A stretch of DNA of 64,000 nucleotides from Hydrogenophilaceae bacterium (GTDB lineage: Bacteria; Pseudomonadota; Alphaproteobacteria; Caulobacterales; Aquidulcibacteraceae). Shown here in pieces: positions 1-64,000 of this stretch (positions are counted from its first letter, which is position 1; each line of letters begins with the position of its first letter). Made by a program: the position numbers and the translations under genes. The notes beneath the pieces were generated by a model. That model had not been told where the DNA came from. It did no database searches and was given only the letters and a program-made list of their open reading frames with translations. The DNA is taken from contig JACAEE010000089.1 of assembly GCA_013389015.1 (NCBI GenBank), positions 1 to 64,000 on the forward strand. The letters run 5' to 3'.

Positions 1-735
1 CTCGAAGCCGCGCGCCTCGGCCACCGGCTCATTGCGCATGAGCTGCGCGCGGCCGGCGTCAACGGCGATTTCGCGCCCGTCCTGGACACCCCGGCGGCGG
101 GCGCGGACCCGATCGTGGGCGACCGCGCGTTCGCGCAGACCGCCGAAGCGATCGTCGCCGCGGCGCGCGCGGCGCTCCAGGGGCTGCACGAAGGCGGCGT
201 GGCGGGCTGCATCAAGCACATCCCGGGGCACGGGCGCGCGACCGTCGACAGCCACCTGGCGCTGCCGCGGGTGGCGGAGGGGCTGAACGAACTAGGGGCC
301 GATTTCGCGCCGTTCCGCGCGTTTGCGAGCGCGGAGATGGCCATGACGGCGCATATCGTTTTCACGGCGATCGATCCGGAGCATCCCGCGACCCATTCGG
401 CGAGCGTGATCGGCGACGTCATCAGGGGTGCGATCGGCTTCAAGGGCCTTCTCGCCTCGGACGACCTCGACATGAAGGCCTTGTCGGGGCCGCTGCGGCG
501 GAGGGCGGAAAAGGCCTTCGCGGCGGGGTGCGACATCGTTCTCCAGTGCAGCGGCGTCATTGCGGATATGGAAGCCGTGGTTGCGGGCGCCCCGGCGCTC
601 GTGGGAGAGGCGGCCAAGCGGGCGGCGCGGGTTGAGGCGATCGCGCGGAAGCCGCCGGCGCCGTTCGACGCTGCCGCCGCCTGGTGGCGCTTCCGCCAGC
701 TCATGGGACCGGACGTCGGGCTGCGGCTGGCTTAA
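1..735 (+). CDS. nagZ: Beta-N-acetylhexosaminidase NagZ (5' end outside window)
   Basis: Only the C-terminal 244 codons are present and the frame is open from base 1, so the start lies upstream. NagZ (glycoside hydrolase family 3) removes GlcNAc from anhydromuropeptides in cytoplasmic cell-wall recycling. The loop motif KHIPGHG starts at base 214 and runs into VDSH, which supplies the Asp/His acid-base pair. The nucleophile motif SDDLDM starts at base 457. scpA follows 65 bases later on the same strand, an arrangement common in Caulobacterales-like genomes. The family is clear; only the N-terminus is unseen. Confidence 0.93.
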   Translation, partial: LEAARLGHRLIAHELRAAGVNGDFAPVLDTPAAGADPIVGDRAFAQTAEAIVAAARAALQGLHEGGVAGCIKHIPGHGRATVDSHLALPRVAEGLNELGADFAPFRAFASAEMAMTAHIVFTAIDPEHPATHSASVIGDVIRGAIGFKGLLASDDLDMKALSGPLRRRAEKAFAAGCDIVLQCSGVIADMEAVVAGAPALVGEAAKRAARVEAIARKPPAPFDAAAAWWRFRQLMGPDVGLRLA

Positions 736-800
736 CGCTGCGGTTTCACGGTCTGTTCCAGGTGCGGTATGCTGAAGCCGGGCGCAATGAAGTGAGCTGA

Positions 801-1598
801 ATGGCGGACGCGGACGACGACATCGAATTCGAGGCCGAGGCCGACGCGGGCGAGGCGCTCTCTTTGGCGCTCGACGGATTCGAGGGGCCGCTGGCGCTGC
901 TGCTCGACTTGGCGCGCGCCCACAAGGTCGACCTGGCGCATATTTCGGTCAGCGCGCTGGCGGACCAGTATCTGGCCTACATCGAAGCGCATGCGGCGCG
1001 GATGGACCTCGCGGCCGAGTATCTCGTGATGGCCGCGTGGCTCGCCTATCTCAAGTCGCGACTGATCCTTCCCCATCCCCAGATCACGCCGGAGGAGCCA
1101 GACCCGCAAGAGCTGGCCGCGGCGCTGAGGCTCAAACTGATGCGTCTGGAGGAGGCGCGCGCGGCGGCGAAGCGGCTGATGCAGATGCCGCAGCTGGGGC
1201 GCGACGTTTTCCTGTTCGGCGATCCCCAGCCCGTGGCGGTGACGCGGGAGACGGCGTGGCGCGCCGAACTCTTCGATCTCCTCTCCGCCTATTGCCGCGA
1301 GGCCGGCAAGCACGTGCGCCGCGAGCACAAGCTGAAGCCGCGCCGGGCCTATCCGCTGGCCGAGGCGCGGCGGCGGCTCGAGAAGGCTCTGGCCGAGATT
1401 GAGGAATGGCGCCCGATCGAGGCGGTGACGCCGCCGCCGGAGGCCGGCGCGGAGGCGCCGCCGCCCGCCTCCTATCTGGCGTCGACGTTCGGCGCGGCGC
1501 TTGAGATCGCGCGGGAGGGAAAGGTGGAGCTGCGCCAAACGGAGGCGTTCGCGCCGCTTTTCCTGCGCGCCCGCCACGAGCCGGAGCCGGCGGCGTGA
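801..1598 (+). CDS. scpA: Segregation and condensation protein A
   Basis: 265 residues. ScpA is the kleisin subunit that bridges SMC heads, with ScpB, in the bacterial condensin complex. After an acidic N-terminal tail of about 25 residues the kleisin start FEGPLALLLDLARAHKVDL is clear, and the C-terminal winged-helix part (TFGAALEIAREGKVELRQTEAFAPLFL) is typical. The stop TGA overlaps the GTG start of scpB (GTGA), so the pair is translationally coupled. Length and motifs fit the family; the assignment is secure. Confidence 0.95.
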   Translation: MADADDDIEFEAEADAGEALSLALDGFEGPLALLLDLARAHKVDLAHISVSALADQYLAYIEAHAARMDLAAEYLVMAAWLAYLKSRLILPHPQITPEEPDPQELAAALRLKLMRLEEARAAAKRLMQMPQLGRDVFLFGDPQPVAVTRETAWRAELFDLLSAYCREAGKHVRREHKLKPRRAYPLAEARRRLEKALAEIEEWRPIEAVTPPPEAGAEAPPPASYLASTFGAALEIAREGKVELRQTEAFAPLFLRARHEPEPAA

Positions 1599-2389
1599 CC
1601 GAGGGACCCCGCTCGACCAAGATCGTCTCGCGCCCGCCCGTCGCCGAGAGCATGCGCCGGATCGAGGAGGCGTTCGGGGAAGCGCCGCCGCCCGCGGCGA
1701 TGATCCCCGCCGAGGCGCCGGAGGAGGACGAGCCCCGAGCCGGCCCGTCGGAGGACGCGATCAGGGCCGCCGAGGCGCTGCTGTTCGCCTCCGGGACGCC
1801 GATCACCGCGCGCCAGCTGAGCGAAAAACTGGGGCCCGATGTGGACGTCGAGGCCGTGCTGATGACGCTCAAGCACCAATACCAGGGCCGCGGCGTGCTG
1901 CTGGTCGAGGCGGGCGGCGCGTGGCGGTTCCAGACCGCGCCCGACCTCGCGGGGTTGTTCGCCGAGAAGCGGACCGAGCCGCGAAAGCTCCCCCGGGCCG
2001 CGCTCGAGACCCTTGCGGTGATCGCCTACCACCAGCCGGCGACGCGCGCGGAAATCGAGGACATCCGCGGCGTCTCGCTCGCCAAGGGCAGTCTCGACCT
2101 CTTGATCGAGATCGGCTGGGTGCGGCCGCGGGGGAGGCGCAAGAGCCCCGGACGGCCGCTCACCTTTGGGACCACGGACGCGTTTCTGGCCCACTTCGGC
2201 CTCTCCGGCCTTGATTCCCTGCCCGGCAAGGAAGATTTGAAGGCTCTGGGGCTCCTCGAAGGCCGCGCCGCGGCGGAGGTCGAGGTTCCGCGACCGTCCG
2301 ACGAGCCGGCCCCGGACGAAGAGCCGCTGTCCGAAGGTGACGACGGCGAAGGGTTTTTCGTGGATCATCTGTCGGACGACGACGACTGA
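1595..2389 (+). CDS. scpB: Segregation and condensation protein B
   Basis: 264 residues from a GTG start that overlaps the scpA stop. ScpB is the winged-helix dimer that binds ScpA in the SMC complex. The core begins near residue 50 (AAEALLFASGTPITARQLSEKL), and the second winged helix includes LPRAALETLAVIAYHQPATRAEIEDIRGVS, written here in part. There is an N-terminal extension of about 45 residues and a strongly acidic C-terminal tail ending in DHLSDDDD. Both additions look disordered. The neighbour order scpA-scpB-tatA supports one transcription unit. Confidence 0.94.
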   Translation: MTEGPRSTKIVSRPPVAESMRRIEEAFGEAPPPAAMIPAEAPEEDEPRAGPSEDAIRAAEALLFASGTPITARQLSEKLGPDVDVEAVLMTLKHQYQGRGVLLVEAGGAWRFQTAPDLAGLFAEKRTEPRKLPRAALETLAVIAYHQPATRAEIEDIRGVSLAKGSLDLLIEIGWVRPRGRRKSPGRPLTFGTTDAFLAHFGLSGLDSLPGKEDLKALGLLEGRAAAEVEVPRPSDEPAPDEEPLSEGDDGEGFFVDHLSDDDD

Positions 2390-2408
2390 TCCCAGTCGAG
2401 GAGTTCCT

Positions 2409-2642
2409 ATGCATTTCCCCGGTCTCATTCCGCTGCTGATCGTGGTGTTTCTCGCCTTTCTCCTGTTCGGGCGGCCGGGCCGGCTTTCCGGGCTCATGGA
2501 GGACCTGGGCAAGGGCATCCGCGGGTTCCGCAAGGGGCTCTCCGATCCCAACGCCGCCAAGGACGAGGAGGCCCCCCCGCCGCAGGTCACCGCCGAGAAG
2601 GCGCGCGAGAGCGCCCGCGAAAGCGACCGCACGAACGCCTGA
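2409..2642 (+). CDS. tatA: Sec-independent translocase subunit TatA
   Basis: 77 residues. TatA oligomers form the transient passage of the twin-arginine export system. One N-terminal membrane helix (LIPLLIVVFLAFLLFG) ends in the FG hinge and is followed by an amphipathic helix (LSGLMEDLGKGIRGFRKGL) and a charged tail. I chose the ATG at 2409 because the membrane helix then lies at the very N-terminus and GAGG lies a few bases upstream; an open frame reaching back to 2337 overlaps scpB. It is first in tatA-tatB-tatC. Confidence 0.9.
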   Translation: MHFPGLIPLLIVVFLAFLLFGRPGRLSGLMEDLGKGIRGFRKGLSDPNAAKDEEAPPPQVTAEKARESARESDRTNA

Positions 2643-2679
2643 GCGCGTTCCTCACGCCCGCCCTCAACGGTGATACGCG

Positions 2680-3077
2680 ATGCTCCCGCAGCTCGGCTTC
2701 ACGGAGATTCTGCTTCTGTCCGTTCTCGCGCTCGTCGTGATCGGGCCGAAGGATTTGCCGCTGATGGCGCGCAAGATCGGGCGCTGGATGGCGCGCATGC
2801 GCGGGCTGGCGGCCGAGTTCCGCGCCGGCTTCGACGAGCTGGCGCGGCAGGCCGAACTCGATGAGCTGAAACGTGAGGTGCAGGCGCTGCGCAACGACCG
2901 CACGCTCAACGAGATCGACCGCGAAATGCGCGCGCCGCTGCCGACGACGCCGGCCGCTGCGCTGCCCGCGCCTGCGGAGACGGTCGCCCCGCCCGAAGGC
3001 GAGACGCCCGCCAACAGCGAAGCGGCGGCGGATGAGACGGCGCAGCCGCCGCCGGCCAAGGCCGCGAGCGGGGGCGC

Positions 3078-3081
<4 letters not shown>
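2680..3081 (+). CDS. tatB: Sec-independent translocase subunit TatB
   Basis: 133 residues. TatB works with TatC in recognising twin-arginine signal peptides. It has the single N-terminal helix with the TatB signature VIGPKDLPLMARKIGRW, then a long amphipathic helix (residues about 35-80) and a Pro/Ala-rich tail. The stop overlaps the tatC start (ATGA at 3078). It lies 37 bases after tatA. Confidence 0.93.
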
Positions 3082-5454
<2,373 letters not shown>

Positions 5455-5456
5455 GG

Positions 5457-5500
5457 TCCCCCTCAGTCATGCTGCGCATGACAGCGCGCAGGCGGGGGGA
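5457..5500. terminator. Long hairpin after serS
   Basis: An inner perfect 7-bp stem gtcatgc (5466-5472) / gcatgac (5476-5482) with a 3-base loop lies inside an outer stem tccccc (5457-5462) / ggggga (5495-5500). It starts just after the serS stop. No U-run follows. It could stop transcription, protect the 3' end, or be a dispersed palindromic repeat. Confidence 0.5.
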
Positions 5501-5596
5501 GCACGCGCGATGGGCGAAAGGTTGAACGCGCGCTCAAGACTCGCGTTAGGTTTCCCCCACGGCCGCTAGAGCCGGAGCAAAATCGGGAGGAGCGCC

Positions 5597-6001
5597 ATGC
5601 GCGTCATGGGCCACAATCTGCTCGCCATCCTGGTGGCGGCGATCGCCATTTATGGGATCGGGTTCCTCATCTACGGGGTCGCCATCCCGGGCGAGCAATA
5701 TATGGAAATGGCCGGCATCAGCGCGGCGGACGCGGAAGCCGCGCAATGGAAGATGCCGCTCGGCGCAATCATGCCGATCCTGATTGCGATCGGGCTCTCG
5801 TTCGCGGTCAAATGGCGCAACACGTCCGGCTGGATGGGCGGGCTGACGACGGGTTTCATCGTCGCGCTCTGCTTCCTCTTCGCCGAACGCCTCTACGGCT
5901 ACGTCTACAGCGCCGAGGACGGCCGGCTCCTTGCGGTGGACGCCGCGCACGCCTTCATCACCGCCATGGTCGGCGGCGCGATCATCGGCGCCTGGAAGTA
6001 G
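5597..6001 (+). CDS. Small multi-pass membrane protein, DUF1761-like
   Basis: 134 residues with about four hydrophobic helices: residues 5-27, 50-68, 78-94 and 112-133. The pattern [22 protein letters not shown] at the start and [10 protein letters not shown] at the end is what I recall for DUF1761 membrane proteins, whose function is unknown. A strong ribosome site (ggaggag) precedes the ATG by five bases. It stands alone between serS and surE. Confidence 0.6.
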
Positions 6002-6062
6002 CGCTGGGCGCGACTGCGCGGCTGGCTTCCCTGGCGTGGAATCCGGGCTAAGACAGCCGCGC

Positions 6063-6854
6063 ATGCGCATCCTTTGCACCAATGACGACGGCGTCCATGC
6101 GCCGGGCCTCGCCGTTCTCGAACGCATCGCGCGGCGCTTCACGGACGATGTCTGGATCATCGCGCCGGAAAGCGAGCAATCGGGCGCGTCGCGGGCGCTG
6201 ACGCTGACCGCGCCCATCCGCGTGCGCGAGGCGGGTCCCAAGCGCTACGCCGTCACCGGCACGCCGACCGACTGCGTATTGCTCGGCGTCCAGGAGCTGA
6301 TGGCGGACAAGCGCCCCGACCTCGTGCTCTCCGGCGTCAATCGCGGGCAGAACATCGCCGAGGACGTGACCATGTCAGGCACCATCGCCGGCGCCATGCA
6401 GGGCATGCAGCTCGGCATTCCGGCGGTGGCGTTCTCGCAGGCGCGCGGCTTTCGTTCGCCCGACGAGCCGATCCCCTGGGAGACGGCGCAGACCTATGGT
6501 CCAGGCGTGCTAAACGCCCTGCTCACGCAAGGCTGGCCGCTCGGCGTGGTGATGAACGTCAACTTCCCCGATCGGCTTCCGGAAGAAGTCGAGGCCGTGG
6601 AGGTCACGCGCCAGGGCTTCCGCGACCAGCACATCCTCTATGCGGACAAGCGCACCGATCTGCGCGGGCAGGCCTATTACTGGCTCGGATTCAAGGGGAA
6701 GCTGTCGACGCCGGGCGAGGGCACCGACCTCAAGGCGATCTATGAAGGGCGCATCTCGGTCACGCCGCTGCACATCGATTTAACCCACTTGGAAACCATC
6801 GCCGCGCTAAAAGGCGCGCTCGGCGGCGCGCCGCCCAAGGCCGCGCCCGGCTAG
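6063..6854 (+). CDS. surE: 5'/3'-nucleotidase SurE
   Basis: 263 residues. SurE is a metal-dependent survival phosphatase acting on nucleoside monophosphates. The start ATG at 6063 gives [15 protein letters not shown] with the metal-binding Asp pair; the conserved Ser lies in [12 protein letters not shown] and the Asn in LSGVNRGQN. An open frame extends upstream to 5931 but overlaps the previous gene without homology. It is first in the surE-pcm-M23 lipoprotein cluster, matching the classic surE-pcm-nlpD order. Confidence 0.95.
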
Positions 6855-6869
6855 GATGTCCATCGCGCG

Positions 6870-7511
6870 ATGAACGAGCTCGACGAACCGGAACGGCGCA
6901 TGCGCTTCGTGCTCGACATGCGCACCGCGGGCGTCACGGACGCGCGCGTGCTCGCCGCGCTCGAAGTGACGCCGCGCGCGCACTTTGCGCCCAGGCAGTT
7001 CGCGCAGCTTGCGCTGGACGACGTCGACCTGCCGATCGAAGGCGGGCAGATCATGACGAAACCATCCGTCGTCGGACGGATGCTGGCGGCCCTCGGCGCG
7101 ACCAGCGACGACGGCGTGCTGGAAGTGGGGATGGGCTCGGGCTTCCAGACGGCGGCGCTGGCGACGCTTGCGCGGCGCGTCACCGCGCTCGATCGGCGCC
7201 GCGCGCTCGTGGTGGAGGCGCGCGCCAAGCTCGCGGCGCTGTCGCTGCCGATCGTGCGCGCGCACGTGGGCGACGGGCGCCTCGGCTTCGCCGCCAACGC
7301 GCCCTATGAGCGTATCATCGTCAATGCGGCGGCGCTGGCTGCGCCGCTTGCGCTGCTCGATCAGCTGGCGCCGGGCGGGGTGCTGGTCGCGCCGATCGGC
7401 GAGGGCGATCGCGTTCGGCTCATGCGCTTCAAGCGCGGCGCCGCCGCGCCGGAGGATCTGGGGCCGATCAAGTTCGGCCCGCTCGAGGAAGGCCTCGCGG
7501 AGGAGGAATGA
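6870..7511 (+). CDS. pcm: Protein-L-isoaspartate O-methyltransferase
   Basis: 213 residues. Pcm repairs isoaspartyl damage in proteins using S-adenosylmethionine. The SAM motif I is EVGMGSGFQTAALA; upstream, the substrate region QIMTKPSVVGRMLAAL is typical. The usual PIS motif is read here as PIEGGQIMTKPS. The stop overlaps the ATG of the following lipoprotein gene, giving translational coupling. Length fits the family. Confidence 0.92.
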   Translation: MNELDEPERRMRFVLDMRTAGVTDARVLAALEVTPRAHFAPRQFAQLALDDVDLPIEGGQIMTKPSVVGRMLAALGATSDDGVLEVGMGSGFQTAALATLARRVTALDRRRALVVEARAKLAALSLPIVRAHVGDGRLGFAANAPYERIIVNAAALAAPLALLDQLAPGGVLVAPIGEGDRVRLMRFKRGAAAPEDLGPIKFGPLEEGLAEEE

Positions 7512-8446
7512 TGCGTGCAGCGGCGATCCTGGCGGCCCACCTCGCCGTGCTGACTGCGGCGAGCGGATGCGCGGCCGTGCGCACGACGGCGAACGTGACG
7601 GCCGGCGCGATCGGCGCCACCGCGGACTTCGTTGAAAGCGAGATGGCCAGCGATCCGAGCGGCACCGCCGCGCCGCCGCCGGATTCTTATGATCGCGACC
7701 AGCGCCAGGAGGCGCAGCGCCGCGCGACCTATGAAGGGACCGCGCGCGATCCATTCCCCCAGCCGGCGCCCGCCCCCGGCCACCAGGGCGCGCAGGCGCG
7801 GTACGAGCCGCCGGCAAGCCCCGATGGCGGGCCGGCGCAGGGGTCCGGCGGCTTGCGCCTGCACGTCGCGCGCGCCGGCGAGACGATGGGCTCGATCGCA
7901 GCTCAGCACGGCTATCCGGTCGAAGCGCTGGAGCGCGTGAACGGCATTGCGCCGCCCTACGAAGTGCGGCCGGGCGACGTGATCCTGTTGCCGAACACGC
8001 CGCCGCTCGCCGGCCACGCGCCGCCGCCGACTCCCGTGAGACCCCCGCCGCCGGCGATCGAGACGGCGGCGCCCGCCCGCGGGAGCGGCTTCTATGCCCG
8101 GCCTGTGGCGGGACGGATCGTCGCGCCGTTCGGCGCGCAGGCGAACGGCCGCCGTCTGGACGGCGTCGAACTGGCGGCGGCGGAGGGCGAGGCGATCGTG
8201 GCCGCGGCGGACGGCGAGGTCGTCTATGCCGGCGGCGATCTGCCGGCTTACGACCATCTTCTGCTGATCCGCCACGGCGACGGCGGCGTGACCGCCTACG
8301 GCTATGCGCGTCGGCTGCTGGTCCGGGAAGGCCAGCGCGTGCGGCGCGGGCAGGCGGTGGCGGAGGCCGGCGCGCGCGGGCGGGTGCTGTTTCAGGCGCG
8401 GCGGGGAACGACGGCGATCGATCCCGCGCCGCTCCTAGGGGATTAG
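7508..8446 (+). CDS. LysM/M23 lipoprotein, NlpD-like (degenerate peptidase site)
   Basis: 312 residues. A lipoprotein signal ends at TAASGC (Cys about residue 21). A low-complexity linker leads to one LysM domain (about residues 117-160, HVARAGETMGSIAAQHGYPV) and an M23 domain (about 195-310). The zinc-ligand positions are replaced: GVE rather than HxGxD, YGYA rather than HxH, and LFQ near the end. This is like NlpD/EnvC-type proteins, which bind peptidoglycan and activate amidases instead of cutting. The surE-pcm context fits an NlpD role. That role is inferred. Confidence 0.85.
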   Translation: MMRAAAILAAHLAVLTAASGCAAVRTTANVTAGAIGATADFVESEMASDPSGTAAPPPDSYDRDQRQEAQRRATYEGTARDPFPQPAPAPGHQGAQARYEPPASPDGGPAQGSGGLRLHVARAGETMGSIAAQHGYPVEALERVNGIAPPYEVRPGDVILLPNTPPLAGHAPPPTPVRPPPPAIETAAPARGSGFYARPVAGRIVAPFGAQANGRRLDGVELAAAEGEAIVAAADGEVVYAGGDLPAYDHLLLIRHGDGGVTAYGYARRLLVREGQRVRRGQAVAEAGARGRVLFQARRGTTAIDPAPLLGD

Positions 8447-8463
8447 GCGGCGAGGCAGCCCCG

Positions 8464-8491
8464 TTGAATTGGGTGGCGGCGCCCTTATAGT
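8464..8491 (+). promoter_or_regulatory. Candidate promoter for yajC-secDF
   Basis: TTGAAT (8464-8469) and TATAGT (8486-8491) are separated by 16 bases, in the gap between the M23 gene and yajC. It resembles a sigma-70-type promoter and would begin transcription about 100 bases ahead of yajC. It was assigned by eye only. Confidence 0.4.
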
Positions 8492-8598
8492 CCGCGCCGC
8501 TTTCGCCGGCTCCGGCGAACCGGGCGTCGGGCCGCTGGGCGGCCAGCTCCAGAAAAGCGCCGCGTCCGGGCTCCACTGGCTTTCCTCATCGGGGTTCC

Positions 8599-8958
8599 AT
8601 GCTCATTCTCACTGCGCAAGCGGCTTCCGGGACCGCCTCGGGCGCCGGCGGCGATCCGACTATGGCGATCATCGTCCAGTTCCTGCCGATCGTCCTCATC
8701 GTCGTCATCTTCTACTTCCTGCTCATCCGTCCGCAGCAGCGGCGGATGAAGGCGCACCAGGCGATGATCCAGGGCTTGAAACGCGGCGACGTGGTGGTCA
8801 CGTCCGGCGGCATGATCGGCAAGGTGAAATCGGTCGCTGATGACGAGGTGCGCGTGGAATTGGCGCCCAACGTGGAAGTGCGAGTCGTGCGTCACACCAT
8901 TTCGGAAGTGCGCGCCAAGACGGAGCCAGCGCCGGCGAACGATTCCTCCGCGAGCTGA
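8599..8958 (+). CDS. yajC: Preprotein translocase subunit YajC
   Basis: 119 residues. YajC is the small inner-membrane partner of SecDF. A single membrane helix (about residues 27-46, IIVQFLPIVLIVVIFYFLLI) is followed by the invariant RPQQRRMKAHQAM stretch and the YajC beta domain (LKRGDVVVTSGGMIGKV). The gene begins the yajC-secD-secF cluster, with secD 105 bases downstream. Confidence 0.95.
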   Translation: MLILTAQAASGTASGAGGDPTMAIIVQFLPIVLIVVIFYFLLIRPQQRRMKAHQAMIQGLKRGDVVVTSGGMIGKVKSVADDEVRVELAPNVEVRVVRHTISEVRAKTEPAPANDSSAS

Positions 8959-9063
8959 GCATGCGCCGGACGCGCGTCTGGATCGGCCCGGCGGCGCCTG
9001 CAGCAGCGCGCTCGGCGCCTTTCCGCACAGCTCCAAGCATTGGCGTCCAGGAGGCGCATTGAC

Positions 9064-10683
9064 ATGTTGCAGGTCGCCCGTTGGCGCATCATTCTCGTCC
9101 TTGTCGTGACCGTCATCGGGGCGCTGTTCGCCGCGCCGAACGTGCTGCCCCCAAACGTGCTTGAGCGCATGCCGAGCTTCGTGCGCGGCTCGACGATGAA
9201 TCTCGGGCTCGACCTGCAAGGCGGCTCGCAGCTCCTCCTCGAGGTCGACCTGGCGACCCTACGACAGCAGCGGCTGGAACAGATCGCCGACGACATGTCG
9301 CGACAGCTGCGCGAATCCGATCCGCGCATCCGCGCCGTGCGGCGCGGCATCCAGGGCGGCGTCGCCCGCGTCCGGCTCAACGACCCCAGCGAAATGGAGC
9401 GCGCGCTCGAGCGGTTGCAGGAGATCGTCTCGCCGATCCAGGTGAACCAGTTCGGCAACAGCGAACCCGACGTCGTGTTCCGCGACGCTGGCGACGGCGT
9501 GATCGAGGCCCGGGTGACGGAGGTGGCGCTCACGCAGCTCGCCCGGCAGTCGGTGCGCCAGTCGATCGAAGTCATCCGCCGCCGCGTCGATCCCACGGGC
9601 GTGGCGGAAGTCACGATCGTGCCGCAGGGCGATGACCGCATCGTCGTCCAGGCGCCGGGCGAGAGCGACCCGGAAGTGCTGCGCGAGCGCATCGGCCAGA
9701 CCGCGCTCCTGACGTTCCACCTGCCGGCGGAGAACGTCGACCCCATCGATGCGCAGGAAGGCCGGTTGCCGTCCGACGCGGCCTTTTTCCCGTACGCCAA
9801 CCAGGAGGAGCGCCCCGGCGGCGTTGTGGTCCGCCGCCGCCCTGAACTGACGGGCGAATATCTCAACAACGCTCGCGCCGGCTTCGATGCGCAGACCAAC
9901 GAATCGGTGGTCAATTTCCGCTTCAACGGGCGCGGCTCACGGATCTTCTGCAACATCTCCAGCGACAATGTCGGGCGCCAGTTCGCGATCGTCCTCGACG
10001 GCCAGGTGCTGACCGATCCGGTGTTCAACGAGCCCATCTGCGGCGGCTCCGGGCAGATCAGCGGCTCGTTCACGCCGCAGAGCGCGCAGGAGCTGGCCCT
10101 GCTGTTGAACGCGGGGGCGCTGCCGGTGCCGCTGACGGTGATCGAAGAGCGCACCGTGGGCGCCGAACTCGGGCAGGACGCGATCAATTCGGGCGCGCTC
10201 GCCGGAATCATCGGCGCGATCGCGACGCTCATCTTCATGGCGCTCGCCTACGGCCTTTTCGGGCTCATCGCCTGCGTGGCGCTGGTCGTGAACGGCATCC
10301 TGATCGTGGCGGCGATGTCGCTGGTGGGCGCTGCGCTGACCTTGCCGGGCATAGCGGGCCTCATTCTCACCATCGCCATGGCGGTCGACGCCAACGTGCT
10401 CATCTATGAGCGCATGCGCGAGGAGCAGGCGCAGGGGCGCGGGCCGGCGCTGGCGATCGACGCGGGATTCTCGCGCGCCATGGTCACCATCATCGACGCG
10501 AACCTGACGACCATCCTCGCCGCGCTCATTCTTTTCCAATTCGGCGTCGGGCCGGTCCGCGGCTTTGCGTGGACGCTGTCGATCGGCGTGATCACGTCGG
10601 TGTTCACCGCCGTGCTGGTGACGCAGATTCTGCTGGCGCTGTGGTACCGCGCCGCGCGGCCGAAGAAGTTGCCGATCTATTGA
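9064..10683 (+). CDS. secD: Protein translocase subunit SecD
   Basis: 539 residues. SecD, with SecF, uses the proton gradient to pull exported proteins across the inner membrane. The first helix is at residues about 8-25; the periplasmic P1 region has GLDLQGGSQLLLEVD and DPTGVAEVTIVPQG; the C-terminal RND-type bundle has MAVDANVLIYERMREE. I chose the ATG at 9064 because aggagg lies nine bases upstream; an ATG at 9040 is in frame but lacks such a site. secF follows after 19 bases. Confidence 0.96.
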   Translation: MLQVARWRIILVLVVTVIGALFAAPNVLPPNVLERMPSFVRGSTMNLGLDLQGGSQLLLEVDLATLRQQRLEQIADDMSRQLRESDPRIRAVRRGIQGGVARVRLNDPSEMERALERLQEIVSPIQVNQFGNSEPDVVFRDAGDGVIEARVTEVALTQLARQSVRQSIEVIRRRVDPTGVAEVTIVPQGDDRIVVQAPGESDPEVLRERIGQTALLTFHLPAENVDPIDAQEGRLPSDAAFFPYANQEERPGGVVVRRRPELTGEYLNNARAGFDAQTNESVVNFRFNGRGSRIFCNISSDNVGRQFAIVLDGQVLTDPVFNEPICGGSGQISGSFTPQSAQELALLLNAGALPVPLTVIEERTVGAELGQDAINSGALAGIIGAIATLIFMALAYGLFGLIACVALVVNGILIVAAMSLVGAALTLPGIAGLILTIAMAVDANVLIYERMREEQAQGRGPALAIDAGFSRAMVTIIDANLTTILAALILFQFGVGPVRGFAWTLSIGVITSVFTAVLVTQILLALWYRAARPKKLPIY

Positions 10684-10702
10684 GCTTTCCAGGACCAAGC
10701 TG

Positions 10703-11761
10703 ATGAAATGGCCGCTGATCAGAAACCTGCCGAACGAGACGAAATTCACCTATGTCAAGTTCGCCGGCTTCGCCGCATTCCTCTCGATCGCTGCAGTGCT
10801 GGCGACATTCACGTCCGTCCTCACCGGCGGATTCCGCGAAAACCCGATCGCGATCTACCAGAACGCTGAGGGCTCGCCGCTCGACAAGGCCGGCGCGGTG
10901 CTGGCGCGCGGCTTCAATCTCGGAATCGATTTCAAGGGCGGCACCTCGATGATCGTCGCCGCGCCGGAGGAAATCGATCTGGAGGCGCTTCGCGGCGCGC
11001 TGTCGGCCATGCAGCTTGGCGACGTGCAGGTGCAAGAGACGACGGGGCCGCGCGACGACGCCAGCAACCTCCACTATGCGACGCTGCGCTACGAGAGTCC
11101 TTCGGATGCGCGGGCCGCGATCGTCGCTTCGCAGGTCGAGAACAGGGTCGAGGCGCTCATCCCCGACAGCGAGGTGCGCGATCGCCAGGTGGTTGGGCCC
11201 AAGGTCTCAGGCGAATTGTTCTCATCGGGCCTCATCGCGCTCGGCCTCGCGATCCTGCTGATGCTGATCTACATCTGGTTCCGGTTCGAGTGGCAGTTCG
11301 GGCTGGGCGCGGTGCTTGCGCTCTTCCATGACGTCATCTTGACGCTCGGCCTCTTCTCGATCTTCCGTCTTGAGTTCACGCTCACGATCATCGCGGCGCT
11401 TTTGACCATCATCGGCTATTCGATGAACGACACGGTCGTCGTGTTCGACCGCATCCGCGAGAATCTCCGCAAGTTCAAGAAAATGCCGCTTGGCCAAGTG
11501 ATCGACCTGTCGCTGAACCAGACGCTCTCGCGCACGATCATCACCGGCTGCACGGCGCTCCTGGCGCTCGGGGGGCTGCTCTATATCGGGGGCGAGGCGC
11601 TCTCTGGCTTCGCGATCGCGATGATCTTCGGGATCGTGATCGGCACCTATTCCTCGCTCTACGTGGCCGCGCCCGCCATCCTCATCTGGGGGGTTCGCCG
11701 GGGCGGGGAAAGCGAAGCTTCGCAAAGAAGCCGGGCTGACCTTGCGGAAAATCGGCCTTAA
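10703..11761 (+). CDS. secF: Protein translocase subunit SecF
   Basis: 352 residues. SecF is the partner of SecD. N-terminal helix about residues 20-40, then FNLGIDFKGGTSM and a five-helix bundle with GYSMNDTVVVFDRIREN, the signature of the family. The C-terminus is a short charged tail. It lies close after secD, so co-transcription is expected. Confidence 0.96.
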   Translation: MKWPLIRNLPNETKFTYVKFAGFAAFLSIAAVLATFTSVLTGGFRENPIAIYQNAEGSPLDKAGAVLARGFNLGIDFKGGTSMIVAAPEEIDLEALRGALSAMQLGDVQVQETTGPRDDASNLHYATLRYESPSDARAAIVASQVENRVEALIPDSEVRDRQVVGPKVSGELFSSGLIALGLAILLMLIYIWFRFEWQFGLGAVLALFHDVILTLGLFSIFRLEFTLTIIAALLTIIGYSMNDTVVVFDRIRENLRKFKKMPLGQVIDLSLNQTLSRTIITGCTALLALGGLLYIGGEALSGFAIAMIFGIVIGTYSSLYVAAPAILIWGVRRGGESEASQRSRADLAENRP

Positions 11762-11823
11762 GCTCAGTACGGATCATCTGTCGGCGGATGGTGCACTCTC
11801 CGCCTTCGCATCGGGAGAAGCTC

Positions 11824-12456
11824 ATGGGCGCGTTTCTCGCCAATATTCGTTACGTGGCCTGGACGGCGCTGGCCGTCGGCCTGGCGTTCCTGCTCTATGT
11901 GGCCGCGCAGATGGCCGACCAGCCGCCGCCGTCGCCGGCCTTCTACGAGGCGCTCCTGCGCTGGACGCACGTGCTGGCCGGGATCATGTGGATCGGTCAT
12001 CTCTATTATTTCAACTTCACCCAGATCCCGAACGTCCCGAAGATTCCGGAGGAGCATCGCGGGCCGGCGATCTCGAAAGTGATCGCGCCGGCCGCGCTGT
12101 TCTGGTTCCGCTGGGGCGCGATGTTCACCCTCATCACCGGCCTGCTCCTGGCGTGGAACCAGAACTATCTCTGGCAGGCGTTGACGATCGGCGCGGCCGA
12201 CGTCCCCAGCTTCGCGTCTCCGAAGACGATCTTCATCGGCATTGGCATGTGGCTCGCCATCATCATGTGGTTCAACGTCTGGTTCATCATCTGGCCGAAC
12301 CAGCAGAAGGCGCTGGGCATCGGCGAAGTCAATGCGGCGCTGCCGGCGGAGGTGAAGGCGAAGTCTGCGCGCACGGCGATGCTGTTCTCGCGCACCAACA
12401 CGTTCCTCTCCGTGCCCATGCTCGTCGCGATGACAGGCGCCAGCACGCTGTTCTGA
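11824..12456 (+). CDS. Membrane protein of the urate-oxidase-N (PF06181) type
   Basis: 210 residues, about five helices. The stretch RWTHVLAGIMWIGHLYYFNF and the later WFNVWFIIWPNQQKALG resemble the membrane part of PuuD-type urate hydroxylases (PF06181, from memory). This protein ends after the membrane domain and has no cytochrome c CxxCH motif, so it is probably not a complete urate hydroxylase. The ATG at 11824 follows ggagaag. Four conserved-looking His/Trp residues sit in the helices. Function unknown; the location after secF may reflect only local synteny. Confidence 0.65.
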   Translation: MGAFLANIRYVAWTALAVGLAFLLYVAAQMADQPPPSPAFYEALLRWTHVLAGIMWIGHLYYFNFTQIPNVPKIPEEHRGPAISKVIAPAALFWFRWGAMFTLITGLLLAWNQNYLWQALTIGAADVPSFASPKTIFIGIGMWLAIIMWFNVWFIIWPNQQKALGIGEVNAALPAEVKAKSARTAMLFSRTNTFLSVPMLVAMTGASTLF

Positions 12457-12472
12457 ACCGCGGGCGGAGGGC

Positions 12473-13234
12473 ATGAGCGAGGCCGCGCCGCATCAGCGCA
12501 AGCTCGACGCGCGGATCAAGCGGCGCGACCTGGATCGCTGGCTCGCGTCGCGGCTTGCGCCGCCGGCGCAGCGCGCCCGGCTGATCGCCGTCTATGCCGC
12601 CGTCTACGAAATCGCGAAGACGGCGGAGAAGACGCAGGAGGCCCGCGTCGGCGCCATTCGCCTCGCCTGGTGGCGCGAAACCATCGCAGGCGTCGGCGAA
12701 GGGCGCCTTCGGGCGCATCCTGCCGCTGAGGCGCTCGCCGCGGCGCACGCGGCGACGCCGCTGCCGCTTGCCGCGTTCGAAGCCATGATCGATGCGCGCG
12801 CGCAGGACTTCGAAGCCGCGCCGTTCCAGAGCTGGAGCGAGCAATCAATCTATGTGGACGCCACTGCAGGCGGCGTGTTTCGCCTCGCGCTCGCGGCGCT
12901 CGAAATCAGCGCCAGCGACGCCTTCATCCGCGACGCCGGGCGCGCCTGGGGGCTGACCGGCCTTCTCCGTGCACGGACGTTCTGGGCGGAGCGGGGCCGG
13001 CGGCTCATCCCGGTGGAGGCGCGAGACGCGGAGGCGGCGGCGCGGCTGATGGCCAACACCGCGCAGGCCGCCTATGTCCAGGCGCGCGCCTCGGCGCGGG
13101 CGCTGGCGAGCGAGGCGATGCCGGCGATCGCCTATCTTTCGCTGGTCCCGCGCTATCTCAGCGCGGCGAACCCGCCCAGTCTGCTCTCACGGCAGCTGCG
13201 GATCCTCGGCGCGAGCCTGTGGGGCCGGATCTAG
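12473..13234 (+). CDS. Squalene/phytoene synthase family protein
   Basis: 253 residues. The sequence [35 protein letters not shown] matches the helical fold of this family (shown here in part: [13 protein letters not shown]), and WGLTGLLRA aligns with the second active-site region. The DxxxD motifs expected of a true synthase are weak: the first is replaced by VYEIAKTAE. It is therefore more likely a non-catalytic relative, like the NDUFAF6-type members found next to secDF in alphaproteobacteria. Its stop shares CTAG with the convergent trmFO stop. Confidence 0.75.
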
Positions 13235-14616
13235 GATCGCCGCGCGGCGGGGCGGGCGGCCTCGGCGCTGCGCCACGCGTCGAGATCGCGCAAGGCGCGT
13301 TCGGCCAGCGCGGCCTTGCGCCAGCGGGCCCTGTCCTTGCCGCGGATACGCTCCGTAGGCGGATCGATAGGCGGGAACAGGCCGAAATTGATGTTCATCG
13401 GCTGGTAGGAGTGCGCGCCGGCGTCGATATGCCCGCCGGTGACATGGGAAAGGAGCGCCCCGAACGCGGTCGTCGCCGGCGGCGGACGCAATCCATGCCC
13501 CAGGCGCTCCGCCGCTGCGAAACGGCCCGCAAGGATGCCCATCGCGGCGCTCTCGACATAGCCTTCGACGCCCGTGATCTGCCCCGCGAAGCGCAGCCGC
13601 GGCGCCGCCTTGAGACGCAGCGTTCCATCGAGAAGCTTGGGCGCGTTGATGAAGGTGTTCCGGTGCACCCCGCCCAGGCGCGCGAAGACGGCGTTCTGCA
13701 GTCCCGGGATCGTGCGGAAGATGTCCTGCTGGGCGCCATGTTTCAGCTTCGTCTGGAAACCGACGATGTTGAACAGCGTGCCGAGCGTGTTGTCTTGGCG
13801 CAGCTGCACCACGGCCCACGGCCGTTTGCCCGTGCGCGGATCGCGTAGGCCGACGGGTTTCATCGGGCCGTGGCGCAAAGTCTCGACGCCGCGCTCGGCC
13901 ATCACCTCGATCGGCAGGCAGCCTTCGAAATAGGGCGTGTCCTTCTCCCACTCGCGAAACTCCGCCTTCGGCGCAGCGAGGAGCGCCTGCACGAAGGCCT
14001 CGTACTGCGCCTTGTCCATCGGGCAATTGACATAGGCGGCCTTGTCGCCGCCGGGTCCTTCCTTGTCGTAGCGGGATTGGCGCCAGGCGATCGAGAAATC
14101 GATCGAGTCGGCGTGGACGATCGGCGCGATGGCGTCGAAGAAGGCGAGCGCGGCGGCATCCGTCTGTCTACGGATGGTTTCGGCGAGAGCGTCAGAGGTC
14201 AACGGCCCCGTTGCGATGATGACGCTGTCCCACTCGGGCGGCGGCGCTTCCACCTCTTCGCGGGCGAAGGCGATCAGCGGGTGCGCCTCCAGTTTCGCGG
14301 TGACGGCGGCGGAGAAGGCGTCGCGGTCCACTGCGAGGGCGGCGCCGGCCGGCACCTGGGCGGGCCCGGCGCAGGCCATGACCAGCGAGCCCAAGCGGCG
14401 CATCTCCTCGTGGAGAAGCCCCACGGCGTTTGCGGTTTGATCGTCGCTGCGAAACGAGTTGGAGCACACGAGCTCGGCGCAGAGGCCGGTCTTATGCGCG
14501 GGCGTCATGCGGAGGGGACGCATCTCGTGGATCAGCACGGGCACGCCCGCCTCCGCAAGCGCCCAGGCCGCTTCCGAGCCCGCAAGGCCGGCGCCGATCA
14601 CATGCACCTGCTTCAT
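13231..14616 (-). CDS. trmFO: Methylenetetrahydrofolate-tRNA-(uracil-5-)-methyltransferase TrmFO
   Basis: 461 residues. TrmFO makes m5U54 in tRNA from methylenetetrahydrofolate and FADH2. The N-terminus [20 protein letters not shown] is the FAD-binding GxGxx[13 protein letters not shown] and [13 protein letters not shown] carry the two conserved cysteines; [14 protein letters not shown] is the C-terminal FAD motif. The open frame runs far upstream to 15537, but homology begins at the ATG at 14616. It converges on the squalene-synthase-like gene with a four-base overlap. Confidence 0.95.
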
Positions 14617-14682
14617 CGCGTCTCTCTCTCGCATGCGATAGCGATCTGGCAAGGGATGGCGCACAAGGATGATGGAGGAAGC

Positions 14683-15495
14683 ATGACGATTCCGGCCGGC
14701 AAGGCGCCGATACTGCAGAGCGTGCGCGCGGCGATCGCATTGTGGCGCGCCGCGGTCCCGCGGCTCTTGCCGCTCTGCGCGGCGGCCGGGGCGCTGATCG
14801 TGCTGGTTCAGCTTCTGGCCCAAGCCGGCGGGACGGGGGCGGCGGCGCCGCTTCTGCTTGTCCTGCTGCCGCTTATCGTGACGTTCGTCTACGCCTCGTT
14901 TCTCCGCCACGCCTTGGAGCTGCCGTCCGATCTTGCAGCGCGGGCGCGGGCCGCGGTCTCCGTCGCCGGCGCGATGGCGGTCGTCGGCGGGTTCCTGTTC
15001 CTGGTGTTCCTGGTCGCGGGCATGCCGGGCGCGAACATCTTTCTCACCGGCGCTGGCGTCGACATCGCGAGCGTGCCGGAGGACGACGTCGAGGCCGCCA
15101 TGCGGGTGATGGAACAGGCGCTCTACGCCAACCCGCTGCTGGCCGCGCTCATCTTCGGCTTCTACACGGCGCTCTGGTTCTTCCTGAGTTCGCGCCTCTA
15201 TGTGGCGGCGCCGGCGAGCGCTGCGGAAAACCGCGTGCGCTCGTTCGAGACATGGAGCTGGACCAAGGACAACATGCTGCGGATCACGGCGGCGCGGGTC
15301 ATTCTGGTCGTCCCGGCGTTCTTGTTCTTCAATCTCCTGGGCCCGCGGGTGCTGATGACGCTGGCGGATGTGTCGCCCGCCCTCGCGCTCGCCGCGCAGG
15401 TCGTGATCGAGACGGCCGCGCTCGCGGTCGCGTGGGGGCTTGAGGCCTGCCTGAGCGCCTATCTCTACAAGGGGCTCAGGCCGCCTGGGCGCTGA
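14683..15495 (+). CDS. Multi-pass membrane protein of unknown function
   Basis: 270 residues. I do not recognise a family. There are about six hydrophobic helices, at residues roughly 25-45, 52-70, 88-110, 145-168, 200-222 and 230-255. The ATG at 14683 follows ggaggaag by two to seven bases, a strong ribosome site that fixes the start although the frame is open far upstream. It is divergent from trmFO (66-base gap) and its 3' end overlaps the convergent amidase gene by 20 bases. Confidence 0.75.
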
Positions 15496-16909
15496 GCATG
15501 GCGGGACGCCGGTCGGCCCAGGGGGCGTGGGCCTCAAGCTGTGCTGCGAGGCGATAGAGCGTCGCCTCGTCGGCGTAGCGGCCGGTGAACATCATCCCGA
15601 TGGGCAGCCCCGTGCGGGACATGCCGAGCGGCAGCGAGAGCGAGGGCTGGCCGGTGAAATTGAATGGCGGCGTGAACCCGAAGACGCGGCCCTGACGCTT
15701 GTTGAGCTCCTTCGGCGCCACGGTCTTGGGATCGAGAAAGCCGATTTCCGGCGGCGGCGTGATCATCACCGGGCACAAGAACACGTCAAAGTCGCGCCAT
15801 TGCTCGGTGATCGACCAGCAGAGCGCCTTGGCGGTGGCAGCCGCTTCATAAGCTTCTTCGGCGGTGACGCGCTTGGCGGCGGCCCAGATCGCCTTCGTCA
15901 TCGGCTCGAGGTCGCCCTCAGCAGGCTCGGCGCCTACGTCTTCGATCTCGCGCCGCATGTTCTTGGCGAAATCGCCGGCGCCCGCGATGTTGATGGCGCG
16001 ATAGAAGGCGCGCCAATCCATCGCGATCGCGCGCTCGAACACATCATGGCCGAGTCCGGCCAGCATCGCGACCGTCTCCTCTAGCACGTGCGCGACGTCC
16101 GGGTGCACCTCCACGCCGCTCGGCGTCTGCGCCGACCAGACGATCTTCAGACGGCCGGGCTTGATCGTGATTTCCTCCGTGTACGGACGCGCTTGCGGCG
16201 GCTGCGCGAACGGCGTGTTCGCGCGCGGGGCGCCGGTCCAGTCGAGCATGGCGGCGCTGTCGCGCACGCTGCGCGAGACGACATGGCCGATGGTGTTGGC
16301 GTTGACGATGAGGCGCCGGCGCCAGGAGGGCGTGCGCTCACGCGTGGGCTTCATGCCCACGAGGCCGCAGCACGCGGCGGGGATGCGGATCGAGCCCAGG
16401 CCGTCGGTCGCATGCGCCATCGGCAGGATCCGCGCCGCAACCGCTGCGCCTGCGCCGCCGGACGAGCCACCGGAGGAATGATCGGTGTTCCAAGGGGATC
16501 GGCAGGTTCCCAGCGCCTGGCCCTCGGTGGTGCCGCCGATGCCGTATTCCGGCGTGTTGGTTTTGCCGATGAGGATGAGGCCTGCAGCGCGGCAGCGCGC
16601 GACATAGTCGTCGTCCTCCCCCATGATCGGCCGGCCGCCGAACCGCGAGCCGTTGCTCATCGGCCAGCCCGTCACCGGCGTGTGCAAATCCTTGATCAGG
16701 AAAGGCGCGCCCTTGAACGGGCCGTCCGGCAGCGGGCCTTCGGCCGCGCGCCGGGCCTCGTCGGCGGCGACGAAGACCACGGCGTTGAGCGCAGGGTTGC
16801 GGGCCTCAATGCGGGCGAGCGCTTCATCGACAAGTTCGCGGGGCGTGGCCTTGCCCTGGCGCACTAATGCGGCGAGCCCTGTGGCGTCGAGCGATTCATA
16901 ATCGTCCAA
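15476..16909 (-). CDS. Amidase signature family enzyme
   Basis: 477 residues. Amidase-signature enzymes hydrolyse amides with a Ser-cisSer-Lys triad. Here Lys73 is in FLIKDLHTP, the cis-Ser (about 149) in [17 protein letters not shown] and the nucleophile Ser (about 173) in [11 protein letters not shown]. Sequence similarity to AtzF/GatA-like amidases is general, and the substrate cannot be told from sequence. There is no gatB or gatC beside it, so it is not the tRNA amidotransferase. No signal peptide is seen. Confidence 0.88.
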
Positions 16910-16950
16910 GAAACCGCCTCCTTATGTTGGGAGCAGCATCGGCGTTCGTT

Positions 16951-18510
16951 TCAGGACTCGTCAAGCACGCCTGCGCGCAGCGCCGCGAAGCGCCGGCGCG
17001 CAGCCGCGTCGGGCTCGCGCATCTCGGCCTCGCGGAGGAGGCGCATGGCGTCTGGGGGCCAGGCGTCGCGGGGCCAGGCGTTCAGCGCGAAGATCGCCAT
17101 GTTCCGCACACGGATCGCCTGGCCCCTGAATCCTGCGGCGATCAGCGGCCAGCCCATGCCGGGAAAGCGGCGCAGCGCCTGCAGGATCCAATCCAGCGCG
17201 GACTCCGCGCCCGCAGGAAGAATTCGCATCGCGGGCCCCGCGATGGCCTCGAGATCGAGCGTCTCGAGCGCGAGGGCGATGATCGCGGCCATGCGATCGG
17301 CGTCCTCGGTCTGGGTCAGCGCCCACCATTGATTGGCGCCGCCCGTGCGCTGTTTCTCAAAGCGCGCCGGCCAGGCGTCGCCGCCCAGCGCCTCGATCGC
17401 GTCGGCGGCGAGGTTGAACGCGCCTTCTTCTTCGCTCCTAAGGCGCGTTTCTGCGAGCGTCCGCCACTCCGGACGCGCGAGTTCGGCCGCGGCCTTGGTG
17501 CGCAGCGTCCATTTCGCCTGCGCCGGCCAATGCGCGATGCGGGCGTCGCCGGAGACGAGATCCTGGATGCGCTTGCACACGAGCAGGCGCTGCAGATCAC
17601 ACGCCGGCGACCTGGCGACGTGATCGAGGTAGGCGCGCAAGACGCCGGGGCCGTCGGCGTAGTCGGCGATGTCTTCCGCAGGGCCGCCCGCGATCAGCGC
17701 GTCGATGAGCGCGCTTGCGCCGGCGAGCAGGTCGGGATCGACGCGCGGCGCCTCAAGCGCAGCCTTGAGGCCGCCCGTCGTCGCGCAGAGATGCGCGAGA
17801 TACTCGACCATGACGCTGTTCTTCCAGCCGCGGCGCAGAAGCCAATCCTTGATCGCGGGCTTGGTCGTGTGTCTCAGCCGCTCGACCGCCTGGATCCGAC
17901 CCCATCCGTGAACGCTTTGCGCCAGCCGCCAGATTGCGCTTTCCGCATCCGGCGAGAGATTGGAGAGCGCGACGGCGCTGAACAGCGTGAACTCGTCATG
18001 GGCGCCGATGGCGAGGATCGCGGCTTCGTCGTCCGGCGCGCCGAACACGCCGAGCAGCGCGATGGAGAATTTCACCGGCTCGACATGCGGCGCTTCGCGG
18101 AGGATTCGGCGCGCGAGCGCGGCGATGAGGCCGCGATAGGCCGCGCTCTCCTCGGCGACGCGCGGCAAGACCTGATCGACGAGGCTGACGGCCTCGGCGC
18201 CTTCGAGGCGCGCATAGAGATGGGCGAAGGTTTCCGCCGAGGGCTGGCGCGCCGCGTTCGACAAGGCGGCCGCGATGGTGCGGGCGGGGGCTTCCGAGGC
18301 GGAGGCGTCCGGCGCGCCGAAGAGCGAATCTTGCGCGCCCGGCGCCCAGCGCACCGCATCATCCGGGCCCGTCTCATCAAGATCGAGATCAAGATCGGTT
18401 TCCGCGTCGCCGCGCGCCGCCGCCGCCTCGACGCGGAGTGAGATCGCTGCGGCGTCCGCAGGCCAGGGCGCGGCCAGCGCGGCGATGATCGTATCTTCTC
18501 GGTCAGGCAC
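16951..18510 (-). CDS. HEAT-like helical repeat protein, function unknown
   Basis: 519 residues, no recognised family. Residues about 60-500 are a run of amphipathic helices, with units such as FTLFSAVALSNLSPDAESAI and IQAVERLRHTTKPAIKDWLL that suggest HEAT/ARM-type repeats. The N-terminus has an acidic patch (ETDLDLDLDETG). There is no signal peptide or membrane helix, so it is probably a cytoplasmic scaffold. It stands between the amidase and the MFS gene on the same strand, with gaps of 41 and 36 bases, and may be co-transcribed with them. Confidence 0.6.
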   Translation of the reverse strand: MPDREDTIIAALAAPWPADAAAISLRVEAAAARGDAETDLDLDLDETGPDDAVRWAPGAQDSLFGAPDASASEAPARTIAAALSNAARQPSAETFAHLYARLEGAEAVSLVDQVLPRVAEESAAYRGLIAALARRILREAPHVEPVKFSIALLGVFGAPDDEAAILAIGAHDEFTLFSAVALSNLSPDAESAIWRLAQSVHGWGRIQAVERLRHTTKPAIKDWLLRRGWKNSVMVEYLAHLCATTGGLKAALEAPRVDPDLLAGASALIDALIAGGPAEDIADYADGPGVLRAYLDHVARSPACDLQRLLVCKRIQDLVSGDARIAHWPAQAKWTLRTKAAAELARPEWRTLAETRLRSEEEGAFNLAADAIEALGGDAWPARFEKQRTGGANQWWALTQTEDADRMAAIIALALETLDLEAIAGPAMRILPAGAESALDWILQALRRFPGMGWPLIAAGFRGQAIRVRNMAIFALNAWPRDAWPPDAMRLLREAEMREPDAAARRRFAALRAGVLDES

Positions 18511-18546
18511 TGCGGAGGGCTATAGCACGCTCGCGCCTCTCGGCGG

Positions 18547-19845
18547 CTATCCTGAAACCGCCGCCGCGGCGCGCGCCTGATTGCGCGCCAAGTCGCGCTT
18601 GAACCAGCGGCCAGCGAGAAAGAAGGCGGGCGCGGCCAGCGCGCCGATCACGGTGAACGCCAGGATCGCGGCCGAATAGGGCTGTTCTGAGCCGGCGGCG
18701 CGGAACTGATCGATGAGCACGCCAGTCATCGTGATGCCGAGCCCCAGGCCTACAGTGTTGAGCAGCAGGATATAGAAGGCGGTGACGGTGGCGCGCGCCT
18801 GCGGAGGCGCAAGCTCCTGCACCGCCGAGAAGGTCGGGCCATAGAAGGCGGCGAGCTGGAAAATGCCGGTGTAGAGCCCGATCCAGAAGAAGGGCGAATC
18901 CGGCGGCACGAGACGGTAGGCGAGATTGAATGGGGTGGTGAGAAGCAGCATCCAGAACAGCAGCATCGCGCGGCCGGACTTGAAATGGCGTTGCCACACA
19001 TCGCCCAACCAGCCGCCGACGATGTTGCCGGCGATGCCGCCGAAGACGATCGCGTAGCCGTTGATGCGGGCGATCTCGGCGCGCTCGAAACCGCGCTCCT
19101 GCACGAACCAGAGCTGGTCGAACGCGGCCGCGCCGATCGCCCAGTGCAGCGCCACGCCGCCGAACATCGTGGCGACGAGCGCAGGTGAAGCCGTGAGCGC
19201 GCCGGACAAGGTGCGCGCCAGCACGAAGAATCCAGGACCCTTGTGAACTTTTTCGCGCTTGGGCCTGGTCTCGCGAATGGTGAGCGCCATTAGGGCGAAG
19301 AAGAGCCCAAGGCCGCCCAGCAGATAGAAGCAATTGCGCCACCCGATCGCCGGGCCGAGATAACCGGCGACGAGCAGAGATAGCCCCGCCCCGATCGGCA
19401 CGCCCATGTAATAGAGCCCGGCGGCAAGCCCGAGCCGCGCGGCGCTGAAGCGATCGGCGAGCATCGACATGGCCGTGGGCGTCAGCGCGCTCTCGCCCAC
19501 GCCGATGAGCGCGCGCGGTATGGCGAGCGTGATGAAATTGACGGCGGCGCCGGAGGCGGCCGTGAGCGCGCTCCAAAGCCCCACGGCGCCCGCGATCAGG
19601 CGCGGGCGATGCACGAGATCGGCGAGCGCGCCCATGAACAGGCCCGCCACGGCGTAGAAGATGATGAAGAAGAGCCCGGTGAGCAGCCCGAATTCGGTGT
19701 CCGTCAGCTTGAGATCGGGGACGATGAAGTTGGCGAAGCTCGGAAGCAGCTGACGATCGACGAAATTGAGGACGTTGATCGCTGTAAGCAGGGCCAGCAG
19801 CGAATAGGCGCGCGTTGCAGGGGCGGCGCCTTGATCGGTGGCCAT
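18547..19845 (-). CDS. MFS transporter, spinster-like
   Basis: 432 residues with twelve predicted helices. The start of helix 1 (LLTAINVLNFVDRQLLPSFA), the loop after helix 2 (GALADLVHRPRLIAGAVGLW) and helix 4-5 (RALIGVGESALTPTAMSML) are typical of the spinster-type major facilitator group, which in bacteria is annotated broadly as MFS and often moves organic acids or sterol-like compounds. The ATG at 19845 follows ggggag; an in-frame start at 19941 is possible but would add an atypical basic tail. The substrate is unknown. Confidence 0.85.
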   Translation of the reverse strand: MATDQGAAPATRAYSLLALLTAINVLNFVDRQLLPSFANFIVPDLKLTDTEFGLLTGLFFIIFYAVAGLFMGALADLVHRPRLIAGAVGLWSALTAASGAAVNFITLAIPRALIGVGESALTPTAMSMLADRFSAARLGLAAGLYYMGVPIGAGLSLLVAGYLGPAIGWRNCFYLLGGLGLFFALMALTIRETRPKREKVHKGPGFFVLARTLSGALTASPALVATMFGGVALHWAIGAAAFDQLWFVQERGFERAEIARINGYAIVFGGIAGNIVGGWLGDVWQRHFKSGRAMLLFWMLLLTTPFNLAYRLVPPDSPFFWIGLYTGIFQLAAFYGPTFSAVQELAPPQARATVTAFYILLLNTVGLGLGITMTGVLIDQFRAAGSEQPYSAAILAFTVIGALAAPAFFLAGRWFKRDLARNQARAAAAVSG

Positions 19846-19925
19846 GGTCGAGCGCTCCCCGGTTTTCTTCGCCCCATGTTCGAGGCGACGGCTCAGGGCG
19901 TCAACGGGGGCGCCGTGAGGGAAGC

Positions 19926-20447
19926 TCAGTCGCCGCCGCACGCGCTCGCCGGCGCGCGGGCGAGCACAAGGCTGCGATTGCCGGGCGCGTCGTAGAGATT
20001 GGGCGAAAAGCGCGTTGGCCCTTCGACTCCAAGGCGGGTGATCTCAATGGCCAGATCGTCGTTCGGCAGCGGGCGGATGCGAAACTCGCCGCCGTCGCCT
20101 TCGACATAGCAGGTGGAGTCCGGATAGCCCGCGTCGCAGCCGGCGATGCCGGCATAGAGATCGCTGTCGCCCTTCAGCCGGAAGCTGAAACTGACGTGGC
20201 GGGTTTCCTCGTTGTCGAGCGTGCGGATGTCTTCGCCGGCCTGCTTCAGCGAGAAGGCGGTCAAGGTCTGATCGGGATGGGCCTCGAGATGGGCGGCGTT
20301 GAAGGCCGCGCTGTAGCAGGCGCCCTCGCCCAGGAGCGCGCCGATCGGGTGGGTGTCGCGAGCGCGCTCAGCTTTCTGACGCTGCGATTCTCCGCATGCC
20401 GTCAGCGCCAGAACGGCGGCGAGGAGGAGGATGGCGCGTGCGGTCAT
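19926..20447 (-). CDS. Cysteine-containing lipoprotein, paralogue 1
   Basis: 173 residues. The signal peptide ends at a lipobox ALTAC (Cys about residue 19), so it is probably an outer- or inner-membrane lipoprotein. The mature part has GACYSAAF, then TCYVEGDGGEFRI, then EGPTRFSPNL, ending in ACGGD. The same features recur in the gene at 22230-22754 on the same strand, so the two are paralogues. Besides the lipid Cys, cysteines recur at equivalent places and may form disulfides. The ATG at 20447 follows aaggag. No known family is recognised. Confidence 0.75.
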   Translation of the reverse strand: MTARAILLLAAVLALTACGESQRQKAERARDTHPIGALLGEGACYSAAFNAAHLEAHPDQTLTAFSLKQAGEDIRTLDNEETRHVSFSFRLKGDSDLYAGIAGCDAGYPDSTCYVEGDGGEFRIRPLPNDDLAIEITRLGVEGPTRFSPNLYDAPGNRSLVLARAPASACGGD

Positions 20448-20559
20448 TGCGGGGCTCCTTGGGGGCAGCCGCTTAGCAAAGCGCGCCCGCCTTGCGAAGT
20501 CTGGACGGCAGGGCCGGGCTCGGGCATGACCCCGCCCCATCCGCTTCAAGGAGAATGGC

Positions 20560-21093
20560 ATGACGCTTTACGCCATCGTCAGCGGGACGTTTGCGCCGAT
20601 GCTGACAAGCCTTTCGGCGATTCTCGACAAGGCCGCCCAGGAGACGCGCGCCAAGGGCGGCGATCCCGACGCGCTGCTCGCCAAGCAGCTTGCGCCGGAT
20701 ATGTTTCCGCTCGTCAAGCAGGTGCAGATCGCCGCCGACCACGCCAAGGGCGCGGCGGCGCGACTGACCGGGCGCACGCCCCCGGTGTTCGAGGACACGG
20801 AGGCCACGCTGGAGGCGCTGAAGGTCAGGATCGCCAAAACGGTCGCCTATGTGAAGGAGGCGACGCCGGAGATGTTCGCGGGCGCGGAGACGCGCGCGAT
20901 CGCGTTCCAGATCTTCGGCCCGATGCGCTTCGAGGCGAGCGGGCTTGAATATCTGCGCGACTGGGCGCTCCCGAACTTCTATTTCCACGTGGTCACCGCT
21001 TACGACATCCTGCGCCGCGAAGGCGTGCAGATCGGCAAGCAGGATTATCTCGCGCACGCGGCCTATGCGGTGAAAACCGGGGCGGCGGCCTGA
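20560..21093 (+). CDS. DUF1993 family protein
   Basis: 177 residues, helical. Blocks such as FAPMLTSLSAILDKA, FPLVKQVQIAADHAKGAAARL and LPNFYFHVVTAYDILRREGV match what I recall of DUF1993, a four-helix DinB-like fold of unknown function. The start follows aaggagaatggc. The endonuclease V-like gene begins nine bases after its stop, so the two are likely co-transcribed. Divergent from the lipoprotein gene. Confidence 0.8.
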   Translation: MTLYAIVSGTFAPMLTSLSAILDKAAQETRAKGGDPDALLAKQLAPDMFPLVKQVQIAADHAKGAAARLTGRTPPVFEDTEATLEALKVRIAKTVAYVKEATPEMFAGAETRAIAFQIFGPMRFEASGLEYLRDWALPNFYFHVVTAYDILRREGVQIGKQDYLAHAAYAVKTGAAA

Positions 21094-21101
21094 CGCTGCT
21101 C

Positions 21102-21605
21102 GTGGCGGTCGACGTCGCGTATGGCAGGAAGCGTGCGGGCGTCGGCGCGGTCACGTTCACGAGCTGGGACGCGGAGTCCGCATCCACGCAGCTTGCGCAG
21201 CTGCATGAGATCGAAGCGGCGGCGTATGAGCCGGGGCGGTTCTTCCAGCGGGAGCTGCCGCTTCTCGTGGCGCCGCTGCAGGCGCTGGCGCAGCCAGCCG
21301 ACGCTGTCGTGATCGACGGCTATGTGCAGCTCAGCGGCGACGGCGCGCCGGGCCTCGGCGCGCATCTCCATGCGGCGTTGGGCGGGCGCACGCCGATCAT
21401 CGGCGTCGCCAAGACACGCTACCGGGGCGATGACTGGTCCGCGCAGGTGCTGCGCGGACGCAGCGCCAAGCCGCTCTTCGTCACGGCGATCGGGATGGCG
21501 CAGGAGGAGGCGGCCGGCGCCGTGCGCGCGATGGCCGGCGCGCATCGGATTCCGGATCGGCTGAGCGAAGTCGATCGCCTCGCGCGCGCCGTGCTGGCGC
21601 AGTGA
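21102..21605 (+). CDS. Endonuclease V-like protein
   Basis: 167 residues from a GTG start, shorter than E. coli Nfi (223). EndoV cuts DNA or RNA near deaminated bases such as inosine. The motifs are VDVAYG (metal Asp), YEPGRFFQRELPLL (metal Glu), VIDGYVQL (metal Asp) and IIGVAKTRYRG (Lys). The usual DGHG is DGYVQL here, so a substrate-side residue is changed, and the N-terminal Tyr wedge (PYIP) is not visible. It may be a divergent nuclease or a related protein with another role. It lies directly after the DUF1993 gene. Confidence 0.72.
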   Translation: MAVDVAYGRKRAGVGAVTFTSWDAESASTQLAQLHEIEAAAYEPGRFFQRELPLLVAPLQALAQPADAVVIDGYVQLSGDGAPGLGAHLHAALGGRTPIIGVAKTRYRGDDWSAQVLRGRSAKPLFVTAIGMAQEEAAGAVRAMAGAHRIPDRLSEVDRLARAVLAQ

Positions 21606-21610
21606 TCGCT

Positions 21611-22222
21611 TCAAGCCTGCGCGCTTGGGCGCGCTGTGGCGCGCGTGTGCCAGGCGCGGATGTTGGCGGCTTCTTCCGGGATGACGAGGCCGGTGAAGGC
21701 GGCGAAATCGACGGTGGAGAGGAGCGCGATGTCGGCGATGGTGTAGGAATCGCCCGCGATCCAGTCGCGGCCCGCGAGTTCGCGATCGAGCCATTTGAGC
21801 CCACGGGCGTAGAGTTCGCGATTGCTCTCGCCGAAATCCTTGTATTGTGTGAGCAGCGCCGCCGTCAGCGGATGGGCGTGGCGCCAGAACATGCCGACGG
21901 GCGTCATGATCTGAAACTCGATGCGGCGCACCCACATGTCGATCAGCGCGCGTTCGATCGCAGTGCGCCCGAACAGCGGCGGCTCGGGATGGAGTTCTTC
22001 AAGATAGCGGCAGATCGAGATGGTCTCGGAGATGCAGGTCCCTTCGTCGAGTTCGAGCGTAGGCACCTGGCCTAGCGAGTTGCGGGCGCGATGCTCGGGC
22101 GCCTTGTGCTCGCCCTTGCGCAGGTTCACGCGGATTTCCGGGATGTCGAGGCCCTTCTCGGCCAGGAACATCCGCACCCGGCGCGGATTGGGCGCCGGCA
22201 TCGCTTCGCCATAGAGTTTCAT
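21611..22222 (-). CDS. Glutathione S-transferase family protein
   Basis: 203 residues. N-terminal thioredoxin fold with NPRRVRMFLAEKGLDIP, the cis-Pro region GQVPTLELDEG and the glutathione-binding CISETISICRYLEEL (Ser of the SE motif). The C-terminal helical domain contains YTIADIALLSTVDFA, including the N-capping Asp typical of GSTs. The likely reaction is glutathione conjugation or peroxide reduction; the substrate is unknown. It converges on the endonuclease V-like gene and precedes paralogue 2 of the lipoprotein on the same strand with a 7-base gap. Confidence 0.88.
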   Translation of the reverse strand: MKLYGEAMPAPNPRRVRMFLAEKGLDIPEIRVNLRKGEHKAPEHRARNSLGQVPTLELDEGTCISETISICRYLEELHPEPPLFGRTAIERALIDMWVRRIEFQIMTPVGMFWRHAHPLTAALLTQYKDFGESNRELYARGLKWLDRELAGRDWIAGDSYTIADIALLSTVDFAAFTGLVIPEEAANIRAWHTRATARPSAQA

Positions 22223-22229
22223 GGGCGGC

Positions 22230-22754
22230 TCAATCGATCATGCAATCTGTTCCGCTTCCGCGGGCGAGATCGAGGATGCGGTTGGCGGGCGCGGCGGCGA
22301 GGTCGGGCGAGATGCGCTCGGGCCCTTCCACCTCCATGCGCGTGATCGCGACGCGCAGCCCTGCGTCCGTCGGCGTCAGCGCGAATTCCCCGCCGTCGCC
22401 CTCGATGTAGCAGGAGGCGGCGCCGGGCGCGCGCGTGCAGGCGCCGTAGCCGGTGTAGATGTCCGCATCCTCGGCGATCTGGAACGCGAACCCGACATGC
22501 TTGCGCTCTTCGGTGTCGAGCGCGCGGACGTCGGCCCCGGGATCGACGACGAGGAAGGTGACGACCGTCTGCCCCTCCCGCGCCGCAAGTGCGGCGGCGT
22601 CAAACGTGGCCAGATAGCAGGTCCCGCCCTCGAACAGCGTATCGACGAGCGGCGCGGCGGATGGTTCCGGCGCTTGCGCGGCGACCGATTTGGTTTCGGC
22701 CGCCGGGCCGCACGCAGCGAGAAGGACGCCGAGGAGAAGGGCGCGGGGAAACAT
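22230..22754 (-). CDS. Cysteine-containing lipoprotein, paralogue 2
   Basis: 174 residues. Short lipoprotein signal ending LLAACG (Cys about residue 15). The mature part repeats the pattern of the gene at 19926-20447: GTCYLATF, RALDTEERKHVGFAFQI, SCYIEGDGGEF, ITRMEVEGPERISPDL and a C-terminal DCMID. It therefore has a second conserved group of cysteines. The function is unknown; duplicated small lipoproteins suggest a shared envelope role. The downstream GST gene is only 7 bases away. Confidence 0.75.
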   Translation of the reverse strand: MFPRALLLGVLLAACGPAAETKSVAAQAPEPSAAPLVDTLFEGGTCYLATFDAAALAAREGQTVVTFLVVDPGADVRALDTEERKHVGFAFQIAEDADIYTGYGACTRAPGAASCYIEGDGGEFALTPTDAGLRVAITRMEVEGPERISPDLAAAPANRILDLARGSGTDCMID

Positions 22755-22838
22755 ATGCAGCTCCAGTCGGCTGCGCTTAGCAGGCCCGCGCGCTCTTGCG
22801 AAGCCGCCCGGCGCGTTTCGTAATGGGCTCGCGGCGGG

Positions 22839-22937
22839 TCAAGGAGCTCTCTGATTGTCGATGCTCTGTTCGGCCACGAACAGCGCGATGGCTGTCAGGT
22901 CGCCCTCGGCCTCGGGCCGTGTGACGACGCGCGTCAC
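22839..22937 (-). pseudogene. ParE-family toxin, N-terminal remnant
   Basis: A 32-codon frame on the minus strand starts with GTG (22937-22935) and encodes RVVTRPEAEGDLTAIALFVA followed by EQSIDNQRA, then stops. This is the N-terminal pattern of ParE/RelE toxins (PEAEGDL, then a helix), which are normally about 90-100 residues. The GTG overlaps the TGA of an upstream frame, the usual antitoxin-toxin junction. Downstream sequence shows no continuation, so the gene looks truncated. Confidence 0.5.
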
Positions 22938-22987
22938 CGCCGCGAAAGCGCGTCAAGCACGGCGGCAGAGTGAGGACGTTGGAAGTC
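22934..22987 (-). pseudogene. Possible antitoxin 3' remnant before the ParE fragment
   Basis: The frame ending at 22934 reads SAAVLDALSRR before its TGA, which overlaps the GTG of the toxin fragment. Such ends are plausible for ParD/Phd-like antitoxins, but only 17 codons remain after an in-frame TAA, so the family cannot be named. The overlap is the main support. Confidence 0.3.
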
Positions 22988-23028
22988 TTAAGCGTTTTCT
23001 ATCACGATCCGTTGGCGCGCGCGGCAAC

Positions 23029-25953
23029 TCAAGCCCGCTTACGCCCGTTCTTCCGCGCCGCTTTCGCCGGCGCCTTGGCTGCCGCGGGCAGCGGCTGCAC
23101 TTTTGCGCTGCGGTCGGCGTGCTTCTTCAGGGCTTGCGCCAGGTAGCGGCCGGTGTGGCTTTCCTTGACGCGCGCCACATCCTCCGGCGTGCCGGCGGCG
23201 ACGATGCGGCCGCCGCCGTCGCCGCCCTCGGGGCCGAGATCGATGATCCAGTCCGCCGTCTTGATGACGTCGAGATTGTGCTCGATCACCACGACCGTGT
23301 TGCCGTTGTCGACCAGTTCGTGGAGCACGTCGAGCAGCTTGCGCACGTCCTCGAAATGCAGCCCCGTGGTCGGCTCGTCGAGAATGTAGAGCGTGCGCCC
23401 GGTGGCGCGCCGGGAAAGTTCCTTCGAGAGCTTCACGCGCTGGGCTTCGCCGCCTGACAAAGTCGTCGCCTGCTGGCCGACATGCACATAGCCGAGCCCC
23501 ACACGCGCGAGCGTTTCGAGCTTGTCGCGGATGCTCGGCACGGCGTGGAAGAGCTGCGCGGCCTCCTCCACCGTCATGTCGAGCACGTCGGCGATCGACT
23601 TGCCCTTGAACAGGATCTCCAGCGTCTCGCGATTGTACCGCTTGCCCTTGCAGGCGTCGCAGGTGACGTAGACGTCGGGCAGGAAATGCATCTCGATTTT
23701 GATGACGCCGTCGCCCTGGCAGGCTTCGCAGCGCCCGCCTTTGACGTTGAACGAGAAGCGGCCGGGCCCGTAGCCGCGGGCCTTGGCTTCCGGCAGCGCG
23801 GCGAACCAGTCGCGGATGGGCGTGAACGCGCCGGTATAGGTCGCTGGGTTCGAGCGCGGCGTGCGCCCGATCGGCGATTGATCGATGTCGATCACCTTGT
23901 CGAAGAATTCGAGGCCTTCGATGGCGTCATAGGGCGCAGGGTTCTCATTGGCGCCGTTCAAGCGGCGCGCCGCGGCCTTGTAGAGCGTCTCGATGGTGAG
24001 CGTCGACTTGCCGCCGCCGGAAACGCCGGTGACGCAGCAGAACGTGCCGACGGGGATCTCGGCGGTGACGTCCCGCAGATTGTTGCCGCTCGCGCCGATC
24101 AGCTTCAGGGTCTTGGTCTTCGTCGTCCAGCGGCGTTTCTCCGGAATCGGAATTTCGCGCCGGCCGGTGAGATAGGCGCCGGTTAGGCTGTCTTTCGATT
24201 TCTCGATGTCGGCCGGCTTGCCTTGGGCGACGACGTGGCCGCCATGAATGCCCGCGGCGGGGCCCATATCGATCACATGATCGGCGGTGAGGATCGCCTC
24301 TTCGTCATGCTCGACGACGAGCACGGTGTTGCCCAGATCGCGCAGGCGCCGGAGCGTTTCGAGCAGGCGTGAATTGTCGCGCTGGTGCAGCCCGATCGAG
24401 GGCTCGTCGAGCACATAGAGCACGCCGGTGAGCCCCGAGCCGATCTGCGAGGCCAAGCGAATGCGCTGGCTTTCGCCGCCGGAGAGCGTGCCCGATGCGC
24501 GCGACAACGACAGATATTCAAGCCCGACGTCGACCAGGAAGCGCAAGCGATCATTGATCTCCTTGAGGATGCGCTGGGCGATCTCGCGCTGCTGCTTGGT
24601 GAGCTTACGATCGACGCCGCCGAACCAGTCGCGCGCCTCGCGGATCGACATCAGCGAGGCCTGGGCGATGTCGGCGCCGTCGACCTTCACCGCAAGCGCC
24701 TCCGGCTTCAGCCGGCGGCCTTCGCACACCGGGCACGGCGCTTCGCTCTGATAGCGGCCGAGCTCCTCGCGCACCCATTGCGAGTCGGTTTCCTTCCAGC
24801 GCCGTTCGAGATTGGGGATGACGCCTTCGAACGGTTTGGTCGTCTCATAGCGGCGCAGGCCATCGTCATAGATGAACTTGATCGGGTCCTTGACGCCGTA
24901 GAGCACCCCGTCGCGCGCCGCTTTGGGCAGTTCGCGCCAGGGCGTCGCCATCTTGATCTTGAAATGGCGCGCAAGCGCCTGGAGGGTCTGGGTGTAGAGC
25001 GGCGAGGGGCCGCGCGCCCAGGGCGCGACGGCGCCGTCCTGCAGCGACCTATCCTTCTCCGGAATCACCAGGTCAGCGTCGAACTTGAGCTGTTGGCCGA
25101 GGCCGTCGCAGGTCGGGCAGGCGCCGGCGGGGTTGTTGAACGAGAACAGCCGCGGCTCGATCTCGGGAATGGTGAAGCCGGAAACCGGGCAGGCGAATTT
25201 GGAGGAGAGCACGATGCGCTCGCCGCCGTCGGCGTATTCGACGATGCAGATTCCGTCGGCAAGGCGCAGGCATTGCTCGATCGAATCCGCGAGTCGGGTC
25301 TCGATGCCGGCCTTCACGACGATGCGGTCCACGACCACGTCGATGTCGTGCTTGAACTTCTTGTCGAGCGCGGGCGGCGATTCCAGATCATGGAACTCGC
25401 CGTCGATCTTGGCGCGCTGATAGCCCTTCTTCAGAAGCTCTCCGAGCTCCTTGCGGTATTCGCCTTTGCGGTCGCGCACGATGGGCGCCAAGAGATAGAG
25501 GCGCGTGCCTTCGGCGATCTCCATCACGCGATCGACCATCTGCGAAACCTGCATGGCCTCGATCGGCTTGCCGGTGGCGGGCGAATAAGGCACGCCGACG
25601 CGCGCCCAGAGCAGGCGCATATAGTCGTAAATCTCCGTGACGGTGCCCACCGTCGAGCGCGGATTGCGCGAGGTCGTCTTCTGCTCGATCGAGATCGCCG
25701 GCGAGAGGCCCTCGATGGAATCGACGTCGGGCTTCTGCATCAGTTCGAGGAACTGGCGCGCATAGGCAGAGAGGCTCTCCACGTAGCGGCGCTGGCCTTC
25801 GGCGTAGATGGTGTCGAACGCGAGCGAGGACTTGCCCGAGCCGGAAAGCCCGGTGATGACGACCAGCTCCCCGCGCGGAATATCGACGTTCACGCCCTTG
25901 AGATTGTGCTCGCGGGCGCCGCGCACGCGGATGTGGGTCAAGCCGTCGGACAT
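23029..25953 (-). CDS. uvrA: Excinuclease ABC subunit A
   Basis: 974 residues. UvrA recognises bulky DNA lesions and loads UvrB in nucleotide excision repair. First Walker A at about 35-42 (GLSGSGKSS), ABC signatures [12 protein letters not shown] and [12 protein letters not shown], second Walker [12 protein letters not shown] and Walker [10 protein letters not shown]. The C-terminal zinc loop CEACQGDG...CDACKGKR is intact. The first zinc loop reads CPVSG in place of CPxCG; I believe this is common in alphaproteobacteria. A basic tail (KNGRKRA) ends the protein. It lies downstream of a small membrane-protein gene and an SOS box. Confidence 0.97.
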
Positions 25954-26037
25954 TCCTGCTCCGCGCGCGAGGTGATTCGGGACCGGGGGGCGCTGCGGCT
26001 CATGTTGGGCGCGCCCGCCGCAGGCGCAAGCCGCCGC

Positions 26038-26451
26038 TCAGCGCCGCAACGCCGCCGTCTGCCAGAGCACCCACGAGATGGGCGCCATCGGGACGGAAAA
26101 GGCGATCATGAAGCCGCCGACCTCCAGCAGGAACGGCACGATCAGGGGCTGGCCCGGCGATTCCGCCTGCAGGCCAAGTTGAGCGCCGAGGACGCCGAGC
26201 AGCGCGCAAGGAATGGCCGCGACCGTCACCGAAAGCGCATAGATGACGCCCGGCGCGGCGCGCGCATGCGGGGCGCGGCGCAGCCGCCACCAGACCGCGA
26301 ACCACATCTGCGCCGCCAGGTAGAAGACGAGCGGAGCGATGATGCTGGCGTGATAGCCATAGACTTGGCCGGCCGCGAGATGCACCCCATACGCCGCCAG
26401 GCCGCCGAGCAGGGCCACGGCGAGATAGGGGAAAAACCCCGTCCGATGCAT
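26038..26451 (-). CDS. Small membrane protein between the SOS box and uvrA
   Basis: 137 residues, about four helices (roughly 7-25, 33-52, 66-90, 98-125); no family recognised. The ATG at 26451 (MHRTGFFPYLAVALLGGLAAY) is the only start that places a helix at the N-terminus; the open frame extends upstream through non-coding sequence. The stop is 84 bases ahead of uvrA on the same strand, and the SOS box at 26534-26548 lies 83 bases upstream. It may be co-transcribed with uvrA and DNA-damage inducible. Confidence 0.7.
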   Translation of the reverse strand: MHRTGFFPYLAVALLGGLAAYGVHLAAGQVYGYHASIIAPLVFYLAAQMWFAVWWRLRRAPHARAAPGVIYALSVTVAAIPCALLGVLGAQLGLQAESPGQPLIVPFLLEVGGFMIAFSVPMAPISWVLWQTAALRR

Positions 26452-26533
26452 GACCGTGCCCAAAACCTGTTCCGCCTGACCGCATACGCAGCGCCCTCGC
26501 GACTTTAGCCTTGATGTCCGACTCAACGTATGC

Positions 26534-26548
26534 GAACATAACATGAAC
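26534..26548. promoter_or_regulatory. LexA (SOS) box, alphaproteobacterial type
   Basis: gaac-ataacat-gaac reads GTTC-N7-GTTC on the other strand, the direct-repeat operator known for alphaproteobacterial LexA. It lies in the divergent region between the small membrane protein/uvrA genes (minus) and ssb (plus), 172 bases ahead of the ssb start. It probably represses both directions until DNA damage. Confidence 0.8.
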
Positions 26549-26719
26549 AAACAGTCGTCGCCGCAATCGTGCAACACTTTCGGCGAATGCGGCGGCGGCG
26601 GCCGCTGGAACTTGCCCTTTGGGGCGAATTCGTCACGGACTTTTCGCCTTCGTTGCGCCGCGCCGGCGCGACGGGGTCCGCCCCAGCGAAACGGGGCGAC
26701 ATAACGGGAGCGCAGGACA

Positions 26720-27199
26720 ATGGCTGGCAGCATCAACAAGGTCATCTTGATCGGCAATCTGGGACGCGATCCGGAGGTGCGCCGCCTCAATAGCGGCGAG
26801 CCCGTAGTCAATCTGCGCATCGCCACCAGCGACTCCTGGCGCGACAAGGCGACGGGCGAGCGCCGGGAGCGCACCGAATGGCACAATGTGGTGATCTTCA
26901 ACGAGCAGCTGGCGAAGGTCGCGGAGCAGTATCTGCGCAAGGGCTCGAAGGTTTACATCGAGGGCCAGCTGCAGACCCGGAAGTGGACCGATCAGCAGGG
27001 TCAAGAGAAATACACCACCGAAGTCGTGCTGCAGCGCTATCGCGGCGAGCTCACGATGCTTGATGGCAAGGGCGAAGGCGGCGGGGACCGCTCCTATGAT
27101 GACGAGGGCGGCGGCTTCGCGCCGTCCGGCAAAAAGCGCGTCGGCGAAGGGCCGAAGGAGAATTTCTCGGCTGATCTCGACGACGAAATCCCGTTCTGA
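26720..27199 (+). CDS. ssb: Single-stranded DNA-binding protein
   Basis: 159 residues. SSB coats single-stranded DNA in replication and repair. The N-terminal OB fold (residues 1-112) starts [21 protein letters not shown] and has the core [21 protein letters not shown] Gly-rich linker follows, and the C-terminal acidic tip DLDDEIPF binds repair partners. It is divergent from the uvrA side with the shared SOS box; a strong terminator hairpin follows the stop. Confidence 0.97.
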
Positions 27200-27206
27200 G
27201 TCTGGA

Positions 27207-27227
27207 GCGCCGGCGCCCCGCCGGCGC
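27207..27227 (+). terminator. Terminator hairpin after ssb
   Basis: A perfect 9-bp stem gcgccggcg (27207-27215) / cgccggcgc (27219-27227) with loop ccc starts eight bases after the ssb stop and is followed by gttaagt. The U-tract is weak, but the stem is very stable. Confidence 0.65.
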
Positions 27228-27251
27228 GTTAAGTCTCTACTCACAAACGAT

Positions 27252-27277
27252 AGGCGCGGAGGGAGACCTCCGCGCCT
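27252..27277 (-). terminator. Terminator hairpin for the tandem 30-residue peptide genes
   Basis: A stem aggcgcggag (27252-27261) / ctccgcgcct (27268-27277) with a six-base loop lies 24 bases downstream of the second peptide stop on the minus strand. It faces the ssb terminator, so the two close convergent transcription units. Confidence 0.6.
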
Positions 27278-27300
27278 TATGCGTTCGGGTTCATGGCGGA

Positions 27301-27393
27301 TCAGGCGACGATCTTGCCGGCTTGAGCGAGGATCGGAGCGGCGGCCGCGGCGAAGACGAAGCAGGCGGCGAACAGGCTGTAGAAACGGGTCAT
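27301..27393 (-). CDS. 30-residue hydrophobic peptide, tandem copy B
   Basis: 30 residues on the minus strand: MTRFYSLFAACFVFAAAAAP then ILAQAGKIVA. It is about 23/30 identical to copy A at 27441-27533. A ribosome site aaggag lies eight bases ahead of the ATG, in a block (ctgaaggagctgacc) shared with copy A. The N-terminus is a membrane helix or signal-like stretch, and the end QAGKIVA is hydrophilic and conserved. It resembles unnamed alphaproteobacterial small proteins ending in NQAAQIVA that I recall only loosely. Function unknown; it is too short for routine gene callers. Confidence 0.7.
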   Translation of the reverse strand: MTRFYSLFAACFVFAAAAAPILAQAGKIVA

Positions 27394-27440
27394 TGGGGTC
27401 AGCTCCTTCAGGGGTCTCTGCGGTCTCGGGGCGATCAAGC

Positions 27441-27533
27441 CTAGGCGACGATCTTGCCGGCTTGGCTGAGCACGGGCGCAGCGATGGCGGCGAACACGAA
27501 CGCGGCGGCGATCAGGCTCATCAGGCGGGTCAT
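27441..27533 (-). CDS. 30-residue hydrophobic peptide, tandem copy A
   Basis: 30 residues: MTRLMSLIAAAFVFAAIAAP then VLSQAGKIVA, with ribosome site aaggag six bases ahead of the ATG. It is upstream of copy B on the same strand with a 47-base spacer, so they form a two-gene unit. Third-base differences and conserved protein sequence between the copies argue that it is translated. Its helix could insert in the inner membrane, or it could be a cleaved signal peptide releasing a very short product. Function unknown. Confidence 0.72.
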   Translation of the reverse strand: MTRLMSLIAAAFVFAAIAAPVLSQAGKIVA

Positions 27534-27569
27534 GGTCAGCTCCTTCAGTACAGCTCTTGGGTTCAGCTC

Positions 27570-27586
27570 TCGGCGGCGACCGCCGA
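27570..27586 (-). promoter_or_regulatory. Leader hairpin upstream of the tandem peptides
   Basis: tcggcgg (27570-27576) pairs with ccgccga (27580-27586), a perfect 7-bp stem with a 3-base loop, 37 bases ahead of the copy A start. It would lie in the 5' leader of the peptide mRNA; a role is not shown. Confidence 0.35.
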
Positions 27587-27739
27587 TGAAGAGAGCCTAG
27601 AGCGCGCCCGCCCGTGCCGTCGTGACGCAGGGCACACTACCGCGCGGAAGGGTGAAGGGCGGCTTCACCATGTCCGCCCAGCCTTCCTTAGAAGTTGCGT
27701 GCTAGAAGGCGCGAAACGCAAGACGCGCACGGGGTTTCC

Positions 27740-28303
27740 ATGCCGAAGACGATGAAGAAGACGGCCAAGAAGACCGCCGCCAAGAAGGCCGCGCCGCGCC
27801 GCAAGGGCCCGGCCAACCTCCTGCGCGCGGCCGATATGGCCAGGCTCGAACAGACCTTCTCCCATCCATGGAATCCGAATTCCGAGATCGCCGGGGTGAT
27901 GATGGGCCGCGCGCTCGGCCTCAAGCGGCTCGCCGTCAATTTCGCGCGCGTGCCGGCAGGGAAGGAGAGCTTCGTGCCGCATGCGCATCAGCGCGAAGAG
28001 GAATGGGTCTACATCCTCTATGGCCAGGGCATGGCGCTGATCGGCGATCAGGAGGTCGAAGTCGGCGCCGGCGACTTTCTCGCCTTCCCCGCGCCGCAAG
28101 TCGCGCATCACCTGCGCAACACCGGCTTTGAGGATCTGGTTTACCTGATGGGCGGGGAGATGCTCGACGCCGACATCGTCGATTTCCCGACCTTGAAGAA
28201 GCGCGGCGTCTGGGCGGGCGGCGCCATGCGCGCCTACGACGCAGACGCCGGCGAGAACCCGTTCGCGCCGCGCGCGCGCGCCAAGAAGGCGAAGAAAAAA
28301 TAG
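27740..28303 (+). CDS. Cupin-fold protein with lysine-rich tails
   Basis: 187 residues. The cupin core (about residues 55-150) has the metal motif PHAHQREEEWVYILYGQG and the second motif PQVAHHLRNTG. The N-terminus (PKTMKKTAKKTAAKKAAPRR) and the end (RARAKKAKKK) are strongly basic, like histone H1-type tails, which is unusual for a cupin. It may bind nucleic acid or another polyanion; this is inference. The start ATG at 27740 is the first ATG after a long non-coding stretch. Confidence 0.8.
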   Translation: MPKTMKKTAKKTAAKKAAPRRKGPANLLRAADMARLEQTFSHPWNPNSEIAGVMMGRALGLKRLAVNFARVPAGKESFVPHAHQREEEWVYILYGQGMALIGDQEVEVGAGDFLAFPAPQVAHHLRNTGFEDLVYLMGGEMLDADIVDFPTLKKRGVWAGGAMRAYDADAGENPFAPRARAKKAKKK

Positions 28304-28358
28304 CTGTGGCGCGGGCGCCCTCGCCAGCGGGAGCGGCGCGCCTTAGACACGCTCTCCC

Positions 28359-29243
28359 ATGTCCGCCCCGCGCGCCGCCATTGCTCCCCTCGACGTGGCC
28401 GCGCTCATCGCCATCGCGGCGGTCTGGGGCGTCAACAATCTTCTGACCAAGATCGCGATCGACGGGCTTGCGCCGCTGCTCTTGCTGGTGGTGCGGTTCG
28501 CGATCGTAGCGGTGGTGCTCGTCGGCTATCTGAAGCCGCCGGACGGCGGGTGGCGCCCGCTCTTGCTGGTCGCGCTGCTGACGGGACCGCTGCATTTCGG
28601 CGTCCAATATGTCGGGCTCGCCATGGCGCAGGACCTTTCGCCGATGGTGATCGGGATGCAGCTCTGGATCCCGGCGAGCGTGATCTGCGCGTCGATCTTT
28701 CTCAAGGAGCGCGCCGGCCCCTGGCGCACGGCCGGCATCGGCGCGGCGTTCTGCGGGGTCGTGGTGCTGGCGGCCGATCCGGTCGTGTTCGATCAGATCG
28801 GCGCGCTGATCATCGTCTCGCTCGCGGCGTTCACCTATGGCGCGGGCGCGGTGTTTGTGCGGCGCGCTCCGGCGCTGCATCCGCTCTCCTACCAGGCCTG
28901 GATCGCAGTCCTTTCCCTGCCGCCGCTGCTGGCCGGCAGCTTGGCGTTCGAGAGCGATCATCTTGCGATGATGCGCGAGGCGCCATGGTTCGTGTGGTTT
29001 GCGATCGTGTTCGCGGCGCTGGCGTCGAGCGTGGGGGCGAACGCGCTCATGTTCCACCTGGTGCAGCGCTACGAAGTTTCGCGCACGACGCCGTTTTTGT
29101 TCCTGTCGCCGATCATCTCGATCACGCTCGGCATCCTGGTGCTCGACGATCCGCTGACGGCGCAATTCGCGCTGGGCGCTGCGCTCGCGCTCGCGGGCGT
29201 CGCGCTCACCACGATGGCCGATCGGCTGGAACGCATCAGCTGA
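28359..29243 (+). CDS. EamA/DMT family transporter
   Basis: 294 residues with ten predicted helices in two EamA repeats. The first starts ALIAIAAVWGVNNLLTKIAI and ends by about residue 140; the second begins about 150 (LIIVSLAAFTYGAGAVFVRR). DMT family proteins export amino acids, metabolites or drugs; the substrate is unknown. Its stop overlaps the convergent kelch gene by eight bases. Confidence 0.85.
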   Translation: MSAPRAAIAPLDVAALIAIAAVWGVNNLLTKIAIDGLAPLLLLVVRFAIVAVVLVGYLKPPDGGWRPLLLVALLTGPLHFGVQYVGLAMAQDLSPMVIGMQLWIPASVICASIFLKERAGPWRTAGIGAAFCGVVVLAADPVVFDQIGALIIVSLAAFTYGAGAVFVRRAPALHPLSYQAWIAVLSLPPLLAGSLAFESDHLAMMREAPWFVWFAIVFAALASSVGANALMFHLVQRYEVSRTTPFLFLSPIISITLGILVLDDPLTAQFALGAALALAGVALTTMADRLERIS

Positions 29244-30216
29244 GGATGTCCAGGCTCGCGAGGGTTCCATCGCCGCCGACGCGGCCAGCGCCGCCGAGGG
29301 CGTGGAGCGCATCGTCCGTCGCGATGAAGCCGTGGCCGTGGCGGGGCGCGGGCAGCGCGCCGGCCGGCGCCCACGCCTCCCCTTCCAGGGCGTAAAGCGC
29401 GGTCCCGACCGAAGCCGGCTCGAAGATTTCACCGCCGCCGGCGATGATCCGTCCACGGAAGGTCGCGGCGGCGAGGCCGCCGCGCGGCTCAGGGTATGGC
29501 GCGCCGTCGCGCCAGGCGCCGCTCCTCGCATCATAGACGTGGTGCGCGCCGGTCACGCCGCCGGCGACGGTGCGCCCGGAAATCACATGGATCGCGCCGC
29601 CGAGGCTCGCGACCGCAGCGGAATTGCGCGCCATCGGCAAGGGCGCGGCGCGCTCCCATCGCGTCGCGCCGGCGGCGAGGACGAAGTGATCGTCGACATC
29701 GCTTTGATCGTTCCATGCCGCGTTGGCGGCGCCGCGCGGCGAACGCCCGCCAATCAGATGGATGCGGCCCTGGTGCGCGATCGGGCACGCTTCGCCGATC
29801 GGTTTCGGCAGCGCGGGGCCTTCGACCCAGCCATCGCCCGCAAGCTTGAGCACGCGGTCGGTGCAGATCCACCGCACCCGCGTCGCCCCGCCGAGGAAGC
29901 CGCCGATCGCCCAAAGTTCGCCGTTCAGGCTGACGAGATGCACATGATGCGAGGGCGCCGGCAGCGGCGGACCTTCGCGCCAGCTTTGCGCGGCGAGATC
30001 GAAGACGATCACGCGCTCCGTCGCGCCGAGCGCCTGGGGCGAAAACCCGCCGGCGATCCAGATTCCGCCGTCATGCAGCGTCGGATAGATCTCCTGGACG
30101 GCGTAAGGCGCGTCCGGCCCGGCGCGCCAGTGCGTCGCAGGCGGCGGCGCCTGCGTCTGCGCGCAGGCCGGCGCCGTGAGCAGGGCGGCGATTGCGGCGC
30201 GTCTGGTCAGCGGCAT
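29236..30216 (-). CDS. Exported kelch-repeat protein
   Basis: 326 residues. A Tat-like or Sec signal ([20 protein letters not shown]) leads to six kelch blades with repeated GG motifs ([48 protein letters not shown]), a six-bladed beta-propeller such as in sialate mutarotases. The twin arginine (RRAAIA) would suit the TatABC genes in this window. Substrate unknown. A sodC-like gene lies 5 bases upstream on the same strand, so both may be exported as one operon. Confidence 0.8.
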
Positions 30217-30221
30217 GGGGC

Positions 30222-30824
30222 TCAGCCCGCGGTGAACACGGCGCAAGCGAGGCGGGCGCCGGCGCCGCCGATGGGCTGGGTGGTCTGGTCGTCGCGCGCG
30301 GCGTGGATGATCAGGCTGGAGCCGTCGGCGTCCCAGATCGGGGTGCGGCCGGGCGCTTCGGGGCGCAGCGTCAGCAGCGGCGAATAGAGCTCGGCCTCGA
30401 AGGCGCCCGCTTCCGGCGCCCAGATCGAGGGGAGGTCTCCGGGCTCGGGCCCGTTGGGGTTCAGCAGGCCGTGGCGGCCGTCCCCCGCGCCTGCGTGCGA
30501 TCCGGCGTGAGCGAATCCCTGCGCGCCGTCGTCGCAGCCGCCGACGCTGTGGATATGCGCGCCATGCCAGCCGGGCGGCAGCGCGCCTGCCTCAAGGCGC
30601 AGATGGATGAGCACCCCGGCCGGCCCTTCGGTCATCCGGGCGGTTCCCACCGGCGCGCCTGCGGCGTTCAGAATGGGCGCTTCCGCGGTTTGGCCGACGA
30701 AGTCGAGCCCGGAGGACGCCGTTTCCGCCGGCGCCGCCTCGCGCTCCTGCGGCGGGCTGCAGCCGCTGGCGAGGCCGAGGAGGGCGACGAAACAGGGGTT
30801 ACGGAGGAAGGCGACGCGGGGCAT
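30222..30824 (-). CDS. Cu/Zn superoxide dismutase-like lipoprotein
   Basis: 200 residues. Lipoprotein signal ending LASGC. The copper ligands HGAHIH (His90, His92) and His174 ([10 protein letters not shown]), bridging His110, zinc ligand His118 and Asp130 are in the spacing of bovine SOD1. The third zinc His is Glu127 (GPEPGD for GPHAGD). Cys97 and Cys194 match the disulfide. The enzyme would dismutate periplasmic superoxide, but the zinc site is changed. It is divergent from gyrA with 135 bases between. Confidence 0.82.
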
Positions 30825-30959
30825 GGCGGCTCCTGCAATTGGACGGCGGCGTGGACCGGCGCTGGTTTGCCGGGCGCGGGGGGAAAGTGCTACCTAAGCA
30901 GCGAGTCACAAACAGGCCGCCGGCAGCCTCCTGCCCGGGCCGCAACATCGTCGATCACC

Positions 30960-33701
30960 TTGGCAGACACACACGATCCTGGCGACCCGCCGGAAGACGG
31001 ATCCGCCGGTTCCGCGCTTCCGCCCGGCGTCGCGCCCATCCACATCGAAGACGAACTCAAGCGCTCCTATCTCGACTACGCGATGAGCGTGATCGTCGCG
31101 CGCGCGCTGCCGGACGTGCGCGACGGCCTCAAGCCCGTGCACCGGCGCATCCTCTACGGCATGTACGAGGAGGGAAACACCCACGACAAGCGCCACCGCA
31201 AGTCCGCCAACACCGTCGGCGAGGTGATGGGCCGCTACCACCCGCACGGGGACCTTGCGATCTATGACGCGCTCGTGCGCATGGCGCAGGATTTTTCGAT
31301 GGGCCTGCCGCTCATCGACGGCCAGGGCAATTTCGGCTCCGTCGACGGCGATCCGCCGGCGGCGATGCGCTACACCGAAAGCCGCCTGGCGAAGGCCGCC
31401 AATGCGCTGCTTGAAGACATCAAGGAAGACACCGTCGATTTCCAGCCGAACTATGACGGCGAGCGCCAGGAGCCGACGGTGCTGCCCGCGCGCTATCCGA
31501 ACCTGCTCGTCAACGGCGCGGGCGGAATCGCGGTCGGCATGGCGACGAACATCCCGCCACACAATCTGGGCGAAGTGATCGACGCCACGATCGCGATGAT
31601 CGAGCGGCCGGACATCACCGAACTCGAACTGCTGGACATCGTTCCGGGCCCGGACTTTCCGACCGGCGGCGAGATCCTCGGGCGCGCCGGGGCGCGCATG
31701 GCGCTGGCGACGGGCCGCGGCTCCGTCGTCATTCGCGCCAAGCACCATATGGAGACGATCCGCGGGCGCGAGGCGATCGTCTTCACCGAGATTCCGTACC
31801 AGGTGAACAAGGCGCAGATGTGCGAGAAGATCGGCGAACTCGTGCGCGAAAAGCGCGTCGAGGGCATCGCCGATATGCGCGATGAATCGAACCGCGAAGG
31901 CATCCGCATCGTGTTCGAGATCAAGCGCGACGCGGTGCCGGACGTCGTGCTGAATCAGCTCTACCGCTTCACCCAGCTGCAGACGTCCTTCGGCGTCAAC
32001 ATGCTGGCGCTCAATCGCGGGCGGCCTGAGCAGATGGGACTGCGTCCCATCCTCACGGCGTTCCTCTCATTTCGCGAACAGGTCGTCACCCGGCGCACCA
32101 AGTTCCGCCTGGCGAAGGCGCGCAAGCGCGGCCACGAGACGGTCGGCCTGGCGATCGCGGTGGCGAACATCGACGAAGTGATCCGCACGATTCGCCAAAG
32201 CGCCGATCCGGCGGAGGCGCGCGAACGGCTGCTCGCCCGCTCCTGGCCCGTCGGCGACATGCTGCCGCTGATCGAACTCATCGCCGATCCGCGCTCGAAC
32301 GCGATCGAAGAGATCGACGGGGCCGCTTCGCTCAAGCTCTCGGACGAACAGGCGCGCGCGATCCTGGCCTTGCAGCTGGCGCGGCTCACGGGCCTTGGGC
32401 GCGACGACATCGCCAAGGCCGCGCGCGAGATCGCCGAGGAGATCAAGGGGCTGCTCGAAATCCTCGCATCGCGGCAGATGATCCTCGACATCATCAAGGC
32501 GGAGCTTCTGGAGGTGAAGGCGGCGTTCGCGATTCCGCGGCGCACCACGTTCTCCGAAGCCGAAGGCGAGATCGACGACGAGGCGCTGATCACGCGCGAG
32601 GACATGGTCGTCACCGTCACCCATGGCGGCTACGCTAAGCGCACGCCCCTCTCGCAGTACCGCAGGCAGCGGCGCGGCGGGCGCGGGCGCGCCGGCATGA
32701 CCACCAAGGACGAGGATTACGTGACGCGGCTCTTCGTAGCCTCGACGCATACGCCGATCCTGTTCTTCTCCTCCACCGGGATCGTCTACAAGGAGAAGGT
32801 GTGGCGCCTGCCGCTGGGCGATCCGCGCACGCGCGGGCGGGCGCTGATCAATATTCTCAATCTCGATGCGGGCGAGACCATCACCTCGGTGATGGCGCTG
32901 CCGGAAAATGAAGGCGATTGGGACAAGCTGGACGTCATGTTCGCGACCAAGAGCGGGCAGGTCCGGCGCAACAAGCTCTCTGACTTCACGCAGGTCTACC
33001 GGGCCGGCAAGATCGCCATGAAGCTGGACGAGGGCGACGGCATCGTCGACGTCCAGATCTGCGACGAGGACAGCGACATTCTCCTCACCACCGCGCAAGC
33101 GCAGTGCATCCGCTTCCGCGCCACGGACGTGCGCGTGTTCAAGGGGCGGGATTCGACCGGCGTGCGCGGCATCGATCTGAAGGAAGGCGATTCCGTCATC
33201 GGCATGGCGGTCCTGAAGCATGTGGACGTGACCGCGGGCGAAGTGCGCGCCTTCTTCAAGTGGGACGCGCAGGATCGCGGCGAAGTCGAGCCGGAGGAGA
33301 ACGGCGAGGAGAGCGGCGAGGCGGAGGTTCCCTTCGAGCGGCTCACCTGGCTCAAGACCCAGGAGCAGTTCATCCTCACAGTCACGTCCGACGGCCTCGG
33401 CAAGCGCGCCTCCTCCTTCGAGTACCGGACGACCGGGCGCGGCGGCAAAGGCCTCATCGCGCATCGCCTGCAGGAAGGCGCACGCCTCGTTGCGTCCTTC
33501 CCGGTGAAGGACGAAGAGGAATTGATGCTGGTGACTGATAAGGGCCAGCTCATCCGCACGGGCGTGAAGGACATCCGCATCGCCGGGCGCGCCACGCAGG
33601 GCGTGTGGATCATACGACCGGGCGAAGACGAGCATGTGGTCGCAGCCGAACGGCTGGAGGACGTCGATGGCGGCGAAGACGGCGGCGAGCCTGCCGAATA
33701 A
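30960..33701 (+). CDS. gyrA: DNA gyrase subunit A
   Basis: 913 residues. GyrA breaks and rejoins DNA to introduce negative supercoils. The likely start is TTG at 30960 ([13 protein letters not shown]); the frame is open much further upstream across the divergent sodC-like gene without homology. The catalytic Tyr138 lies in [10 protein letters not shown], and the GyrA box is [10 protein letters not shown]. The quinolone region reads [10 protein letters not shown], so residue 99 (E. coli 83) is Leu. coaD follows 16 bases later. Confidence 0.95.
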
Positions 33702-33717
33702 ACGTGAGGAGGCGTGC

Positions 33718-34215
33718 ATGACCGTCAAACCGCTGGTCGGGCTCTATCCGGGCACGTTCGACCCGCTCACCAACGGCCATCTCGACATCATCCGCCGCGC
33801 CGAAAAGCTGGTGGACAGGCTGGTCATCGGCGTCGCGATCAACCGCGACAAGGGCCCGCTGTTCACGCTGGAGGAACGGGTCGCGATGGTCACGGAAGAG
33901 ACCAAGCGCCTCAAGCTCGACATGGAGATCGAGGTTCGCGCTTTTGACACATTGCTGATGAAGTTCGCCGAAGAAGTCGCTGCGCACGTGATCGTGCGCG
34001 GATTGCGCGCGGTGTCCGACTTTGAGTATGAATTCCAGATGGTGGGGATGAACCAAAAGTTGAATCCCAACATCGAAACGGTCTTCCTCATGGCCGATCC
34101 GACGCATCAGGCGATCGCGTCGCGGCTGGTGAAGGAAATCGCGCGCCTGAAAGGCGATGTGCGGCATTTCGTGCCTGCGGCGGTCGAACAACGGCTGCGG
34201 GCCAAGTTCGGGTGA
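33718..34215 (+). CDS. coaD: Pantetheine-phosphate adenylyltransferase
   Basis: 165 residues. CoaD makes dephospho-CoA from phosphopantetheine and ATP. The nucleotidyl-transferase motif is YPGTFDPLTNGHLDII, and the phosphate loop end has VETVFLMADPTHQAIASRLV. The ATG at 33718 follows gaggagg by five bases. Its stop overlaps a possible GTG start of the next gene. Placement after gyrA is usual in Caulobacterales-like genomes. Confidence 0.96.
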   Translation: MTVKPLVGLYPGTFDPLTNGHLDIIRRAEKLVDRLVIGVAINRDKGPLFTLEERVAMVTEETKRLKLDMEIEVRAFDTLLMKFAEEVAAHVIVRGLRAVSDFEYEFQMVGMNQKLNPNIETVFLMADPTHQAIASRLVKEIARLKGDVRHFVPAAVEQRLRAKFG

Positions 34216-34220
34216 GAGCC

Positions 34221-35096
34221 ATGCGTGGGTTCGCGCTTGCATTCTTGTGTCTGGTTCTGGCGGGAACGGCGAGCGCGCAGCGTGCGCCCGACGCCGCCGT
34301 CTGGCGCCCGCTCGATCCTGAGAACACGCTCTATATCGACACCGCCCACGGGCGGATCGTGGTGGAGATGTATCCGGAAGTGGCGCCGCGCGCGGTCGAG
34401 CGGATCAAGACGCTTGCGCGCATGCAATTCTATGACGGGCTCACGTTTCATCGCGTCATCGAGGGCTTCATGGCCCAGGGCGGCGATCCTCTGGGCGACG
34501 GCACGGGGGCATCGCCGCTGCCTGATCTGCCGGCGGAGTTCACGTTCCGGCGCGGCGCCGAATTCCCCTTCGTCCAGGCCGCGCAGCAGACCAATTTCCG
34601 GCTCGGCTTCTACAAGGCCATGCCGATCGCCACCCAGCCCGACGCGCTCATGAGCGCCACCGCCGACGGGCGCGTCTACGCGCACGGGCTGCACTGCCCC
34701 GGCGTCGCCTCGATGGCGCGCGGCGAGGACGACAACACCGCCAACAGCCAGTTCTTCCTCATGCGCGACGCCTATCCGCGGCTGGACGGGGAATACACCA
34801 TCTGGGGCCGTGTGGTCTTCGGGCTGGACGTCGTGCGCCGGCTCAATGTGGGAGAGCCCCCGCCGAATCCTGACCGCATGCTGCAGGTGCGCGTCGCGGC
34901 CGATCTGCCCGAGTCGGAGCGGGCGCCCATCTATGTCATGCGTACGGACAGCCGCGAGTTCCGCGACTTGATCCAGGACGTGCGGCGCGAGCGCCGGGCC
35001 GATTTCTCCGTCTGCGACATCGAAGTTCCCGCGCGCGTGCCGCGCACCCAGGAAAGAGAGAGACGCTGGTGGTCGATCATACCGTTTCTGAACTAG
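34221..35096 (+). CDS. Exported peptidyl-prolyl isomerase (cyclophilin)
   Basis: 291 residues. Signal peptide at residues 1-20 ending in ASA. The cyclophilin core begins NTLYIDTAHGRIVVEMYPEVAP and has FYDGLTFHRVIEGFMAQGGDP and ANSQFFLM. An extra segment of about 45 residues (around 110-160) separates the strands, and a C-terminal tail of about 60 follows the core. It isomerises proline bonds in the periplasm. GTG at 34212, overlapping the coaD stop, is an alternative start three codons upstream. The 3' end overlaps the next gene by 28 bases. Confidence 0.88.
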   Translation: MRGFALAFLCLVLAGTASAQRAPDAAVWRPLDPENTLYIDTAHGRIVVEMYPEVAPRAVERIKTLARMQFYDGLTFHRVIEGFMAQGGDPLGDGTGASPLPDLPAEFTFRRGAEFPFVQAAQQTNFRLGFYKAMPIATQPDALMSATADGRVYAHGLHCPGVASMARGEDDNTANSQFFLMRDAYPRLDGEYTIWGRVVFGLDVVRRLNVGEPPPNPDRMLQVRVAADLPESERAPIYVMRTDSREFRDLIQDVRRERRADFSVCDIEVPARVPRTQERERRWWSIIPFLN

Positions 35097-35527
35097 TGAT
35101 GACGCTCGAGACGGGCGACGTCCGCATTCGCCTTCGCCCGGACCTCGCGCCCGGTCACGTGCAGCGCATCGCCGAGCTCGCCAACGAGGGCTTCTATGAC
35201 GGGGTGGTGTTCCATCGCGTGATCGACGGCTTCATGGCGCAAGGCGGCGACCCCACCGGCACGGGGCGCGGCGGATCGAAGAAGCCGAACCTCAAGGCGG
35301 AGTTTTCGCGCGAGCCGCATGTGCGCGGCGTGTGCTCCATGGCGCGCTCGCAGGATCCGAACTCGGCCAACAGCCAGTTCTTCATCTGCTTCGGCGACGC
35401 GCGCTTCCTCGACGGGCAATACACCGTTTGGGGCGAAGTGACCTCCGGCATGGAGCATGTCGACGCGTTGCCCAAAGGCGAGCCGCCGCGCAGTCCCGGA
35501 AAGATCGTGACGATGCGGGCGGCGTGA
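35069..35527 (+). CDS. Cytoplasmic peptidyl-prolyl isomerase (cyclophilin)
   Basis: 152 residues from GTG at 35069, preceded by gagagag; ATG at 35099 is an alternative. The compact cyclophilin has EGFYDGVVFHRVIDGFMAQGGDPTGTG, given here in part, and SANSQFFICFGDA. No signal peptide, so it is the cytoplasmic partner of the exported isomerase before it. The two are adjacent and overlap by 28 bases, which suggests coupled translation. Confidence 0.9.
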   Translation: MVDHTVSELVMTLETGDVRIRLRPDLAPGHVQRIAELANEGFYDGVVFHRVIDGFMAQGGDPTGTGRGGSKKPNLKAEFSREPHVRGVCSMARSQDPNSANSQFFICFGDARFLDGQYTVWGEVTSGMEHVDALPKGEPPRSPGKIVTMRAA

Positions 35528-35569
35528 TCGGGACATGCGCCGCGCGCAAGCCGGGGCAGGGTGTTCGCC

Positions 35570-36616
35570 ATGCGCGTCGAGCTGTTCGATTTTGAACTCC
35601 CTGACGAGCTGATCGCGCTCAGGCCCGCGCGGCCGCGAGAGCGCGCGCGGCTGCTCGTGGATGCGGGGGCGGAATTCGCCGACCACGTGGTCGGCGACGC
35701 GCCAGCGCTGCTGCGGCCGGGCGACCTCCTCGTCTTCAACGATACGCGGGTGATTCCAGCGCGCTTGAAGGGGATGCGTGAGCGCGAGGACGGCGCCGTG
35801 CGTGTGGAGGCCACATTGATCGAACGCCTGGGGCCGGCGCGGTGGCGGGCGTTCGCCAAGCCCGGAAGGCGGCTTCGGATCGGCGACGAAGTGCGCTTTG
35901 GGACGTTTGACGCCAGAGTGGCTGCGAAAGACGAAGAGGGCGTCGTCACGCTTGATTTCGATCTCGGCGGCGCGCACCTCGACGCCGCGATCGCCGCGCA
36001 TGGGCAAACGCCGCTGCCGCCCTACATCGCCAGCCGCCGGCCGGAGGACGAGGCCGACATCACCGACTACCAGACCGTCTATGCGCGCCGCGACGGCGCG
36101 GTGGCCGCGCCGACGGCGGGACTGCACTTCTCCGAAGATCTCCTGCGCGCGCTCGACGGCGCGGGCGTGGGACGGGCGTTCGTGACCTTGCATGTCGGCG
36201 CCGGCACGTTCCTGCCGGTCAAGGCGGCCGACACCGCCGACCATGTGATGCACAGCGAATGGCGCGAGATCAGCGCCGAGACCGCCGCGCGGATCAACCA
36301 AGCCAAGCGCGCCGGGCGCCGCGTCGTCGCAATCGGCACGACGGCGCTGAGGACGCTCGAGTCCGCGGCGAACGAGGCCGGCGAGCTGAGCGCGACCTCC
36401 GGCGCGACCGACATCTTCATCACCCCGGGCTACCGCTTCCGCGTGGTCGATGGGCTCTGGACCAATTTTCACCTGCCGCGCTCGACGCTGTTCATGCTCA
36501 TCGCCGCCTTCATCGGCCTGGAGCGCGCCAAGGCGGCGTACGCCCACGCGATCGCGCAGCGCTATCGCTTCTATTCCTACGGAGACGCGTGCCTCTTCTG
36601 GCGGAACCCGCGGTGA
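35570..36616 (+). CDS. queA: tRNA preQ1(34) S-adenosylmethionine ribosyltransferase-isomerase
   Basis: 348 residues. QueA converts preQ1-tRNA to epoxyqueuosine-tRNA with S-adenosylmethionine as ribosyl donor. Motifs: [48 protein letters not shown] and [18 protein letters not shown]. The ATG at 35570 gives the standard [14 protein letters not shown] at 35561 is also in frame. Its stop overlaps the GTG start of tgt, so the two queuosine genes are coupled. Confidence 0.95.
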
Positions 36617-37731
36617 GTTTTCCGTTCGCCATCGATGCGACGGACGGCGCGGCGCGTACGGGCGCGCTCACGACGTCGCGCGGCGTGATCCGCACGCCGG
36701 CGTTCATGCCGGTGGGGACGGCGGGCGGGGTGAAGGGGCTTTCCGTCGCGCAGGTCAAATCCACCGGCGCCGACATCATGCTCGCCAACACCTATCACCT
36801 CATGTTGCGGCCTGGCGCGGAACGCGTGGCGCGCCTGGGCGGGCTGCACGCGTTCTCGAGCTGGGACGGGCCGATCATCACCGATTCCGGCGGCTATCAG
36901 GTGATGTCGCTGGCGAAGCTCCGTACGCTGAGCGAGACCGGCGTCGTCTTCCGCAGCCATATCGACGGCGCCGCGTATGAGTTGACGCCGGAGCGCGCGG
37001 TGGAGATCCAGGCCGATCTCCTCGGCGTCGACATCATCATGCAACTGGATGAATGTCCCGCCTTGCCGGCGCCGCGGGCGGAGGTGGAAACCGCCATGGA
37101 GCGCTCCTTGCGCTGGGCGGTACGCTGCAAGCGTGCGTTCGGCCAACGCCAAACGCAGAACCTGTTCGCGATCGTTCAGGGCGGCGTTGACGAAAGCCTG
37201 CGCCGGCGATCGGCCGAAGCGCTGGTTGCGGAAGGGTTCGACGGCTACGCCGTCGGCGGGCTGGCGGTCGGCGAGCCGCAGGCGGAGATGCTGCGCACGC
37301 TCGACGCCACGGTCCCGCTTCTGCCGCGCGAACGCCCGCGCTATCTCATGGGCGTCGGCAAGCCGATCGATCTGGTGGAGGCCGTGGCGCGCGGGATCGA
37401 CATGTTCGATTGCGTGATCCCGACGCGCTCGGGCCGGCATGGCCAGGCCTGGAGCGATGCGGGGCCGATCAATCTCAAGAACGCGCGCTATGCGGAGGAT
37501 CGCGCGCCGCTCGACGAGGGGCTCGATTGTCCCGCTAGCCGCGACTATTCCAAGGCGTTCCTGCATCACCTGGTGAAGAGCGAGGAACTGTTCGCGCAGG
37601 TCGCCCTCTCCTGGCACAACCTTGCCTACTACCAGCGCCTGATGCAGCGCATGCGCGAGGCGATCGCCGCACGGGCCTTCGGCGACTTCGCCGCCGCCTT
37701 TCGTGAACGCTGGGCGCGCGCCGCCGACTGA
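36613..37731 (+). CDS. tgt: Queuine tRNA-ribosyltransferase with altered zinc site
   Basis: 372 residues from a GTG overlapping the queA stop. Tgt swaps guanine 34 for preQ1 in tRNAs with GUN anticodons. Catalytic elements are intact: [43 protein letters not shown] and nucleophile region [10 protein letters not shown]. The zinc site, normally CxCx2C with a downstream His, reads L304-D-C306-P-A-S309 and His335. Two of three cysteines are lost. The enzyme may work without zinc or with changed stability; the call as Tgt is still firm. Confidence 0.93.
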
Positions 37732-37732
37732 T

Positions 37733-38356
37733 TTACGGCGGCGAGCCGACGCCGGCAGGATGCGGATTGGCCCGTTCCTGCTCTTCGCGCGCCTCTCGCC
37801 GCGCGGTTTCGGGCGGCGGCGGCGCCGGCACGACCGCCCGGCAGCCCAGCGAGGCGCCGTAGCCGCGCAGGAACGCGCGCCGGGTCTGGCCCATGCTGAT
37901 CGCTTCGGCGTAGCGGCGCTGGGCGCGCTGGGCGCCGGAGAGGCGCCGCACCCAGGACCGGAACGGCACAGCGTCGCCGGCGACGTCGCCGGCGGCGTTG
38001 ACGGCGGCGTTGGACGCCTCATCCGCCCCGCGCTGCGTCATCGTGCGCTCTTCGGGCGGCTGGAAATCCTCCTCGCCCAGCACCGCATCGAGCTGGCCGA
38101 TTTCGTACAGGATCGTCGGGCAGCCGCCGACGAGATTCGTCGTTGAATACGGATATTTGAGCTGTTCGAGGATCTCCGGAATGTCGGGCCGGATGAGGCC
38201 GACGTCGCGGAGCGGCGAGGTCGCCGCGTCGGCGAATCCCCGGCGCGTGCGGTCGCCGCGACTGTCGTCGTCCCGGCTGCCGCTGGAGCTGGCGCAGCCC
38301 GTCATCGCCAGGACGGCCAAGCCCATGGCCGCCATGCGGGTGGTGAATCGGATCAT
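37733..38356 (-). CDS. Lipoprotein of unknown function
   Basis: 207 residues. Signal with lipobox LAMTGC (Cys about residue 21), a Ser/Asp/Arg linker, then DVGLIRPDIPEILEQLKYPYS and a Cys pair (GGCPTI, LGCRAV), and a Pro-rich end. It converges on tgt with a one-base gap. I do not recognise a family. Lipoproteins of this size occur near tgt in related genomes, but I cannot name a function. Confidence 0.7.
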   Translation of the reverse strand: MIRFTTRMAAMGLAVLAMTGCASSSGSRDDDSRGDRTRRGFADAATSPLRDVGLIRPDIPEILEQLKYPYSTTNLVGGCPTILYEIGQLDAVLGEEDFQPPEERTMTQRGADEASNAAVNAAGDVAGDAVPFRSWVRRLSGAQRAQRRYAEAISMGQTRRAFLRGYGASLGCRAVVPAPPPPETARREAREEQERANPHPAGVGSPP

Positions 38357-38472
38357 CGCGCTCCTCTGACGAGGTCTCCATAAACTGCGCCGCGGGGATC
38401 GCCAATGACGGCATGTAGTCGCCGCCGGCGCGCTTGGCGCGGCGCTCGCGCCCAGGTTAAGGGCATCGCGCC

Positions 38473-40917
38473 ATGCTGCCGATTGAAGCAGTTCTCGATG
38501 ACCTCCGGGCGGCGCTCCGGGCGCGCAGCGAGGCGGTGCTGGTCGCCCCTCCGGGCGCCGGCAAGACCACGCGCACGCCGCTGGCGCTCCTGGACGAGCC
38601 CTGGGTCGCCGGCCGCCGGCTCGTCCTGCTTTCGCCGCGGCGGATCGCAGCGCGCGCGGCGGCGGCGCGGATGGCGGCGAGCCTAGGCGAACGGGTCGGC
38701 GAGACGGTCGGATACCGGGTGCGCCTGGATGCGAAGGCGAGCGCGCGCACCCGCATCGAAGTCGTCACCGAAGGCGTGTTCACACGGCGCATTCTCAATC
38801 AACCCGACCTCCCGGACGTCGCCGCCGTGCTGTTCGACGAATTCCACGAGCGCAGCCTCGAGGGTGATCTGGGGCTGGCGCTGGCGCGCGACGCGCAGAC
38901 CGGCTTGCGCCCGGATTTGCGGCTCCTCGTGATGTCGGCCACGCTCGATGCGGCGCGGATCGCGGCGCTGCTGGGCGACGCGCCGATCGTGGAATCGCAA
39001 GGGCGGCTGTTCCCCGTCGAGGCGCGCTACCGGCCGCGCGACCCGCACGCGCGCATCGAAGATGAGGCCGCCGCCGCCGTGCGCGGCGCGCATACGGGCG
39101 AGGCGGGTTCGATTCTCGTCTTCCTCCCCGGCGCGCGCGAGATCGAACGCGTCGCATCGCTGCTGCGCGAGACGCTGCATGATCCGGACACGGACGTTCG
39201 CCCGCTCTATGGCGCGCTCTCCCCCGCCGAGCAGGACGCCGCCATCGCGCCGCCGCCCGAGGGACGGCGCAAGATCGTGCTCGCGACCGCGATTGCGGAG
39301 ACCAGCCTCACGATCGAGGGCGTGCGCGTTGTGATCGACAGCGGGCTGGCGCGCCGCGCGCGCTATGAGCCCGGCCTGGGTCTGACGCGGCTGGAGACGG
39401 TGCGTGCGAGCCGCGCCGCCGTGGAGCAGCGGCGTGGCCGCGCCGGGCGGCTCGAGCCCGGCGTCTGTGTGCGCCTCTGGGCCGAGGGCGAGACTCGCGC
39501 GCTGCCTCCCTTCGATCGCCCCGAGATTCTCGACGCCGACCTTTCGGGGCTCGCGCTCGATCTGGCCGCATGGGGCGTGCGCGATCCGGCTTCGCTCGCC
39601 TGGCTCGACCCGCCCCCCGCCGCGGCTTGGCGCGAGGCTCAGGCGCTGCTGGCGCTCATCGGGGCGCTGGATGGGGACGGGCGCCTCACGCCGCACGGCG
39701 CGGCGCTTTCGCGCCTGCCCTTGCCGCCGCGGCTGGCCCACATGGTGCTGGCCGCGCCGGCGAACGAACGCGCGCTCGCCGCGCGCATCGCTGTCCTGCT
39801 GACCGAGCAAGGGCTGGGCGGGCGCGATGCCGATCTGAGCATTCGCCTCAGCCGGGCGGAGCAGGATCAGGGCGCACGCGCGACAGCAGCGCGCACGCTC
39901 GCCGCGCGGATCGCCAGAGATGCGCAGGCGCAGGGCGATGCGGACGCCGCGAGCGCCGGCGCGCTGCTTGCGCGCGCCTATCCGGATCGGGTCGCGAAGG
40001 CGCGGGCGCGCGGCGGCGGCGAATTCGTGCTGGCGAACGGGCGCGGCGCGCGCCTGCCGCAGACCGAAGCGCTGGCGCGCGAGGATTTCGTCGTCGTCGC
40101 TGAACTGGCGGGCGCCGCTGATCGCGCGCAGATCCTGCTGGCTGCGCCGATCGCCGCCGCCGACGTCGAGAGATTGTTCGCGCGCCAGATCGAATCGCGC
40201 GACGAGGCGATCCTCGACCCCGACACGCGCCGGGTGCGCGCGCGCCGCGTGCGCCGGCTTGGGCGCATCGTGCTCAGAGAGACGCCGCTTGAAAGTCCGA
40301 GTGCGGAGGATAGGGCGCGGGCGATCGTCGAGGCCGTCTCCCAGACCGGTCTCTCGCTCCTGCCATGGAGCGAGAGCGATCGCCAGCTGCGCGCGCGCGT
40401 GGCGCTGATGCGCAGTCTGGAGGGCGAGGCCTGGCCCGACTGGTCGGATGACGCCCTGGCGGCGCGCCTCGATGACTGGCTTGCGCCCGCGATCGACGGC
40501 GCGCGCGACCTCGACGCGCTGGGGGACGGGCGGCTGGGGCGCGCGCTCGAGCAGCAGCTCGACTTCGCCCAGCGCCGCGCGCTCGCGGAAGCCGCGCCGG
40601 CGCGGTTCGAGACGCCGGCCGGCGGCTCGGCGCTGATCGATTATGCGGCGGAGAACGGCCCTGCCGTCGATGTGCGGCTGCAGGAGGTGTTCGGCATGCG
40701 CGAGCATCCCAGCGTGGCGCGCGGGCGCGCGCCGCTCTTGCTGCGGCTCTTGTCCCCGGCGCAGCGCCCCATCCAAGTGACGCGCGATCTGCCCGGCTTC
40801 TGGCGCGGCTCTTACGCAGAGGTGCGCATACAGATGCGCGGGCGCTACCCCAAGCATCCCTGGCCGGAGGATCCGCTGGCGGCCCAACCCACACGCCGCG
40901 CGAAGCCGCGGACATGA
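38473..40917 (+). CDS. hrpB: ATP-dependent helicase HrpB
   Basis: 814 residues. HrpB is a DEAH-box RNA helicase of the HrpA/HrpB group, often linked to wall synthesis or RNA processing. Walker A VAPPGAGKTTRTPLAL, motif II FDEFHERSLEGDL (DEFH is normal here), motif III MSATLD, and motif VI QRRGRAGR. A HrpB-specific C-terminal domain ends AEVRIQMRGRYPKHPWPEDP. It begins a two-gene plus-strand unit with the dehydratase 10 bases downstream. Confidence 0.93.
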   Translation: MLPIEAVLDDLRAALRARSEAVLVAPPGAGKTTRTPLALLDEPWVAGRRLVLLSPRRIAARAAAARMAASLGERVGETVGYRVRLDAKASARTRIEVVTEGVFTRRILNQPDLPDVAAVLFDEFHERSLEGDLGLALARDAQTGLRPDLRLLVMSATLDAARIAALLGDAPIVESQGRLFPVEARYRPRDPHARIEDEAAAAVRGAHTGEAGSILVFLPGAREIERVASLLRETLHDPDTDVRPLYGALSPAEQDAAIAPPPEGRRKIVLATAIAETSLTIEGVRVVIDSGLARRARYEPGLGLTRLETVRASRAAVEQRRGRAGRLEPGVCVRLWAEGETRALPPFDRPEILDADLSGLALDLAAWGVRDPASLAWLDPPPAAAWREAQALLALIGALDGDGRLTPHGAALSRLPLPPRLAHMVLAAPANERALAARIAVLLTEQGLGGRDADLSIRLSRAEQDQGARATAARTLAARIARDAQAQGDADAASAGALLARAYPDRVAKARARGGGEFVLANGRGARLPQTEALAREDFVVVAELAGAADRAQILLAAPIAAADVERLFARQIESRDEAILDPDTRRVRARRVRRLGRIVLRETPLESPSAEDRARAIVEAVSQTGLSLLPWSESDRQLRARVALMRSLEGEAWPDWSDDALAARLDDWLAPAIDGARDLDALGDGRLGRALEQQLDFAQRRALAEAAPARFETPAGGSALIDYAAENGPAVDVRLQEVFGMREHPSVARGRAPLLLRLLSPAQRPIQVTRDLPGFWRGSYAEVRIQMRGRYPKHPWPEDPLAAQPTRRAKPRT

Positions 40918-40927
40918 GAGGTCGAGC

Positions 40928-41890
40928 ATGATCATTCCGAGTTTCGCCGACGTCGAGATCGCCGCCGATCGGCTGAAGGGCGTGGCGCGGCGCACGCCGC
41001 TCCTGCATTCTGAGGCCCTCGACGAGGCGCTCGGCGCGACCGTGCTGGTCAAGGCCGAGTGCCTGCAACGCTACGGCGCGTTCAAATTCCGCGGCGCCTA
41101 TAATCGCCTTGCCGTGATGAGCGCGGCGGAGCGGGCGCAGGGCGTCATCGCGTTCTCCTCGGGCAATCATGCGGCCGGCGTGGCCGGCGCGGCGAAGCTC
41201 CTGGGCGTCAGCGCCGTCATCGTCATGCCGGCGGATGCGCCTGGGGTGAAGCTGGCGCAGACCCGCGCGCTGGGCGCCGAGATCGTGCTCTATGACCGCG
41301 TGCGGGAGAGCCGCGAGGAGATCGGCGCGCGTCTGGCGCAGGAGCGCGGGCTGACGCTCGTGAAGCCGTTCGACGATCCCTACGTGATCGCGGGGCAGGG
41401 CACGTGCGGGCTGGAGATCGCTGAGGACGTCGCGCCTGACATCGTGATCGCGCCGGCGAGCGGGGGCGGGCTCGTGACCGGCGTCGCCCTCGCTGTCCAT
41501 GCGCGGCATCCGCACACGCAGGTGTTCGCCGCCGAGCCCGAAGGCCACGACGATCTCGCGCGCAGCCTTCAGTCTGGGCGCATCGAAAGCAACGCGCCCG
41601 GCATACGCTCGATCTGCGATGCGCTCCTGGTGGAGCGGATGGGCGAGATTCCGTTCGCGCTGGCGCGCACGCATCTCGCCGGCGCGGCGGCGGCGTCGGA
41701 CGACGACGTGCGCGCCGCGATGCGGCTCGCGTTCCAGCACCTCAAGATCGTCCTCGAGCCGGGCGGGGCGGCGGCGCTCGCCGCCGCGCTTGCGGGACGC
41801 GTGGATATCAAGGGACGCACCGTCGTGCTCATCGCCAGCGGCGGCAATGTCGATGCGGAGGTCTTCGCCGCGGCGCTGCGCGCGCCGTAG
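40928..41890 (+). CDS. Threonine/serine dehydratase family enzyme (PLP fold II)
   Basis: 320 residues. The PLP lysine is in AFKFRGAYNRL, and the phosphate loop GGGLVTG and the glycine-rich SSGNHAAGVA are present. Such enzymes deaminate serine/threonine or act as serine racemases. It lacks the C-terminal ACT-like regulatory domain of biosynthetic IlvA, so it is the short catabolic or racemase type. The exact reaction is unresolved. It follows hrpB by 10 bases and converges on the lytic transglycosylase with a three-base gap. Confidence 0.87.
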   Translation: MIIPSFADVEIAADRLKGVARRTPLLHSEALDEALGATVLVKAECLQRYGAFKFRGAYNRLAVMSAAERAQGVIAFSSGNHAAGVAGAAKLLGVSAVIVMPADAPGVKLAQTRALGAEIVLYDRVRESREEIGARLAQERGLTLVKPFDDPYVIAGQGTCGLEIAEDVAPDIVIAPASGGGLVTGVALAVHARHPHTQVFAAEPEGHDDLARSLQSGRIESNAPGIRSICDALLVERMGEIPFALARTHLAGAAAASDDDVRAAMRLAFQHLKIVLEPGGAAALAAALAGRVDIKGRTVVLIASGGNVDAEVFAAALRAP

Positions 41891-41893
41891 CGC

Positions 41894-43957
41894 TCAAAAC
41901 TGGCCGCGGCGCAGATCCTGCTCGATCGCGATCGGCGAGGGCGCGCCGGCGAGGCGGTGGCGATACACCTGCAGGTTCTCCAGCACGCGCTGGATGTAGT
42001 TGCGCGTCTCCGAGATCGGGATGAGTTCGATCCAATCGACGACGTCGACGTCGCGGCGGCGGGGATCGCCCCAGTCGTTGATCCATTCGCGCGCGCGGCC
42101 GGGCCCGGCGTTGTATGAGGCGATCGCCAGCACATAGGAGCCGCCCCAATTGTCGATGAGATCGCCCAGATAGGCCGCGCCCAAGGTCATGTTGTATTCA
42201 GGATCGTTGGTGAGGGCGGCGAGCTGGTAGCTCAGGCCCAGCCGGCGCGCCGTCGTACGCGCCGTGGGCGGAATGATCTGCATCAGCCCGCGAGCGTTGG
42301 CGTGGCTGACGGCGCGCGGATCGAACTCGCTTTCCTGACGGATGATGGCGAGCACAAGCGCGGGCTCGGGGCGCGAGGACTCGCGCACGCGCGCCGGCAG
42401 CTCCAGCATCGGGAAGGCGGCGTTGACGGCGATCACGCCGCGGCGGATTCCGGACTTCGCCGCGCGCACCGAGGTGCGCATATAGGAGGCTTCGCGCGCC
42501 AGATTGGATAACAGCTCAAGCTCCTGAGGGTTGTCGAGCGTGTCGTCGAGATAATAGGCGATGGATTCGAAGTCGCGCTGGGTGCCGAATTCCGAGATGA
42601 GGCGCAGCGCGCGCACCAGTTCGCGGTTCTCGAACGCGATGCGCACGGAATCGGAGACCGGCGGGCTCGACTCGCTCAGGCGCATCACGCCGCCGCGGCG
42701 GGCGGCCGCGAGCTGGCCGTAATAGGTGAAGTCATAGCGCGCGGCCTCTTCGAGACGCGCGTCGGCGTCCCCGTTCTGGCCGAGCGCGCGGGCGGCTTCG
42801 GCGCGCCAGTAGAGCGCGCGTGCGCGGCTCACCGGCGTGGAGACGTTCTCATCGAGGTGGGCGAAGTGAGCGGCGGCCTCCTGCGGCTTGTTGAGGAAGC
42901 GCAACGCCAGCCAGCCCGCCATCCATTCGGCGTCGGCGAAATGCTCGCCGCTCGTCATGCCGTGATTGGCGGTGAGCGCGTAGGCGGTCTCGCGATCATG
43001 GTTGCGCATCGCGCGGGCGATGTGGCGGCGCTTCTCGGTGAAGATGTCGTCGCGCGCGAATTCCGGCGCCAGGCGCGCGTCGATGCGGCGGGCGTAGATC
43101 GCCGCATCCTCGGGACGGCCGCTGATGCGGATATAGCGGGCCCGGTCATAGAGGAAGCCCGCGTCGTCGGCGCGAGAGGCGGGCACCGCGTCCACCGCCG
43201 CCTGCACGCCGCGGCGCGGGCGCGTCTGCAGCACGATGCGCGCTTGGGCGAGCAGACGATCTTCTGGGCGCAGGCGCGGCATGAGCCGCTGCGCCGCGCC
43301 GCGCTCGCCGCGCCATAGGGCGCGATCGACGCGCGCGGCGTGATCCTCGCTCGACAAGGCCGACGCAAACTCGTCGAGCACGATCTCTTCAGCGCGGCCG
43401 TTGAGGCTGTTCTCGCGCCAGGCTTCGCGCGCGAGGCGGGTGGCTTCCTCGACTTGCCCCGTTCGGCGCAGCGCCTGCGCCAGCGCGACCTTGCCTTCGC
43501 CCGATTGTGGCCCGCCCTCGGCGCGCAGCCAAGCGACGCGATCGGCGAAGGAGAGCGCGGAATCGAAGATGGCGAGCTCCGCGCGCCGGCGCATCGAATC
43601 GCGGCCCGGCCAATCCTCCAGTTCGCGCAGCGCCGCGGCGATGTCCGAGAAGCTTGTCGGGGCGTCGGAAGAGGCCGCAAGCCGCCATTGCAGGATGCGC
43701 CGCACCAGGGTGTCCGATGCGCCGTCGCGCAGCGCCCGCACCGTCGCCCAATCATTGGCGTTGGCGGCGTTGAAGCCGTCGCGCAGGCGCGCGAACTCTG
43801 TCGCCGACGGGCGATCGGGCATGGTCGCGGACGCGAGTTGGAGGCTCGTCGATTGCGCCTGCTCGGCGCGGGCGAATTGGCGCGCGCCGCCGGCGACAAG
43901 GACCCCCAGGAGCCCCACGCACAACGCCGCGCCGACCGGCTTCCACCAATCGTTCAT
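41894..43957 (-). CDS. Soluble lytic transglycosylase, Slt70-like
   Basis: 687 residues. An N-terminal helix (about residues 8-25) may be a signal anchor. The long middle region is a superhelical bundle of the Slt70 U-domain type. The C-terminal catalytic domain has the Glu in IRQESEFDPRAVSHANARGL, then LMQIIPPTARTTARRLG and YVLAIASYNAGPGRAREWI. It cuts peptidoglycan strands with 1,6-anhydro products, giving substrates for the recycling enzyme NagZ found at the start of the window. Divergent from dapA with 213 bases between. Confidence 0.9.
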   Translation of the reverse strand: MNDWWKPVGAALCVGLLGVLVAGGARQFARAEQAQSTSLQLASATMPDRPSATEFARLRDGFNAANANDWATVRALRDGASDTLVRRILQWRLAASSDAPTSFSDIAAALRELEDWPGRDSMRRRAELAIFDSALSFADRVAWLRAEGGPQSGEGKVALAQALRRTGQVEEATRLAREAWRENSLNGRAEEIVLDEFASALSSEDHAARVDRALWRGERGAAQRLMPRLRPEDRLLAQARIVLQTRPRRGVQAAVDAVPASRADDAGFLYDRARYIRISGRPEDAAIYARRIDARLAPEFARDDIFTEKRRHIARAMRNHDRETAYALTANHGMTSGEHFADAEWMAGWLALRFLNKPQEAAAHFAHLDENVSTPVSRARALYWRAEAARALGQNGDADARLEEAARYDFTYYGQLAAARRGGVMRLSESSPPVSDSVRIAFENRELVRALRLISEFGTQRDFESIAYYLDDTLDNPQELELLSNLAREASYMRTSVRAAKSGIRRGVIAVNAAFPMLELPARVRESSRPEPALVLAIIRQESEFDPRAVSHANARGLMQIIPPTARTTARRLGLSYQLAALTNDPEYNMTLGAAYLGDLIDNWGGSYVLAIASYNAGPGRAREWINDWGDPRRRDVDVVDWIELIPISETRNYIQRVLENLQVYRHRLAGAPSPIAIEQDLRRGQF

Positions 43958-44170
43958 TCCCGCCTCCGCGAACGGGCCCTTCGGGCCTTCAAAGCCTAGT
44001 CGGGCTCGACGCCCGGCGCGAGCCCCGTTCGATCGCTGCGTGCGCCGCCGCCCGGAATCGCAGCGCAGGCGCGGCGTCTTTGACGCTCGCGTCCGATTGC
44101 CTCATCCGCCAAATTTGCGGCAGGATTCGCGCGAACGCCACTTGCGCGATGCGATCAGGGCGCCGCCACC

Positions 44171-45046
44171 ATGTTTCAGGGCTCGATACCCGCGCTTATC
44201 ACGCCGTTCCGAAACGGGAAAATCGACGACGCGGCGCTGCAGCGCCTGGTCGATCGCCAGGTCGCCGCCGGCTCCCACGGGCTGGTTCCGGCCGGCACCA
44301 CCGGCGAATCACCAACTCTGGAAGACGACGAACACGCGCGCGTGATCGCGCTCACGGTGGAGGCTGCGGCCGGGCGCGTTCCGGTGATCGCCGGGTGCGG
44401 CGCGGCCTCGACCGCGCATGCGATCCATCTCATGCAGCAGGCCAAGGCGGCGCGGGCGGACGCCGCGCTGGTGGTGACGCCCTATTACAACCGCCCCTCC
44501 CAGGAGGGCATGTTCCAGCATTACAAGACGCTCAGCGAAGCCGTCGACCTGCCGATCGTGGCGTACAACGTGCCGGCCCGCACCGGGGTCGATCTCAGCC
44601 CCGAGACCGTGATCCGTCTCGCGGCGCTGCCGGGCGTGGTCGGGATCAAGGATGCGAGCCGGGACCTGGGCCGCGTGCCGCGCCATCGCGCAGGCTGCCC
44701 CGCGTCATTCTCGCTGCTTTCGGGCGACGACGACACCATGCTCGGATTCAACGCGATGGGCGGAAACGGCTGCATCTCGGTCACAGCCAATGTCGCGCCG
44801 GGGCCGTGCGCGGCCCTCCACGACGCCTGTCGCGCAGGCGACTATGCGACGGCGCGGGCGATCAATGACGCGCTTGCCGATCTCCATCGCGCGCTGTTCT
44901 GCGAGCCCTCGCCGGCGGCGACGAAGTTCGCGCTCTCCCTGATCGCGGACATCTCGCCGGAAGCGCGCAGCCCGATCATGCCGCTGAGCGAGGCAGGCCA
45001 GGCGGTCGTACGCGACGCGATGGCGAAGGCCGGAGCGCTCGGCTGA
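44171..45046 (+). CDS. dapA: 4-hydroxy-tetrahydrodipicolinate synthase
   Basis: 291 residues. DapA condenses pyruvate with aspartate semialdehyde on the lysine/diaminopimelate route. The TIM barrel has [11 protein letters not shown], the Tyr in [13 protein letters not shown], and the Schiff-base Lys in [14 protein letters not shown]. No strong ribosome site is seen ahead of 44171 (cgccgccaccatg). The stop TGA shares one base with the smpB ATG. Confidence 0.94.
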
Positions 45047-45501
45047 TGGAACGCAAACTCATCGCCGAGAACCGGCGCGCGCGCTTCGACTACCTCATCG
45101 AGGAGGTTCTCGAGGCTGGAATTCAACTCGTCGGCACCGAGGTCAAGGCGCTCCGCCAGGGCCGGGCGAACATCGCCGAAAGCTATGCGAGCCCGGAGAG
45201 CGGCGAGCTTTATCTGGTGAACGCGCACATCCCCGAATATGCGCCGGCCTCGCGCTTCAACCACGAACCGCGGCGGCCGCGGAAACTCCTGGTCCACAAG
45301 CGCCAGCTGGCCAAGCTCAAGGGCGCGGTCGAGCGCGAGGGACGCACGCTCGTGCCGCTCAAGCTCTTCTTCAATGAGCGCGGGATCGCGAAGCTGGAGC
45401 TGGCGCTCGCCCGGGGCAAGAAGGCGCATGACAAGCGCGAGGCGACCAAGGATCGCGAATGGAAGCGGCAGCAAGGGCGGCTCTTGCGCGACAAAGGCTG
45501 A
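45046..45501 (+). CDS. smpB: SsrA-binding protein SmpB
   Basis: 151 residues. SmpB carries tmRNA to stalled ribosomes. N-terminal [20 protein letters not shown], then [35 protein letters not shown] and a C-terminal basic helix ([19 protein letters not shown]) that enters the mRNA channel. The start overlaps the dapA stop by one base, so translation is coupled. The ssrA gene is not in this window. Confidence 0.97.
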
Positions 45502-45582
45502 AAGTTCGGCGTCCGAGTGACCTCCAGCAGGAGGCGCCGCCGCCCCGCCGGGCGCTGTGCGAGAAAGCTTTCGCCAACGGCG

Positions 45583-45601
45583 CGAGCCGCCCTGTGGCTC
45601 G
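45583..45601 (+). terminator. Weak hairpin after smpB
   Basis: cgagcc (45583-45588) pairs with ggctcg (45596-45601), a 6-bp stem with a 7-base loop followed by aaatgtaac. It could end the dapA-smpB transcript; there is no U-run, so it is a weak call. The rest of 45502-45684 shows no other feature. Confidence 0.35.
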
Positions 45602-45684
45602 AAATGTAACGGCCTATACGCTTTGACCCTGGAACGGGGAATGCACGGTCCGCGCAGGGGCGCGCCGCGTCGCAGGAGTCAAGG

Positions 45685-46884
45685 GTGTCGCAGAATTGTG
45701 CGCAGCGTCATTCCGCCGGCGACACGCCGGAAGAGCAGCAGCGCGCGGCGGCCGACGCGGAAACCCCGTCGAAGCCCGCTGAAGATGAGCGGATCGTCGT
45801 CCTGGGGCTGAGGGGCTTTCCCAACGTCCAGGGCGGCGTGGAGAGCCATTGCAATCAAATCTATCCCCGCTTGTCGCGGCTGCGGCGGCGCGAGATCACG
45901 GTTCTGGCGCGGAAGTCCTACATGCCGGCGTCGGCCGATCTGGGCGACGGCCTCAAGGTCAAGCCGATCTGGTCGGTGCGCAACAAGCACCTGGAAGCGC
46001 TGCTGCACACCTTCCTCGGAATCCTGGTGGCCGTGCTTGGCGAGAATCCGGAACTCATCCACCTGCATGCGATCGGCCCGGGGCTGTTCACGCCGCTGGC
46101 GAAGCTCTTCGGCAAGCGCGTCGTCGTCACCCATCACGGGAAAGACTATGACCGGCCCAAGTGGAACCGCTTCGCCAAGGTCGTGCTGCGCTTGGGCGAG
46201 GCGCTGGCTGTGCGCTTCGCAGACCGGGTCATCGTGGTCTCGCGCTCGGCGGCGGCGGATCTGAAGCAGCGCTTTCCGCGCCGCGCGGACCGCATCGTCT
46301 TCATCCCGAACGGCGCGACGCAATTGCCGCTCGATCCCAATCCGCAAGCGACGCTCGCCCGCTTCGGCCTTCGCCGCGGGGACTTTGTCTTGTCGGTGGG
46401 TCGGCTTGAACCGTCCAAGGGCTTTCATGATCTCATCGCAGCGCACCGCAAGGCGGCTACCGGACGCAAGCTGGTGATCGCCGGCGGCGCCGATCACGCC
46501 GACGCCTATTCCCGCACGCTCCAGGCCGAGGCCGGCGACGATGTCGTGTTCACCGGCATGCTGGCGCCCGCGGAGCTGCGCACGCTCTATTCCAACGCCG
46601 CGCTGTTCGTCTTGGCGTCGAGCCATGAAGGGCTGCCGATTGCGGCGCTGGAGGCGGTGGCATGTGGGGCGCCGGTTGTGCTGAGCGACATCCAGCCCAA
46701 TCTCGACGTCGATCTGCCGGGACTGCATTATTTCCCAGTGGGGAACATTGAGGCGCTCGCTGCGAAGCTGACGGCGCCGGCCGAGGCGTTCCGCGCGCCG
46801 CAATCGATGCTGGCGCGCTATGATTGGGACCGCGTGGCGGAAGAAACCGACGCCATCTATTGCAAGGCGATGGCGCGGCCCTAG
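45685..46884 (+). CDS. Glycosyltransferase family 4 protein
   Basis: 399 residues from GTG at 45685, preceded by caggag. Two Rossmann domains of the GT-B fold: RIVVLGLRGFPNVQGGVESH starts domain 1, and the nucleotide-sugar motif (LFVLASSHEGLPIAALEAVA) marks domain 2. It probably transfers a sugar to a cell-surface glycan or lipid. The acceptor is unknown and no polysaccharide cluster is nearby. It has an N-terminal linker of about 35 residues before the fold. Stop shares CTAG with the convergent uracil-DNA glycosylase gene. Confidence 0.86.
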   Translation: MSQNCAQRHSAGDTPEEQQRAAADAETPSKPAEDERIVVLGLRGFPNVQGGVESHCNQIYPRLSRLRRREITVLARKSYMPASADLGDGLKVKPIWSVRNKHLEALLHTFLGILVAVLGENPELIHLHAIGPGLFTPLAKLFGKRVVVTHHGKDYDRPKWNRFAKVVLRLGEALAVRFADRVIVVSRSAAADLKQRFPRRADRIVFIPNGATQLPLDPNPQATLARFGLRRGDFVLSVGRLEPSKGFHDLIAAHRKAATGRKLVIAGGADHADAYSRTLQAEAGDDVVFTGMLAPAELRTLYSNAALFVLASSHEGLPIAALEAVACGAPVVLSDIQPNLDVDLPGLHYFPVGNIEALAAKLTAPAEAFRAPQSMLARYDWDRVAEETDAIYCKAMARP

Positions 46885-47513
46885 CCGATCAGGGCTCTCG
46901 CGCGCGCGAACACGGCTTCGAACATTTCCGGCGTCAGGCGGCGGGTCTGGGTGTTGTAGCGCGAGCAATGATAGGACGAGACCATCGTGCGCGCCGGCGT
47001 CAGAATCGTCTCCGCGCCGTGCGCAAAGCGCGCTTGGGTCAGCGCGAGTTCATGGACGCGCAGCACGCTTTCGTGGGCGATGGCGCCGAGCGCGATCAGC
47101 ACCTTGAGGTGCGGCAGCGCGGCGATGCGGGCGCTTAGAAACGGGCGGCAGCGTGCGATCTCGTCCGGCAGCGGCTTGTTTTCCGGCGGCGCGCAGCGCA
47201 CCGCGTTGGTGATCATCGCGCCCTTCAGCGTGAAGCCGTCATGGGGATCGGCGCGGTATTCGCCCTCGGCGAAGCCGAACTTCTTCAAGGTGGAGTAGAG
47301 CAGCTCGCCGGCGAAATCGCCGGTGAAGGGCCGCCCCGTGCGATTGGCGCCGGTGCGGCCCGGCGCGAGGCCGACGACAAGGAGGCGCGCGTTGGGGTCG
47401 CCGAAGCTTGGCGCCGCGCCGTTGAACCAGCTCGGCTCGACGCGCGCATTGGCCTCGCGGTACGCGACAAGGCGGGGGCAGAGCGGGCAATCGCGCGGGG
47501 CTTCTGGCGTCAT
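46881..47513 (-). CDS. Family 5 (UdgB-type) uracil-DNA glycosylase
   Basis: 210 residues. It removes uracil and some other deaminated bases from DNA. Motif A is GLAPGRTGANRTGRPFTGD and motif B is SYHCSRYNTQTRRLT, both diagnostic of family 5. Four cysteines (CPLC near the N-terminus and two near VRCAPPENKPLPDEIARC) are placed for an iron-sulfur cluster. With the EndoV-like, UvrA and RecO genes, it adds to the repair set in this window. Confidence 0.9.
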   Translation of the reverse strand: MTPEAPRDCPLCPRLVAYREANARVEPSWFNGAAPSFGDPNARLLVVGLAPGRTGANRTGRPFTGDFAGELLYSTLKKFGFAEGEYRADPHDGFTLKGAMITNAVRCAPPENKPLPDEIARCRPFLSARIAALPHLKVLIALGAIAHESVLRVHELALTQARFAHGAETILTPARTMVSSYHCSRYNTQTRRLTPEMFEAVFARARALIG

Positions 47514-47552
47514 TTGGCCGTTGTCGGCGCCGAAACGCGCCCGCGCAAGCGA

Positions 47553-48164
47553 TTAGGCGTCGTCCTCGTCGCTGTACCGGCCGGCCGGCGCGCGCTCGCG
47601 CTCCGGCGCACGCTCGCGCGGGGGCCGCCCGACAATCGGGGCGAGATCGACCAGATCGACGAAATTGTCGGCCTGGCGGCGCAGGTCGTCGGCGACCATG
47701 GGGGGATTGGTGCGGATCGTGGAGACCACGCTCACGCGCACGCCTTGGCGCTGGAGCGCCTGGACCAGCGGGGTGAAATCGCCGTCGCCGGAAAACAGGA
47801 AGAGGTGGTCGGCGAATTTCGCCGCCTCCATCATGTCGACGGTGATCTCGATATCCATATCGCCCTTGACGCGGCGGCGGCCCACGGCGTCAGTGAACTC
47901 GCGCGCGGGCTTGGTGATCAGCGAATAGCCGTTGTAGTCGAGCCAATCGACGAGCGGGCGGATCGGGGAGAATTCCTGATCCTCGATCAGCGCGGTGTAG
48001 TAATTGGCGCGAATGAAGCGGCCCTGGTTGCGGAACGCCTCGAGCAGCTTGCGATAGTCGATATCGAACTGCAGGCCGCGGGCGGCGGAGTAGAGATTGG
48101 CGCCGTCGATGAACAGCGCGATGCGTTCGTCAGGGTGAATGAGGCGATCCAGGAGGTCTGACAT
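47553..48164 (-). CDS. NYN domain protein (LabA/DUF88 family)
   Basis: 203 residues. NYN/PIN-like nuclease fold with acidic clusters FIDGANLYSA, VKGDMDIEITVDMM and LFSGDGDFTPLVQALQ. Family members are thought to be RNases; cyanobacterial LabA affects the clock. The C-terminus is a charged, probably disordered tail rich in Arg-Glu-Pro. It lies divergent from folK (29-base gap). The function here is inferred from fold only. Confidence 0.88.
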   Translation of the reverse strand: MSDLLDRLIHPDERIALFIDGANLYSAARGLQFDIDYRKLLEAFRNQGRFIRANYYTALIEDQEFSPIRPLVDWLDYNGYSLITKPAREFTDAVGRRRVKGDMDIEITVDMMEAAKFADHLFLFSGDGDFTPLVQALQRQGVRVSVVSTIRTNPPMVADDLRRQADNFVDLVDLAPIVGRPPRERAPERERAPAGRYSDEDDA

Positions 48165-48193
48165 GCGGATCGGGATCCCCTGTTGGAGCGACG

Positions 48194-48784
48194 ATGCAAA
48201 CAGCTAAACGGGGCGGGGTGGCGAAGGAAGCGGCGCAGCGCTGCTATGTCGGGCTCGGCGCCAATCTGCCGCACCAGGGCCTTGCCGGGGTTGCGCTCCT
48301 GGAAGCGGCCATCGGCGCGCTCGTGGAGGAAGGCGTCGCGATCTGCGCGGTTTCGAGCGCGTGGCGAAGCCCGCCTTGGCCCCCGGGGGCGGAGACCGAA
48401 GGCCAGCCCGATTACTTGAACGCCGTGGTTGAGACGGCGGCCGGCGCTCTCGACCCCGCCGCGCTGCTTGATCGGCTCTTGGCGGTGGAGCGGCGGTTCG
48501 GGCGCGAGCGGCGGGCCCGCTGGGCCGCGCGCACGCTCGATCTCGACATCATCGATTTCGCCGGCGCCACGGTCTCCCGGCCTGGGCTGACGCTGCCCCA
48601 TCCGCGGGCCCACGAGCGGGCTTTCGTTCTCGCCCCGCTCTGCGAACTGGCGCCGGACTGGCGCCACCCCCGGCTCGGCGAGACGGCTAGGGCGCTGCTG
48701 GCGCGCCTGCCGGATCAGGGCGTGGAGCGGGTGGCCGCTCTGCGGTTTCGCGATTGCGAAGGCGGGGCGAGCCGCATATCTTGA
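48194..48784 (+). CDS. folK: 2-amino-4-hydroxy-6-hydroxymethyldihydropteridine diphosphokinase
   Basis: 196 residues. FolK activates the pterin for folate synthesis. An N-terminal extension of about 17 residues precedes CYVGLGANLPHQG; the ATP/Mg motif is RWAARTLDLDIIDFAG, and the end motif PHPRAHERAFVLAPLCELAP is typical. It is followed after 39 bases by rpoZ. folB and folP are not in this window. Confidence 0.93.
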   Translation: MQTAKRGGVAKEAAQRCYVGLGANLPHQGLAGVALLEAAIGALVEEGVAICAVSSAWRSPPWPPGAETEGQPDYLNAVVETAAGALDPAALLDRLLAVERRFGRERRARWAARTLDLDIIDFAGATVSRPGLTLPHPRAHERAFVLAPLCELAPDWRHPRLGETARALLARLPDQGVERVAALRFRDCEGGASRIS

Positions 48785-48823
48785 TCGTTTAGCTCATCGC
48801 TTCGTGCAACCTGAGGATAAGTC

Positions 48824-49174
48824 TTGGCCCGCGTCACCGTTGAAGATTGCGTCGAAAAGGTCCCCAACCGTTTCGCCCTGGTGCTGCTGGCGGCGCATCG
48901 GGCGCGGGGAATCACCTCCGGCGCGGCGCCGCTGGTGGAGGTCGACCGGGACAAGCCGCCGGTCCTGGCGCTGCGCGAGATCGCCGATGGGGCGCTTGCC
49001 CCCGAGGACGTGCGCGACAGCCTGGTGCTGCAGTTCCAGGATGTGCAGCCCGCCGCCCGCGCCGAGGACGAGCAGGACCAGCTGGCGTTGGCCGCGCCGG
49101 TGGAGACCAGCGAAGAGGACGTCATCCGCGCGCTGCAGGCGGAAGCCGAGGCCCAGCGCGACGAGCGCTATTAA
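48824..49174 (+). CDS. rpoZ: RNA polymerase omega subunit
   Basis: 116 residues from TTG at 48824, with gagg upstream. Omega helps fold RNA polymerase and makes one ppGpp site. The N-terminus [23 protein letters not shown] and [14 protein letters not shown] are typical; a long acidic C-terminal tail ([12 protein letters not shown]) follows. The ppGpp synthetase gene starts three bases after its stop, a meaningful pairing since omega helps RNA polymerase respond to ppGpp. Confidence 0.95.
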
Positions 49175-49177
49175 GCC

Positions 49178-51430
49178 ATGGACGGCGGCGCCCCAGCCGC
49201 TCAAACGCCCAGCGCCGCCTTCCCGCCTCCGGACGGCGCGCCCTCGGGGCCTGCGCCCGCCGTCGGGCGCGCGAAGATTCTGCGCCAGTTCGAACTTGTG
49301 GAGCGGGTGCGGGCCTATGATCCGCAGGCGGATGAAGCGCTGATCAACCGCGCTTATGTGTTCGCCACGGCGATGCACGGCAGCCAGCGGCGCCATTCGG
49401 GCGATCCCTATTTCGCCCATCCGATCCAGGTCGCGGGCATTCTCACCGAGTACAAGCTCGACACCCAGACGATCGTGGCCGGCCTGCTGCACGATACGTT
49501 GGAGGACACCGTCGCCACGCCCGAACAGATCGAGGGCGCGTTCGGCCCTCAGATACTGGCGCTCGTCGAAGGTGTGACGAAGCTCTCCAAGCTCGAAGAG
49601 CTGGCGGAGAACGAGCGCCAGGCGGGCAGCCTCCAGAAATTCATCCTGGCGATGGCCAAGGACGTGCGCGTGCTCCTGGTGAAGCTGGCGGACCGGCTGC
49701 ACAACATGCGCACGATCCAGCATGTGCCCACGGCGGCCAAGCGCCGGCGGATCGCGCTGGAGACGCTGGAGATCTACGCGCCGCTCGCGCGCCGCATCGG
49801 CATGGAGAAGATGGCGGCGGAGCTCGAGGATCTCTCGTTCCCCGAGGCGTTTCCCGATGCGGCCGCGGCGATCCAGCGGCGGCTTGAGACGCTGCGCGCC
49901 GACAAGGGCAAGAGCCTCTCGCTCATCTCCGAACGCATCTATGAGATGCTGCAGAACGCGGGCCTGGAGGCGCGGGTCTTCGGCCGCGAAAAGCAGCCCT
50001 ATTCGATCTGGCGCAAGATGCAGCGCAAGAATGTGGGGCTGGCCGATCTCGCCGACATCCACGCGTTCCGGGTGATCGTGAAGGACGCTGACGAGTGCTA
50101 CCGCGCGCTCGGTCTCATCCATCGCGCCTGGCGCTGCGTGCCGGAAGCGCTGGAAGACTACATCTCCAATCCCAAGCCCAACGGCTACCGCTCGATCCAC
50201 ACGATCGTGATCGGGCCGGGCAATGCGCGGGTGGAGATTCAGATTCGCTCCGACGAGATGGATCAGCTCGCCGAAGCGGGCGTGGCCGCGCACTGGCGCT
50301 ACAAGAACAACGCCTACGGCTTCGACGCCGAGCAGGCGGCCTCGATGGGGCTCGATCCGCGCGAGACGGTGCGCTCGCTCCTGGAGATCGCCGAGCACGG
50401 CGGCGATCCCGAGGAGTTCATGGAGCACGCCAAGCTCGATCTCTATCAGGATCACGTCTTCACGTTCACGCCCAAGGGCGCGCTGATCGATCTGCCGCAG
50501 GGCGCGACGCCGCTCGATTTCGCCTACGCCGTCCACTCGCATATCGGCGACACCTGCATCGGCGCGGTCATCAACGGCGAGGAGCGGCCGCTGCGCACGC
50601 AGCTGCGCAACGGCGACGTCGTCGAGATCGTGTGCGGGGACGATCCCGCCCCGGTGCCCGGCTGGGAATCGCTGACCAAGACGGGCCGCGCGAAGTCGCA
50701 TCAGCGCCGCCTCGAGCGGATCGCGCGGCGCGAGGAATTCATGAAGCTCGGGCGCGAGCTGGTCGCGCACGCGCTGCACCGCTATGGCCGCGACCTGGCC
50801 GAGACCTCGCTCGACGACACCGCCAAGCGCCTGGGCGAAGACAGCGTCGAGGACCTCTTCATCGCCGTCGGCGAAGGCTCGATCAAATCCTCGGCGGTGG
50901 CCTCAGCCGCGTTCCCGCAGCTGGCCGAGCGCATCAAGAAGGACGAAGAGCGCAAGCCCATGGAGGAGCGCAAGGCGCGCCTCTATGTGCGCGGCTCGGG
51001 ATTGACGCCTGGCGTGAGCCTGCATTTCGGCGAGTGCTGCTCGCCGATCCCGGGCGACCGCATCGTCGGGGTGCAGGAGCCGGGCCGCGGCGTGATCGTG
51101 CACACGATCGACTGCGAGACGCTGGCCGCGCACGAAGACGCGCAGGACTGGATCGATCTCGGCTGGACGGAAGCCGCGCTCGATCATGCGCTGGCGACGG
51201 GCCGGATCGAGGCGACGGTGGAGAACGGGCGCGGCGTGCTCGCCAATCTCTGCATGATCATCGCCGAGAACGAGGGCAACATCCTCAACATTCGCACCAA
51301 GCGGCGCAGCGCCGACTTCTTCGACCTCGTGTTCGACATCGAAGTCACTGACGCCAAGCACCTCACCAACATCCTCGCCGCGATGCGCACCAGCCGCGCC
51401 GTGCGCGGGGCGGAGCGGGTGCGGGGGTGA
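49178..51430 (+). CDS. rsh: Bifunctional (p)ppGpp synthetase/hydrolase (RelA/SpoT homologue)
   Basis: 750 residues. After about 30 disordered residues comes the HD hydrolase (HSGDPYFAHPIQVAGIL and LLHDTLEDT), then the synthetase with YISNPKPNGYRSIHTIV and EIQIRSDEMDQLAEAGVAAH, a TGS domain (FTFTPKGALIDLPQGATPLD), and a C-terminal ACT domain (about 670-745). HD and synthetase motifs are intact, so it is the single, bifunctional Rsh expected of alphaproteobacteria. rpoZ lies directly upstream. Confidence 0.95.
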   Translation: MDGGAPAAQTPSAAFPPPDGAPSGPAPAVGRAKILRQFELVERVRAYDPQADEALINRAYVFATAMHGSQRRHSGDPYFAHPIQVAGILTEYKLDTQTIVAGLLHDTLEDTVATPEQIEGAFGPQILALVEGVTKLSKLEELAENERQAGSLQKFILAMAKDVRVLLVKLADRLHNMRTIQHVPTAAKRRRIALETLEIYAPLARRIGMEKMAAELEDLSFPEAFPDAAAAIQRRLETLRADKGKSLSLISERIYEMLQNAGLEARVFGREKQPYSIWRKMQRKNVGLADLADIHAFRVIVKDADECYRALGLIHRAWRCVPEALEDYISNPKPNGYRSIHTIVIGPGNARVEIQIRSDEMDQLAEAGVAAHWRYKNNAYGFDAEQAASMGLDPRETVRSLLEIAEHGGDPEEFMEHAKLDLYQDHVFTFTPKGALIDLPQGATPLDFAYAVHSHIGDTCIGAVINGEERPLRTQLRNGDVVEIVCGDDPAPVPGWESLTKTGRAKSHQRRLERIARREEFMKLGRELVAHALHRYGRDLAETSLDDTAKRLGEDSVEDLFIAVGEGSIKSSAVASAAFPQLAERIKKDEERKPMEERKARLYVRGSGLTPGVSLHFGECCSPIPGDRIVGVQEPGRGVIVHTIDCETLAAHEDAQDWIDLGWTEAALDHALATGRIEATVENGRGVLANLCMIIAENEGNILNIRTKRRSADFFDLVFDIEVTDAKHLTNILAAMRTSRAVRGAERVRG

Positions 51431-51488
51431 GCGTGGGGACGTTGCGCGCGTGCGCTGGGCGCCGGAGAATGGCGCGGCGAGGCGCGCG

Positions 51489-52838
51489 ATGGCGGAGCGG
51501 TACCGCGCATTCCTGAGCTATCGGTCGAGCGACAAGGCGCTCGCGTCGCGGATCTTCGATCGGCTCGAGCGTTGGCGCACGCCGCGCGGCCTCGTCGGCC
51601 AGGCGGGACGCTTCGGCCCGATTCCGCCGCGCGCAGGCCCGATCTGCCGGGACCGAGAGGAATTCCCGACCGCGGCCTATGTCGACACGGTCATCGCCGA
51701 GAAGATCGCGGCCTCGCGCCATCTCATCGTGTTGTGCACGCCGGCGGCGGCGGAAGCCGATAGCTGGGTCGCGCGGGAGATCGAGTTGTTCCGGAAGCTG
51801 CGTCCCAGCGGCGAGATCCACGCGATCATCGGCGCGGGGGCGCCGCCGGATTGCTTTCCCGCGCCCTTGTTGCGCCGCGACGCGCAGGGGCGCTTGCAGG
51901 CGCCGCTCGCGGCGGATTTGCGCAAAGAGGGCGATGGGCGGGAGCGCGCGATCGTCAAGCTGATCGCGGGCCTCATCGGCGCGGAATTCGACCTGTTATG
52001 GCGACGCGAGCAGCGGCGCCGGGCGCGAACGCTCGCTGCGTGGGCGGCGGCGCTTGCGGCGCTCGGCGCGGGCGGTTTCCTTTTCGTGCAATTGCAGGAG
52101 CGGCGCATCGAGACGCGGGAGCGCCAGATCGAAGCGCTGCAGCCGGAAGTCCAGGAGGCGAACTTCCGCCGGTTCTTCGAGGCCGCGATGCGGAAGGATC
52201 TTGATGCGGCCGGCGTCAATGACGGGCGGATTGATTACCGCATCGTGCTCAGCGCCGATCTCAACGGCGACGGCCGGCTCGACTTCCTGGTCTACAATTC
52301 CTCCACCAATGTCTGCGGTTCAGGCGGGTGCTATATCGAGATCTATCTGTCGGCCGGCGAGGCCTACATTCCCGCAGGCTCGATGTTCGCGGCGACGAAT
52401 GTGCGCACGCTCAACGAGCGCAGCAGCGGCCATTTGGGGCTGGTCGGGGAGAGATGGAGCAATCTCAGCGGGCACCCGCTGCATCATGTCTACGCCTATG
52501 ACGCCGAAGCGGGCATGTATGGGGAAGCGGGGTATTGGTATTGCGAAGGCTTCAATTTTGAAGGCTGCGCCAATCCGCTGCGCTTCGAGCCGCTTGCGCC
52601 GGAGGCTGAGAGCGGACTCAGCGTGCGTCCGGGGGCTCAATGGATCGACGTGCCGGCGAGGCCTCCGCGCGAGGCGGCGGCGGTGGCGCGGCCGACGCCG
52701 GAGGCGCCGATGCTCATCGGCGTCGATCGCGACGCCGATCTCTATGTCGCGCTGACGGGGCGCAGCGTCAGCGGCGGCGTCCTCGACGAGACGTTCGGCT
52801 TCGTCAGCGGCGCCGACGTCGTCGCCGCTGCGCCCTAA
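51489..52838 (+). CDS. TIR-domain membrane protein with DxNGDG C-terminal domain
   Basis: 449 residues. TIR domain at about 1-160: FLSYRSSDKALASRIF, WRTPRGLVG, ICRDREEFP and SRHLIVLCTPAAAEADSWVA; Glu97 after Trp93 is at the position of the catalytic Glu of NAD-cleaving TIRs. One membrane helix follows (about 181-200, then LFVQLQ), a coiled-coil linker, and a C-terminal part with the calcium-loop-like ADLNGDGRLDFLVY and three cysteines. The orientation would put TIR in the cytoplasm. GTG at 51450 is an alternative start. No partner defence gene is adjacent. Confidence 0.8.
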   Translation: MAERYRAFLSYRSSDKALASRIFDRLERWRTPRGLVGQAGRFGPIPPRAGPICRDREEFPTAAYVDTVIAEKIAASRHLIVLCTPAAAEADSWVAREIELFRKLRPSGEIHAIIGAGAPPDCFPAPLLRRDAQGRLQAPLAADLRKEGDGRERAIVKLIAGLIGAEFDLLWRREQRRRARTLAAWAAALAALGAGGFLFVQLQERRIETRERQIEALQPEVQEANFRRFFEAAMRKDLDAAGVNDGRIDYRIVLSADLNGDGRLDFLVYNSSTNVCGSGGCYIEIYLSAGEAYIPAGSMFAATNVRTLNERSSGHLGLVGERWSNLSGHPLHHVYAYDAEAGMYGEAGYWYCEGFNFEGCANPLRFEPLAPEAESGLSVRPGAQWIDVPARPPREAAAVARPTPEAPMLIGVDRDADLYVALTGRSVSGGVLDETFGFVSGADVVAAAP

Positions 52839-54175
52839 GCGGGCGATTCCGCCGGCGCAGCGACGGCGCCGCGCGCCTTCACAAGCGGGGGCGGGCGGCC
52901 ATAGGTTCCCCAACGCCAAAGCCATTCGAACGGGCCCATGCGGAAGAGGCTCAGCCAAAGCAGGCTGAAGACGATGTTGAACGTCCACATCGCGGCGACG
53001 ACGAGATAGAGCTCGGCGCGGGAGAGCGCGCCGAAATAGCCCATGCCGATGAAGAAGATCGCGGCCATGATCGAGTGGGCGAGATAGTTGGAGAGCGCCA
53101 TGCGCCCGACGCTGCCGACGCCTGCGCGAATCCAGGAAAGCCACGGCGCCTTGCAGATCAGCAGGAAGACGCCCAGCCATCCCAGCGCCAGACTGACGCG
53201 TCCGAGATCATAAGTGCGCATGGCGTCGAAGAAGCCATGGATGGTGAAGCCGCTGGCGATGATCGTCTGCGTCTCCATCAGGTTCACCGGCACGCCGATT
53301 CCGAACCCGGCGACGGCGAGCGCGAGCGTCGCGCGCAGCGACCAGCGACCCTGCAGTAGGCCAAGCCGATACGCGATCATGCCCAGCAGCATCGCGGCCA
53401 GCGGATCGAGCACGTTGAACGTGGCGAAGAAGCCGATCGGCGTGCCGAATATCTTGCCGAAATTGTGGCCCGCCATGGCGGGCCAGCCGCCTTTGGCGGT
53501 CTCGATCGCTTCCTTGTTCTGCTCCTCGTTGGGCTGGAAAAAGGCGATGGCTTCCGGGAATTCGCGCAGCGAGGTTTGCTGCTCTTCGGTCAGCGTCTCG
53601 CCCGCAGTGCGCGCGGCGACCGCCTTGTCATACTCGGCCTGCATCACCACGAATTTCTCGCCGCCGCCGAGATTGAACAGCGTGGTCATCAACATGATCG
53701 CCACCGCCCAGATGATCAGGCCGCGCAGCTTCGCCTTCCAGAACAGGAGGAGGAAGATGCCGGCGACGGCGTAGGCGAAGAGGATGTCGCCGAACCAGAG
53801 AAACACGACGATGTCGATCAGGCCGAAGAGCATCAGATAGGCCAGGCGGCGCATGTAGATCTTGGCGGCGCTGAGGCCGGGCGCGCGCGTCTCCAGGCGC
53901 TCGAGCAAGAGGATGAAGCCCGCGCCGAACAGCATCGAGAACAGCGTCCGCATCGAGCCTTCGAAAAAGGTGTGGGTGATGAACCAGGCGGTGAAGTCGG
54001 CCTCGCTCGGGGGGCCGGCGTAGGCGGGGTTGAAATAGGCGCCGAAGGGCTGGCCCATGACGACGATGTTCATGAGCAGGATGCCGAACAGCGCGAATCC
54101 CCGCACGACGTCCAGGGTTTCAATGCGCTCGCCCCGCGCGATCGGGGCCGGCGTCGGCGTGTCAGCACCTGTCAT
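52835..54175 (-). CDS. DUF418 family membrane protein
   Basis: 446 residues, about ten helices. The N-terminal IETLDVVRGFALFGILLMNI and later CKAPWLSWIRAGVGSVGRMA and LSNYLAHSIMAAIFF match the YeiB/DUF418 family, of unknown but membrane-related function. The ATG at 54175 begins the family-like sequence; the frame is open far upstream without homology. It converges on the TIR gene with a four-base overlap and is divergent from the ABC operon. Confidence 0.85.
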   Translation of the reverse strand: MTGADTPTPAPIARGERIETLDVVRGFALFGILLMNIVVMGQPFGAYFNPAYAGPPSEADFTAWFITHTFFEGSMRTLFSMLFGAGFILLLERLETRAPGLSAAKIYMRRLAYLMLFGLIDIVVFLWFGDILFAYAVAGIFLLLFWKAKLRGLIIWAVAIMLMTTLFNLGGGEKFVVMQAEYDKAVAARTAGETLTEEQQTSLREFPEAIAFFQPNEEQNKEAIETAKGGWPAMAGHNFGKIFGTPIGFFATFNVLDPLAAMLLGMIAYRLGLLQGRWSLRATLALAVAGFGIGVPVNLMETQTIIASGFTIHGFFDAMRTYDLGRVSLALGWLGVFLLICKAPWLSWIRAGVGSVGRMALSNYLAHSIMAAIFFIGMGYFGALSRAELYLVVAAMWTFNIVFSLLWLSLFRMGPFEWLWRWGTYGRPPPLVKARGAVAAPAESPA

Positions 54176-54316
54176 GATAGTCCCCTCCGTCGACGCGCCA
54201 CGGATGTCTAGAACAAATCGGCGGGCGCCGAAACAGCTTCCGCACGCCGAGGCTGGCGGCGGGGCGCGCGGGCGCCTACGTTCCCCCCACACGACAAGGA
54301 ACGCGCCGCGCGACTG

Positions 54317-55264
54317 ATGACTGCGATCATAACCATCCGCAACCTGAACAAGGTCTATGCCGGCGGCCTGAAGGCGCTCAGCGACGTGAATCTCGACATC
54401 CGCGCGGGCGAGATCTTCGCGCTGCTCGGGCCCAACGGCGCGGGCAAGACGACGCTGATCGGCGCGGTGTGCGGGCTGGTGAACCCGACGTCCGGGACCA
54501 TCGTTGCGGACGGGCATGACGTCATCCGCGATTTCCGCGCGGCGCGGGCGAAAATCGGCCTGGTGCCGCAGGAGCTCTCCACCGATGCGTTCGAGACGGT
54601 GTGGGCGACGGTGAATTTCAGCCGGGGGCTCTTCGGCAAACCGCCGAACAAGCCGTTCGTGGAGAAGGTGCTGCGCGATCTGTCGCTCTGGGACAAGAAG
54701 GACGCGAAGATCATGACGCTCTCGGGCGGCATGAAGCGCCGCGTGATGATCGCCAAGGCGCTCTCGCATGAACCGAAGATCCTCTTCCTCGATGAGCCGA
54801 CCGCGGGCGTGGACGTCGAATTGCGGCAGGACATGTGGGAGATGGTTCGCCAGCTGCGGGAGAACGGCGTCACCATCATCCTCACCACCCACTATATCGA
54901 GGAGGCCGAGGACATGGCCGACCGCGTGGGCGTCATCAACAAGGGCGAGCTCATCCTGGTGGAAGAGAAGACCGCGCTCATGAAGAAGCTCGGCAAGAAG
55001 CAGCTCGTCGTGCATCTGCGCGCGCCGCTGCAAGGCATTCCTGCGGCGCTCTCCCCGTTCAAGCTCGAACTCAACAATGGCGGGGGCGAGATCGTCTATT
55101 CGTTCGATACGAAGGCGGAGGAGACCGGCATTCCCGAACTCCTGACCGCGCTCGGCGCCGCCGGCGTCGATTATAAGGATCTCCATACGGACCAGTCGTC
55201 GCTGGAGGAGATCTTCGTCAGCCTGGTGCACGGCGAGGGGCGCGCCAATGGGAGGCCCGCATGA
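54317..55264 (+). CDS. ABC transporter ATP-binding protein (YadG-like)
   Basis: 315 residues. Walker [16 protein letters not shown] (about 38-45), signature [15 protein letters not shown], Walker [13 protein letters not shown], and the C-terminal extension of drug/polysaccharide exporter ATPases. It is the first of three overlapping genes: its stop overlaps the next start (ATGA at 55261). With the permease at 55878 it makes a YadGH-like ABC-2 exporter; the substrate is unknown. Confidence 0.9.
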
Positions 55265-55881
55265 GGCCGCCGCCGCGGATCGAGTTCTTCTTCGATTGCT
55301 CGAGCCCATGGACCTATCTCGCGTTCCACAATATCCAGCCGCTCGCGCGCGAGCTGGGCGCGGAGATCGTGTGGCGCCCGATCCTGGTGGGCGGCATCTT
55401 CAACGCCGCCAATCCAAGCGTCTATGCGTCGCGCGAGGCGCCCGTGCCGGCCAAGGCCCGCTATGCGGGCAAGGATCTGCAGGACTGGGCGCGCCTCGCC
55501 GGGCTCAAAATCAAGATGCCGCCGAGCATCTTTCCGGTGAACAGCGTCAAGGCGATGCGCGGCTGCCTGTGGCTGGCGCCGCAGGGCAAGCTCGTTCCGT
55601 TCGCGACCGCTGTGTTCGAGGCCTATTGGGGCGATGATCGCGACATCGCGCAGGACGACGTGCTGGCCGATCTCTGCCGGGCGAATGCGATCGAGCCGGC
55701 GGAATTCTTCGCGGCGATCGCCGACCCTGCGATCAAGGCGGCGCTGAAAGCCAACACCGACGAGGCGATGGCGCGCGGCGCCTTCGGCTCGCCCACCATG
55801 TATCTCGACGGCGACGACATGTATTTCGGCAATGACCGGCTGCCGCTCCTGCGCGCGGCGATCCTGCGGAGGGGCGCATGA
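55261..55881 (+). CDS. 2-hydroxychromene-2-carboxylate isomerase-like (DsbA fold) protein
   Basis: 206 residues. Kappa-class GST/DsbA-like fold: [20 protein letters not shown] has the active Ser position in SSPW, and [20 protein letters not shown] ends the fold. Such enzymes isomerise 2-hydroxychromene-2-carboxylate in aromatic degradation, or have unknown redox/GSH roles. Its embedding between the exporter ATPase and permease, with four-base overlaps on both sides, suggests a job tied to that exporter. The stop overlaps the permease ATG. Confidence 0.87.
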
Positions 55882-56639
55882 ACGTTCATGCGATCCGGGC
55901 GATCTATCAGTTCGAAATGGCGCGTTGGTTCCGCACCGCGATGCAGTCGATCCTGTCGCCGGTGCTGTCGACCTCGCTCTATTTCATCGTGTTCGGCGCC
56001 GCGATCGGCTCGCGGATCGATCAGATCGACGGCGTGGACTACGCCGCGTTCATCATTCCCGGCCTGATCATGCTTTCGATCCTAACCGAGAGCATCTCCA
56101 ACGCCTCGTTCGGAATCTATTTCCCCAAGTTCTCCGGCACGATCTACGAAGTGCTGTCGGCGCCGGTCTCGTTCGTGGAGGTGACGGCCGGCTATGTCGG
56201 CGCGGCGGCGTCGAAGTCGATCCTGCTCGGGCTCATCATTCTCGTGACGGCGCGGTTCTTTGTGGACTATCCCGTCTACAATTGGCCGCTCGTGATCCTG
56301 TTCCTGGCGCTGACGTCGGTGGCGTTCTCCCTCTTCGGCTTCATCATCGGGGTGTGGGCGGACGGGTTCGAGAAGCTGCAGATCATCCCGATGCTGGTGG
56401 TGATGCCGCTGACGTTTCTGGGCGGCAGCTTCTATTCGATCTCGATGCTGCCGGAGTTCTGGCGGCAGGTCTCGTGGTTCAATCCGGTGGTCTATCTCGT
56501 CAGCGGGTTCCGCTGGGCGTTTTTCGGCGACGCCGAGGTGCATATCGCGGTGAGCCTGGCCATGACGACGGGGTTCATGGCGGTGTGCCTCCTCCTCATC
56601 CGCTGGATGTTCATGACCGGCTACCGACTGAAGACGTGA
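55878..56639 (+). CDS. ABC-2 type transporter permease (YadH-like)
   Basis: 253 residues, six helices (roughly 20-43, 58-78, 105-130, 138-160, 166-190, 225-245). The ABC-2 signature near [18 protein letters not shown], then [16 protein letters not shown], is diagnostic. It starts on the overlap with the isomerase gene. The decayed toxin-antitoxin locus starts directly after its stop. Confidence 0.9.
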
Positions 56640-56654
56640 GACGCTGTTCTGTTC

Positions 56655-56939
56655 CTTCTTCAGCGCATTACGACTGAGCCCGGGAAGATGGGCGGGCGTC
56701 CTTGCATTCGCGGCATGCGCATCCGGGTGCGGGATATCCTCGACATGCTCGCGGATGGCGCGACGCCGGAAGAGATACTGGCGGATTTTCCAGAGCTTGA
56801 GATGGACGACATCCGTGCAAGCCTGGCCTTCGCCGCCGCCCGGGTCGATCACCCGATCCTTTCCGCAGCAGAGCGAAGTTTCTCGTTGACCAACAATTGC
56901 CCGCGGTCTGTGCGGCTGGCTTGTCGCGCGGGGTCATGA
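56655..56939 (+). pseudogene. DUF433 (VapB-like) antitoxin, degenerate
   Basis: The DUF433 reading frame is recognisable from about 56655 (LLQRITTEPGKMGGRPCIRG) to about 56870 (AFAAARVDHPILSA). The frame upstream of 56688 shows family sequence but no ATG, GTG or TTG, so the real start seems lost; ATG 56688 would remove the N-terminus. The expected stop overlapping the toxin start (ATGA) is GCGA here, so the frame runs on to 56939 into toxin sequence. This looks like decay, not a working antitoxin. Confidence 0.7.
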
Positions 56940-57201
56940 GGCCGAGCACGTGCGTCAGATCGGCTTGCGAGACGCTGGGGACGAGTTGATCTGGCGGCGC
57001 GCGGTTGAGACTGGGGCGATCATTGCGACAAAGGACGAGGATTTCCGGGCCCGGCGCGCCGGCATCGCCGCGGTCCCTCAGGTTCTGTGGATTAGGTTCG
57101 GCAACGTTGCAAACCAGCGCCTGTTCTCTCGATTGGCCCCGCTTTGGTTGGATGCGGAGGCGTTGCTCAGCGCCGGCGAGGCGATCGTCGAACTCGTCTG
57201 A
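56873..57201 (+). pseudogene. DUF5615 (PIN-like) toxin, frameshifted
   Basis: Starts without ATG at GCG (56873) as AKFLVDQQLPA in one frame, and continues from 56908 as LCGWLVARGHEAEHVRQIGL in another, so one base is missing near 56906. The second part (from GTG 56950 it is open to 57201) has the toxin features IWRRAVETGAIIATKDEDF and VLWIRFGNVANQ. Family members are about 110-115 residues and pair with DUF433 antitoxins. Both the start codon and the frame are broken. Confidence 0.75.
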
Positions 57202-57519
57202 TCACACCCAGATCGTCCCGTCGGCCCAGCCGCGTTCGAGGTGCTCCAGGCTTGTCGCCTTGATCTGGAACTCGTCCTCGTGCGGATAATAGGCCCAGAC
57301 GCCGGCGAGCCCCTTGCGGAGGCAAAAAGTGATCCCGTCGACGCCGGCGCTTCCGATCACCAGCGCGCCGCGGGCCTCGTCGAGGCGGGCGTGCTCGCGC
57401 GGCAGGATGAGCCACGCTTGCGCTTTCTCGTCGAAGCGGCCTTCGGCGTAGCGCTTGAAGTACTCGGTCGAGGCCGGCCGCCAGGCGGCGCAGCGGGCGG
57501 CGGTGAGGCGCGTCGGCAT
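57202..57519 (-). CDS. Small protein of unknown function, possibly SMI1/KNR4-like
   Basis: 105 residues. No firm family; the segment [27 protein letters not shown] resembles the core of SMI1/KNR4 (SUKH) domains, often immunity or adaptor proteins, but the match is from memory. It converges directly on the toxin remnant (end 57201) and is divergent from pyrE (102-base gap). The ATG at 57519 is chosen; TTG at 57531 is in frame. Confidence 0.6.
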
Positions 57520-57620
57520 GGGCGGTAGCAATCACGATCCGCGCGCGGCGTCCAATGCGTGCGCCAGCCTGGGGCGCCGCGCCGTTCGACCGAACCGCCG
57601 TGACGCGCTATCTCAGCGCC

Positions 57621-58205
57621 ATGACCGAATCGGACGTGCTCGACGAATTCCGCGCCGCCGGCGCGCTGCTGGAGGGACATTTCGTCCTGTCCTCCGGGCT
57701 GCACTCGCCCGTGTTCTTTCAGAAGACGTTCATCTTCCAGGACCCGGTGCGGACCGAGCGGGTGTGCCGCGCGCTGGCCGAGAAGGCGCGCGCGGCGTTC
57801 GGGCGTATCGACGTGGTCGTCTCCCCGGCGGTCGGCGCGATCATTCCGGGTTACGAGACGGCGCGCCATCTCGGCGCGCGCGCGATTTTCGTGGAGCGCG
57901 AAGGCGGGCGCTTCCAGCTGCGGCGCGGCTTCGAGATCAAGCCGGGCGAGCGGGTGCTGATGGTGGAGGACGTGGTGACGACCGGGCTCTCCTCGCGCGA
58001 GTGCCTCGAAGCGATCAGGAGCCATCCGGGGGAGCTGGTCGGCGCGGCCTGCCTGATCGACCGCTCCGGCGGCAAGGCCGATATCGGCGCGCCGCTGATC
58101 GCGCTCGCGCGCGTCGATGCGCCGGCCTATCCGGCGGACCAGCTGCCGCCGGAACTGGCGAAGCTGCCCGCGGTCAAGCCCGGCAGCCGCGGGCTCGCAA
58201 GCTGA
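57621..58205 (+). CDS. pyrE: Orotate phosphoribosyltransferase
   Basis: 194 residues. PyrE joins orotate to PRPP in pyrimidine synthesis. The PRPP motif is [16 protein letters not shown], and the loop [17 protein letters not shown] and the end [16 protein letters not shown]-like stretch ([12 protein letters not shown]) are typical. The ATG at 57621 begins the homology; the frame is open from 57555. The Uma2 gene ends one base after its stop on the other strand. Confidence 0.95.
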
Positions 58206-58775
58206 TCAGGCGGGCTCGGAGGGGAACTCGACGCCGTCGTAGATCTCCGAAAGCGGCAGCGCGACGTCGACCGCCGGGAAGGCCATCGCGGCGTCCGCGC
58301 CGTCAAAATCGACGCTGTCCCAGCCCTCGCCGGCGCGCGTCCACACCCGGCCGAACATGCGATTCTGGGACAGGAAGGCGACATGCGCCACGCTCGGGAT
58401 CGACTGGTATTCGGCCAGTTTCTGGGTCTGGTCGAACCATTCGGTGGAGGGCGAAAGCACTTCGATGATCACGCGCGGCTCGGCCGCCCAGCGATCAAGC
58501 GGCTTCGGCTTGCCGCAATCCACCGTCACGTCCGGATAGCGGACGTTCCCGTTCGGAATCCGCACCTTCATGTCCGAGCCGAAGGGCTCGCAGGGGCCCC
58601 CGCGCAGGCGGGCTTGCAGCGCGAACGACACGTTTCGAGACACGCGGTTGTGCGCGGCGGTGCCGCCGGTCATCAGCCTGACGACGCCGTCGACCAGTTC
58701 GTGCTTGCGCTCCTGGCGGGATTCCCAGTCGAGATACTGGTCCAGCGTCATCCGGAGGCGGGCGGGCGCGTTCAT
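58206..58775 (-). CDS. Uma2 family (DUF820) PD-(D/E)XK nuclease-like protein
   Basis: 189 residues. RMTLDQYLDWESRQERKHEL, then TGGTAAHNRVSRNVSFAL, the metal motif RYPDVTVDCG and VIIEVLSPSTEWFD (ExV) form the DUF820 nuclease-like fold. Such proteins are scattered in bacterial genomes with unknown roles; some are near mobile elements. It sits between pyrE and pdxJ, and breaks an otherwise conserved block. Possibly mobile. Confidence 0.85.
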   Translation of the reverse strand: MNAPARLRMTLDQYLDWESRQERKHELVDGVVRLMTGGTAAHNRVSRNVSFALQARLRGGPCEPFGSDMKVRIPNGNVRYPDVTVDCGKPKPLDRWAAEPRVIIEVLSPSTEWFDQTQKLAEYQSIPSVAHVAFLSQNRMFGRVWTRAGEGWDSVDFDGADAAMAFPAVDVALPLSEIYDGVEFPSEPA

Positions 58776-58820
58776 GCCTAGATACTACACCGCACCGCAG
58801 GTCATTTCGAGGAGGGCGCC

Positions 58821-59564
58821 ATGGGCGGGAGGCTGAGGCTCGGGGTCAATATCGACCATGTCGCCACGATCCGGAACGCGCGCGGGGGCGCCCATCCCGA
58901 TCCCGTGCGCGCCGCGCTGATCGCGCGCGCCGCCGGCGCCGACGGCATCACGCTGCACGTCCGTGAGGATCGCCGGCACGTTCGCGAGGACGATCTCCTG
59001 CGCCTCAAGGCGGCGATGGATCTGCCGATCAATCTCGAAATGGCCTGCGCCGAGGAGATGCTGGAGATCGCGCTCCAGGTGCGTCCGCATGCCTGCTGTC
59101 TGGTGCCCGAGCGCCGGGAGGAGCGGACGACCGAGGGCGGGCTCGACGTCGCCGCCCAGCACAACCACGTGGCCCCGTACGTGCGCCAGCTGCGGGAGGC
59201 GGGGATCCGGGTGTCGCTGTTCATCGACCCGAGCCCGGTCCAGAACGCGGTCGCGCAAGCGCTGGGCGCGCCCGTGATCGAGATCCACACAGGGGCCTAT
59301 TGCGGGGCGGTGGAGGCCGGCGACGCCGCGCGCGCCGAGGCGGAGCTCAAGACCATCCAGGCGGCCGCCGCCGACGCCGCCGGGCGCGGCCTTGAAGTCC
59401 ATGCCGGGCACGGGATCAGCTTCGCCAGCGTCGGGCCTATCGCCGCCATTCCGCAGCTCAAGGAGCTGAATATAGGCCACTTTCTTGTCGGCGAGGCGAT
59501 TTTCACCGGCCTCGCCGGCGCCATCGCGGAGATGCGCCGCCGGATGGACGCGGCGCGCGCGTGA
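58821..59564 (+). CDS. pdxJ: Pyridoxine 5'-phosphate synthase
   Basis: 247 residues. PdxJ makes pyridoxine phosphate from 1-deoxyxylulose 5-phosphate and aminoacetone phosphate. The N-terminus [18 protein letters not shown], then [35 protein letters not shown] and [12 protein letters not shown] are standard. It heads the pdxJ-acpS-lepB-rnc-era-recO run. Confidence 0.96.
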
Positions 59565-59667
59565 AATAGCCTTAACGAGCCGATAGGATTCGCCTTGTGT
59601 CCGCCGCGGCACGCTTCCTGAAGGCTTTTGTGGCATATCCCCCGACCTACGACACCGCGGCGGCGAC

Positions 59668-60102
59668 ATGATCCTGGGCATTGGCTCCGACCTCATCGAC
59701 ATCCGGCGTATCGAGCAATCGCTCGAACGTTTCGGCGACCGCTTCGTGCAGCGGCTGTTCACCGAGATCGAGCAGGCGCGCGCGGAGCGCCGGGCCCATG
59801 CCAGGGCCGCAAGCTACGCCAAGCGGTTCGCGGCCAAGGAGGCCTGCGCCAAGGCCTTGGGCACCGGCCTCAAGCAAGGGGTGTATTGGCGCGACATGGG
59901 CGTGGTGAACCTGCGCACCGGCCAGCCCACCATGGCGCTCACCGGGGGCGCCGCGGCGCGCCTGGCGGCGATCACGCCGCCGGGTCTGGCGCCCGTCATC
60001 CATGTCTCCTTGACCGACGACTACCCCCTCGCGCAGAGCTTCGTCGTCATTTCCGCAGAACGCCCCACGCACAGCGCCGACAGCGCCGCGAGAACCGCAT
60101 GA
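59668..60102 (+). CDS. acpS: Holo-[acyl-carrier-protein] synthase
   Basis: 144 residues. AcpS moves phosphopantetheine from CoA to acyl carrier protein. [19 protein letters not shown] has the Mg Asp, and [16 protein letters not shown] the Glu. It starts 103 bases after pdxJ, where I see no other feature. Its stop overlaps the lepB start (ATGA at 60099). Confidence 0.95.
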
Positions 60103-60872
60103 CCACCACCACCGAGGTACGCACCGTGTCGGCGCTCGATTCGTTCTGGGAGAACGTGCGCACGATCATTTACGCGCTGGCGCTTGCGATGCTCATCCGC
60201 TTCACCGTGGCGCAGCCGTTCCGCATTCCGTCCGGCTCGATGCAGCCGACTCTGGAGCAGGGCGACTATATCGTCGTGACCAAATGGTCCTACGGCTACA
60301 GCCGCTACTCGTTCACCCCGCTCGACCGGTTCCTGCCGGGCGGGCGCATCTTCGGATCCGAGCCGAAACGGGGCGACATTGTGGTGTTTCGCCCGGCCGG
60401 CCAGAATCGGGATTTCGTGAAGCGCCTCATCGGGCTGCCCGGCGATCGCATCCGCATGGTGAACAGCGTGCTCCACATCAATGGCGAGCCGGTGGCGCGC
60501 GAACTCATCGGCGAGCGCGAAGCCGAGCGCCTGGTGATGGAGAACGACTACCGCACCACCCGCGTCGAACTCTATCGCGAGACGTTGCCCAACGGGGCGA
60601 GCTATCTTTCCTTCGACGAACGGCCCAACGACCGCTTCGACAACAGCGACGAGGACTTCGTCGTGCCCGAGGGGCATTATTTCATGATGGGCGACGACCG
60701 CGACAATTCGCAGGACAGCCGCACGCAAGTCGTCGGCATGGTCCCGCGCGACAACCTGATCGGGCCGGCGCAATTCGTCTTCGCCTCCTTCGACCGTTCG
60801 ACCTCGATCTTCCGGCCCTGGACGCTGTTCACGGGCTTCCGGGGGGAGCGGTTCCTGAAGCCGCTCCATTGA
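60099..60872 (+). CDS. lepB: Signal peptidase I
   Basis: 257 residues. LepB cuts signal peptides of Sec and Tat substrates. One membrane helix (about 20-37), then Ser in [15 protein letters not shown] and Lys in [14 protein letters not shown], and the box [17 protein letters not shown]. The start overlaps the acpS stop. The stop overlaps the TTG start of rnc (TTGA). Confidence 0.96.
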
Positions 60873-61555
60873 CCCGCGCACGCAAAGGCGCGCTCGCCGC
60901 GCTCGAGGCGCGGATCGGCTATCGCTTCAAGGACGATGCGCGTGCGCGCGAGGCGTTGCGGCATGGCAGCGCGCTCGACCAGCGTTCGGATCTGCGCAGC
61001 AACGAACGCCTCGAGTTTCTCGGCGACCGCGTGCTCAACCTGGTGATTGCGGAAGAGCTGTTCAAAGCGTTCCCGACCTCGGCGGAGGGGCGGCTTGCGC
61101 CGCGGTTCAACGCGCTCGTCGACCGCACGGCATGCGCGCGCGTCGCGCGCCGGATCGGGCTGGGCGATGCGCTGGAGATGTCCCGCTCGGAGGAGGAGTC
61201 CGGCGGGCGCGACAAGGACGCGATCCTCGCCGACGCGTGCGAGGCTCTGATCGCGGCGATCTATCTCGACGACGGGTTCGAGACCGCGCGCGACTTCGTT
61301 CTGCGCGCCTGGGCCGAAGATCTTAAGACCGTCGAACAAAGCGCGCGCGACGCCAAATCGCGCCTCCAGGAATGGGCCGCGGCGCGGCGAAAGGCGCTGC
61401 GCTACCGCCATCTCGAGCGCGAAGGCCCCGATCATGCGCCGCGCTTTGTGGTGGAGGCGGTGATCGACGACGTGGGCGCCGCGCGCGGCGAAGGCGGCTC
61501 CAAGCGCGAGGCGGAGCAGGCCGCGGCCAAGGCGCTTTTGGAGCAGCTCGAATGA
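60869..61555 (+). CDS. rnc: Ribonuclease III
   Basis: 228 residues from TTG at 60869. RNase III processes rRNA and other double-stranded RNA. The signature NERLEFLGDRVLNLVIAEEL and the metal Asp/Glu in ADACEALIAAIYLDDGF are intact; the C-terminal dsRNA-binding domain is about residues 158-228. It overlaps era by four bases. A TTG start in tight overlap can keep expression low. Confidence 0.95.
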   Translation: MTRARKGALAALEARIGYRFKDDARAREALRHGSALDQRSDLRSNERLEFLGDRVLNLVIAEELFKAFPTSAEGRLAPRFNALVDRTACARVARRIGLGDALEMSRSEEESGGRDKDAILADACEALIAAIYLDDGFETARDFVLRAWAEDLKTVEQSARDAKSRLQEWAAARRKALRYRHLEREGPDHAPRFVVEAVIDDVGAARGEGGSKREAEQAAAKALLEQLE

Positions 61556-62487
61556 CGAGACGCTGCGCCGTCGTCGCCATCCTCGGCGCGCCGAACGCGG
61601 GCAAGTCGACGCTCGTCAACGCCCTCGTCGGCGAGAAGGTCGCGATCGTCACCCACAAGGTGCAGACGACGCGCGCGCCGCTGCGCGGCGTCGCCATGCG
61701 CGGCGACGTGCAACTCGTGCTGATCGACACGCCGGGCGTGTTCGCGCCGAAGCGGCGGCTCGACCGCGCGATGGTGCGCGCGGCCTGGGGCGCGCTCGAC
61801 GGCGCGGATGCGATCGCGCATGTCGTCGACGCCGCCGCCGCCGCGCGCGTGGCCAGCGGGGAGGGAACCGGCGCCGACGCCAAGGCGCAAGCGGACGCCG
61901 AAACGATCCGGACCACGCTCAAGAAGGCCGGCAAGACAGCGATTCTCGTGCTCAACAAGGTGGATGCGATGCCGCGCGCAGCGCTCCTTGGGCTCGCGCA
62001 GAAGCTGAGCGCAGAGGGCGTCTACGACGACGTGTTCATGATATCGGCGCTGACGGGAGACGGCGTGGAGGACCTGGCCACGCGGCTTGCGGCGCTTGCG
62101 CCGGAGGGGCCGTGGCTATTTCCGGAGGATCAGATCGCGGATGCGCCCGCGCGCGTGCTGGCCGCGGAGACGACGCGGGAGAAGCTCATGCTGCGCCTGC
62201 ATGACGAACTGCCCTACGAGACGACGGTCGAAACTGAAACGTGGGAGGAGCGCAAGGACGGCTCGGTGCGCATCGAACAGACGATCTATGTGGCGCGCGA
62301 GAGCCAGCGCAAGATCGCGATCGGCGAGAAGGGCCAGACGGTGAAGGCGATCGGCGAAGCCGCGCGCAAGGAGCTTGAGGCGACGCTCGGGCGGCGCGTG
62401 CATCTCTTCCTGCATGTCAAGCTGCGCGAGAACTGGAGCGAGGAGCGCGCGCGCTACCGGGCGCTTGGGTTGGATTATGATGCGTAG
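61552..62487 (+). CDS. era: GTPase Era
   Basis: 311 residues. Era is a ribosome-assembly GTPase that binds 16S rRNA. G1 GAPNAGKSTLVNAL, G2 VQTTRAPL, G3 DTPGVF, G4 NKVD, G5 SALTGDG, then a KH domain with KIAIGEKGQTVKAIGEAARKEL. The start ATG overlaps the rnc stop. The usual RxRVxG after G2 is TRAPLRGVAM. recO follows after 21 bases. Confidence 0.96.
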   Translation: MTRRCAVVAILGAPNAGKSTLVNALVGEKVAIVTHKVQTTRAPLRGVAMRGDVQLVLIDTPGVFAPKRRLDRAMVRAAWGALDGADAIAHVVDAAAAARVASGEGTGADAKAQADAETIRTTLKKAGKTAILVLNKVDAMPRAALLGLAQKLSAEGVYDDVFMISALTGDGVEDLATRLAALAPEGPWLFPEDQIADAPARVLAAETTREKLMLRLHDELPYETTVETETWEERKDGSVRIEQTIYVARESQRKIAIGEKGQTVKAIGEAARKELEATLGRRVHLFLHVKLRENWSEERARYRALGLDYDA

Positions 62488-62508
62488 AATCCCAAAGCGG
62501 TTTGGGTG

Positions 62509-63243
62509 ATGGACTGGCTCGACGACGCGATCATCCTGGGGGCCAAGCCGTTCGGCGAATCGAAGGCGATTGCGGAAGTGTTCGCGCGCGCGCACGGGCG
62601 CTATGGCGGCGTCGTCCATGGCGGCATGGGCAAGACGATGCGTCCGGTGCTGCAGGCGGGCAATGTCGTGCGCGCAGGCTGGAAGGCGCGGCTCTCCGAA
62701 CAACTCGGCTTCTATTCGCCGCTTGAACTGATCGAGCCGACGGCCTCGAGGCTGCTCGACAATCCGCTGGGGCTCGCGGGCCTCACGAGCGCCATCGCCC
62801 TCGTCCGCACCACCACGGCGGAGCGGCACGCCTATCCCGGCCTCTATGACGCGCTGGCGCTCTTGATCGACACGCTGGCGCAGGAGGAAGTCTGGCCTGC
62901 CCTCTATGCGCGCTTCGAGATCGGGCTCCTCGCCGAGGTCGGCTACGGCCTCGATCTCGGCCGCTGCGCGGTGACCGGCGCGAGGGAGGACCTCGCCTTC
63001 GTCAGCCCGCGGACCGGGCGCGCGGCGAGCGCGGCGGCCGGCGCGCCCTTCGCGGAGAAGCTGCTGCGCCTGCCGCCGTTCCTCACCGTCCCGGATGCGA
63101 AGGTCGCGGCCGGCGATGTGGCGGATTCGCTGGCGCTTTCGGGCTATTTCCTCGAGCGGCGGGTCTATGACCAGCGCGGCGAGGGACTTCCTGACGCACG
63201 CCGCCGGCTGATCGAGCGTTTAGGATTTGCAGGGCGACTCTGA
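62509..63243 (+). CDS. recO: DNA repair protein RecO
   Basis: 244 residues. RecO with RecR loads RecA on gapped DNA. N-terminal OB fold starts DDAIILGAKPFGESKAIAEVF; the helical part has YARFEIGLLAEVGYGLDLGRCAVTG. The cysteine pair typical of the zinc site in other groups is reduced to one Cys here. GTG at 62506 is one codon earlier. A block of palindromes separates it from parC. Confidence 0.93.
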   Translation: MDWLDDAIILGAKPFGESKAIAEVFARAHGRYGGVVHGGMGKTMRPVLQAGNVVRAGWKARLSEQLGFYSPLELIEPTASRLLDNPLGLAGLTSAIALVRTTTAERHAYPGLYDALALLIDTLAQEEVWPALYARFEIGLLAEVGYGLDLGRCAVTGAREDLAFVSPRTGRAASAAAGAPFAEKLLRLPPFLTVPDAKVAAGDVADSLALSGYFLERRVYDQRGEGLPDARRRLIERLGFAGRL

Positions 63244-63264
63244 GTAGGCAGTCGCGTTCCGATT

Positions 63265-63352
63265 CCTCCCCCTGAAGGGGGGAGGTGAGGAGGGGGTCGT
63301 GTTCGGACCCCCTCCGATCGCTTCGCGACCACCTCCCCCTTGCAGGGGGAGG
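63265..63352. repeat. Triple-hairpin intergenic repeat between recO and parC
   Basis: Three C/G-run palindromes in tandem: cctcccc (63265-63271)/ggggagg (63279-63285); a perfect 10-bp stem at 63289-63298 and 63306-63315 with a 7-base loop; and cctccccct (63332-63340)/agggggagg (63344-63352) with loop tgc. The last half ends in ggagggaggg, which doubles as a purine-rich ribosome site for parC. It is related in style to the palindromes at 3921 and 5457. Confidence 0.65.
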
Positions 63353-63364
63353 AGGGAGGGCAGA

Positions 63365-64000
63365 ATGGCCGACGACGTCACATCGCCGCCGCCGAACGGA
63401 GACGAAGGCGGACGCATCATCGAGGAGCCGATCGGGGAGGCGCTGTCCAGGCGCTATCTCGCCTACGCGCTCTCCACGATCACCAGCCGCGCGCTGCCGG
63501 ACGTGCGCGATGGGCTCAAGCCCGTGCACCGGCGCGTGCTCTACGCCATGCGCCGGCTCAATCTTTCGCCGGACGCCGCATTCAAGAAGAGCGCCAAGGT
63601 CGTCGGCGACGTGATGGGCACGTTCCACCCGCACGGCGACCAGGCGATCTATGACGCGCTCGTGCGCTTGGCGCAGGATTTCAACTCGCGCTATCCGCTC
63701 GTCGACGGGCAGGGCAATTTCGGCAATATCGACGGCGATAATCCCGCCGCCATGCGCTACACCGAAAGCCGCCTCACCAAGGCGGCCGAAGCGCTGCTCG
63801 AAGGCATCGACGAGGACGCCGTCGATTTCCGCCCGAACTATGACGGCAGCGACGACGAGCCGGCCGTGCTGCCGGCGGCGTTTCCGAACCTGCTCGCCAA
63901 CGGCGCGTCCGGCATCGCGGTGGGGATGGCGACGAACATCCCGCCGCACAACGCCGCCGAACTGATCGACGCCTGCCTCTTCATGATCGAGAACAAGCAG
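63365..64000 (+). CDS. parC: DNA topoisomerase IV subunit A (3' end outside window)
   Basis: 212 codons visible; the frame is still open at the window edge. ParC decatenates daughter chromosomes. [16 protein letters not shown] leads to [20 protein letters not shown], the quinolone region [10 protein letters not shown] and the catalytic Tyr in [10 protein letters not shown]. Gln at the E. coli ParC Ser80 position is, I believe, common in alphaproteobacteria. It is separated from gyrA by about 30 kb. Confidence 0.94.

Follow-up and report, generated by a model that had tools for sequence, protein, structure and literature searches.

A family of 30-residue hydrophobic peptides with predicted CRP-type promoters in one lineage of Caulobacterales

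Results and discussion

The window, a 64,000-nucleotide stretch of DNA from one contig, carries a tandem pair of short minus-strand genes that belongs to a large unannotated peptide family, one that escapes both gene callers and family databases. Our preferred explanation, which we consider probable, is that the pair forms a two-cistron operon of single-helix inner-membrane microproteins, activated by cAMP-CRP and acting in bulk on a membrane target. Table 1 lists the features of the locus.

Table 1. Features of the peptide locus within the window (predicted elements as marked)
Feature	Positions	Strand	Basis
Palindrome TGTGCCCTGCGTCACG of CRP type, putative activator-binding site centred at about -41.5	27621..27636	-	family consensus TGTGACCnnGGTCACA
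-10 element TAGGCT	27594..27599	-	sequence, family promoter comparison
Predicted transcription start, A of TTCATCG at 27587	27586..27588	-	inferred from CATCG position
5'-terminal leader hairpin TCGGCGG-TCG-CCGCCGA	27570..27586	-	stem search
Shine-Dalgarno AAGGAG, first cistron	27540..27545	-	sequence
First peptide MTRLMSLIAAAFVFAAIAAPVLSQAGKIVA	27441..27533	-	ORF, family matches, selection
Shine-Dalgarno AAGGAG, second cistron	27403..27408	-	sequence
Second peptide MTRFYSLFAACFVFAAAAAPILAQAGKIVA	27301..27393	-	ORF, family matches, selection
Terminator-like hairpin AGGCGCGGAGG-TCTC-CCTCCGCGCCT	27252..27277	-	11 pairs, modest T tail

A tandem pair under protein-level selection

Each of the two frames starts with ATG and has 30 codons plus a stop; 47 bases separate them, and the peptides are identical at 23 of 30 residues, just as the original prediction had described. 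The ribosome sites it had placed in a common block are there too, as AAGGAG together with an identical 15-nt sequence, CTGAAGGAGCTGACC, ahead of both ORFs, and so are the leader hairpin upstream and the terminator-like hairpin downstream. The two ORFs make up a 91-nt direct repeat (76%), set between a divergent cupin-like gene (27695-28303, plus strand) and a convergent ssb gene (26720-27199, plus strand).

Selection on the encoded protein is visible within the pair itself. There are 22 nucleotide differences between the copies; when as many changes are placed at random, 16.0 +/- 1.6 of 30 residues stay the same, versus the 23 observed, with no simulation reaching 23 and with a stop codon created in 17% of trials (copy 1 against copy 2, pN/pS 0.20/0.39). 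A sister species (genome G003) has a copy syntenic with the pair, with the same flanking coding sequence, and comparison with it gives dS 0.19 and dN 0.10, a result resting on only ten changes and weak as a single comparison. Over 4026 pairs within the family (pairs that are not independent of one another) the median pN/pS is 0.38, or about 0.4, with 99% of values below 1, and changes fall at codon positions 1, 2 and 3 in proportions of 28, 18 and 54%. The original prediction had proposed two checks, conservation of the frame in relatives and a comparison of synonymous with nonsynonymous change. The frame is kept, and pN/pS lies well under 1; neither of the outcomes that it had named as contrary, a frame lost in relatives or a ratio near 1, is seen.

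Family size and distribution

A tblastn search of 60 relatives with one peptide as query finds 5-19 copies in each genome of the window's genus and of other genera in the same family, and fewer in some. Copy counts made with a 31-sequence profile give at least 11 in the source genome and up to 24 detected copies in relatives from a 299-genome sample of the order Caulobacterales. Strong profile matches are limited to one family among those 299 genomes, and 384 other genomes of the class give no match at E<=1e-5. A scan of GTDB for QAA[Q/L]IVA followed by a stop returns loci whose labels are mostly Hyphomonadaceae, Caulobacterales, Alphaproteobacteria or Terricaulis; matches in Vibrio, Pseudomonas and other unrelated organisms failed the family profile. 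Terricaulis and Vitreimonas have recently been assigned to the proposed Aquidulcibacteraceae (PMC12700997), which is probably the family that harbours the peptides. None of 31 members tested has a convincing match in Pfam, NCBIfam, PHROGs or the PDB, and an Rfam search of the window returns no matches.

Variable copy number invites the reading that these are selfish or repeat-like elements amplifying without a host function, and so does the finding that, of 58 sampled loci, only 26 have flanking coding sequence in common with a locus of a different genome. Purifying selection and the association with a promoter and a regulator (below) argue against it; moreover, some locations are conserved between genera, such as that of the pbpC-side cluster (source genome, G003, G002 and G029), and phage and plasmid records contain no match to the peptides. 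We regard this explanation as very improbable.

The cluster that is syntenic across genera (L220, L221, L222, L224) adjoins two genes that form a unit and whose products, of about 1660 and 700 aa, look by size and sequence like an alpha-2-macroglobulin and a penicillin-binding protein 1C. An IS1595-like ORF of G193 recurs near the peptide cluster (L221:8141-9130). In the source genome two further palindromes (L218 on contig C142, L208 on C10) precede divergent small hydrophobic ORFs of 36 and 44 aa, with the ends ASPVMVTATHVVSA and LSALSQYAA, that are possibly distant members.

Operon structure and leader

The tandem arrangement is common: 61 copies sit no more than 120 nt behind another copy, mostly with gaps of 24-53 nt. 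First and second cistrons are distinct subtypes, residue 19 being aromatic in 27/33 first cistrons versus 8/59 second cistrons, and Met in 1/33 versus 30/59. Of 89 unique leaders, 55 contain a perfect stem of at least 6 bp, a feature of about 4% of shuffled sequences; the stems use 25 distinct arm combinations, among them GAAGCG/CGCTTC, GGAAC/GTTCC and GGCGG/CCGCC, with compensatory changes. After 134 of the 179 last ORFs comes a hairpin with a T-rich tail. The proposal that the pair is a real small operon missed by gene callers, and part of a working family, is thus strongly supported by numerous paralogues and orthologues of equal length, purifying selection, a common promoter, the leader hairpin and the terminator.

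Short transcripts with strong hairpins and conserved leader and intercistronic blocks might also be expected if the transcript were a regulatory RNA and its ORFs incidental or secondary. Set against that reading are the protein-level selection, a constant length (198 of 248 distinct copies have exactly 30 aa), conserved ribosome sites, and leader stems whose sequences vary while pairing is kept. A pure RNA function therefore seems highly unlikely, while a dual-function RNA is possible.

Peptide anatomy

The family consensus is M-T-K/R-F-x-S/A-L-x-A-A-x(3)-F-A-P-x-A-x-A-x-L-x-Q-A-A-x-I-V-A. Loci fetched by the QAA[Q/L]IVA pattern bias the apparent conservation of the tail, and conservation values were therefore taken from the subset free of this bias; there Ala10, Ala18 and Ala25 are nearly invariant. 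The C-terminus ranks with the best-conserved parts of the peptide. Asp and Glu are absent from 247 of 248 copies. AlphaFold2 predicts one helix over residues 3-29 (pLDDT 91), and the most hydrophobic 19 residues have a mean hydropathy of 2.0-2.5. By the positive-inside rule, these features suggest a single-helix inner-membrane peptide with its N-terminus in the cytoplasm. The pair had been described as a hydrophobic helix with a conserved hydrophilic end, maybe a membrane regulator or stress peptide. That role was a guess; a membrane helix is consistent with the predictions. The end is hardly hydrophilic: family-wide the tail reads QAA-[Q/L]-IVA, and a lysine as in QAGKIVA occurs only at this locus and in its neighbours within the genus. 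Helical-face analysis of conservation gives no significant face, which leaves oligomerisation a guess.

Small hydrophobic peptides of this kind, predicted to lie in the membrane, recall the toxins of type I toxin-antitoxin systems (Ldr, Ibs, TimP); on this reading they would damage or depolarise the inner membrane and be silenced by an antisense or trans-acting RNA. The length of about 30 aa, the tandem, multi-copy, lineage-specific loci and the structured leaders all fit. Antisense promoters of sigma70 type are not enriched: they occur in 4 of 248 regions, whereas shuffled sequences give about 15, and there is none in the window, though this consensus may not fit the host group, and a non-consensus or trans-acting antitoxin RNA is possible. 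An activator-type promoter and efficient ribosome sites are atypical of a silenced toxin, and we judge the toxin explanation unlikely.

The N-terminal charge, hydrophobic core and small C-terminal residues also resemble a signal peptide, from which signal peptidase could free a short, conserved C-terminal peptide (e.g. TLNQAAQIVA or GKIVA) as a secreted signal in the manner of SHP or Phr. By-eye inspection finds no version of a classical signal-peptidase site conserved across all subfamilies: most have A-x-A at 18-20, but the window's genus has Pro at 20. The tail is common to species and copies, unlike that of specificity-coding pheromones, and neither a receptor nor an exporter gene was noticed in a non-systematic look beside the loci. 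Such a signal strikes us as rather improbable; the toxin and pheromone explanations are both less likely than that of membrane microproteins acting in bulk.

A CRP-type promoter

Most first cistrons share the palindrome TGTGACCnnGGTCACA, with 133 copies reaching 10/14. In 125 of these 133 a TAnnnT begins exactly 21 nt after the palindrome ends, and in most copies CATCG lies 32 nt past the palindrome. If TAnnnT is the -10 element, the centre of the palindrome falls at -41.5 (relative to a start position that is itself predicted), which is the geometry of class II CRP/FNR activators. The sites of the window and of the family are palindromes of the TGTGA-N6-TCACA type seen in CRP class II promoters.

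The promoter can be used as a query in its own right, by searching 16 genomes for it without any peptide information and using the reversed pattern as control. The control yields 1 match in 16 genomes. Peptide-bearing genomes have 2-18 promoter matches each, except for one match in G012; seven peptide-free genomes have 0 or 1. A family peptide stands behind 4/4 matches in the source genome, 4/4 in G001, 2/2 in G003, 2/2 in G010, 1/1 in G012, 10/12 in G193, 6/9 in G029 and at least 15/18 in G016; of the G002 matches, one is truncated by a contig end and one is chance-like. Promoter comparison thus leaves CRP-type regulation of the peptides well supported as a prediction, and it would appear that these cells devote most of a CRP regulon to short membrane-helix peptides.

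Two non-peptide targets recur. One is a metallophosphoesterase that, by its similarity to GpdQ and to the cAMP phosphodiesterase Rv0805, looks like a cAMP phosphodiesterase of the CpdA type; its gene is under the same promoter in G193, with a near-identical site in G029. The other is a 153-aa secreted-looking protein, whose CRP-type promoter in G193 (L230, G193:1179252) is likewise near-identical in G029 (G029:C3:435455). Also in G193 (1182613, L231), the palindrome GTGCCCGCGGTCAC lies immediately 5' of an ORF named from its sequence as an IS1595-like transposase, and in G016 (C63:58097) another promoter of the CRP type is found close to a long ORF that has a cNMP-binding-like match.

CRP is not the sole input, since about 50 copies (L051, L057, L158, L169, L183 and others) have a sigma-like promoter and a few have a third type of upstream region. 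The former show an AT-rich stretch followed by GCATCC-N16-GGCATCTC; the spacing GCATCC-N16-GCATCT, constant in 51/52, looks like the promoter of an alternative sigma factor. The third type precedes members of 35 aa (L110:3168-, L118:4251-, L130:2964+) and carries TTTAGACAAAG repeats and TTGTCA/TGACAA half-sites, suggesting a repressor. One type of peptide under several controls suggests a common output.

A candidate regulator

The candidate regulator is a CRP-type protein with a cNMP-binding domain, whose closest relative in the PDB is M. tuberculosis CRP. The Arg-Glu and Arg of the E. coli CRP recognition helix read TGTGA, and the helix of the candidate, SREKVNRK, keeps these residues (RE...R). 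At a threshold of E<1e-50, 14 of the 15 peptide-bearing genomes sampled have the protein, versus 2 of 46 others, an association with a Fisher p of about 1e-10 (1e-4 by genus), both values ignoring phylogeny although relatives are not independent. The single exception among the 15 is the source assembly itself, 83% complete, in which no such crp gene was found. Genomes G018 and G022 have a CRP protein 51-54% identical; neither peptides nor such promoters were detected in them. On one strand of G016 a family peptide (MFRFASLTVAAAVFAAVYAPLVAAAAQIMA) stands between the promoter and crp, the three being consecutive.

Two other proteins were considered and set aside as the regulator. A FixK-type protein of the source genome (C10), with the helix ETVSR, is expected to recognise TTGAT sites; a winged-helix protein of 161 aa (helix RETVRRK) near the pbpC-side cluster is patchy across peptide-bearing genomes.

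A model for the family

Comparative sequence analysis supports the family, its purifying selection, the promoter geometry, the leader hairpin and the link to a CRP-type protein; we infer cAMP as the ligand, and membrane insertion and topology. For an operon of CRP-activated membrane microproteins, the following scheme may be drawn. A CRP-type, probably cAMP-responsive activator would bind the palindrome at -41.5 and bring RNA polymerase to the promoter with its TAGGCT element. At the 5' end of the short mRNA a stem-loop would form, probably stabilising it, and each peptide would be translated from its own ribosome site, then insert as one helix with its N-terminal Lys or Arg in the cytoplasm and its QAA-x-IVA tail towards the periplasm. 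As many dispersed copies answer one signal, they probably yield a large cellular pool of near-identical helices. These could assemble together, first- and second-cistron subtypes alike, and modulate a common target in the membrane, or the membrane itself, as cAMP rises.

Oligomerisation, the target and any feedback on cAMP signalling are speculative, the last being proposed because of the links to crp and to the phosphodiesterase. A bolder version, in which cAMP-CRP has been re-purposed as a dedicated master switch for 30-residue membrane peptides and the peptides are the membrane-level arm of a cAMP feedback circuit, is one we put forward tentatively and rather doubt.

With its fixed promoter, paired subtypes and copy number, the family lends itself to testing how short membrane peptides work. 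It also carries a warning that CRP regulons drawn from annotated genes alone can miss their main products.

Comparison with known systems

Small proteins under CRP control have been described before (PMC8672173), and so have multi-copy hydrophobic peptides and TimP (PMC7667032); we found no report in the open-access literature of a CRP-type regulon composed mostly of one peptide family. VcdP of Vibrio cholerae (29 aa), which activates citrate synthase, and AzuC of E. coli are CRP-controlled small proteins (PMC8672173). They are similar in that they are proteins of about 30 aa, their genes are CRP targets, and they may tune metabolism. However, the VcdP and AzuC genes are CRP-repressed and lie on dual-function RNAs, whereas the present family has many tandem and dispersed copies with activator-type sites; the comparison carries no claim of sequence similarity. 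TimP is a 38-aa uncleaved signal-like inner-membrane toxin (PMC7667032), and it shares with Ldr, Ibs and our family a short hydrophobic peptide and tandem or repeated loci. The present peptides differ from all three in showing no enrichment of consensus antisense promoters, and in their dedicated CRP-type promoter, paired cistron subtypes and conserved uncharged tail. SHP and Phr offer a short precursor, charged start, hydrophobic core and conserved C-terminal stretch, but they are Gram-positive systems, while here the host is Gram-negative, there is no consistent cleavage site, no linked receptor was noticed, and the tail is nearly invariant between species. A parallel in control is offered by the CRP class II promoters of E. 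coli, which likewise have TGTGA-N6-TCACA centred at -41.5, a TAnnnT -10 element and a recognition helix with RE...R; unlike those regulons, the one predicted here consists mostly of unannotated 30-aa peptides.
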